Notes under the pieces: model-generated
Seen by the model: only the letters and a program-made list of their open reading frames with translations
What the model was told of the DNA's origin: nothing
The model's database searches: none
From: Gemmatimonadota bacterium
GTDB taxonomy: Bacteria > Gemmatimonadota > Gemmatimonadetes > Gemmatimonadales > GWC2-71-9
Assembly (NCBI GenBank): GCA_016874005.1
Contig: VGVQ01000003.1
Location: 1-35,018, forward strand
Direction of reading: 5' to 3'
DNA: 35,018 nucleotides
Made by a program: the position numbers and the translations under genes
Part shown: piece by piece, positions 1 through 35,018 of the stretch
How positions within the stretch are numbered: position 1 is the stretch's first letter
Layout: each line of letters starts with the position of its first letter

Positions 1-170
1 CCGCTTCTCCTCCCCCACCACAAGGGGATGACCCATCTGATCCATTCTTCCTCACCCTCCTACACTAAACTCCAAAGCGCTCGGTGTCTCACTCATATTG
101 GCAGAGAGGGTAACGTCGTAGAGACAGTTCCATTCTCATCTGCGGTCACGTCCCATCGGGAGGAATCGCT

Positions 171-3100
171 ATGCCTGGTTGGAAGGTCCTTCTTCTGTCG
201 CTCTGGGGGAGCGCGGCGGCGGCCGGCGCCTCGAGCCTGGCGGCCCAAGCGGCCGTCTCCGGTACCGTCTCCGATTCGAAGACCGGCCGCCCGCTTGCCG
301 AGGCCGTCGTCACGGCCGTCACCGGGGGCCAGCAGGCCCGCACCAACGCCCGCGGCGAGTTCCGGCTCGAGGGGGCGGCGTCCGGCCAGATTCGAATCAC
401 CCGGGTCGGCTACCAGCCCACCACCGTGTCCGCGACCGCCGGGACACCCGTCGCGGTGCTCCTGGTCGAGTTGGTCGTCAAACTCGACGAACTCGTGGTG
501 ACGGGCACCATCGGCGAGGCCCAGCAGCGCAGCCTCGGTAACGCGATCGGCCGGATCAGCGTGGCCGACAACGTCATCGTGGCGCCACCAGCCAAGCTCC
601 AGGACATGCTCTCGGTCAACGTGCCGGGCGTCCGGGTCATCCGGGCCTCGGGCGCCATCGGGGCCGGCGGCACCACCCGTATCCGCGGTTCCGGCAGTAT
701 CAGCTTGACCAACGAGCCGCTGATCTACGTCGACGGCGTCCGGATCAACAACGCGGCGGCCGTCTACAGTGAGGCGTTCCAAGGCCAGGAGTCGCCGTCC
801 CGGATCAACGATCTCAATCCCGAAGAGATCGAGTCCATCGAGGTGCTCAAAGGCCCCTCGGCGGCGACCATCTATGGCACCGAAGCCTCCAATGGGGTGA
901 TCCAGATCATCACCAAGAAGGGCAAAGGCGGCCGGCCCGTGTACGACGTCCACCTCGACGCGGGCGCCAATTGGCTCAGCAATCCCGAGGGACGCTACGA
1001 ACCGAACTACTACTACAGTCAGCGAGACAAAGCGGTCAAAGAGTTCCGGGTCCTCGAGTTCAATCGGCTCCGCGGATTCCCGTCGCCCTTCTCGACCGGG
1101 ACGCCGCTTGCCATGGGTGCCTCGCTGAGCGGCGGTAACGACCAGCTCCGCTACTTCTTCTCGGCCGACTTCAATCGGGACGAGGGCTACGTCGACTACA
1201 ACTGGCAGAACAAGTACGCCGGCCGGGCCAACCTGTCGTACACGACCACCAACAACAAGTTCAAAGTCGACTTCAGCATGGGCACCACCCGGAGCCGGCT
1301 CCGGGGCGCCTCGGGCTTCCAGCCCATCACCACCTCGATCCTCTGGGCCTGCAACTTCCCGGGCTGCGAACCGAACTACGCCGGCGACTCGACCAATACC
1401 GGCTGGAACGGCCCCGGCCACGGCTATCAGTTCTATCGGCCCGAGGACTACTACTTGGTCGAGGCCTTCGACAACGTCGATCGGACCACGGCCAGCGTCA
1501 AACTGACCCACCGACCGTACAGTTGGCTTCGCCACACGCTGACGATCGGGCCGGACTTCACCAACAACAAGTCCTCGAACCTGGTCGAGAAGGACCCGAC
1601 CGGCTACAACGCCTTCTTCGATCGGGCGCCAGGGTACAAGGCGGCCGCGCAGAACCGGTCGACCTTCCTCACCATCGACTACGGCGCCTCGGCGGACTGG
1701 AATCTGAGCAAGTCCCTGATCGCCACCAGCGCGGTTGGGGTCCAGTACTACTACAAGCAGTTCGACTTCCTCCGGGCCACCGGCACCGGGTTCGCGGTGC
1801 CTGGGCCGGACCGCATCGATGGCGCCGCCCAGAAGACGGCCCAGGAGGCCTTCCTCGAAAACAAGACGTTCGGGGTTTACCTCCAACAGCAGTTGGCCAT
1901 CAAGAACCGACTATTCCTGACGGCCGCGGTGCGCGGCGACGGCAACAGCGCCTTCGGCGAGGACTTCGACGCGGCGTATTACCCCAAGCTGAGCGCGTCA
2001 TGGGTGCTGTCGGAGGAGCCTTTCCTGGCCAACTCGTCGCTCTTCTCGCAGCTCAAGGTGCGGGCGGCGTGGGGCAAGGCGGGCCAGCAGCCGGACATCT
2101 TCTCGGCGGCCAGGACCTATGAGGGCAAGGTCGGGCCGAGGGGCCTGGGTGGCGTCACCCCGCAAAACCTCGGTAACGCCGGCCTCAAGCCGGAAGTGGG
2201 TACCGAGTTCGAAGCGGGCTTCGACGCGGGGCTGTTCAACCAGCGGGTCGGGGTCGAGTTCACCTGGTACAACAAGGATGTCAACGACGCGATCCTCTCG
2301 ATTCCGAACAAGCCGTCGCGCGGGTTCCCCGGGTTCCAGTTCTTGAATCTGGGCAAAGTCCGTAACAGAGGCTTTGAGCTGGCGGTCGACGGTCAGCCGA
2401 TCAACGGCAAGAACGTCGGTCTCGACTTGCGCTTCACCATCGCCACCAACGACAGCAAGATCCTCACCATGAACGGCGAGGGCCCCTTCTTCGTCGGCGG
2501 TTCGTTCATTCAGCAGTGGAACGTCGAAGGGTATGCGCCGAGCGGCTTCTGGTACCGAGACGTGACCGGCTCGACCGTGCGGACGTTCGACTTCGGCATC
2601 CCGCTGCCGTTAGGCACCAATCCGCGCTGCCAAGGTGGCACCCCGATTCCGCGCAGCTCCCTCGGCATCGCGAACGGCTCCGACGTGGCGTGCGCCGAGG
2701 CTCCGGCGGTGTACAAAGGCCGGCCCACGCCGTCCTGGAACGGCGGGTTCAGCGCCACCCTCACCCTCGGCAAACGGCTGCGAATTCTCGGCTTGCTCGA
2801 CTACTTGGGCGGCAACACGGTGTTGGTGGGCGACGTGACCGCGATCCACACCTTCTTCCTGAGTTCCAAGCAGGTCCTCGAGGGCACCGACCCGATCCTT
2901 TCGGGCTACCTGGGGAATTTCTTCCTCAACGGCGATGCCAACTCGATCGGCGCGGTTGGCCTGTTCAAGGGCGGCTTCATGAAGTTGCGGACGATTTCCG
3001 CGACCTACGACCTCCCAGACAAGCTGACCCGCTGGGTCGGCGCCAGCCGAGGCACCCTCACGGTGGCTGGCGAGAACCTGGCCACCCTCTGGCGGGAGCA

Positions 3101-3242
3101 GAAGCAGGCGTTCGGGGTGACCTGGATCGACCCGGAAATCGTCCCGAATCGTTCCAACGACGCCGTTGGGAACTTCGGATACACCCAGGAATCGTGGCCC
3201 CAGGCCGCCCGCATCCGGACCACCGTCCGGCTCACCTTCTAA
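171..3242 (+). CDS. SusC/RagA-family TonB-dependent outer-membrane receptor
   Basis: Outer-membrane beta-barrel of 1023 aa that would import an oligomeric nutrient using TonB energy, with the SusD-like protein encoded next. It has a signal peptide ending near LAAQA, then a carboxypeptidase-regulatory-like domain at about residues 28-95 (SGTVSDSKTGRPL, RITRVGYQP). A TonB-box-like DELVVTG follows at 106-112. The plug carries LQDMLSVNVPGVRV, TRIRGSGS, PLIYVDGVRINN and IESIEVLKGPSAATIYG, which are SusC hallmarks. The barrel ends in VRLTF with the terminal Phe typical of outer-membrane proteins. The ATG is supported by GGGAGGA six bases upstream. Substrate cannot be read from the sequence; no glycosidase cluster lies beside it. 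The 170 bases upstream hold no gene or clear promoter that I can see. Confidence 0.95.
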   Translation: MPGWKVLLLSLWGSAAAAGASSLAAQAAVSGTVSDSKTGRPLAEAVVTAVTGGQQARTNARGEFRLEGAASGQIRITRVGYQPTTVSATAGTPVAVLLVELVVKLDELVVTGTIGEAQQRSLGNAIGRISVADNVIVAPPAKLQDMLSVNVPGVRVIRASGAIGAGGTTRIRGSGSISLTNEPLIYVDGVRINNAAAVYSEAFQGQESPSRINDLNPEEIESIEVLKGPSAATIYGTEASNGVIQIITKKGKGGRPVYDVHLDAGANWLSNPEGRYEPNYYYSQRDKAVKEFRVLEFNRLRGFPSPFSTGTPLAMGASLSGGNDQLRYFFSADFNRDEGYVDYNWQNKYAGRANLSYTTTNNKFKVDFSMGTTRSRLRGASGFQPITTSILWACNFPGCEPNYAGDSTNTGWNGPGHGYQFYRPEDYYLVEAFDNVDRTTASVKLTHRPYSWLRHTLTIGPDFTNNKSSNLVEKDPTGYNAFFDRAPGYKAAAQNRSTFLTIDYGASADWNLSKSLIATSAVGVQYYYKQFDFLRATGTGFAVPGPDRIDGAAQKTAQEAFLENKTFGVYLQQQLAIKNRLFLTAAVRGDGNSAFGEDFDAAYYPKLSASWVLSEEPFLANSSLFSQLKVRAAWGKAGQQPDIFSAARTYEGKVGPRGLGGVTPQNLGNAGLKPEVGTEFEAGFDAGLFNQRVGVEFTWYNKDVNDAILSIPNKPSRGFPGFQFLNLGKVRNRGFELAVDGQPINGKNVGLDLRFTIATNDSKILTMNGEGPFFVGGSFIQQWNVEGYAPSGFWYRDVTGSTVRTFDFGIPLPLGTNPRCQGGTPIPRSSLGIANGSDVACAEAPAVYKGRPTPSWNGGFSATLTLGKRLRILGLLDYLGGNTVLVGDVTAIHTFFLSSKQVLEGTDPILSGYLGNFFLNGDANSIGAVGLFKGGFMKLRTISATYDLPDKLTRWVGASRGTLTVAGENLATLWREQKQAFGVTWIDPEIVPNRSNDAVGNFGYTQESWPQAARIRTTVRLTF

Positions 3243-3266
3243 CCGAAAGGCCAAGGAGATACCGCA

Positions 3267-4532
3267 ATGAAGACCACGACCTTGTCTGCCCGGTTGATGG
3301 CGGGCCTGATTCTGGCCAGCTCGACGACGGCTTGCAGTGGCTTGCTCGACGTCGAGTTCCCCGGCCGCATTCCCGAGGGTGCCCTCAACGACCCCGCCCT
3401 GGCCAACGTCCTCGTCACCGGCGTCATCGGTGACCTCGAGTGTGCCTACAACAACTACATGAGTGGCTCGGCCGTCCACTCCGATGAGTACGAGAGTTCC
3501 AATTCCAACGTGCCGCTGGCCAACTATGGCGAGCGGGGCATTGGCCCGGACGAGGACGACTACGTCGTCAGCGGTTGCGAGGCCGGGTTCGGCGGGGCGT
3601 TTGGAATGCACCAGACGCTGCAGACGGCTCGGTTCCAAGCCGAAGACGTCTTCGCCAAACTCAACGCCTGGACCGACGCTCAAGTCGCCAATCGCCGTTC
3701 CTTGATGGCCACCGCGCGAGCCTACGGCGGCTACGCGGCGCTGTTCATGGGAGAGACGTTCTGCTCGGTCGCGTTCGATGGTGGCGCCCAATCGCCGCCC
3801 TCGGCCGGGCTGCAAAGGGCCGAAGCCGCCTTTACCGAGGCGATCACCCTGGCTCAAGCCGCCGGCGACAACGACATCCTCAATATGGCGCGGGTCGGCT
3901 TGGCTCGGTCCAAGGTCGGTCTCAAGAAGTGGGCGGAAGCGGCCACCGCGGCGGCGCAGGTGCCGGCGGGGTACGAGAAGTTCGCCGACCGCGGCACCGA
4001 GAACGATCGTCGCTGGAACAAGCTCTTCTTCTTCGCGACCAGCCTCGGCGCTTACGTGGTGTCGTCGCAGTACCGGGTGCTGGCCCAAACCGATCCGCGG
4101 ATCGGGGTGGTCAACACCGGGCGTCCGGCGTTCAACCCGTTCACGGTGCTGTGGATCGCCACCAAACCGGCGTCGTTAGGTACGCCGCAGCGGTTGGCCA
4201 GCTTCATCGAGGCGCGCCTGCTGCAAGCGGAAGCGTTGATTCAGCAGAACCAGATTGCCCAGGGGATCGCGCTCCTCAACGTTCGTCGAGACGCGCTGGG
4301 GCTGACGCGATACCAGGTCGGCACCCAGGCCGCGGCTATTCAGGCCGTGATCGCGGAGCGCCGAGCCGAGTTGTCGTTTGAGGGCGGGCATCGGCTCAAC
4401 GATCTGCTCCGGTATTCGCTTCCGTGGAAGGGCGCCAACGGATCGACGACGACCGTCAACGAATTCACCTTACGGCCGTACGGGGCGACCACCTGCTGGC
4501 CGTTCCCGACCAAGGAGGCCAACGGCGCCTGA
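3267..4532 (+). CDS. SusD/RagB-like outer-membrane nutrient-binding lipoprotein
   Basis: Surface lipoprotein of 421 aa that would cap the SusC barrel and bind substrate. The N-terminus is a lipoprotein signal with Cys at residue 23 (STTACSG), followed by a helical TPR-like body. The C-terminal part contains RLASFIEARLLQAEAL and AERRAELSFEGGHRLNDLLR, the usual SusD signature. It ends with a TCWPFPTKE segment similar to the common C-terminal 'Pro-x-Pro-x-x-E' motif. An AAGGAG ribosome-binding site lies eight bases before the ATG and the gene starts 24 bases after the SusC stop, so the two form one transcript. At 421 aa it is shorter than many Bacteroidota SusD proteins but complete at both ends. 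Confidence 0.9.
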   Translation: MKTTTLSARLMAGLILASSTTACSGLLDVEFPGRIPEGALNDPALANVLVTGVIGDLECAYNNYMSGSAVHSDEYESSNSNVPLANYGERGIGPDEDDYVVSGCEAGFGGAFGMHQTLQTARFQAEDVFAKLNAWTDAQVANRRSLMATARAYGGYAALFMGETFCSVAFDGGAQSPPSAGLQRAEAAFTEAITLAQAAGDNDILNMARVGLARSKVGLKKWAEAATAAAQVPAGYEKFADRGTENDRRWNKLFFFATSLGAYVVSSQYRVLAQTDPRIGVVNTGRPAFNPFTVLWIATKPASLGTPQRLASFIEARLLQAEALIQQNQIAQGIALLNVRRDALGLTRYQVGTQAAAIQAVIAERRAELSFEGGHRLNDLLRYSLPWKGANGSTTTVNEFTLRPYGATTCWPFPTKEANGA

Positions 4533-4565
4533 GCGACTCGGGCGCTGACGGTGGGTTTGGTTAAG

Positions 4566-4594
4566 GGAGGGGCCGGCGCGTTGCCGGCCCCTCC
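4566..4594 (+). terminator. Rho-independent-type terminator after susCD
   Basis: A perfect 12-bp inverted repeat (GGAGGGGCCGGC / GCCGGCCCCTCC) with a 5-base loop lies 33 bases after the SusD stop codon. The T-tract is poor, which is common in high-GC genomes. It probably ends the susCD transcript and separates it from the Uma2 gene. Confidence 0.75.
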
Positions 4595-4748
4595 TGCGTT
4601 GGGCCAGCCGACTCCCGCTGCGACCCCGCCGCGCGAGCCGCGCGGTGTTTTGCCCCAGTTCTGCGGCGTTGTGGTTACCACCGCTGGCGACCGGTCGGCT
4701 AATGTGAGCGATGCCGAGTTGCCAACGCCCTACCGCCGAGCGTACCCT

Positions 4749-5309
4749 ATGGTCATGCCAGAACTGGACAGGATTTGGTCCCGGGAACAGGTGCTCGCCC
4801 TCCCGGATGACGGCAAACGATACGAACTGGTCGACGGCGAACTGCTGGTGAGCTCATCGCCGCGTTTCCATCACCAGCTCGCCATCAGCGTCCTCTATGA
4901 CCGGATCCGGCCGTACCTCGCGCGTCACTCACTCGGGTTGATCCTGACCTCTCCCGCGGATCTGGACCTGCGGTCGGGGCAATTGCTTCAACCCGATCTG
5001 TTCGTCGTCTCGACCGGGCCGAACCCGCCGATCCAGGACTGGTCGCAGCTGGGAATCCCGGCCCTCGTCATCGAAGTGCTCTCGCCATCGACGGCCCGTC
5101 AAGACCGGATCACCAAGCGGCGACGCTATCAGCGATCCGGCGTGCCGGCGTGCTGGCTTGTCGATCTCGATGCTCGGCAGGTGGAAGTGTGGATACCGGA
5201 CCGCTCTTCGCCGAGGATCGTCGGCCAGACCCTTGCCTGGCAGCCGAGCCCGCTGGTCGAGCCGCTGGTGATCGATCTGGCCGAGTGTTTCCGCGAGATT
5301 CTGGGCTGA
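4749..5309 (+). CDS. Uma2 family endonuclease (PD-(D/E)XK fold)
   Basis: Protein of 186 aa matching the Uma2/DUF820 family of putative restriction-like nucleases. Visible family features are KRYELVDGELLV near the N-terminus, QPDLFVV (active-site Asp), PALVIEVLSPST (active-site Glu) and DRITKRRRYQRSGVPACWLVDL (Lys and the YxxxGVxxxWxVD segment). The reading frame extends upstream to 4551, but that part is low-complexity and runs through the susCD terminator. The start is therefore placed at the ATG at 4749, with a second ATG at 4755 as the alternative. The gene stands alone between two transcripts. The biological role of solo Uma2 proteins is not established. Confidence 0.8.
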   Translation: MVMPELDRIWSREQVLALPDDGKRYELVDGELLVSSSPRFHHQLAISVLYDRIRPYLARHSLGLILTSPADLDLRSGQLLQPDLFVVSTGPNPPIQDWSQLGIPALVIEVLSPSTARQDRITKRRRYQRSGVPACWLVDLDARQVEVWIPDRSSPRIVGQTLAWQPSPLVEPLVIDLAECFREILG

Positions 5310-5511
5310 TTGATCGGGCCTCGGTTCACCCGCCCGAAACAGCGTCAACCCTCTCTGCGCTCCTCCCTGGACGCCTCGTTCCGCCCGGTGTGACCTCGAA
5401 CGCGACGACGAACACGGCGAGCGAAACCAGCGTTTGAGCGGTACCTTCCAGAGCAGCCGGCGCCACTGCGCTGGCTCTCCCTTTTCGCTGCCTGCTCGGA
5501 GTCTGGAACGC

Positions 5512-8500
5512 ATGCGCCGCCTCAGCTCGATCGTCGCCCTGTCCCTCTGGTTCGCCGCCCCCGCCCTCGCCCCGATCCCCGTCGCCGCCCAAGCCAGCGA
5601 CGAATGGGACGTGACCAAGCCTCGGGGCCGGACCCGGGAGATCGACTTCACCGTCTCTCAAGGCACCTGGACCCAGGTCGACCTCTCCTCCGACGGCCAG
5701 TGGATCGTCTTCGATCTCCTGAGCCAGATCTACCGGGTTCGGGCCGCCGGCGGCCAGGCCGAGCCGCTCACGGAAAACAGCGGCATCGCGCTCAATTTCA
5801 ACCCCAGGTTCTCCCCGGACGGGAAGTCGATCGCCTTCATCTCGGACCGCAAGGGCCAGAACAACCTCTGGGTCATGGACGCCGACGGCGGCAACCCCCG
5901 GCAGGTGGCCGACGACCAGCAGGCCCAGTTCCGATCCCCCGTCTGGACCGCCGACGGCCAATTCATCGTGGTCCTCAAGACGGTGGGCTTCGCGGGGCGG
6001 TCGCTGGTGATGTATCACCGGGACGGCGGCACCGGCGTCGACCTGGTCAAGGGCGAGATGGGGCGGATGCCCTCCCGGCCCACCACCTCGCCAGACGGCC
6101 GCTACCTCTACTATGACGTCTACACCGCCCGGCCCACCGGGTTCTGGGGTCAGGAAGACGTCCTCAAGGGCACCATCCAGATCCACCGCTACGATTTCAA
6201 GACCGGTTCGATCACCCCGATCACCTCCGGCGAGTCCGCTCAACAGGACCGCTCGACCAGCGGCGGTGCCTTTGCCGCCGAGGCGAGCCCCGACGGGCGG
6301 TCCCTCGCGTTCATGCGCAAAGTTCCTGGCGGGACACTGGTTTACAAGGGCCAACGCTTCGGACCCCGCGCGGCATTGTGGATTCGTGACCTTCGACTCG
6401 GTACCGAACGGCTCTTGATGGACCCGGTCGAAATGGACCTCTCCGAAGAGAGTATCCCAATCAACGGGACTTACCCGGGATACCGATGGGCGGCCGACGG
6501 CCGGAGCATCGTGCTTCACCAGGGGGGCAAGATCCGGCGGGTCGAGGTGGCGAGCGGGCAGGTCTCCACCATCCCGTTCACGGCCCGGGTCAAACGGACC
6601 ATCTCCGAGCAGGTCTGGGTCAAGAATCAGGTCTCCGACGGGCCATTCGATGTCCGGTTCATTCGTTGGGCCTCCACCTCGCCCGACGGCCGGACGGTGG
6701 CGTTTCAGGCCCTGGGGCGGATCTACACCATGGCTCTGCCGAGCGGGGCGCCCCGCCGGCTCACCCCGGCGAGCTTCGGCCCGATGGAGTTCCAGCCGGC
6801 TTGGTCACCGGACGGCCGCTGGATCGCCTTCGCCACGGTCGACGACCGGAACTCGGGTGCGCTCTGGCGGGTCCAGGCGAGTGGCGGCAACCCCGAGCGG
6901 CTCACCAGCGAGCCGGGCGAGTACCTCAATCCGTCCTGGAACACCGACGGAACGGAGATCGTCGCCGCTCGCGGGTCCGGCGCGACCTCGCGGGGGTCGA
7001 GCGTGTCGCGGAACGGATACTTCGACTTGGTGCGGTTGCCGGCCGGCGGTGGCGCCGAGACGGACATCGTTCAGGTGGTGACGGCCGGCGGGCAGTTCGG
7101 CCCGGCCTCGGCGGAGCTCCGGCCGTCGGTCGGGTCCAATGGGCGGGTCTATTACGCCGTGGGCAAGGTGTTCGGGCCTGGTGACGGCCTCCAGCCGCTC
7201 ATGGGGGTCGAGATTGCCTCGGTTCGCCTCGACGGCACCGATCGAAAGGTCCACGCCAACGTCCGGAACGCGGACGATGCCCGGGTCTCCCCCGACGGCC
7301 GCTGGGTGGCCTTCAACCAGGGCAACAACGTCTATCTCGCCCCGCTGCCGGCGGGTGGGTCCGGCGACCAGACCCCCATGATCGCGAAAGCGGGTGGCGC
7401 CTTCAACGCCACGCCCCTCACCACCGAAGGCGGCCTCTACCCGACCTGGCGGTCGGGCACCGTGGTGGATTTCGGGAGCGCCAACCGGGTCTTCAGTCAC
7501 GACGTCGTCGCCAAACGGACCGACACGGTCACCGTCAAACTCACCTCGCCGCGGGCCATTCCGAGCGGGTCGATTGCCCTGACCGGCGCCCGGATCGTCA
7601 CCCTCGACAACAAGCGGGTCATTCCCCGCGGGACCGTGGTGGTGCGAGCGGGCCGGATCAGCTGCGTCGGCTCGTGCTCCACCGCCGGGGTCGATCGGGT
7701 GGTGAACGCCTCCGGTAAGACGATCATCCCCGGCTGGGTCGACATGCACGCCCATCATCACCGCGAACACCTCGGGATGATGCCTCGCCACAACTTCGAG
7801 TCCGCCATTTACCTCGCCTACGGGATCACCACCACCAGCGATCCGTCGACCACCTCGACCGCGGCGTTTCCCACCGCCGAGATGATCGAGGCGGGGGAGA
7901 TGGTCGGGCCACGGGTGTTCAGCGTCGCGGAGGCCCTCACGAACGGCGATTCGCCGGGCACCAATGACGTCACCAGCCGCGACATCGCGGTGAAGGAAGT
8001 GAAACGCCGGATGTCCTGGGGCGCGATGTTGCTCAAGCAGTACCTCCAGCCCACGCGGCGGCAGCGGCAGTGGGCGGTCGACGCCGCCCGCGAGGCCGGC
8101 CTTCAGGTCACCGCTGAAGGCAGCATGGACCTGAACCACAAGGTCTCGATGGCGATGGACGGTCACACCGGGTTCGAGCACGTCACGGTCCAGTCGCCGA
8201 TCTACCAGGACTTCGTCCAGTTCATGGGCAAGACGCGGTCGGTCTACTCCCACACCCCGCTGGTGAGCGGGTTCGGCGCCTGGAACGAGGAGTATTTCTG
8301 GCAGGAGAGCCCGATCTGGCTCGACTCCAAGCAGCAGCGGTGGGTTCCGTGGCGGCAACTGATCCCCCACACCCGGCGCTTCATTCAGCGGCCCGAGACC
8401 GATTACTCCAAGGACATCCTGGCTCAGCAGATCGCCGAGATCGTCGCCGCGGGCGGCTACACTGCGGTGGGGTCGCACGGCCAACAGCCGGGACTCGGGA

Positions 8501-8835
8501 GCCACTGGGACGTCTGGATGGCGGCCAAGGCCACCGGCAACATGACCGCCCTCGAGATCGCCAGCGTCCACGGCGCCACCTTCCTAGGCATGGCCGACGA
8601 CTTCGGGTCGATCACCGTGGGCAAGCTCGGCGACCTGATGATCCTCAACCGCAACCCGCTCGAGAACATTCGGGCCACCGCCGACATCCAGTACGTGATG
8701 AAGGCGGGGGTGCTCTACGACGCGATGAGTCTCGACGAGGTGTGGCCCAACCCCCGGAAGTTCGGCGATTACTACTGGGTGGTGCCGGAGATGTATCGGG
8801 TCGACGAGAAGCCCGTTGGCGCGTGGGACCGATGA
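5512..8835 (+). CDS. Secreted amidohydrolase with N-terminal TolB-like beta-propeller
   Basis: Protein of 1107 aa predicted to be exported (signal peptide MRRLSSIVALSLW ending near PVAAQA). Residues about 30-680 contain repeated propeller strands of the PD40/WD40-like type (FSPDGKSIAFISDRKG, SPDGRWIAFATVDDRN, VSPDGRWVAFNQG). Residues about 690-1100 form a metal-dependent amidohydrolase: HxH metal ligands His746 and His748 in DMHAHHH, a likely bridging Lys in MLLKQYLQP, GHTGFEHV, and VGSHGQQPGLGSH. Relatives of this architecture are annotated as peptidase-like or imidazolonepropionase-like hydrolases of unknown substrate. The frame opens at a TTG at 5434, but the ATG at 5512 directly precedes the signal peptide and has GGAG ten bases upstream. 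Its stop overlaps the next start. Confidence 0.88.
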   Translation: MRRLSSIVALSLWFAAPALAPIPVAAQASDEWDVTKPRGRTREIDFTVSQGTWTQVDLSSDGQWIVFDLLSQIYRVRAAGGQAEPLTENSGIALNFNPRFSPDGKSIAFISDRKGQNNLWVMDADGGNPRQVADDQQAQFRSPVWTADGQFIVVLKTVGFAGRSLVMYHRDGGTGVDLVKGEMGRMPSRPTTSPDGRYLYYDVYTARPTGFWGQEDVLKGTIQIHRYDFKTGSITPITSGESAQQDRSTSGGAFAAEASPDGRSLAFMRKVPGGTLVYKGQRFGPRAALWIRDLRLGTERLLMDPVEMDLSEESIPINGTYPGYRWAADGRSIVLHQGGKIRRVEVASGQVSTIPFTARVKRTISEQVWVKNQVSDGPFDVRFIRWASTSPDGRTVAFQALGRIYTMALPSGAPRRLTPASFGPMEFQPAWSPDGRWIAFATVDDRNSGALWRVQASGGNPERLTSEPGEYLNPSWNTDGTEIVAARGSGATSRGSSVSRNGYFDLVRLPAGGGAETDIVQVVTAGGQFGPASAELRPSVGSNGRVYYAVGKVFGPGDGLQPLMGVEIASVRLDGTDRKVHANVRNADDARVSPDGRWVAFNQGNNVYLAPLPAGGSGDQTPMIAKAGGAFNATPLTTEGGLYPTWRSGTVVDFGSANRVFSHDVVAKRTDTVTVKLTSPRAIPSGSIALTGARIVTLDNKRVIPRGTVVVRAGRISCVGSCSTAGVDRVVNASGKTIIPGWVDMHAHHHREHLGMMPRHNFESAIYLAYGITTTSDPSTTSTAAFPTAEMIEAGEMVGPRVFSVAEALTNGDSPGTNDVTSRDIAVKEVKRRMSWGAMLLKQYLQPTRRQRQWAVDAAREAGLQVTAEGSMDLNHKVSMAMDGHTGFEHVTVQSPIYQDFVQFMGKTRSVYSHTPLVSGFGAWNEEYFWQESPIWLDSKQQRWVPWRQLIPHTRRFIQRPETDYSKDILAQQIAEIVAAGGYTAVGSHGQQPGLGSHWDVWMAAKATGNMTALEIASVHGATFLGMADDFGSITVGKLGDLMILNRNPLENIRATADIQYVMKAGVLYDAMSLDEVWPNPRKFGDYYWVVPEMYRVDEKPVGAWDR

Positions 8836-10322
8836 ACGGGACCGTGGCACGACGGATGGCCGCGGCCGTTGCCGGGCGGGTCGGGTTGGTCGCGAGCCTG
8901 GTTTGGTTGGCCGGCTGCGGCGGCGGCGTCGAAGTCACCGCCACCATGCTGGTCGACAATGTCACTCTGATCGACGGCACCGACCGGGGGGCCCAGCCGA
9001 ACATGGCCGTGGCCGTCGATGGGGGCCGGATCGTTGCGGTGGCGCCGGCCGGCAGGATCTCGGTGCCCGCCACCGCGACCAAGCTCGACGCCACCGGGAT
9101 GTACCTGATCCCGGGCCTCTGGGACAACCACGCCCACCTGTTCGGTTATTACGAGCGGAGCTTCCCGCTCTTCCTCGCCAACGGGGTCACCACCGTCAAG
9201 GACGTCGGCGGGGTGATCGAGCGGGTGGGGTACCTGCGCCAGGAGACCGACCGCGGCCGGATGCTGGGGCCGCGGATCCTGATGGCCGGGCCGACTCTCG
9301 ACAACGCCGAGATCGTGGCGGCCGTGCCCGAGGGGCGCGTCGCCGTGCCGACCCCGGCCGAGGCGGTCAAGTGGGTCGACTCGCTGGCCGCGCTCAAAGT
9401 GGATCATCTCAAGGTCCACTCGATGACGCCGCGGGCCGCCTATTTCGCGATCCTGGCCCGCGCTCGCGAGTTGAAGATCCCGGTGGTGGGCCACGTCCCG
9501 GATAGCGTCCTGATCCAGGAGGCGGTCGACTCCGGTCACCGGGTCATCGAGCACGATTTCCGGATCGGCTACGCCAACTCCCCCCGGGGAGTGGCGATCG
9601 CCAACTGGCTCCTCTCGGAGTACCAGAAGTACCGGGCGGCCAAGCGGGCCGGCGCCGGGGTCGGGGGCCTGTTCCAGATCCGGATCCGGGCCGAGGATTC
9701 GGTCAGGCAACTCTATGACTCGGCCACCGCCGCGGGGTTCGCGGCCGAGATGGCCCGGCGGGACGTTTGGTTCGATCCCACCTTGGCGGTGCTCCAGAGC
9801 GTCCACCGGCGCCACGAGCCGGCCATGCGCAACTTGCCCGAGCTCCGGTTCGCGACCAAGGCCGCGCTGTCCTTCGACGAAGGCCTGCCGCCCGAGCCCA
9901 ACGCAACGCCGGAGATGGTCGAGAAGGGCCGGGCCACCTATCGCGACATCGCCGGGAAGACCTTTCGCGAGCTGGTCCGGGCCGGGGCCAAATTCCTGGC
10001 CGGCACCGATACCCCGGTCCTTCCCCTGGTGCCCGGGTTCAGTCTCCATCGGGAGCTGGCGCTCCTGGTGGAGATGGGGCTCACCCCGCTCCAGGCGATT
10101 CAGGCCGCCAGCCGCAATGCCGCTCGAGCCGCCAACCGCGACGATCTCGGCACCATCGAGGAAGGGAAGTCCGCCGACTTCGTGGTCCTTCGATCCGACC
10201 CCCTCGCCGACATCGCCAACACCACCGCGGTGCAGACGGTGGTGGTCCGGGGCCGGCTGCTCGATCGCCTGACGCTCGACCGGATGCTCCGCGACGCGGA
10301 GACGTTCGCCCGGCAACCCTGA
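8832..10322 (+). CDS. Lipoprotein amidohydrolase, imidazolonepropionase/prolidase-like
   Basis: Amidohydrolase-superfamily enzyme of 496 aa. The N-terminus is a lipoprotein signal with lipobox WLAGC, so it is probably anchored in the periplasm or outer membrane. Metal-site motifs are all present: His100 and His102 (DNHAHLF), a candidate carboxylated Lys in DHLKVHS, His in VVGHVPDS and VIEHDF, and Asp393 in AGTDTPV. The end has the usual TLxPLQAIQAAS..NAARA..DDLGTIEEGKSADFVVL segment. The ATG overlaps the preceding stop as ATGA, indicating translational coupling. An internal ATG at 8868 would shorten the signal without removing the lipobox. Substrate is unknown; hydrolysis of a peptide or N-acyl amide bond is the family expectation. 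Confidence 0.88.
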   Translation: MNGTVARRMAAAVAGRVGLVASLVWLAGCGGGVEVTATMLVDNVTLIDGTDRGAQPNMAVAVDGGRIVAVAPAGRISVPATATKLDATGMYLIPGLWDNHAHLFGYYERSFPLFLANGVTTVKDVGGVIERVGYLRQETDRGRMLGPRILMAGPTLDNAEIVAAVPEGRVAVPTPAEAVKWVDSLAALKVDHLKVHSMTPRAAYFAILARARELKIPVVGHVPDSVLIQEAVDSGHRVIEHDFRIGYANSPRGVAIANWLLSEYQKYRAAKRAGAGVGGLFQIRIRAEDSVRQLYDSATAAGFAAEMARRDVWFDPTLAVLQSVHRRHEPAMRNLPELRFATKAALSFDEGLPPEPNATPEMVEKGRATYRDIAGKTFRELVRAGAKFLAGTDTPVLPLVPGFSLHRELALLVEMGLTPLQAIQAASRNAARAANRDDLGTIEEGKSADFVVLRSDPLADIANTTAVQTVVVRGRLLDRLTLDRMLRDAETFARQP

Positions 10323-10347
10323 ACCTCTCATCACTCGGAGAACTGCC

Positions 10348-11970
10348 ATGCGCGGTCTGATGATGGACTGGCCGCTCACCTTGACCACGATTCTCGAGCG
10401 GGCCCGCCGGCTCCACCGCAAGCGGGAGATCGTCAGCCGCACGCCGCTCGGGGTCCACCGATACAGCTACGGCGACTACGTCGAGCGGGTCGACCGGCTG
10501 CGTACCGCGCTGGCCGGTCTCGGCGTTGGCCCCGGCGATCGGGTGGCGACCTTCGCCTGGAACTCGTATCGGCACTTCGAGGTCTACTTCGCGGCCCCGT
10601 GCATGAGCGCCGTGATTCACACCCTGAACGTCCGGCTCTTTCCCGATCAGTTGGTCTACATCGCCAACCACGCCCAGGACAAGGTGGTGTTGGTCGACGC
10701 GACGCTGTTGCCGCTCTTCAACAAGATTCGGCCCCAACTCACCTCGATCCAACACGTCATCGTCCTGCCCGACGACGGCAAGCCGGTCGATCCGGCCAAC
10801 GGGCTCGACTACGAGGAGCTGCTCGCCAGGTCGGCTCCGGCGTCGGACTATCCGGCCATCGACGAAAACGCCGCGGCCGGGATGTGCTACACCTCCGGGA
10901 CCACTGGGAACCCGAAGGGTGTCGTCTATTCCCACCGGGCCATCGTGTTGCACACCATGGTCCAGGTCGGCGCCGACATGATGGGGATGACGGCGAAAGA
11001 CACCCTCCTCGCCATCGTGCCGTTGTTCCACGCCAACGCCTGGGGCCTTCCCTACGCGGCGGTGATGTCCGGCGCCAAGATGGTCTGGCCCGGTGCCTTC
11101 CTTCAGCCGGCCGATCTCGCTCCCCTGATGGAGACCGAGCGGGTGACCTTGGTCGGCGGGGTGCCCACCATCATCGGCGCCCTCTATCAGTACCTCCGGG
11201 AGAACAAGTCGAAGCACGATATCTCCTCGCTCGGGCGGATCTTCGTCGGCGGGTCCGCCTGTCCCCGGTCGCTGATGGAAGGGTTCCGGCGCGATTTCGG
11301 GGTCTGGATCAGTCACGCCTGGGGAATGACCGAGACCACCCCGATCGGGACCGTGGCGGCGATCAAGCCGCACCTCGAGAACCTGCCGCCGGAGGAGGAG
11401 GTCGGGCTCAGGCTCAAGCAGGGATTACCGGCTCCCTTCGTCGAGATCCGGATCGTCGACGAGAGCGGCAAGCGTTTGCCCGAGGATGGCAAGGCCTTCG
11501 GGGAGCTCCAAGTCCGGGGTCCCTGGATCGTCAGCGGGTACTACCGCGACCCCCGCGACGCCGAGTCGTTCCAGGATGGCTGGTTTCGAACCGGCGACGT
11601 CGCCAACATCGATCCGGAGGGCTATCTCCAGCTGGTCGATCGGACCAAGGACGTGGTCAAGAGCGGTGGCGAGTGGATCTCGAGCGTCGACCTCGAGAAC
11701 GCCATCATGATGCATCCGCAAGTGCTCGAGGCGGCCGTGATCGGGGTGTCTCACCCCAAGTGGCAGGAGCGGCCGCTGGCCTGCGTGGTCCCGAAGCCCG
11801 GTGCCACGCTCACCCCCGGCGACATCATCGCCGCGATCAAGGACCGCTTCGCGACCTGGTGGCTGCCGAACGACGTGGTCTTCATCGAAGCCATCCCGAA
11901 GACCAGTGTGGGCAAATTCGACAAGAAGGTTCTCCGCGATCGATTCAAGGATCACCAATGGCCCGAATGA
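10348..11970 (+). CDS. Long/medium-chain fatty-acid--CoA ligase (AMP-forming)
   Basis: ANL-superfamily enzyme of 540 aa that would activate a free fatty acid to acyl-CoA with ATP in the cytoplasm. The P-loop-like motif YTSGTTGNPKG lies at residues 181-191. Later core motifs are SHAWGMTETTP, GWFRTGDVANIDPEGYL, DRTKDVVKSGGEWIS and the C-terminal catalytic Lys motif PKTSVGKFDKK. Length and the start MRGLMMDWPLTL fit the DitJ/FadD3/AlkK-like subgroup. GGAG lies upstream of the ATG and the gene begins 25 bases after the amidohydrolase. It ends 13 bases inside the acylase gene, so the two are coupled and probably act on the same acyl product. Confidence 0.93.
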   Translation: MRGLMMDWPLTLTTILERARRLHRKREIVSRTPLGVHRYSYGDYVERVDRLRTALAGLGVGPGDRVATFAWNSYRHFEVYFAAPCMSAVIHTLNVRLFPDQLVYIANHAQDKVVLVDATLLPLFNKIRPQLTSIQHVIVLPDDGKPVDPANGLDYEELLARSAPASDYPAIDENAAAGMCYTSGTTGNPKGVVYSHRAIVLHTMVQVGADMMGMTAKDTLLAIVPLFHANAWGLPYAAVMSGAKMVWPGAFLQPADLAPLMETERVTLVGGVPTIIGALYQYLRENKSKHDISSLGRIFVGGSACPRSLMEGFRRDFGVWISHAWGMTETTPIGTVAAIKPHLENLPPEEEVGLRLKQGLPAPFVEIRIVDESGKRLPEDGKAFGELQVRGPWIVSGYYRDPRDAESFQDGWFRTGDVANIDPEGYLQLVDRTKDVVKSGGEWISSVDLENAIMMHPQVLEAAVIGVSHPKWQERPLACVVPKPGATLTPGDIIAAIKDRFATWWLPNDVVFIEAIPKTSVGKFDKKVLRDRFKDHQWPE

Positions 11971-14024
11971 CCGGACTGCTGCTCGGGGCGACCGTCCTCA
12001 CGGCGTGCCGACCGGCCGCGACCGCGCCCAAGGAAACCGAGATCCTCTGGGATACCTGGGGCATCCCTCATATCTACGCGCCTGACGCCGAGCAGGCGTT
12101 CAAGGCGTTCGGCTACGCCCAAGCGGCGAGCCACGGCAACCTGGTGCTCAAACTCTACGGCGAGGCACGGGGTCGCGCCGCGGAGTACTGGGGTGCGGCC
12201 AACCTGCCGAGCGACCGATTCGTGCGGACCATGGGCATTCCTGCCCGGGCGGCGAGCTGGTATCAGGGCCTCACGCCCGCGATGCGCGCCAATCTCGACG
12301 CCTTCGCGGCCGGCTTCAACGCCTATGCCGCCGGCCACTCGGACCAGATCGTCGACTCCGTCGAGGTGGTACTGCCGGTCACCCCCCAGGACGTGCTGGC
12401 CCACGGCCAGAAGATCGTGAACTTCCTCTTCATGCTGTTCGGCCAGGCCGAGCTGCCGGAGACGATGCGGAACGATGTCCGGCCCGGCTCCAACGTGTGG
12501 GCCATCGGGCCGAAGCGGTCCGCCAGCGGCAACCCGCTGTTGATCGGCAACCCCCATTTGCCCTGGAACGATCTCTACCTCTTCTACGAAGCCCACATCG
12601 TCACCCCGGACCGCAACCTCTACGGAACCGGCCTGGTCGGGATGCCGACCATCGCCATCGGGTTCAACGACCACGTCGGCTGGTCGCACACCGTCAACAC
12701 CCAGGACGGCGCCGATGTCTTCCGCCTGGTCAAAGACGGCGATGGCTACCGGTTCGACGGCGCCCGACGGGAGTTCGTCACCCGCTTCGAGGTACTCACC
12801 GTCAAGGGCGCGGCGCCCGAGTCGCTCGCGGTCAAAGAGTCGGTCCACGGGCCGGTGTTCTCCGAGGACCGGACCAGCGCCCTGGCGCTCCGAGTCACCG
12901 GGCTCGACGATCCCAACGCGCTGGAGCAGTGGTGGGAGATGGGCGGGGCCACCGGCATGGCCCAGTTCGAATCCGCGGTCAGGCGGCTCCACATCCCGTT
13001 CTTCAACATCATGGCGGCCAGCACCGACGGGCACATCTATTACTTCTTCGGCGGCAAGACGCCTCGCCGCCAATCGGGAGACTTTGCCGCCTGGACCGGT
13101 CCGGTTCGAGGCGACACCTCGGCGACGCTGTGGACCGAGACCCTCCGCTACGACGAGCTGCCCCACGTCATGGACCCTGCCACCGGCTGGCTCCAGAACG
13201 CCAACGATCCCCCCTGGACCGCGACCTGGCCGCTGGTCTTCGATCCAGATTCGTTCCCGAGCTACCTCGCGCCCCGGCAGATGGCCTTCCGACCGCAGCG
13301 CTCGGCCCTGATGCAGCTCGCCGACTCGAGCGTCACCTTTGAGGAGGCGCTCGCCGCCAAGCACGACAGCTACATGGCGCTCACCGACCGGATCCTGCCC
13401 GACCTCGCCGCCGCGGTGGCCGCCTCGAACGATCCCGACGCCAAGGCCGCGATGGCGGTGTTCGACCAATGGGACCGCCGGGCCAACCCCGAGTCGCGGG
13501 GGGCGGTGCTGTTCACCGACTTCGTCTCGCAGTACTGGCGCGACACCAAGGGCAAGCTCTACGCCCGCGCCTGGCAGCTCGACTCCGCCGTGACCACTCC
13601 ATCCGGCTTGGCCAACCCCAAGGCGGCGGTCAAGGCGTTGGTCACGGCGGGGCGGGAGGTGACCAAGAAATTCGGCGCCCTCGACGTCCCGTGGGGTGAG
13701 GTGGCTCGGCTCCGATACGGGGGGAAGGATTTCCCGGGGAATGGCGCCTCCGGCGATCCGTTCGGGGTGTTTCGGGTCGCCTACTACCGGGAGGACGGCG
13801 ACGGCAAGCGCGCGATGGAGGCGGGCGACTCGTACTACCAGGTGGTGGAGTTCGGCAAACCGGTCCGGGCCAAGGTGCTCACCTCCTACGGCAACTCCAC
13901 CCAGCCCGGCTCCAAGCACTTCGGCGACCAAGTGGAGCTGTTCAGCAAGCAGGTCATGCGCGACGCCTGGCGAACCCGGGCCGAGGTGGAGGCCAACCTC
14001 CAGGCCCGGGACACGATTCCCTGA
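11958..14024 (+). CDS. Penicillin acylase family protein (N-acyl amide / AHL acylase-like), lipoprotein
   Basis: Ntn-hydrolase precursor of 688 aa that cleaves an amide between an acyl chain and an amine. The N-terminus has a lipobox LLGATVLTAC (Cys15 or nearby). The autoprocessing site is Gly177-Ser178 in RPGSNVWAIGP; Ser178 would become the N-terminal nucleophile of the large subunit after self-cleavage. Further family motifs are GNPHLPW, HVGWSHTVNTQD, SVHGPVF at 295-301 and a C-terminal GDSYYQVVEF...YGNSTQPGSKHFGDQ. The small subunit would be about 160 aa and the large about 510 aa, normal for the AHL-acylase/aculeacin-acylase branch. The ATG overlaps the ligase gene by 13 bases. The actual acyl donor cannot be told from sequence. 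Confidence 0.92.
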   Translation: MARMTGLLLGATVLTACRPAATAPKETEILWDTWGIPHIYAPDAEQAFKAFGYAQAASHGNLVLKLYGEARGRAAEYWGAANLPSDRFVRTMGIPARAASWYQGLTPAMRANLDAFAAGFNAYAAGHSDQIVDSVEVVLPVTPQDVLAHGQKIVNFLFMLFGQAELPETMRNDVRPGSNVWAIGPKRSASGNPLLIGNPHLPWNDLYLFYEAHIVTPDRNLYGTGLVGMPTIAIGFNDHVGWSHTVNTQDGADVFRLVKDGDGYRFDGARREFVTRFEVLTVKGAAPESLAVKESVHGPVFSEDRTSALALRVTGLDDPNALEQWWEMGGATGMAQFESAVRRLHIPFFNIMAASTDGHIYYFFGGKTPRRQSGDFAAWTGPVRGDTSATLWTETLRYDELPHVMDPATGWLQNANDPPWTATWPLVFDPDSFPSYLAPRQMAFRPQRSALMQLADSSVTFEEALAAKHDSYMALTDRILPDLAAAVAASNDPDAKAAMAVFDQWDRRANPESRGAVLFTDFVSQYWRDTKGKLYARAWQLDSAVTTPSGLANPKAAVKALVTAGREVTKKFGALDVPWGEVARLRYGGKDFPGNGASGDPFGVFRVAYYREDGDGKRAMEAGDSYYQVVEFGKPVRAKVLTSYGNSTQPGSKHFGDQVELFSKQVMRDAWRTRAEVEANLQARDTIP

Positions 14025-14090
14025 TGGGCGTTAGGCGATCGCCGCCGTCGTCCCTCGGGGCGCCGGCGACCATCGCCCCCGGATGTCGCT

Positions 14091-15899
14091 TCAACCCCTG
14101 GGCACCACCGGCAGGTCGATCTTCGACGCCCGGACCCCGCCGGTCTGCACCGTGATCGTCACCTCGCCCTCGGCCGGCAGGCGCTGGAAGGTGTCCTTGT
14201 CGGCCCCGGCGATCGCGATTCGGATCCGGTGTCCCGCCCGGAACAGCACCGACGTCGGCAGGAGCTGGAAGGTGAGGGCCGAGAACTGGCCGGGAATCAA
14301 GGGCCGGCCGTCGCGTTTCTGGTACGAGTGATAGGGGTAGGTGGTCCGGTACGGGGGCGGCTCGGCGGACACCTTGCGGTGGAGGGCCCGCAGCATCCCT
14401 TCGGTGACATAGGTGGACTTGCCGTCCGGCGAAACGTCCTCGAGATACACGAAGAAGTTCCCGTCCCGCGCGGTCGAGGTCACTTCGAGCGTCACCACGG
14501 CCTGACCGGTCACCTCGAGATCGGCCCCGAGCGGCGCCGAGGTGTAGCTGAGCATCCGGGCGTCCTGCTCGGAGCGTTCCGGGTACACCACGTCGCTCCC
14601 GCCGAGCTGGGTGTACCATCGGTTCTGCTGTCCGGTGGAGACCTCGAAATCGACCCGATAGCTGTCCGACGCGGTTGCCGCCGGCCGGTCGCCGGCCAGG
14701 GTGTTTCCCGGGGCCAGGTAGTAGCGCTGCATCCGGGTTCCGGCCACCGGCCAGGTGGCGGTCTTCTTCCAGCGGTCCTCGCCCAAGGTGTAGTAGATGA
14801 TGGCCCGTTCGGTCATCCCGTTCGGGCGGCCGCGGACGAACTGGTCGAAGAAGCAGGCCGCCTGCTCGCTCTGCGCCGGGCTCGGGGGATCGGTGGGCGT
14901 CGCCGGCGGGAAGAACGGGCTGGTGTGATGGCCGCCCCCGTGGCTCCACGGGCCGACCACCACCAGCTGGGGGTTGGACCAGTTCATGAAGCGGTTGAGG
15001 ACGCCCTGCGAGGTCCCGGCGTCGAGCCAACTGGCCCAGCCGAAGATCGGGACCCGGTGCCGTTCGATCTGGGCCCGGTAGCGATAGGTGCCGGCCATGT
15101 CGTTGGTGGCGCCCCCGAACCCCTTCACCACGTCGTCGCGGTAGACGATGTTGTCCATCGACTCGTACAACGGGGGGTTCTTCTGGTGGTCGGCCACCGC
15201 TCCGGCGAGCAACGAGCCCGCGCTGTCGCCGTCCACCTTGCGGACCCCTGCCGGCGCCCCGGGGACGTTGTTCATGTCCATCGCGTGGACCATCTTGCCC
15301 CAGTCGCGGATCAACATCTCGTTCACCACGCCGCCGGGGTAGATCAGGTCGGCATAGGCGTCGAAGTCGATGAACCGGGGCACCACCGCCTTGACCGCCC
15401 GATGCCCGGCGGCGGCAACCAGCTGCGCGGTGTTCCCGGTGTACGAGGTGCCGATCGAAACCACCTGCCCATCGGACCACGGCTGCTTGGCGACCCAGGC
15501 CACCATCGAGCCGATGTCCTTCACCTCGGTCGGCGACCAGGGGTAGTACCACTGCCCATACGAGGCGCCGGTGCCCCGGACGTCGCCGTAGACGAAGGCG
15601 TACCCGCGGCTCAGCCAGAATTGCCCCTCGCCGGTGAGCGGCTGCCCCTCGCCGGCCCGCCAATATCGGGTCGAGACCAGGACGGTGGGATACTTCGCGG
15701 TGGCGGGGCGGTCCTTCGGGAGAAAGACGTCCAGGGCCAGCTTGGTGCCGTCCCCGGCGGGGATGTAGAGCGACGTCCTCGTTGCCTCGGGGTTCTCGGC
15801 CACCGCAGGTGCCCGGCAACTCGCCAGCGGAGCGGGCTGTTGCGCCCCGAGCGGGCCGGCGATCAGTTGGGCGGCCAGGATCAGTCGAATCGGCTTCAT
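14091..15899 (-). CDS. Secreted CocE/NonD family hydrolase (S15 X-Pro peptidase-like)
   Basis: Alpha/beta hydrolase of 602 aa with a signal peptide ending near GPLGAQ. The N-terminal hydrolase domain includes YGDVRGTGAS (oxyanion region) and the nucleophile elbow GTSYTGN with Ser152. A likely His lies in GPWSHGGGH. The C-terminal part (about 380-602) is the jelly-roll PepX_C domain: YTSAPLGADLEVTGQ and FRAGHRIRIAIAGAD. The family contains cocaine esterase, glutaryl-7-ACA acylase and X-Pro dipeptidyl peptidases, so the enzyme cleaves an ester or amide outside the cytoplasm. It lies 27 bases downstream of the enoyl-CoA hydratase on the same strand, with AGGAATT before the ATG, and converges on the acylase gene 66 bases away. 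Confidence 0.93.
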   Translation of the reverse strand: MKPIRLILAAQLIAGPLGAQQPAPLASCRAPAVAENPEATRTSLYIPAGDGTKLALDVFLPKDRPATAKYPTVLVSTRYWRAGEGQPLTGEGQFWLSRGYAFVYGDVRGTGASYGQWYYPWSPTEVKDIGSMVAWVAKQPWSDGQVVSIGTSYTGNTAQLVAAAGHRAVKAVVPRFIDFDAYADLIYPGGVVNEMLIRDWGKMVHAMDMNNVPGAPAGVRKVDGDSAGSLLAGAVADHQKNPPLYESMDNIVYRDDVVKGFGGATNDMAGTYRYRAQIERHRVPIFGWASWLDAGTSQGVLNRFMNWSNPQLVVVGPWSHGGGHHTSPFFPPATPTDPPSPAQSEQAACFFDQFVRGRPNGMTERAIIYYTLGEDRWKKTATWPVAGTRMQRYYLAPGNTLAGDRPAATASDSYRVDFEVSTGQQNRWYTQLGGSDVVYPERSEQDARMLSYTSAPLGADLEVTGQAVVTLEVTSTARDGNFFVYLEDVSPDGKSTYVTEGMLRALHRKVSAEPPPYRTTYPYHSYQKRDGRPLIPGQFSALTFQLLPTSVLFRAGHRIRIAIAGADKDTFQRLPAEGEVTITVQTGGVRASKIDLPVVPRG

Positions 15900-15926
15900 G
15901 GAATTCCTCGGCGCGAGCGGGGTTGC

Positions 15927-16715
15927 CTAACGTCCCTTCCAGACCGGACGGCGCCGCTCGGCGAACGCCCGGAGCCCTTCCTCGATGTCCTCGCTGGCCA
16001 GGCAGGCCAGCATCCCATCGACCTCGTACTGCATCATCGTCTCCAAGTCGACGTCCCAGGTCCGCCGGAGGAGCCGCTTGAGTTGGCGCACCGACACCGG
16101 CGCGTTGCCGGCGATGGTCCGGGCCAGCTCCAACGCCCGGGGCAGCAGTTGCTCGGCGCCGACCAGCTCGTTCAAGAACCCGGCCCCATGCAACGTCGCG
16201 GCCGGGATCCGCTCGCCGGTCAGGAGCCACTGGGCCGCCCGGCCGGCGCCCACCACGCGGGGCAGGGTGTAGAGTACCCCGTTGGTCTCGAACAGTCCGC
16301 GGCTCACCTCGGAGAACATCACTTCGGCCTGCTCGGACCCGATCCTCAAGTCGGAGGCAAGCGCCAACTCGGCGCCGACCCCCACTGCAATCCCGTTCAC
16401 CGCCGCGACGAAGACCAGCGGGCTCTCCACCATCCGCCGGGTGATGTCCTGATATAACTGAAGCCGAGCCCGGCTCTCCCGCAACCCGGGCGGGTTCGCG
16501 CTGCCCATTTCCTTCAGATCCGCGCCCGCCGAAAACGCCCGGCCGGTGCCGGTGAGCACCACGGCCCGCAAATCCTCCCGGGTCGACAGCCTCCCGACCA
16601 AGCCATGGAGCGCTTCCATGGCCGCCTGGTCCATCGCGTTGAGCCGCTCCGGCCGGTTGAACCGGACCAGGGCGAGATGGGGCTCGGGATATTCCACCAC
16701 GATCCGATCGCTCAT
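15927..16715 (-). CDS. Enoyl-CoA hydratase/isomerase family protein
   Basis: Crotonase-fold protein of 262 aa. The oxyanion-hole motif FSAGADLKEM is at about residues 61-70 and NGIAVGVGAELALASDLR at about 107-124. Glu116 and Glu136 are 20 residues apart, exactly as the two catalytic glutamates of classic enoyl-CoA hydratase, so hydratase activity in beta-oxidation is likely. The frame is open far upstream, but homology begins at the ATG at 16715 (MSDRIVVEY). No Shine-Dalgarno sequence is visible before it. It is the first gene of a minus-strand pair with the CocE hydrolase and faces the APC permease. A palindrome sits just upstream of its start. Confidence 0.92.
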   Translation of the reverse strand: MSDRIVVEYPEPHLALVRFNRPERLNAMDQAAMEALHGLVGRLSTREDLRAVVLTGTGRAFSAGADLKEMGSANPPGLRESRARLQLYQDITRRMVESPLVFVAAVNGIAVGVGAELALASDLRIGSEQAEVMFSEVSRGLFETNGVLYTLPRVVGAGRAAQWLLTGERIPAATLHGAGFLNELVGAEQLLPRALELARTIAGNAPVSVRQLKRLLRRTWDVDLETMMQYEVDGMLACLASEDIEEGLRAFAERRRPVWKGR

Positions 16716-16722
16716 GATGAAA

Positions 16723-16736
16723 ACAACGTGCGTTGT
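16723..16736. promoter_or_regulatory. Candidate operator palindrome between enoyl-CoA hydratase and APC permease
   Basis: ACAACG-TG-CGTTGT is a perfect 6-bp inverted repeat with a 2-base centre. It lies 8 bases upstream of the hydratase ATG in the 81-base divergent intergenic region. The form (AACGnnCGTT core) resembles sites of TetR-type regulators of fatty-acid genes. No regulator gene is adjacent, so the assignment is inference. A TTGACG hexamer on the minus strand at about 16744-16749 could be a -35 box, but no good -10 follows. Confidence 0.4.
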
Positions 16737-16796
16737 ATTTGGTCCGTCAAGGGGGCGGCCTTGCCGGGCGGCTCGGGCGGCGCGAACGTATCGGGC

Positions 16797-18158
16797 ATGG
16801 ACGCTGGTAATACCCCTCGCCACATCGGGCTCGGCGGCGCCGTCTTCACCCTGGTGGGCTACGTCATCGGGGCCTCGATCTTCATCTTGCCGGGCCAGCT
16901 GGCGGCCCAAGCGGGGCCGGGGGCGTTCCTGGCCTACCTCCTGGCCGGCGTGGTGGCCGCGATCGCCTGCGTCGTCGGGGCCGCGATCGGGAGCGCGGTG
17001 CCGGCGAGCGGGGCGGTGAACGTCGCCGCGGCCAGGGTGGTGGCGCCGGTGGTGGGCTTCCTGGGCGTCTGGGTCACCCTCGGCGCCGTCGTCGTCAGCG
17101 TGGCGCTGGTTGGCTATGGCCTCGCCGACTACCTGGCCTACTTCGCTCCGGGTGTCCCCAAACAACTCGCCGCCCTCGTCTCCGTCGCGGTCTTCGGCCT
17201 CCTCAACGTGACCACGGTCCGGCTCGCGGTATCGATCCAGGTCGCCATGACGCTGGTCTTCCTCTTGGTCATGGTGGTCTTCGGGGTGGGCGGCGTCGCG
17301 AACGCTCGGCCCGAGTTGCTCACCCCGATGCTACCGAACGGGTTCGCGGCCGTCCTGAGCGCCGCGGTACTGGCCTTCTTCTCGTTTGCCGGCTCCACGG
17401 TGATCACCGAGATCGGCGGCGAGATCAAGGAGCCGGGGCGCAACATCCCGCTGGCGCTGTTGATCGGCTTCGTGATCGTCCTGGTCTCGTACGCGCTGGT
17501 GGCCTTGGCGGTACCCGCGCTGCTGCCCTGGCAATCGCTCGGGGACGTCGAGGCACCGGTCGCCCGGGCCGCCGAGCAGTTTCTCCCGGCTTGGGCCGGC
17601 GGGGCGATCGCCATCGCCGCGATCCTGGCGGCCGCCACCTCCATCAACGGCATGCTGCTGATTCACTCCCGCGACCTCCTCGCCATGGCCAGGGCGCGGG
17701 TCTTTCCCGAGCGCCTGGCCGCTCGCCGGGAGGGCTCCGGCGCGCCGGCCGCCGCGGTCGCCTCGATGACCTTGGCGTCGGTCGGGGCGGTCCTGATCGG
17801 CGGCACCATCCAACAGTACGCCATGTTCGCGGTGATGGCGGTAATGCTGCTGCAAATCTTCATGGCGATCACGCTGCTACGGCTGCCGGCCAGGCTGCCG
17901 GACGCCTGGCGCTCTGGGGGGTTCGTTCCGGGCGCGGCCGCCCGGGTCGGCTTCTCGGTTGCCCTGATCCTGGTCTCGCTCGGCTTCATGGGCTTGGGCG
18001 TCACCAGCGGGGCGCGGGTCGTGGGCTTGTTCCTCGGGTTCGTCGCCCTCGGGCTCCTCTACTACCGGTTCCGCCGCGACAGCCTCCGACGCTCGGGCCA
18101 CGACATCGACGAAGTACTCCGGACCGGGGCTTCGGCCGAAGGCGCCGGGGGCGCTTAG
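16797..18158 (+). CDS. APC-superfamily amino-acid permease
   Basis: Integral membrane transporter of 453 aa with about 12 hydrophobic segments. It starts GLGGAVFTLVGYVIGASIFILPGQL, the APC helix-1 motif with the unwound G-x-G/S segment. FFSFAGSTVITEIGGEIKEPGRNIP, the conserved helix 6-7 region, follows near residue 200. The C-terminus (YYRFRRDSLRR...) is cytoplasmic. The frame opens at 16605, inside the opposite-strand hydratase gene, so the ATG at 16797 is chosen because the transmembrane domain begins right after it. It is followed 33 bases later by a secreted dipeptidase, which suggests uptake of amino acids released from dipeptides. Confidence 0.9.
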   Translation: MDAGNTPRHIGLGGAVFTLVGYVIGASIFILPGQLAAQAGPGAFLAYLLAGVVAAIACVVGAAIGSAVPASGAVNVAAARVVAPVVGFLGVWVTLGAVVVSVALVGYGLADYLAYFAPGVPKQLAALVSVAVFGLLNVTTVRLAVSIQVAMTLVFLLVMVVFGVGGVANARPELLTPMLPNGFAAVLSAAVLAFFSFAGSTVITEIGGEIKEPGRNIPLALLIGFVIVLVSYALVALAVPALLPWQSLGDVEAPVARAAEQFLPAWAGGAIAIAAILAAATSINGMLLIHSRDLLAMARARVFPERLAARREGSGAPAAAVASMTLASVGAVLIGGTIQQYAMFAVMAVMLLQIFMAITLLRLPARLPDAWRSGGFVPGAAARVGFSVALILVSLGFMGLGVTSGARVVGLFLGFVALGLLYYRFRRDSLRRSGHDIDEVLRTGASAEGAGGA

Positions 18159-18191
18159 TTTAGGGTAACCTCCAGCTCGGATGTCGTAGCC

Positions 18192-19454
18192 ATGCGCTCG
18201 TTCCTCCCGGTCCTCGCCGCCCTCGCCGTGGTCGGCCCCGCCGCCGCGCAGCAGGACGACCAGTACCTCGCCTTGGCCAAGAAGGTGTTGTCCACCACCC
18301 CGTTGATCGACGGGCATAACGATCTCCCATGGCGGCTCCGCGAGGACAAGTCGGGCCTCGCCATGGACGTGGTGGGCTATGACCTTCGCGGCAGGGCACC
18401 CGGCCATACCGACTTTGCCCGGATCAAGAAAGGCATGCTGGGCGGACAGTTCTGGTCGGTATACGTCCCCGGCGAGGTCAGGGACTCCGGCTACGCCCGC
18501 ATCCAGCTCGAGCAGATCGACGTAGCCAAGCGGATCATCGAGCGCTACCCCGATCAATTCCAGTTCTGCACCACGGCCCTCTGCTTCCGGCAAGCGTTCG
18601 CGGACGGGCGGGTCGGCTCGATGCTCGGAATGGAGGGGGGCCACGCGATCGAGAACTCGCTCGGCGCCCTCCGAGCGTTCTACGATCTCGGGGTCCGGTA
18701 CCTGACCTTGACCCACAACGTCACCCTGGACTGGGCCGACGCCGCGGTCGACAAGCCCACCCACGGCGGCCTGACCCGGTTTGGCGAGGAAGTGGTGCGG
18801 GAGATGAATCGGCTCGGGATGTTGGTCGACCTCTCCCACGTCTCGCCGGGCGTCATGAGCGACGCCCTCAACGTGACCGAGGCCCCGGTGATCTTCTCTC
18901 ACTCTTCGTCCCGGGCGATGAGCAGTCACCTCCGAAACGCGCCCGATTCGATCCTGGCCCGCCTCCCCCGCAACGGCGGGGTGGTCATGATCCCCTTCGT
19001 GACCTTCTTCGTCTCCCAGAAGCGGTTTGAACATTCTCAGGCCCGATCCGCCAAGGAAGCCGAGCTGCGCCGGCAGGGGAGCGACGCGGCCCGGGTCGCG
19101 AACGAGATCCGGGCCTGGGATGCCGCCAATCCGGCCCCCAGGGTCACCATCGCCGACGTGGTCGCCAACATCGAGCATGTCCGACGAATCGCCGGGGTCG
19201 ATCACATAGGAATAGGGTCGGACTATGACGGAATCGACGAGGTCATCGAGGGCCTCGAGGACGTCGGGACCTTTCCAGCCCTCTTCGCCGAGCTGGCCCG
19301 GCGTGGCTGGTCCGAGTCCGACCTCCGTAAGGTGGCTGGTGAGAATGTGTTACGAGCGATGGAGGCGGCCGAGAAGGTCGCCGCGAGGCTGAGAAAGGAA
19401 CGGCCCGCCTCGATCAAGACCATCCATCAGCTCGACCGAAAAAACGTCTCGTGA
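18192..19454 (+). CDS. Secreted membrane-dipeptidase-like metallopeptidase (M19)
   Basis: Zinc dipeptidase of 420 aa with an N-terminal signal peptide ending at about AAAQQ, acting in the periplasm. The M19 metal ligands are visible: His42 and Asp44 in DGHNDLP, the bridging Glu in GMEGGHAIE, His in VDLSHVSP and His in IFSHSSSRA. The substrate-side motif GIGSDYDGI is near the end. Length matches the family. It is the middle gene of a permease-dipeptidase-coiled-coil operon. Expected role is cleavage of di- or tripeptides with relaxed specificity, including D-residues at the second position. Confidence 0.94.
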   Translation: MRSFLPVLAALAVVGPAAAQQDDQYLALAKKVLSTTPLIDGHNDLPWRLREDKSGLAMDVVGYDLRGRAPGHTDFARIKKGMLGGQFWSVYVPGEVRDSGYARIQLEQIDVAKRIIERYPDQFQFCTTALCFRQAFADGRVGSMLGMEGGHAIENSLGALRAFYDLGVRYLTLTHNVTLDWADAAVDKPTHGGLTRFGEEVVREMNRLGMLVDLSHVSPGVMSDALNVTEAPVIFSHSSSRAMSSHLRNAPDSILARLPRNGGVVMIPFVTFFVSQKRFEHSQARSAKEAELRRQGSDAARVANEIRAWDAANPAPRVTIADVVANIEHVRRIAGVDHIGIGSDYDGIDEVIEGLEDVGTFPALFAELARRGWSESDLRKVAGENVLRAMEAAEKVAARLRKERPASIKTIHQLDRKNVS

Positions 19455-19467
19455 AGGGGTGACAGCA

Positions 19468-20370
19468 ATGCGCGCCACATTGATGATGGCACTGGTGGGG
19501 TCCTTGGTGGCGGCTCATGCTCAGGCCCAGTCCGAGGACGCGCTCCGGCGGTATTTCGAGGGCAAGAGCGTGGTCGTTAAGCTGGAGATGCCGGGTACCG
19601 AAGACGGGGTCGACGTCTATCCGGGGACGTCCCAGCCGGTCAACTTTCCGCGGCACGCCAAGCGCCTCAAGGACAATGGCACCGCCATTCGCCGCGGCGA
19701 CGAGGTTCTCATCACCAAGGTCAAGGTCAAGAAGGACCTGATCGAGTTCCAACTCGGCGGTGGTGGCTATGGCACCTTCGCCGACGAAACCAGCTCTCAC
19801 GTCGAGACCGCCTCGGCGCCGAAGACCGATCGGGAGAAGAACCTCGAGAAAGAAGTCCCCAGGATTACCGACCCGGCCGCTAAGAAAAAGGCCCAGGAAG
19901 AGCTCGACGGGCTTCGCCGGGACCGGCAGCGAACCGACGCGGCCAATCGGGCCCGGGTCGCCGAGGCGCAGCAGATCAAGGATGCCAACATCCGTCAGCG
20001 CCGGGCCGAGTCCGGATCGCGGTTCAATCTCCGCTACAGGGCCGTGGTCCCGGCCGACGCGATGACCCCCGACGCCGTCATGCGGGCCTTGGCCGAGTAT
20101 GTCGACTTCTCGCCGGTGCTGGCGGCCCATACCGACCGCCCGGGGCTTCATGGAGAGGGCGAGAAGCGTCCCGCGGCCGGGGTCGAGGGACTCCGAAAGG
20201 GCCTCCTGGCCGAAGAGGTGGACGCCATGCTCGGCCGGCCGGAATCGATCGCGACCAGGTCGGAAGGCACTCTCCAAGTGAGCCTGTCCGTCTACCTCAC
20301 TCGCGATCGGCGGGTCGAGGCTACCTTCGTCGAGGGTGTGCTGATCAGGTTCACCACCTCGTCGCGCTGA
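19468..20370 (+). CDS. Secreted coiled-coil protein with BamE/SmpA-like C-terminal motif, function unknown
   Basis: Protein of 300 aa not assigned to a named gene. It has a signal peptide (MRATLMMALVGSLVAAHAQA). An N-terminal beta-rich domain follows at about 22-110 (GKSVVVKLEMPGTEDGVDVYP, RGDEVLITKVKVKKD). A highly charged Lys/Glu/Arg-rich helix, likely coiled coil, spans about 112-180 (KNLEKEVPRI, EELDGLRRDRQR). The C-terminal part resembles the BamE/SmpA fold pattern: LRKGLLAEEVDAMLGRPES, then beta strands VSLSVYL and VEATFVEGVLIRF. The frame opens at a GTG at 19459, but AAGGGG sits eight bases before the ATG at 19468. It lies 13 bases after the dipeptidase and is followed by a terminator. 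An envelope-associated role is inference. Confidence 0.75.
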   Translation: MRATLMMALVGSLVAAHAQAQSEDALRRYFEGKSVVVKLEMPGTEDGVDVYPGTSQPVNFPRHAKRLKDNGTAIRRGDEVLITKVKVKKDLIEFQLGGGGYGTFADETSSHVETASAPKTDREKNLEKEVPRITDPAAKKKAQEELDGLRRDRQRTDAANRARVAEAQQIKDANIRQRRAESGSRFNLRYRAVVPADAMTPDAVMRALAEYVDFSPVLAAHTDRPGLHGEGEKRPAAGVEGLRKGLLAEEVDAMLGRPESIATRSEGTLQVSLSVYLTRDRRVEATFVEGVLIRFTTSSR

Positions 20371-20385
20371 CCCACCGCAAGCTGT

Positions 20386-20421
20386 GACGGCCTGCCGGTT
20401 GCCACCAACCGGCGGGCCGTC
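20386..20421 (+). terminator. Hairpin terminator after the permease-dipeptidase operon
   Basis: A 16-bp stem (GACGGCCTGCCGGTTG / CAACCGGCGGGCCGTC, one G-T wobble) encloses a 4-base loop and is followed by CATTATT. It begins 15 bases after the stop of the coiled-coil protein gene and precedes the superoxide dismutase gene. Confidence 0.8.
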
Positions 20422-20483
20422 CATTATTCCGGCGATACCCTTGTTGCCGACTCGGAAATACCGCAAGCCAGGAGCGAGACCCA

Positions 20484-21089
20484 ATGGCGCACACCCTGCC
20501 ACCGCTACCGTACGACTACAACGCGTTGGAGCCGCACATCGACGAACAGACGATGCGGATCCACCATGGGAAGCACCACGCCACCTACGTGACCAATCTC
20601 AACGCGGCCTTGGAGCCCCATGCCGACCTCGCCGCCAAGTCGATCGAAGACCTCATCGGCAATCTGACCGCCGTGCCAGAGGCCATTCGGACCGCGGTGC
20701 GGAACAACGGCGGTGGCCACTACAACCACACCCTCTTCTGGACCCTGATGACACCGGGTGGAGCGAAAGCGCCAGGGGGCGCCTTGGGCACAGCCATGGC
20801 CCAAGCCTTCGGCAGCTTCGACGCCTTCAAGGAACAGTTTCAGAAGGCCGGTCTCGGCCGGTTCGGGAGCGGTTGGGCCTGGCTCGTGCAGGATAAGTCC
20901 GGCAAGCTCGCCATTGAAAGCTCCCCCAATCAGGACTGCCCATTGATGGAGGGCAAGCACCCGGTGATGGGCTGCGACGTCTGGGAGCACGCCTACTACC
21001 TCAAATACCAGAACCGCCGGGCCGACTATCTCGGTGCTTGGTGGAACACGGTCAACTGGACCATCATCGGTTCCCGCTATCACGGCTGA
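20484..21089 (+). CDS. sodA: Superoxide dismutase, Fe/Mn family (Mn-type features)
   Basis: Enzyme of 201 aa converting superoxide to oxygen and peroxide. Metal ligands are His27 (MRIHHGKHH), His82 ([11 protein letters not shown]), Asp165 and His169 (DVWEHAYY). Gly-Gly before the second His and the Gln in NQDCPLM are the residues usually seen in Mn-type rather than Fe-type enzymes, although cambialistic activity cannot be excluded. No signal peptide is present, so it is cytoplasmic. The peroxiredoxin gene begins 17 bases later, giving a superoxide-then-peroxide detoxification pair. Confidence 0.96.
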
Positions 21090-21106
21090 ACGAGGAAATT
21101 ACTTCG

Positions 21107-21565
21107 ATGTCTCTGCCCGCGCCCGGGAGCGTTGCCCCGGACTTCACCTTGCCCTCGACCTCCGGTGCCCCGGTCAACCTCGCCTCGCTCCGCGGCAAGA
21201 ACGTGATCCTGGCGTTCTTCCCGCTGGCGTTTACCGGGGTCTGTACCGCGGAGATGTGCGCCTTCTCCGAGGACTACAGCCAGTTCCAGTCGGCGAGCAC
21301 GGTGGTGTTGCCGATCAGCGTCGACTCGGTCCCGGCGCTGAAGGAATTCAAGGCCAAGGAGAAGATGGCCGTCGACTTGCTGAGCGACTTCAAACGGGAC
21401 GTCTGCCGCGCCTATGGTACGCTGCTCGAGGAGAAGTTCTTCAGCAAGCGGGCCTACGTCCTGATCGACAAGGCCGGCACCGTCCGCTGGACCCACGAGG
21501 AGGCCGAACTCGGCCACAAGCGGGACAACAGCGAGTTGCTGGCGCAAATCGGGAAGCTTGGCTGA
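21107..21565 (+). CDS. Thiol peroxidase/peroxiredoxin, PrxQ/BCP or AhpE-like
   Basis: Thioredoxin-fold peroxidase of 152 aa. The peroxidatic Cys46 lies in PLAFTGVC (PxxxTxxC motif). Cys51 is five residues on, the spacing of the resolving Cys in many PrxQ/BCP enzymes. A third Cys lies in KRDVCRAYG. The N-terminus [16 protein letters not shown] is typical of the family. The frame opens upstream inside sodA, but AGGAA before the ATG at 21107 and the family N-terminus fix the start. The stop overlaps the next reading frame by 8 bases. Confidence 0.93.
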
Positions 21566-22118
21566 CCGGTCGCCGCGGCATTTTCCCTCGGTCGAAACCC
21601 CCGATCAGGCCCTGAACCAGGCCGCGGCTTGGGCCATCCGGCGGGTCGGCGGCCACCTCCGCGCCGACCCGGCCCGGGCGGTTCGCTCGGCCCTGTGGGG
21701 CGACGACGACCTGGAAGAATTGCTGGAGGACGCTCGCAACTGGCGACGAGTCCGGTCTGATGGCGTGCTCGACCCCGAGGCCTTCCTCGGCGGGATCGTC
21801 GGTGGGCTGCTCGGGGTCCGGCTGGACGGGCTGGGGGGGCGGCTCGAAATCAGCCCCTCGCTTCCGGCGGGTTGGCGCCACGTCGCGGTTCGTCGCCTTC
21901 GGGCCAATAGGAGCCTGCTCGACCTGGACTTCCGGCCCAGGGCGGAGTGGCTGACGATCAAGCTGGCGCTGGTGTTCGGGCCGCCGATCCCGGCGGTCGT
22001 CTCCTCGCTCCATGCCACGGTTGCGCGGGTTACGGTCGACGAGGTGGCCCTCGAGGGACCCCGCGCCATCTTCACGATCGGCGGCGAGCACGAGGTGGCG
22101 CTCTACTACGGGATGTAG
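21558..22118 (+). CDS. Small protein resembling the C-terminal region of a glycoside hydrolase; possible gene remnant
   Basis: Protein of 186 aa without a clear family. Residues about 70-140 ([44 protein letters not shown]) resemble the end of (alpha/alpha)6-barrel glycosidases and their C-terminal beta-sandwich, as in alpha-L-rhamnosidase-type enzymes. The first 40 residues ([13 protein letters not shown]) look like the start of such a barrel, with the middle missing. There is no in-frame ATG or GTG before the final residue. The start given is the TTG at 21558, which overlaps the peroxiredoxin stop and has no well-placed ribosome-binding site. It may be a coupled gene or an internally deleted relic. 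The glycosidase resemblance is from memory of motif patterns, not a search. Confidence 0.5.
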
Positions 22119-22164
22119 CCTCCCTATTCCCTATTGGACCCGGCCAACGTAACGTCCCTCGAAG

Positions 22165-23682
22165 ATGACCACGCTGGGCGGAACCCCTCTCGATCTGATC
22201 GGCCAGATCGCCAGAATCCTCCACAGCGGGCTGCCGCCCGATGATACCTTGGCATCGGTCGCGGCCGTGGTGCATCGCGGGCTCGGCCTCGAATCGGTCT
22301 GCATCTGGCGCCGGGAGCCCAACGCCAACCGATGCGCCGGGATTGCCTCCCCCGTTCGCACGGCGACGGCGGACAATCTGGAGCACCTGCCGGCGTTGGG
22401 CCCCAACACGGTCCGCTATCCCCTGGTCCACGCCGGTTTGCGACTCGGCGTCCTCGAGATGGTGCTGCCTCCCAATGAACCCACCCTGCTGGCGAGCGTG
22501 GTCGAGGTGATCCAGAACCTCTTGGCGCCATTCCTCGATTCGATGACGCTGGCGGAGGACCTGGCGCTCGAGGTGGCCTCGCGATCGAGGGAGATCTCCG
22601 AGCAGCGTCGGTTCACCGGGCTCGTCATCGATAGCTTGCCGGTGGGGATCTACGTGATCGACCGGACCTACCGCATTCAGTTCTGGAACCGCAAGCGCGA
22701 AACCGGCACCCAAGGTCTCCGGCGCGACGACGTAGTGGGTCGACCGGTGTTCCAGGTTCTGACCCGGCAGAGTCCCGAGCAGCTCAGGGCCGATTTCGAC
22801 GAGATCTTCTCCTCGGGGGTTACCCACCAGCGCGAGACCGTGGTCGAACAGGGTGGCGAGCGCCGGGTCTACCGGCTGTCTCGGCTGCCGATGCGCTTGG
22901 GCGGGGATGCCATCACCCATGTGATCACGATCGGCGAGGACGTCACCGAGTCCCGCAACGTTCAACAGCAGATCCTCCAGCATGAAAAACTGGCCGCCGT
23001 CGGGCAATTGGCCGCCGGCGTCATGCACGAGATCAACAACCCGCTGGCAACCATCTCGGCCTGCGCCGCCGCGGTGGATGCTCGGCTCGGAGCGCTGGCT
23101 GACGGCGCCTCCCGGGCATACCTCGAGACCATCGAGCGCGAGGTCCAGCGCTGTTCCAAGATCGTCGACGGCCTCCTCGAGTTCAGCGGCCCCCAGGCCG
23201 CCGCGCGACCCAAGGAGCCGGTGACCCTGGATGCGCTGGTGGAGCGGACCCATTTCCTCCTCCGCCATCACAGACGGTACAAGCGGCTCCGGGTCGAAAC
23301 CGCCATAGAAGCGCCGCCGGTCTGGGTCCGCGGCAACGACGAGCAGTTGATCCAGGTCCTCATGGCGCTGTCGCTCAACGCCATCGACGCCATGCCGGAT
23401 GGCGGCACCCTCACGCTGCGGACCAACCGATCCCACAGCCGGACCGAGGCCGCGGTCGACGTCGTCGACACCGGCACCGGGATTCCCGCGACTCAACTGA
23501 CCAAGATCTTCGAGCCCTTCTTCACGACCAAGCCGCCGGGGCGGGGAACCGGGCTCGGGCTGTCGATTGCCTACGGGATCGTTCACGATCACGGCGGTCG
23601 GATCGACGTCTCGAGCGAGATAGGCCGGGGCAGTACCTTCTCCGTGGTGCTCCCGATCGAAGCCGTGGAGGTGGCCGGATGA
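22165..23682 (+). CDS. Soluble PAS sensor histidine kinase (NtrB-like)
   Basis: Cytoplasmic kinase of 505 aa with no membrane segment. Residues about 1-130 look like a GAF-type sensor domain. A short helix (LALEVASRSREIS) leads into a PAS domain at about 150-260 (DSLPVGIYVIDRTYRIQFWN, RDDVVGRPVF). His288 in GVMHEINNPLATI is the phosphorylation site. ATP-binding boxes are LSLNAIDAMPDGG (N), VVDTGTGIP (G1) and GRGTGLGLSIAYGIVHDHGG (G2). The HEINNPL form of the H box is typical of NtrB/multisensor kinases. The stop overlaps the regulator start as ATGA, so the two should be partners. Confidence 0.93.
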   Translation: MTTLGGTPLDLIGQIARILHSGLPPDDTLASVAAVVHRGLGLESVCIWRREPNANRCAGIASPVRTATADNLEHLPALGPNTVRYPLVHAGLRLGVLEMVLPPNEPTLLASVVEVIQNLLAPFLDSMTLAEDLALEVASRSREISEQRRFTGLVIDSLPVGIYVIDRTYRIQFWNRKRETGTQGLRRDDVVGRPVFQVLTRQSPEQLRADFDEIFSSGVTHQRETVVEQGGERRVYRLSRLPMRLGGDAITHVITIGEDVTESRNVQQQILQHEKLAAVGQLAAGVMHEINNPLATISACAAAVDARLGALADGASRAYLETIEREVQRCSKIVDGLLEFSGPQAAARPKEPVTLDALVERTHFLLRHHRRYKRLRVETAIEAPPVWVRGNDEQLIQVLMALSLNAIDAMPDGGTLTLRTNRSHSRTEAAVDVVDTGTGIPATQLTKIFEPFFTTKPPGRGTGLGLSIAYGIVHDHGGRIDVSSEIGRGSTFSVVLPIEAVEVAG

Positions 23683-24347
23683 AAGTCCTCGTGGTCGAAG
23701 ACGACCGGATTGTCGGGCAGTACGTCAAGCGAGGACTGGACGAGCAGGGTTACCACGCCGACCTGGTCGACGACGGGATGGAGGCCCTCCGGCTCATCTC
23801 GGGCGGGCTGTGCGATTTGGTGATTCTCGATCTCCGGCTGCCCGGAATGACCGGTTACGAGGTGCTCCGCACCGTCCGCGACCGAGGCATCACCATTCCG
23901 ATCCTGGTGCTGACCGCCCAAGACGCCGTCGACCACAAAGTCCAGGCGCTTCGGGCCGGCGCCGACGACTACGTCACCAAGCCGTTCGCGTTCGAGGAGC
24001 TGCTGGCACGAGTCGAAGCCATTGCCCGGCGGCCGCCCCAGATCCGGTCGAGTCGGCTCACCATCGCCGACCTCGAGCTCGACACCGCGACTCGTGAGGT
24101 GCGGCGGGCCGGCAAGCTGCTCGATCTGACGCCCAAAGAGTACACCGTGCTCGAGTACCTGATGCGCCACCCGAGCCGGGTCATGTCGCGGACCCTGATC
24201 ACCGAGTATGCCTGGGATTATCATTTCGATCCCGGCACCAACATCGTCGACGTGGTCATCAATCGCCTCCGGAAGAAACTCGATGCTGGCCACGCCAAGA
24301 AGATCCTCCACACCGTCCGCGGTGTGGGCTACGTCGTGAAAGCCTGA
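23679..24347 (+). CDS. OmpR/PhoB-family two-component response regulator
   Basis: DNA-binding regulator of 222 aa. The receiver domain has acidic pocket Asp8/Asp9, phospho-acceptor Asp51 (VILDLRLPG), Thr79 and Lys101 (YVTKPF). The C-terminal winged helix (about 128-222) contains LDLTPKEYTVLEYLMRHPSRVMSR, DPGTNIVDVVINRLRKKLD and HTVRGVGYVVKA. This pattern is closest to the CusR/PcoR-like subgroup. It is sandwiched between two kinase genes: the first overlaps it by 4 bases and the second begins 5 bases after its stop. A direct repeat of the kind OmpR-family proteins bind lies 1.4 kb downstream at the end of the operon. Confidence 0.95.
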   Translation: MKVLVVEDDRIVGQYVKRGLDEQGYHADLVDDGMEALRLISGGLCDLVILDLRLPGMTGYEVLRTVRDRGITIPILVLTAQDAVDHKVQALRAGADDYVTKPFAFEELLARVEAIARRPPQIRSSRLTIADLELDTATREVRRAGKLLDLTPKEYTVLEYLMRHPSRVMSRTLITEYAWDYHFDPGTNIVDVVINRLRKKLDAGHAKKILHTVRGVGYVVKA

Positions 24348-24352
24348 CTCCG

Positions 24353-25798
24353 GTGCGGTCGATCCGGCAGCGCCTCACCGTCGGATACGTGGTCGCGCTG
24401 ACCCTGGCCATCGTCGTCTTCGGGACGGTCCTCTACTACAATCGGCGCCAAGCGAACCTGACCGAGCTCGACTCCCGGCTCGAGGTCGAGGCCGAGGTGG
24501 CCAACGGACTGCTGGGCGAGCTGTCGCGATCGCTCGGACGGCTCCCACCCGTTCTCCAGGGCATTCAGGGCACCTTGCAGGGCTTCCGGCACTATGTCGT
24601 CTTGGTCGGGCGGGATGGAACGCCCAAGCTCACGGTCGAGCCCACGGGTGGGAGCCTCGACAGCACGGCCGTCACCCGGCTGCTCCGGCTCGCCACCGAA
24701 TCGGACCAGACCAGGTGGGGTACGGCGGCCGTTTTTCCTGGGCGGCCGGATCTCCGCTACTATGTCACCGGCGTGGCACGATCGGACCCAGAGCTCCGGA
24801 GCATTCTGGTCGGGGCCACCGTGGATGAGGTGCTCTTCGGCCCCTCGGATCTCCTCCGGGCCATGCTCTACATCGCGCCGCTGCTGATCCTGGTTTCGAT
24901 TCTGGTGGGCTCCTGGCTGGCCAGAACGAGCCTCCAGCCCCTCGAGTCGACCATCGACGAGCTCACCGCCATCACCGACGGCAAGAGCCTCCACCGCCGG
25001 CTTCCGGTCGACCCGGCCGCCACCGACGAGTTGGCCCGCCTGTCGCTCGCGGCCAACGCGATGTTCTCCCGGCTGGAGCACAGCTTCTCGGCTCAGCAAC
25101 GGTTCGTCGCCGAGGCGAGCCACGAGCTCAAGACCCCGCTCATGGTGCTCCGCGTGGGGGTCGAACGGGCCCTCACCAACCCCAAGATGCCGGCCGAGAG
25201 TCTCGAGCCGCTCGACGAATCGCTCGAGGAGATCAACCGGATGAGCGAGTTGGTCGATAGCCTCCTGATGCTGGCCCGCGCCGACGAGGGCCGGGCCCCG
25301 CTCGCGGTCGAAGAGTGCGACCTTCGCGAACTGGTCTCGGAGGCCGGGGAGACCGCGAACATTCTGGCCGAGGCTAACCAGATCCTGGTCCGAACCGACG
25401 TTCCATCCCGGCCGGTCCTGTTGCCGGTCGACCGAAACCGGATCCGGCAGCTGTTGCTCAACCTGGTGACCAACGCCGTCAAGTTCACCCCGGCCCATGG
25501 AGAAGTCCGCGTTGGCATCGTCGATGTCGACGCCACGGTACAGATCGTGGTGCGCGACACCGGGATCGGGATCGCCGCTGGCGATCTCCCCCACATCTTC
25601 GATCGGTTCTGGCGGGCCGACCCCGCTCGGACTCGGGACGAAGCGAAGGCGGGCACCGGTTTGGGGCTCGCCATCACCAAATGGATCGCCGAGGCCCACG
25701 GTGGGGCCATTACGGTGCAGAGCCGGCCTGGCAAGGGCACCGTTTTCACCGTATCATTGCCGAGGTCGGTCGCACCAAACGCAACACCCGTCGTTTAA
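24353..25798 (+). CDS. Membrane-bound sensor histidine kinase (CusS-like class)
   Basis: Kinase of 481 aa. Transmembrane segment 1 at about 8-28 (GYVVALTLAIVVFGTVLYY), an extracytoplasmic sensor loop of about 140 residues, and transmembrane segment 2 at about 172-192 (APLLILVSILVGSWLA). A HAMP region follows (TSLQPLESTIDEL). His257 sits in EASHELKTPL. ATP-binding motifs are LLNLVTNAVKF, RDTGIGI, DRFWRAD and GTGLGLAITKWIAEAHGG. The start is a GTG at 24353, five bases after the regulator stop, which places the first membrane helix correctly. The paired regulator is probably the one just upstream, shared with the soluble kinase. Confidence 0.94.
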   Translation: MRSIRQRLTVGYVVALTLAIVVFGTVLYYNRRQANLTELDSRLEVEAEVANGLLGELSRSLGRLPPVLQGIQGTLQGFRHYVVLVGRDGTPKLTVEPTGGSLDSTAVTRLLRLATESDQTRWGTAAVFPGRPDLRYYVTGVARSDPELRSILVGATVDEVLFGPSDLLRAMLYIAPLLILVSILVGSWLARTSLQPLESTIDELTAITDGKSLHRRLPVDPAATDELARLSLAANAMFSRLEHSFSAQQRFVAEASHELKTPLMVLRVGVERALTNPKMPAESLEPLDESLEEINRMSELVDSLLMLARADEGRAPLAVEECDLRELVSEAGETANILAEANQILVRTDVPSRPVLLPVDRNRIRQLLLNLVTNAVKFTPAHGEVRVGIVDVDATVQIVVRDTGIGIAAGDLPHIFDRFWRADPARTRDEAKAGTGLGLAITKWIAEAHGGAITVQSRPGKGTVFTVSLPRSVAPNATPVV

Positions 25799-25803
25799 TC
25801 TGT

Positions 25804-25821
25804 CTGTCATCGTTTTGTCAT
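25804..25821 (+). promoter_or_regulatory. Pho-box-like direct repeat upstream of the tonB-exbB-exbD operon
   Basis: CTGTCAT-CGTT-TTGTCAT consists of two 7-base half-sites whose starts are 11 bp apart, one helical turn. This matches 13 of 14 half-site positions of the E. coli Pho box (CTGTCAT-N4-CTGTCAY). It lies 5 bases after the kinase stop codon and 74 bases before the TonB ATG. OmpR-family regulators in general bind such tandem repeats, so the neighbouring regulator or a PhoB homologue elsewhere are both candidates. No obvious -10 is seen at the expected distance. Confidence 0.5.
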
Positions 25822-25895
25822 GTTGTGGTCAGGCCGTTGAAAGCCCTGCCTGTTTGCTTTGCTGTGGGTACTGTTGACTCCGCTGGAGGACGCAC

Positions 25896-26597
25896 ATGTT
25901 CGAGAACCTCATTGAGTCCCAGCCCAAGCGGCAACGCTCCTTCGCGCAGTCCGCGATCTCATTGGTACTCCACCTGGTCTTGGGGTACGGTGCGATCAAG
26001 GCGACGTCCGGCGCTGCGGAACAGCTGAAGGAGATTCTCCAGGACACCACCATGGTGTTCTTGAAGCCGCCTGAGCCGCCACCTCCACCTCCACCGGCGA
26101 CGCCGCCGGACGCGATCGTCACGGCGAACCCGCCGCCGATGGGCTTCCAGACGGTGATGCCGCCGACCGAGATCCCCAAAGACATTCCGCCGGTCAACCT
26201 GACCGAGCGGTTCGACGCCAAGGACTTCAGTGGCAAGGGCGTCGAGGGGGGTATCGCGAGCGGCGTCGTGGGCGGCACCGGTCCGGTCTCGACCCAAGAG
26301 ACCTTCGTCGAGGCCGAGGTCGACGACCCGGTGCAGGCCCTCAACCTCCCGAGGCCGAAGTATCCGCCGGTCCTTCAGCAGGCCGGTATCGCCGGCAGCG
26401 TCGACGTCCAGTACGTCGTCGGGATCGAAGGGAAGGCCGAGCCGGCGTCGTTCCGCGTTCTTCGCAGCACCAACAAGGCGTTCGAAGAGCCGGCCCGCGA
26501 AGCCATCCTGGCGGGCACCTTCAAGCCAGCCAAGATTCGGGGCCAGCCGGTGCGACAGCTGGTGCAGCAGCGGATTTCGTTCAACATCGGGCAATGA
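25896..26597 (+). CDS. tonB: TonB family energy-transducing protein
   Basis: Protein of 233 aa that spans the periplasm and passes proton-motive energy to TonB-dependent receptors such as the SusC homologue. A single membrane helix at about 16-35 (SAISLVLHLVLGYGAI) contains the His typical of the TonB anchor. A proline-rich segment (PPEPPPPPPPATPP) follows at about 57-72. The C-terminal TonB domain (about 150-233) contains PKYPPVLQQAGIAGSVDVQYVV and AREAILAGTFKPAKIRGQPVRQLVQQRISF. A strong GGAGGA site precedes the ATG. It heads the operon with ExbB and two ExbD proteins. Confidence 0.93.
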   Translation: MFENLIESQPKRQRSFAQSAISLVLHLVLGYGAIKATSGAAEQLKEILQDTTMVFLKPPEPPPPPPPATPPDAIVTANPPPMGFQTVMPPTEIPKDIPPVNLTERFDAKDFSGKGVEGGIASGVVGGTGPVSTQETFVEAEVDDPVQALNLPRPKYPPVLQQAGIAGSVDVQYVVGIEGKAEPASFRVLRSTNKAFEEPAREAILAGTFKPAKIRGQPVRQLVQQRISFNIGQ

Positions 26598-26648
26598 TCC
26601 AGACCCTCATTCACCTTTCGCGTTTGACCTGACTTAAGGAGTTCGACA

Positions 26649-27395
26649 ATGGGTGTAGATATTCTCACGCTGTACGAGCACGCCAACACCTTCGCTCGGG
26701 CGATCGTCTGGATCATGATTGCGATGTCCGTCTTCTCCCTGACGGTGGCTATTGGGAAGCTCTTCAAGATCCGCAAGAGCACCTCGGCCACCCGGAAGTT
26801 CGCCCCCCAATTCAGCCGGGCGATTCAGGAGGAGCAACTCGACCAGGCCATCACGCTGGCCGAGAAGAACCAGACCAGCCACGTCGCCAAGCTCCTGGGC
26901 GGGGCGCTTTCGGAAGTGAAGCCGTTGCTCCGCGATCGGGCCACCATTACCGCCGCCGACATCAATTCGGCCGAGCGGGCGGTCGAGCGGCAGATGCTCA
27001 TCACCCTCGCCGATTTCAAGCGCGGCCTTGGGATTCTGGCCACGGTCGGTTCCACGGCCCCGTTCGTCGGACTCCTGGGCACCACGATGGGTATCGTGAC
27101 GGCCTTCAACGCGATGTCGGCCGGCGGCGCGTCGGGCGGCCTTGCCGGCATCGCCGGCGGGATCTCCGAGGCGCTCATCACCACGGCGTTGGGCCTCCTG
27201 GTCGCGATCCCGGCGGTGTGGTTCTACAACTACTTCACCACCAAGATCGAGAACCTCACGGTCGAGATGACCTACAGCTCCAAGGAACTGATCGACTACC
27301 TGATCAAGAGCGTGGGCAGCGAGTTTGGTCGGTCGATCTTCACCAAGGAATTCCAGGCCCAGAAGGCGGTGAGTGGCAGTGGCCACATCAGTTAG
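26649..27395 (+). CDS. exbB: ExbB/TolQ/MotA proton-channel family protein
   Basis: Inner-membrane subunit of 248 aa of the TonB-ExbB-ExbD motor. Three hydrophobic segments are visible: about 17-37 (AIVWIMIAMSVFSLTVAIG), about 128-150 (GLGILATVGSTAPFVGLLGTTMG) and about 170-200 (ISEALITTALGLLVAIPAVWFYNYF). The segment 2-3 motifs APFVGLLGTTMGIVTAF and GGISEALITTALGL are the MotA_ExbB signature. AAGGAG precedes the ATG, 51 bases after tonB. Its end overlaps the first exbD by 23 bases. Confidence 0.95.
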   Translation: MGVDILTLYEHANTFARAIVWIMIAMSVFSLTVAIGKLFKIRKSTSATRKFAPQFSRAIQEEQLDQAITLAEKNQTSHVAKLLGGALSEVKPLLRDRATITAADINSAERAVERQMLITLADFKRGLGILATVGSTAPFVGLLGTTMGIVTAFNAMSAGGASGGLAGIAGGISEALITTALGLLVAIPAVWFYNYFTTKIENLTVEMTYSSKELIDYLIKSVGSEFGRSIFTKEFQAQKAVSGSGHIS

Positions 27396-27840
27396 TTCGG
27401 CGCAAGCCGGCCAGACCAACGTCAAGGCCGAGCCCAACGTCATTCCGATGATCGACATCATGCTGGTGTTGTTGATCATCTTCATGATCGTGACGCCGCT
27501 CATCGCCAACGGCTTCCTGGCCACCATGCCGACGGGTGAAAACCTCGACAAGCGGCCCGAAGGCGAGGGTGAGGTGGTCCTGGGCATCGATCAGAACGGC
27601 AGCTACTTCTTGAATGGCGCCCTGATCGCGGCCGACGTGCTGCCCGATCAGCTCAAGGCGATCTACGCCGCCCGCGAGGAAGACAAGATCATGTACTTCC
27701 GAGCCCACAAGGATCTCAAGTTCGAGAAGATCCAGGACGCGGTGGAGATCGCCCGACGGGCCGGGGTTCGAGTCATGGCGGCCATCACCGACATCGAGAC
27801 CTCCGGGCTCAACGTCTTCGGTGCCAAGAAGCAGGAATAG
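27373..27840 (+). CDS. exbD: ExbD/TolR family biopolymer transport protein, copy 1
   Basis: Protein of 155 aa with a short cytoplasmic tail, one membrane helix (PMIDIMLVLLIIFMIVTPL) carrying the essential Asp of the proton path, and a periplasmic domain ending VRVMAAITDIETSGLNVFG. The start is a GTG within the exbB gene at 27373; another GTG at 27379 is possible. The overlap implies coupled translation so that ExbB and ExbD are made in proportion. It is followed by a second exbD 11 bases later. Confidence 0.93.
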   Translation: MAVATSVSSAQAGQTNVKAEPNVIPMIDIMLVLLIIFMIVTPLIANGFLATMPTGENLDKRPEGEGEVVLGIDQNGSYFLNGALIAADVLPDQLKAIYAAREEDKIMYFRAHKDLKFEKIQDAVEIARRAGVRVMAAITDIETSGLNVFGAKKQE

Positions 27841-27851
27841 GAGATAACGCT

Positions 27852-28253
27852 ATGGGAATGTCAGTTGGCGATTCTGGCGCGTTGAGCGCGGAACCGAACG
27901 TGATTCCGATGATCGACATTCTGCTGGTGCTCCTGATCATCTTCATGATCTCGCAGCCCTTGGCTCGAATGGCGATCGACGTCCAGGTACCTCCGCTGGA
28001 GACGGCCGCACCCTCCGGGCCGTCGCAGCAGATCGTGCTCAACATCCTGGCCGATGGCAACTATGAGATCAACGGCCAGCCGGTCCCGCCGGGACAGTTG
28101 GACACTCAGATCCACGCGATCTACGACAATCGGCCGACCAAGCTGATCTTCATCAAGGCCGATCCGAACCGGACCTATCAGGACTGGATCGAGGCCTCCG
28201 ACATCGTCCGGGGCGCGGGGGTCCAGGTGATCGGGTTCACGCCCAAGGGCTAG
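27852..28253 (+). CDS. exbD: ExbD/TolR family biopolymer transport protein, copy 2
   Basis: Second ExbD of 133 aa. It shares with copy 1 the N-terminal block AEPNVIPMIDI and LVLLIIFMI including the membrane Asp, but the periplasmic part is diverged (YEINGQPVPPGQLDTQI, KLIFIKADPNRTYQDWIEASDIVRGAGVQVIGFTPKG). Two different ExbD proteins with one ExbB are common in Gram-negative operons and may assemble together or serve alternative partners. AGGAGATAACGCT precedes the ATG. A terminator follows. Confidence 0.94.
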   Translation: MGMSVGDSGALSAEPNVIPMIDILLVLLIIFMISQPLARMAIDVQVPPLETAAPSGPSQQIVLNILADGNYEINGQPVPPGQLDTQIHAIYDNRPTKLIFIKADPNRTYQDWIEASDIVRGAGVQVIGFTPKG

Positions 28254-28274
28254 CCGGAACGCCCGGTGGACAGG

Positions 28275-28305
28275 GGGTCGGACCGAATGGTCCGACCCTT
28301 TGTCG
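28275..28305 (+). terminator. Rho-independent terminator after tonB-exbB-exbD-exbD
   Basis: A perfect 10-bp stem GGGTCGGACC / GGTCCGACCC with a GAAT loop is followed by TTTGTCGTTT. It lies 21 bases after the second exbD stop, the best terminator in the window. Confidence 0.88.
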
Positions 28306-28342
28306 TTTCCGGGCGGCTGCCCCCAGATTTGAGGCATGGCTG

Positions 28343-29182
28343 GTGGGTCGAATCTTTTCCGGGGGCTCGGACGTCTCCCGTGACGTTATGGGACGTCGCC
28401 AGGTGATCGGGCGCCCGAGCCTCCGGGCGCCAGCCCAGCCGATCGGGCTCGGGCTGCCGGCCGGCACCCGATTCAAATGGGCGGGGCCGGTCTCCGTCGT
28501 TGTTCATATCCTCCTGCTGTTCGGCTTGATCCGACTCGCCCCGCTGCGCAACCTCGACTTTCAAGACACCGCCGGGGCTGGCTCGAACGGCCGAGCCGGT
28601 GGGGGTGGCGGCGGTGGCGGCAGGATTCGGATGGTAGCCTTGCCCCCCATGGCACGGCCCGTGGTTCCGCCCCCCCCGGCCGTGGTTGTTCCGCCGCCCC
28701 CGCCGGTCCCGCCACCGGTCGTCCAGCCCGAGGAGATCCCAGTCGTCGCGCCGCCCTCCCCGGACACTGTCGCCCCTGGAGAACAACCCGCCTCCGGGTC
28801 CGGGACCGGCCGCGGTACCGGAACCGGGTCCGGATCGGGGACCGGTTCTGGGTCGGGGAGCGGCTCCGGTAGAGGCTCTGGAACGGGCAGCGGGACGGGT
28901 CCCGGGTCTGGAGGTGCGGGCTCGGCCCGGCCGCCGGAGCCCCGGCAGCTGATTCTCCCGCCCCCGGAGATCCCCAAAGCGCTGCGGGGTGTCACGATTA
29001 GCGTTACCTTCCTCGTCGGACCCGAGGGGCGGGTCGAAGCGGTCCGCTTTGCCCCCGAACCCGAAGACCGTGGGTTCGCCAAGAAGCTCGAAGAGGTCAT
29101 GAAGGACTATCGGTTCCGGCCGGCTCGAGGACCCGACGGCGCGGTCGTGGCCGGCATGGTGACGGTACAACTCACCTTCTAG
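28343..29182 (+). CDS. Second TonB-like protein with Pro-rich and Gly/Ser/Thr-rich periplasmic linker
   Basis: Protein of up to 279 aa with TonB architecture. A cytoplasmic tail of about 45 residues leads to one membrane helix at about 47-66 (PVSVVVHILLLFGLIRLA), again with the His in VVHILL. A poly-Gly patch and a proline-rich stretch (PPPPAVVVPPPPPVPPP) follow. Residues 151-194 are almost only Gly, Ser and Thr. A TonB_C-like end (IPKALRGVTISVTFLVGPEGRVEAVRF, KDYRFRPARGPDGAVVAGMVTVQLTF) closes it. The start is either a GTG at 28343 with GAGG eight bases upstream, or the ATG at 28388 giving 264 aa with no ribosome-binding site. It is separated from the first tonB operon by a terminator and is followed 10 bases later by a permease gene. 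Confidence 0.8.
   Translation: MGRIFSGGSDVSRDVMGRRQVIGRPSLRAPAQPIGLGLPAGTRFKWAGPVSVVVHILLLFGLIRLAPLRNLDFQDTAGAGSNGRAGGGGGGGGRIRMVALPPMARPVVPPPPAVVVPPPPPVPPPVVQPEEIPVVAPPSPDTVAPGEQPASGSGTGRGTGTGSGSGTGSGSGSGSGRGSGTGSGTGPGSGGAGSARPPEPRQLILPPPEIPKALRGVTISVTFLVGPEGRVEAVRFAPEPEDRGFAKKLEEVMKDYRFRPARGPDGAVVAGMVTVQLTF
28793..28924 (+). repeat. In-frame Gly-Ser/Gly-Thr coding repeat
   Basis: Imperfect 6-base repeats (GGNTCN/GGNACN) encode a Gly-x alternation over 44 residues of the second TonB-like protein. Such tracts are prone to slippage, so length differences between strains would be expected. Confidence 0.7.
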
Positions 29183-29192
29183 CCGGGGGCGT

Positions 29193-30695
29193 ATGTCCCT
29201 TTTCGCGAGAAAGCCCATCACCGTCGAGGGTGACCGGGGCTTGATCAGGGTACTGGGCATCAGCGATCTGGTGATGCTCTCGATCGGCGCCGTGATCGGG
29301 GCCGGGATCTTCGCGTCCTTAGGCACCGCCGCCGCGGGCGAGGTAGCGGCCGACGGCACCGTGATTCGGGCCGGGGCGGGGCCGGCGTTGGTCATCTCGT
29401 TCGTCCTGCTCGGGGTGGTCTGCGGCCTGGCGGCGCTCTGCTACGCCGAGTTGGCCTCGATGATTCCCACCTCGGGCTCGGCCTACGCCTATACCTACGC
29501 CACCCTGGGCGAGTTCCTGGCCTGGATCATCGGCTGGGACCTCATTCTCGAGTACGCCATCGGCAACATCGCGGTGGCGGTCGCCTGGAGCGGCTATTTC
29601 AATTCACTCCTCGCCGGCTTCGGTGTCCATCTCCCCGATTGGCTTTCCCACGGGTACTTCCAGGTCAAGATGTCCGCCGACCCCGCGATGCAGGCGATGT
29701 TCGCCGCGGCACCCAAGCTGTTCGGCCTCCCCGTCCTGCTCAACCTCCCCGCTTTCCTCGCGGTCGCGGCGGTGACGGTGTTGCTCTGCTTCGGCGTCAA
29801 GGAGAGCACCCGAGCCAACAACATCATGGTGTGGATCAAGTTGGCCGTCTTGGCCCTGTTCGTCGTCGCCGGTTTGATGCACATCCAGCCCGAGAACTAC
29901 ACCCCCTTCGCGCCCAACGGCTTCCGCGGGATCCACCAGGGGGCGGCCATCGTCTTCTTCGCCTACATCGGGTTCGACGCCATCTCCACCGCGGCCGAGG
30001 AGACCAAGAACCCGCAGCGCAACCTCCCGATCGGGATCCTTCTGGGATTGGCGGCCTGCACCCTCATCTACGTCATCGTCGGGGCGGTTGCCACCGGCTT
30101 GGTGCCCTACGATCAGCTCCGATCGGCCGACCCCCTCGCCCGGGCCCTGTCGCTCGCCGGCCTTGGCACCGCGAGTTGGATCGTCGCCGCCGGTGCCGTG
30201 GTGTCGATGACCGCGGTGCTCCTGGTGTTCCAATACGGCCAACCGAGAATCTTCTTCTCGATGGCGAGAGACGGTCTCCTGCCGAAGTGGGCAGCCAAGG
30301 TCCACCCCAAGTGGCGAGTGCCTCACATCACCACCATCGTCACCGGGGTCGTGGTGGGTGCCGGCGCCCTCGTGGCCGAGGAGAATGCCATCTACGACCT
30401 CACCAACATCGGAACCCTCGCCGCCTTTGCCCTCGTCTGCATCGGGGTGCTGGTGCTACGGGTCCGGGAGCCCAACCGCGAGCGGCCGTTCAAGGTGCCG
30501 TTCGTCTGGCTCGTCACGATCGGCGGGGCCGCCGCCTGCCTCTTCGTGATGCAGGGCCTCCCGACTCGGGCCTGGGTGATGTTCGGCGTCTGGCTCCTGA
30601 TCGGTCTCGCGGTGTACTTCTCGTACGGCTACCGGCACAGCGTGCTTCGGACCGGCCGGCCGATCGAGGTCGATCGCCTCGACGGCACCCACTGA
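29193..30695 (+). CDS. APC-superfamily amino-acid permease (cationic amino-acid transporter-like)
   Basis: Transporter of 500 aa with about 12-14 membrane helices. The N-terminal soluble stretch LIRVLGISDLVMLSIGAVIGAGIFASLG contains the APC helix-1 G-A-G-I-F motif. YAELASMIPTSGSAYAYTYATLGEFLAWIIGWDLILEYAIG and FFAYIGFDAISTAAEETKNPQRNLPIGI are characteristic of the YfnA/CAT subgroup. The gene starts 10 bases after the second TonB-like gene, so it is probably in the same transcript, and is 14 bases before the iron-sulfur protein gene. Substrate among amino acids cannot be specified. Confidence 0.94.
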   Translation: MSLFARKPITVEGDRGLIRVLGISDLVMLSIGAVIGAGIFASLGTAAAGEVAADGTVIRAGAGPALVISFVLLGVVCGLAALCYAELASMIPTSGSAYAYTYATLGEFLAWIIGWDLILEYAIGNIAVAVAWSGYFNSLLAGFGVHLPDWLSHGYFQVKMSADPAMQAMFAAAPKLFGLPVLLNLPAFLAVAAVTVLLCFGVKESTRANNIMVWIKLAVLALFVVAGLMHIQPENYTPFAPNGFRGIHQGAAIVFFAYIGFDAISTAAEETKNPQRNLPIGILLGLAACTLIYVIVGAVATGLVPYDQLRSADPLARALSLAGLGTASWIVAAGAVVSMTAVLLVFQYGQPRIFFSMARDGLLPKWAAKVHPKWRVPHITTIVTGVVVGAGALVAEENAIYDLTNIGTLAAFALVCIGVLVLRVREPNRERPFKVPFVWLVTIGGAAACLFVMQGLPTRAWVMFGVWLLIGLAVYFSYGYRHSVLRTGRPIEVDRLDGTH

Positions 30696-30709
30696 CGGAT
30701 GAGCACGAC

Positions 30710-31147
30710 ATGACCAAACGGCTTCAGGTCTACCAGACCGACGCCCTGGTGGTCACGTTCGATCCCAACGTCTGCATTCACTCGGCCAACTGCGTCAGGG
30801 GCCTTCCGGGGGTCTTCGACCCCTCCCGACCCAAGTGGGTCGACTTGGGCGCCGCGACCGCCGCCGAGATCGTCGCGACGGTCGCCAAGTGCCCGTCAGG
30901 GGCGCTCAAGGTCGTCGAGGCCGGGGCGGCGAAACCGGCGGCGGAATCGCTGCCTGCCGGCGGTCCGGTGCAGATCGGCGTCAAGCCGAACGGCCCGCTG
31001 CTGGTGCGAGGCAGGATCACGGTGACCCGGGAAAACGGCGAGGTGGTCGAGAGGGAAAGCTGTTCCTTGTGTCGCTGCGGCGCGACCAAGAACGCCCCGT
31101 TCTGCGACGGCAGTCACAACCGGATCGGGTTCAAGTCGCCGAGCTGA
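30710..31147 (+). CDS. Fer4_19-CDGSH fusion iron-sulfur protein
   Basis: Small protein of 145 aa with two predicted cluster sites. The N-terminal divergent ferredoxin-like domain has Cys22, Cys28 and Cys61 (VCIHSANC, AKCPSGAL). The C-terminal CDGSH domain has Cys121, Cys123, Cys132 and His136 (CRCGATKNAPFCDGSH), the mitoNEET-type 2Fe-2S ligand set. Between them is a linker with an Ala/Pro-rich stretch and a beta-rich segment (GPLLVRGRITVTRENGEVV). The ATG at 30710 is the first methionine ahead of the domain and is 14 bases after the permease stop. This two-domain form is widespread in bacteria; likely roles are electron transfer or cluster delivery. Confidence 0.93.
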   Translation: MTKRLQVYQTDALVVTFDPNVCIHSANCVRGLPGVFDPSRPKWVDLGAATAAEIVATVAKCPSGALKVVEAGAAKPAAESLPAGGPVQIGVKPNGPLLVRGRITVTRENGEVVERESCSLCRCGATKNAPFCDGSHNRIGFKSPS

Positions 31148-31154
31148 GCCCGGC

Positions 31155-32039
31155 CTAACGATCGGCGCGGGCGGCCAGTCGCGGGCCACCGACCAGCGGA
31201 TCCAGCGGCCGCTCGAGCGGGACGAAGGGCGGCGCGATCAGGCTCGCGACCCGAGGGCCAAGCAGTCCCTCGGTGGCGACGATGCCGCCGGTGAGCCCGA
31301 GGGGAACGGCGCCTGCCTCGAACTCGGGGGCGAGTGAGTTGACCAGCCCGGCGAGAATCTGACCCGCCTGCTCGAGAATCTCGGTCGCCACGGCATCGCC
31401 GGCCCGGGCCGCCGCCGCGACGGCCTTGGTGAGATGGGCCACCTCGCGGGGCGTCGCCAGCGTCGACCAGGCCACCAACTCCCGAAAATCCGGTGCCCCG
31501 ACCGCCCGCTGGAGCTGTTCGATCAGCGCGGTTGCCTTGCCGCGGCCGTCGACCGCTCGCCCGGCCGCGCGCAACGCGGCCCGCCCGATCCAGTAGCCGG
31601 CCCCCTCGTCGCCCATCTGCCAGCCGAACCCGCCCCGCCGAACCAGCCGGCCTGCGCCGGTTCGACCGACCACCACGCTGCCGGTCCCCGCGACCAGCAC
31701 CGCGCCGACCTCGACGCCGAGCGCCTCGAACGCGAGCACGACGTCGGAAACGACGATCACCCTCGAGGCCAGCCGCTCCCGGGCGATCGCGGCCCGGATC
31801 TCCTCGGCGTCGGCGGCCCGGCCTGCGCCCGCCGCCCCTACGACGACCGCATCCGCCCGAAGGACGTTGGCTCGGGCCAGGGTGTCTCTCGCCAGGTCGA
31901 TCACCGCGGTCGCGGTCACCAGGGCCCGTCCCGGGCGGACCGCGCTGCCGGGGCCACGTCCGGTGGCGAGTACCAGGTCGCCCCGGGTGACCGCGATCGA
32001 GATCTTGCTGCCGCCGACGTCGGCCGTCACGACGGTCAT
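31155..32039 (-). CDS. BadF/BadG/BcrA/BcrD-type ATPase, N-acetylglucosamine kinase-like
   Basis: ASKHA-fold kinase of 294 aa. The phosphate-1 motif is DVGGSKISIAVT at residues 6-17, the phosphate-2 motif VLVAGTGSVVVGR near 110-122, with GGFGWQMGDEGAGYWIGRAALR directly after, which is diagnostic for the GlcNAc-kinase/BadF family. An adenosine-type motif GLTGGIVATEGLL lies near the end. The start overlaps the symporter stop by 4 bases. In this context phosphorylation of the sugar or amino sugar brought in by the symporter is the most likely job. The frame remains open upstream across the symporter gene, but homology starts at the ATG at 32039. Confidence 0.88.
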   Translation of the reverse strand: MTVVTADVGGSKISIAVTRGDLVLATGRGPGSAVRPGRALVTATAVIDLARDTLARANVLRADAVVVGAAGAGRAADAEEIRAAIARERLASRVIVVSDVVLAFEALGVEVGAVLVAGTGSVVVGRTGAGRLVRRGGFGWQMGDEGAGYWIGRAALRAAGRAVDGRGKATALIEQLQRAVGAPDFRELVAWSTLATPREVAHLTKAVAAAARAGDAVATEILEQAGQILAGLVNSLAPEFEAGAVPLGLTGGIVATEGLLGPRVASLIAPPFVPLERPLDPLVGGPRLAARADR

Positions 32040-33523
32040 CTCGCCACCTCGGGTCGAGGAGCGGGGGGGAGGATCCGCGCCGCCAGCCAGCCGATCCCGA
32101 TCGCCAGCGCGGTGCCCAGGGGAACATACCAGGGCCAGGCCAGCCTGCCTAACGGTTCGAGGAAGCCGAACGCGCCCGACTCGGCCAATCGCCTCGAAAA
32201 GACCACCACCAGCATGATGGCCATCGCCGCCAGGGCGCCAATCGCCACGTCGCGGCCGGCGACCCGCGGGACTTGGGCCAGGACATAGGTGCCGAGCAGC
32301 GAACCGTAGGTGACCGAAGCGATCGAGAGAGCCAGGACCACCACCGGGGTGTCGTTGCCGGAGGCGTAGCCGTAGAACCCGAGCGCGCCCAGGATCAGCG
32401 CCGCTCCCCAACCCAGCGACACCGCCCGCCCGACCCGCATCAAGTGCACCGGGTCGGTTTTCCCGGTCAGGGTCGAGTAGAAGTCGTGCGTCACCGCGGA
32501 CGCCAACGCGTTGATCGAGCTCGAGATGGTGCTCATCGCCGCGGCCAGGATCCCCGCGATGACCAGGCCGGCCACTCCGGTCGGCAGCGCGTCGATGATG
32601 AATCGGGGGAAGACCTGGTCGGCCGGGATGGACTCCGGGGCCCGCCCGGCCGCCCAAATCGCGGTCCCGACCATCAGGAAGAGCAGGAATTGGAGGACCA
32701 CCACCGCTCCGGATCCGATCAGCGCCCGACGGGCGTCGCCCAGGGATCGAGTGGCCAGAAGGCGCTGCACGATGAGATGGTCGGTCCCGTGCGACGCCGT
32801 GGTGAGCAAGGCGCCGCCGATCAAACCACCGAACAGGGTGTAGGTTTTCGACAAGTCGATGCTCCAGTCGATGACTCGGAGCTTGCCGGCCGCGGCGGCC
32901 AGATCGAGGGTGCCGGTCAGCCCGCCCGCCATGCCGATCGCGATCGTCAGCGCGGCCACCCCACCGGCCAAGTAAATGACCAACTGCACCACGTCGGCCC
33001 AAACCACCGCCTTGAGCCCGCCGACCCAGGTGTAGCCGACGGTGACGACCCCCATGGCCACGATGGCCGTGGGTGCCGTCCACCCGGTGACCAAGGCCAG
33101 CGGGATGGCGCCGGCATAGATCCGAACCCCGTCGCCCAGGAACCGGGTCACCAGGAACGCCCCAGAAAAGAGCCGCCGAGTGGCGACGCCGAACCGAGCC
33201 TCGAGACGTCCGTACGCGGTCTCCTGATGACCAGCGAAATAGCCCGGCAAGAGCCACCAGGCAACCAGGATCCGTCCCAGGAAATAACCGAGGGGTAGCT
33301 GGAGAAAGGTCAGGTCGCCGCGGGCCCCGATACCGGGTACCGAGATGACGGTCAGGGCCGACGTCTCGGTCGCCACGATCGACAACAGCACCGTCCAGCT
33401 GGGAAGGTCTCGGGACCCGAGGAAATAGTCCCCCGCCGTTCGCTGCCGCCGGGTAACCCAGACCCCGATTCCGACGGTCACCGCGAAGTAGCCGAGGATG
33501 ACCGCGAAATCGAGGGGTTCCAT
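32036..33523 (-). CDS. Sodium:solute symporter (SSS family)
   Basis: Transporter of 495 aa with about 13 membrane helices. The N-terminus DFAVILGYFAVTVGIGVWVTRRQRTAGDYFLGSRDLPSW and ATETSALTVISVPG are the SSS signature. GYTWVGGLKAVVWADVVQLVIYLAG and AGILAAAMSTISSSINALASAVTHDFY (helix 8 sodium-site region with Ser/Thr) follow. Nearest family flavour is the sugar/sialic-acid-like group, consistent with the kinase that overlaps its end. It is the first gene of the pair. The 90 bases upstream, before the SRPBCC gene, show no clear promoter. Confidence 0.93.
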   Translation of the reverse strand: MEPLDFAVILGYFAVTVGIGVWVTRRQRTAGDYFLGSRDLPSWTVLLSIVATETSALTVISVPGIGARGDLTFLQLPLGYFLGRILVAWWLLPGYFAGHQETAYGRLEARFGVATRRLFSGAFLVTRFLGDGVRIYAGAIPLALVTGWTAPTAIVAMGVVTVGYTWVGGLKAVVWADVVQLVIYLAGGVAALTIAIGMAGGLTGTLDLAAAAGKLRVIDWSIDLSKTYTLFGGLIGGALLTTASHGTDHLIVQRLLATRSLGDARRALIGSGAVVVLQFLLFLMVGTAIWAAGRAPESIPADQVFPRFIIDALPTGVAGLVIAGILAAAMSTISSSINALASAVTHDFYSTLTGKTDPVHLMRVGRAVSLGWGAALILGALGFYGYASGNDTPVVVLALSIASVTYGSLLGTYVLAQVPRVAGRDVAIGALAAMAIMLVVVFSRRLAESGAFGFLEPLGRLAWPWYVPLGTALAIGIGWLAARILPPAPRPEVAR

Positions 33524-33613
33524 CCGCCCAAATTGCGGTCAGCGCCGGGGGCTCACAAGGGTGGGGGCGCCAGACGCTCGGTCCGCGTTTGGGCTCTTGG
33601 CTGGCTCGTCTCG

Positions 33614-34054
33614 CTACAGCAGGAGGTCGTTTCGCTGCTCATAGGGGACGAACCAACCTCGGGCCGCGTGGCGGGCCAGTAACCGAAGGTAGGTCGCCCA
33701 GCAGAACGAGGAGATCCGACAATGCTGGGTGGCCCCTTCCCAGCCGCGGTGGTAGAAGTGCAGTCTGGTGCGATCGCCGTCGGGGTGAAGTCGCGCCCCC
33801 ACTCGGGTTCCCCGCCAGTCCGGCATCGGTGCCGTCTCGGTCATCTCCCACTCGATGGCGTGGGGCGCCTCGAAAGTTCGGGTCACCCCAGCCCACTGGT
33901 GATCGGCGTCGAAGCCGAACCGGTAGCGGCCGCCGAGCCGTGGCTCCGCGTCGGCGGTGTGGGTCCACCAGGCGTCGAGTCCCTCCGGGGTGCTGAAGTA
34001 CTCGAAGACCCGCGCGATCGGCGCCTCGATGACCAGCTCGTGCTCGATGTTCAT
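33614..34054 (-). CDS. SRPBCC (START/AHSA1-like) domain protein
   Basis: Single-domain protein of 146 aa of the Bet v1-like fold with a hydrophobic cavity. It begins HELVIEAPIARVFEYFSTPEGLDAWW, the AHSA1 start, then ADAEPRLGGRYRFGFDADHQWAGVTRTFEAPHAIEWEM and TRLHFYHRGWEGATQH. The open frame runs upstream to 34210, but GGGAGAG lies seven bases before the ATG at 34054, which also matches the family start. It diverges from an ArsR gene whose own partner is another SRPBCC protein, so it is probably controlled by that regulator. Ligand unknown. Confidence 0.88.
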   Translation of the reverse strand: MNIEHELVIEAPIARVFEYFSTPEGLDAWWTHTADAEPRLGGRYRFGFDADHQWAGVTRTFEAPHAIEWEMTETAPMPDWRGTRVGARLHPDGDRTRLHFYHRGWEGATQHCRISSFCWATYLRLLARHAARGWFVPYEQRNDLLL

Positions 34055-34118
34055 GTGATCTCTCCCGGTGGGTGAGGCCGGTGGCGGTCGGCACGGCACC
34101 CCGGTGAGGTGCACATGC

Positions 34119-34134
34119 GTAACCAGATGGTTAC
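34119..34134. promoter_or_regulatory. Candidate ArsR operator palindrome
   Basis: GTAACCA-GA-TGGTTAC is a perfect 7-bp inverted repeat with a 2-base centre in the divergent region between the SRPBCC gene and the ArsR gene. It sits 65 bases from the SRPBCC start and 145 from the ArsR start. An extended -10-like sequence on the plus strand directly follows, so a bound repressor would block it. A weaker relative of one half (AACCAGAT, minus strand) occurs at 34225-34232. Confidence 0.5.
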
Positions 34135-34143
34135 TGATACTAT
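34135..34143 (+). promoter_or_regulatory. Candidate extended -10 promoter for arsR
   Basis: TGATACTAT has the TGn extension followed by TACTAT, 4 of 6 bases of the -10 consensus. No good -35 is visible at 16-18 bp upstream, where the palindrome lies. Transcription would leave a leader of about 130 bases before the regulator ATG. Confidence 0.3.
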
Positions 34144-34279
34144 CGTGAAAGCCGCGAAGCGACAAGAGGGAAGCGGGGCCGACCCCGCCTTGACCCCAAC
34201 GACATGTCACCGTTCATTTACCTGATCTGGTTCCGGCTCTTCCGTCCGACCCGGCTCCCACCCGCGACCAGGCGCCACC

Positions 34280-34627
34280 ATGCTGCCACGACCAACCGAC
34301 GCCGTCTTCCGAGCCCTGAACGATCCCACTCGCCGAGCGATCCTCGAAGACCTCCGCGGCGGCGGCAAGCCCGTCAGCGCCATCGCCCGGCGCTATCGGA
34401 TCTCGCGGCCCGCCGTCTCCAAGCACATCCGGCTCTTGCGCGAGGCGCGGCTGATCGTCGACCACCGCGAGGGGCGGCAGCGGATCTGCTTCCTCGACCC
34501 CATCCCGCTCCGAGCCGTGGACCAATGGGTCGGCCAGTTCCGCGACGCCTGGAGGGCCCGCTTGGGCCGCCTCAAGCGGCACCTCGAAGCCGAGACCGTT
34601 CCGGCTCGGCGAGGCGACGGACCATGA
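34280..34627 (+). CDS. ArsR/SmtB-family transcriptional regulator (SRPBCC-linked subgroup)
   Basis: Winged-helix repressor of 115 aa. It starts TDAVFRALNDPTRRAILEDLRGGGKPVSAIARRYRISRPAVSKHIRLLREARLI, the canonical ArsR helix-turn-helix with recognition helix RPAVSKHIRLL, followed by the wing VDHREGRQRICFLD. No metal-binding Cys or His cluster such as CxC is present in the recognition helix, so it is unlikely to sense metals in the ArsR/SmtB way. Its stop overlaps the start of the next SRPBCC gene as ATGA, the usual pairing for this subgroup. It probably represses its own operon and the divergent SRPBCC gene. Confidence 0.93.
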   Translation: MLPRPTDAVFRALNDPTRRAILEDLRGGGKPVSAIARRYRISRPAVSKHIRLLREARLIVDHREGRQRICFLDPIPLRAVDQWVGQFRDAWRARLGRLKRHLEAETVPARRGDGP

Positions 34628-35018
34628 CCCCCGCAAACGAAGTGGTCGTCGAGGAAACGACGATCGCGGCTTCCATCGAGCGGGTCTTCGAGGCATTGGT
34701 CAACCAGCGGGATTTGGCGGCGTGGTGGACCGAGCCGGGCAGTTGCTCGGCGATCCATTGGTCGGTTGATCCCCGGGTCGGGGGCGCCTGGCTGTCGCGG
34801 TGGCGCTGGGAGCATGGTGGCGAGTTCGCGATCGGAGGGACCATCCTGCGACTGACCCGGCCGGTACTGCTCGAATACGACTGGTGGGACGACCGGTACC
34901 CCGGGATGCGGACCGTGGTTCGCTACGACCTCGTCCCCACCGAACGCGGGACCCACCTGAAGGTGACCCACAGCGGATTCGAAACCGGACGTCAGGATCT
35001 GGCCGATTATCGGGGAGG
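34624..35018 (+). CDS. SRPBCC (AHSA1-like) domain protein, truncated by window end
   Basis: At least 131 codons are present and the frame is still open at the last base. The translation begins MTPANEVVVEETTIAASIER and continues VFEALVNQRDLAAWWTEPG, then DPRVGGAWLSRWRW and LLEYDWWDD, and THLKVTHSGFE near the end, all typical of AHSA1-type SRPBCC proteins coupled to ArsR regulators. The start overlaps the regulator stop by 4 bases. It is not a close copy of the divergent SRPBCC protein, sharing only the fold motifs (AWWT, GG). Confidence 0.9.
   Translation, partial: MTPANEVVVEETTIAASIERVFEALVNQRDLAAWWTEPGSCSAIHWSVDPRVGGAWLSRWRWEHGGEFAIGGTILRLTRPVLLEYDWWDDRYPGMRTVVRYDLVPTERGTHLKVTHSGFETGRQDLADYRG

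Follow-up and report, generated by a model that had tools for sequence, protein, structure and literature searches.

Operators of the OmpR/PhoB-family direct-repeat kind are already known, and several described systems resemble parts of the one considered here. The E. coli PHO box motif is the heptamer CTGTCAT (PMC4415409). In the account of regulator-DNA contacts in PMC3973317, PhoB Arg201 hydrogen-bonds the guanine of both half-sites, while PmrA, with Asn at that position, makes no such contact in the model and prefers CTTAAT. E. coli CusR and HprR are described as single-target regulators of adjacent operons, CusR conditionally so (PMC8249747). Like the system proposed below, HaeSR of Porphyromonas gingivalis is a two-component system controlling outer-membrane transport genes; it differs in having a hemin-activated regulon of several transport systems, and the parts of its description considered here mention no dedicated TonB-ExbBD operator (PMC3764172).

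The window, a 35,018-nt stretch of Gemmatimonadota DNA in contig 3 of a 3.88 Mb genome (49 contigs), contains a single response regulator gene between genes for two unlike histidine kinases, the first a soluble PAS-domain protein and the second membrane-bound (22165-25798), an arrangement that recurs in relatives. The genes, with the codon of one regulator residue, are:

22165..23682, + strand: HK1, soluble PAS-domain histidine kinase (Pfam PAS_4, HisKA, HATPase_c)
23679..24347, + strand: RR, OmpR/PhoB-family response regulator (Response_reg + Trans_reg_C), proposed binder of the repeat
24264..24266, + strand: codon of the RR recognition-helix residue Arg196, which corresponds to PhoB Arg201 when RR is aligned with PhoB, CusR, HprR and BasR of E. 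coli
24353..25798, + strand: HK2, membrane histidine kinase, CusS/CzcS-like (NCBIfam cztS_silS_copS, 237.6 bits, below the 292.55 cut-off)
25896..26597, + strand: tonB (TonB_C, PF03544; TIGR01352, 35 bits, above the 27.1 cut-off)
26649..27395, + strand: exbB/tolQ-type proton channel gene (PF01618)
27373..27840, + strand: first exbD/tolR gene (PF02472)
27852..28253, + strand: second exbD/tolR gene (PF02472)

HK1 has no transmembrane stretch by hydropathy, its stop overlaps the RR start (ATGA), and it occurs upstream of RR in relatives as well. HK2 shows two hydropathy peaks, residues 6-31 and 165-194, separated by a periplasmic loop of some 140 amino acids. The last four genes form a TonB-ExbB-ExbD energiser operon, with TonB_C, MotA_ExbB and ExbD domains in a single cluster (PF03544, PF01618 and, twice, PF02472). 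The gene order HK1-RR-HK2-tonB-exbB-exbD-exbD recurs in three families (f1, f2 and f3) within the reach of contigs and fetched stretches; in many f2 loci, HK1 is farther away or beyond the fetched stretch.

The first-pass annotation had judged RR to be more CusR-like than PhoB-like, and model scores agree: its closest NCBIfam model is that of the CzcR/SilR/CopR/CusR heavy-metal regulators (cztR_silR_copR, TIGR01387), at 234.6 bits against 188.1 for the PhoB model, both short of the respective cut-offs of 279.2 and 296.2. CusR and HprR share Arg at the same helix position and, with their kinases, supply the closest models; RR is nevertheless only 45% and 42% identical to them. No metal efflux genes adjoin RR, the downstream genes being tonB, exbB, exbD and exbD. 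The CusR site is an inverted repeat. Here, by contrast, the repeats are direct, and the output would be TonB-ExbBD rather than copper efflux.

Two neighboring features may be mentioned. The operon is followed by a second TonB-like gene (28343-29182; TIGR01352, 19.9 bits, below the 27.1 cut-off) with a Gly/Ser/Thr-rich linker. Just upstream of HK1-RR-HK2-tonB are genes for an Fe/Mn superoxide dismutase and an AhpC/TSA peroxiredoxin (20484-21562 in the window), whose place is kept, for one or both where the contig reaches, in L032, L034, L033, L040 and L038; since they lie directly upstream of HK1 in several f1 loci, redox or metal state might be guessed to be the signal.

The repeat itself, CTGTCATCGTTTTGTCAT at 25804-25821 (CTGTCAT-N4-TTGTCAT), was originally reported as a Pho-box-like element, and its sequence bears this out: it has an 11-bp period and agrees with the Pho-box consensus CTGTCATNNNNCTGTCAT (CTGTCATN4CTGTCAT) in 13 of 14 positions, and the gap that contains it, from the kinase stop (25798) to the tonB ATG (25896), does measure 97 bases. 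It is the sole match in the window at up to one mismatch (0.00 expected, from 100 shuffles); at up to three mismatches, the window has an unremarkable 2 matches against 1.36 expected. The genome scan that had been suggested for further copies found none of YTGTCATNNNNYTGTCAT (YTGTCATN4YTGTCAT) within one mismatch besides the site in the tonB gap, across all 3.88 Mb and 49 contigs. The looser YTGTMATNNNNYTGTMAT (YTGTMATN4YTGTMAT) has one perfect match genome-wide and none with one mismatch.

The two heptamers first annotated are the two best of five phased half-sites, as becomes apparent when the regions upstream of tonB in relatives, named near ones being Gemmatimonadota metagenome-assembled genomes, are aligned on the first of them. 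The relatives divide into an R group, with Arg at RR residue 196, and an H group (family f2), with His. Column analysis used 60 R and 55 H rows, and gave the following features:

25793..25799, + strand: HS0, upstream weak half-site GTTTAAT, A at 25798, overlapping the HK2 stop codon (A phase 0.93 of 60 R rows, 0.80 of 54 H rows)
25804..25810, + strand: HS1, core half-site CTGTCAT (A 1.0; position 3 G in 58/60 R-group rows)
25815..25821, + strand: HS2, core half-site TTGTCAT (A 1.0; position 3 G in 60/60 R-group rows)
25826..25832, + strand: HS3, weak half-site TGGTCAG, at about -35 of the proposed promoter (A phase 0.95 R, 0.78 H)
25837..25843, + strand: HS4, weak half-site TTGAAAG (A phase 0.88 R, 0.62 H)
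25854..25859, + strand: proposed -10 position, TTGCTT, a poor hexamer in this genome, with a closing T conserved in relatives

The five most A-rich of the 115 columns in the R group are exactly columns 21, 32, 43, 54 and 65, corresponding to 25798, 25809, 25820, 25831 and 25842 in the window. Their A fractions, in that order, are 0.93, 1.0, 1.0, 0.95 and 0.88 in R rows and 0.80, 1.0, 1.0, 0.78 and 0.62 in H rows (up to 55), against column means of 0.18 and 0.22. Both groups thus have the half-site period near 11 bp of an OmpR/PhoB-family operator. Farther downstream, column 82 is T in 0.80 (R) and 0.85 (H) of rows, and columns 77 and 78 are T and A in 0.76 and 0.73 of H rows. This pattern suggests a -10 element about 10 bp after HS4, in which case HS3 would fall at the -35 position; a consensus promoter scan did not call the proposed -10 at 25854-25859.

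It is highly probable that the repeat constitutes the core of an operator with five half-sites that lies in the tonB promoter, is bound by the 23679-24347 regulator and has tonB-exbBD as its main or only output. The phosphorylated regulator would bind HS0 to HS4 (about 25793-25843) head-to-tail with an 11-bp period, its phosphorylation presumably being set by HK1 and HK2, whose genes flank its own. Once bound, it would cover the -35 position and recruit RNA polymerase to the weak -10, making the TonB-ExbB-ExbD energiser the main or only output of the local two-component system. By homology to PhoB, Arg196 of the recognition helix would read the G in each TGTMAT core half-site.

The same regulator might repress, or chiefly maintain a constant basal level, in place of acting as a switchable activator, but this seems unlikely. 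The array stops about 10 bp before the proposed -10 and HS3 falls on the -35 position, an arrangement typical of PhoB-type activation; the -10 is also weak in this genome, as expected of an activator-dependent promoter. On the other side, an array overlapping the promoter is compatible with repression too, and there is a precedent in E. coli CusR, the nearest well-studied relative, which is said to bind its only target in the unphosphorylated state and to repress it (PMC8249747).

Activation by the adjacent regulator thus being preferred, the distribution of the element among relatives can be considered. Lack of conservation upstream of tonB orthologues had been named beforehand as one outcome that would refute the first-pass annotation, and the annotation survived this test: in families f1 and f3, each of the 42 distinct loci that have HK2 and a readable gap reaches 12-14 of 14 for YTGTMATN4YTGTMAT between HK2 and tonB, down to about 38-45% TonB identity, and in each of the 42 none of 300 shuffles equalled the element's score. 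This supports the original proposal of an OmpR/PhoB-family-type regulatory element before the TonB/ExbBD operon. Seventeen f2 loci score 8-12. Twelve loci with tonB paralogues lacking RR and HK2 also score 8-12 and have no comparable element; L072 and L078, TonB paralogues without two-component genes, reach 12 of 14 by best match. In L013, L049, L050, L052 and L060, HK2 and tonB are 901-1334 nt apart, yet the element is 86-96 nt from tonB. In L043, L049, L050, L052 and L053, HK2 is separated from the main tonB by at least one additional tonB-like gene; in L049, L050 and L052 the operator nevertheless stays with the main tonB.

De novo expectation-maximization (EM) recovered the element as well. 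From 61 R-group regions it returned TAATCCGgtTGTCATCGtTTTGTcATcT, the same motif as the repeat (log-likelihood gain 1201.7, against 97.8 for shuffled regions), and from 56 H-group regions the related TTaAtCGAATCTTAATCTTcccgCcATTC (955.1 against 94.9). The distance from HS1 to the end of the region read is 81-173 nt (median 100.5 in R, 108 in H), an end that coincides with the tonB start, or is a few bases off, in nearly all rows. Column analysis left out two incomplete regions below the score limit, L066 (G040), which carries CTGTCATCGAATCGTAAT, and L199 (G228). The R rows contain one duplicate, L040 and L251 being a single contig; genome G018 contributes two loci, L101 and L068, and G045 and G047 are near-identical. 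Skipped loci were L045, L067 and L237 (no usable HK2 or gap) and L258 (gap too short), and the duplicate loci L032 and L034-L037 were excluded from the 42. The regulator itself was matched in 164 of the 298 genomes sampled from the phylum, with E values no higher than 1e-70. Among the genomes listed without a match, at least eight belong to the order, and in two of these (G012 and G013) the locus is present at the end of a contig; of the remaining unmatched genomes, the first 12, which are followed by 114 more, come from different families within the class.

In f2, the core half-sites are CTTMAT in place of TGTMAT. Half-site position 3, nearly always G in the R rows, is T or C in 52/55 H rows at HS1 and in 52/55 at HS2, the G being kept in 3/55 at each. 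Counted over whole regions, the R core is present in 59/61 R regions and 0/56 H regions, and the H core in 55/56 H regions. Across 111 aligned regulators (the residue being missing from the contig in three rows), RR residue 196 divides the groups completely, with Arg in all 56 of the R group and His in all 55 of f2, and no other position of the DNA-binding domain does so; receiver-domain positions 37 and 57 separate the two groups equally cleanly. The f1 regulators of G239 and G284 have Arg at 196 yet T in HS1. Arg196 aligns with PhoB Arg201; CusR and HprR of E. coli also have Arg there, and BasR (PmrA) has Asn. Given that PhoB Arg201 reads guanine and that PmrA, with Asn, uses CTTAAT, the f2 half-sites (CTTMAT-N5-CTTAAT) resemble those of an arginine-less regulator, comparable to the PmrA/BasR box of Klebsiella pneumoniae (half-sites CTTAAT and CCTAAG). 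Like PmrA, f2 regulators lack Arg at the Arg201 position; they differ in having His where PmrA has Asn, and their kinases and targets are different. In the proposed mechanism, the change of residue 196 to His in f2 would be matched by the change of its half-sites to CTTMAT. In a quick tree, His196 forms one nested clade, so that the Arg/His change is one event, and the co-change counts as a single observation rather than many.

The repeat thus has a candidate cognate winged-helix regulator, an adjacent Response_reg + Trans_reg_C protein that co-changes with it. The first-pass annotation had named this upstream-encoded regulator as a possible binder, which the co-change supports, and the 23679-24347 protein is likely to be the one that binds. 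It had also suggested a PhoB homologue encoded elsewhere, with phosphate as a possible signal; envelope state, the other signal it had put forward, is neither favored nor contradicted by the comparisons. A true Pho box, through which such a homologue would put TonB energy supply under phosphate control, has some points to recommend it: the 13/14 match to the E. coli motif at the right period, the presence of pst genes, and a PhoB-like regulator on contig 27 (252.8 bits, below the 296.2 cut-off), beside a HAMP-PAS kinase, with Arg at the Arg201 position. The resemblance to the Pho box/PhoB pair extends to the CTGTCAT heptamer direct repeats and the OmpR/PhoB-type winged helix with Arg at the guanine-reading position. 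The site differs from a Pho box in being near-unique, in having five half-sites, in its tonB-exbBD target and in the lack of a pst copy: within 10 kb around pst there is no box at 12 of 14 or better (best 11 of 14). Its presence also goes with the adjacent two-component genes. Orthologues of the PhoB-like regulator turned up in 27 of 28 genomes searched (20 f2, 5 f1, 2 f3), with Arg in all 27. Because the paralogue keeps Arg in 20/20 f2 genomes examined, a tonB site bound by PhoB would be expected to have retained its G there, which the f2 half-sites have lost. With no near copy elsewhere in the genome or at pst, and with the PhoB-like paralogue unchanged where the site changed, neither PhoB as binder nor phosphate as signal is upheld; this reading is very improbable, and, to judge from these comparisons, the repeat is probably not a Pho box in function.

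It is just as improbable that the element is a core promoter or UP-like element whose Pho-box likeness is incidental. Its similar distance to tonB among relatives and its fixed distance to the -10-like T would fit such an element, but strict 11-bp phasing of five A columns is unexpected for sigma-factor elements, and so are half-sites that change at the same position along with a recognition helix. A chance match, for which the chance-level window count at three mismatches might speak, is refuted by conservation in 42/42 f1/f3 loci and an expectation of 0.00 at one mismatch, and has practically no likelihood left.

The best reading is therefore an operator of the neighboring two-component system, conserved throughout the order and with its code rewritten once, whose main or only target is tonB-exbB-exbD-exbD. 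As regards the number of targets, a wider regulon was considered and rejected: YTGTMATN4YTGTMAT has 17 two-mismatch matches in this genome against 16 for the reversed-pattern control. Autoregulation as the main role was likewise rejected, there being no second strong copy in the genome and the -10-like T being on the tonB side. At least one perfect match is found in 29/61 genomes. In 37 f1 genomes, 25 of 29 perfect matches are at the tonB locus (two of the 25 being one locus split across two contigs in G015), and the other four equal the number of reversed-pattern control matches, by hand tally. Extra perfect matches in G053, G051, G058 and G039 have no recognizable phosphate genes alongside, judging by ORF starts. 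In one of these genomes (G058:C1; L158 and L161), TTGTCATGCTG occurs in tandem at two places, with similar pairs elsewhere, and looks like a short dispersed repeat rather than an operator. In another genome (L165; G022:C255, 2247-2275), three tandem half-sites, CTGTCAT-N4-TTGTCAT-N4-TTGTCAT, precede a HlyD/CusB-like membrane-fusion gene; a possibility is that they are a second target of the regulator in that one genome.

A literature search of PMC, judged from its listings, found no description of this system or of a Gemmatimonadota TonB regulator; the account of a light-induced TonB-dependent iron uptake system in PMC11406998 mentions no regulator site in the parts considered here. What would be new is order-wide dedicated control of the TonB energiser, the five-phase array and a natural recognition switch. 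On balance, it seems probable that, throughout the Gemmatimonadales, a module of two kinases and one regulator acts on tonB-exbB-exbD-exbD as a private target by way of an operator with five half-sites, and that one family had its whole code rewritten when a single Arg in the reading helix became His and both core half-sites of this operator lost their G. Such a natural specificity switch may have been feasible because the regulator has essentially one target.

The case also carries a warning: a good Pho-box match can belong to another regulator. The family-wide replacement of TGTMAT by CTTMAT, accompanied by a change in one helix residue, offers a clean natural test of regulator/operator co-change, for which two purified proteins and a pair of DNA fragments would suffice. 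TonB energiser operons are commonly regarded as iron-controlled; here, a dedicated two-component system appears to own the TonB operon across an order.
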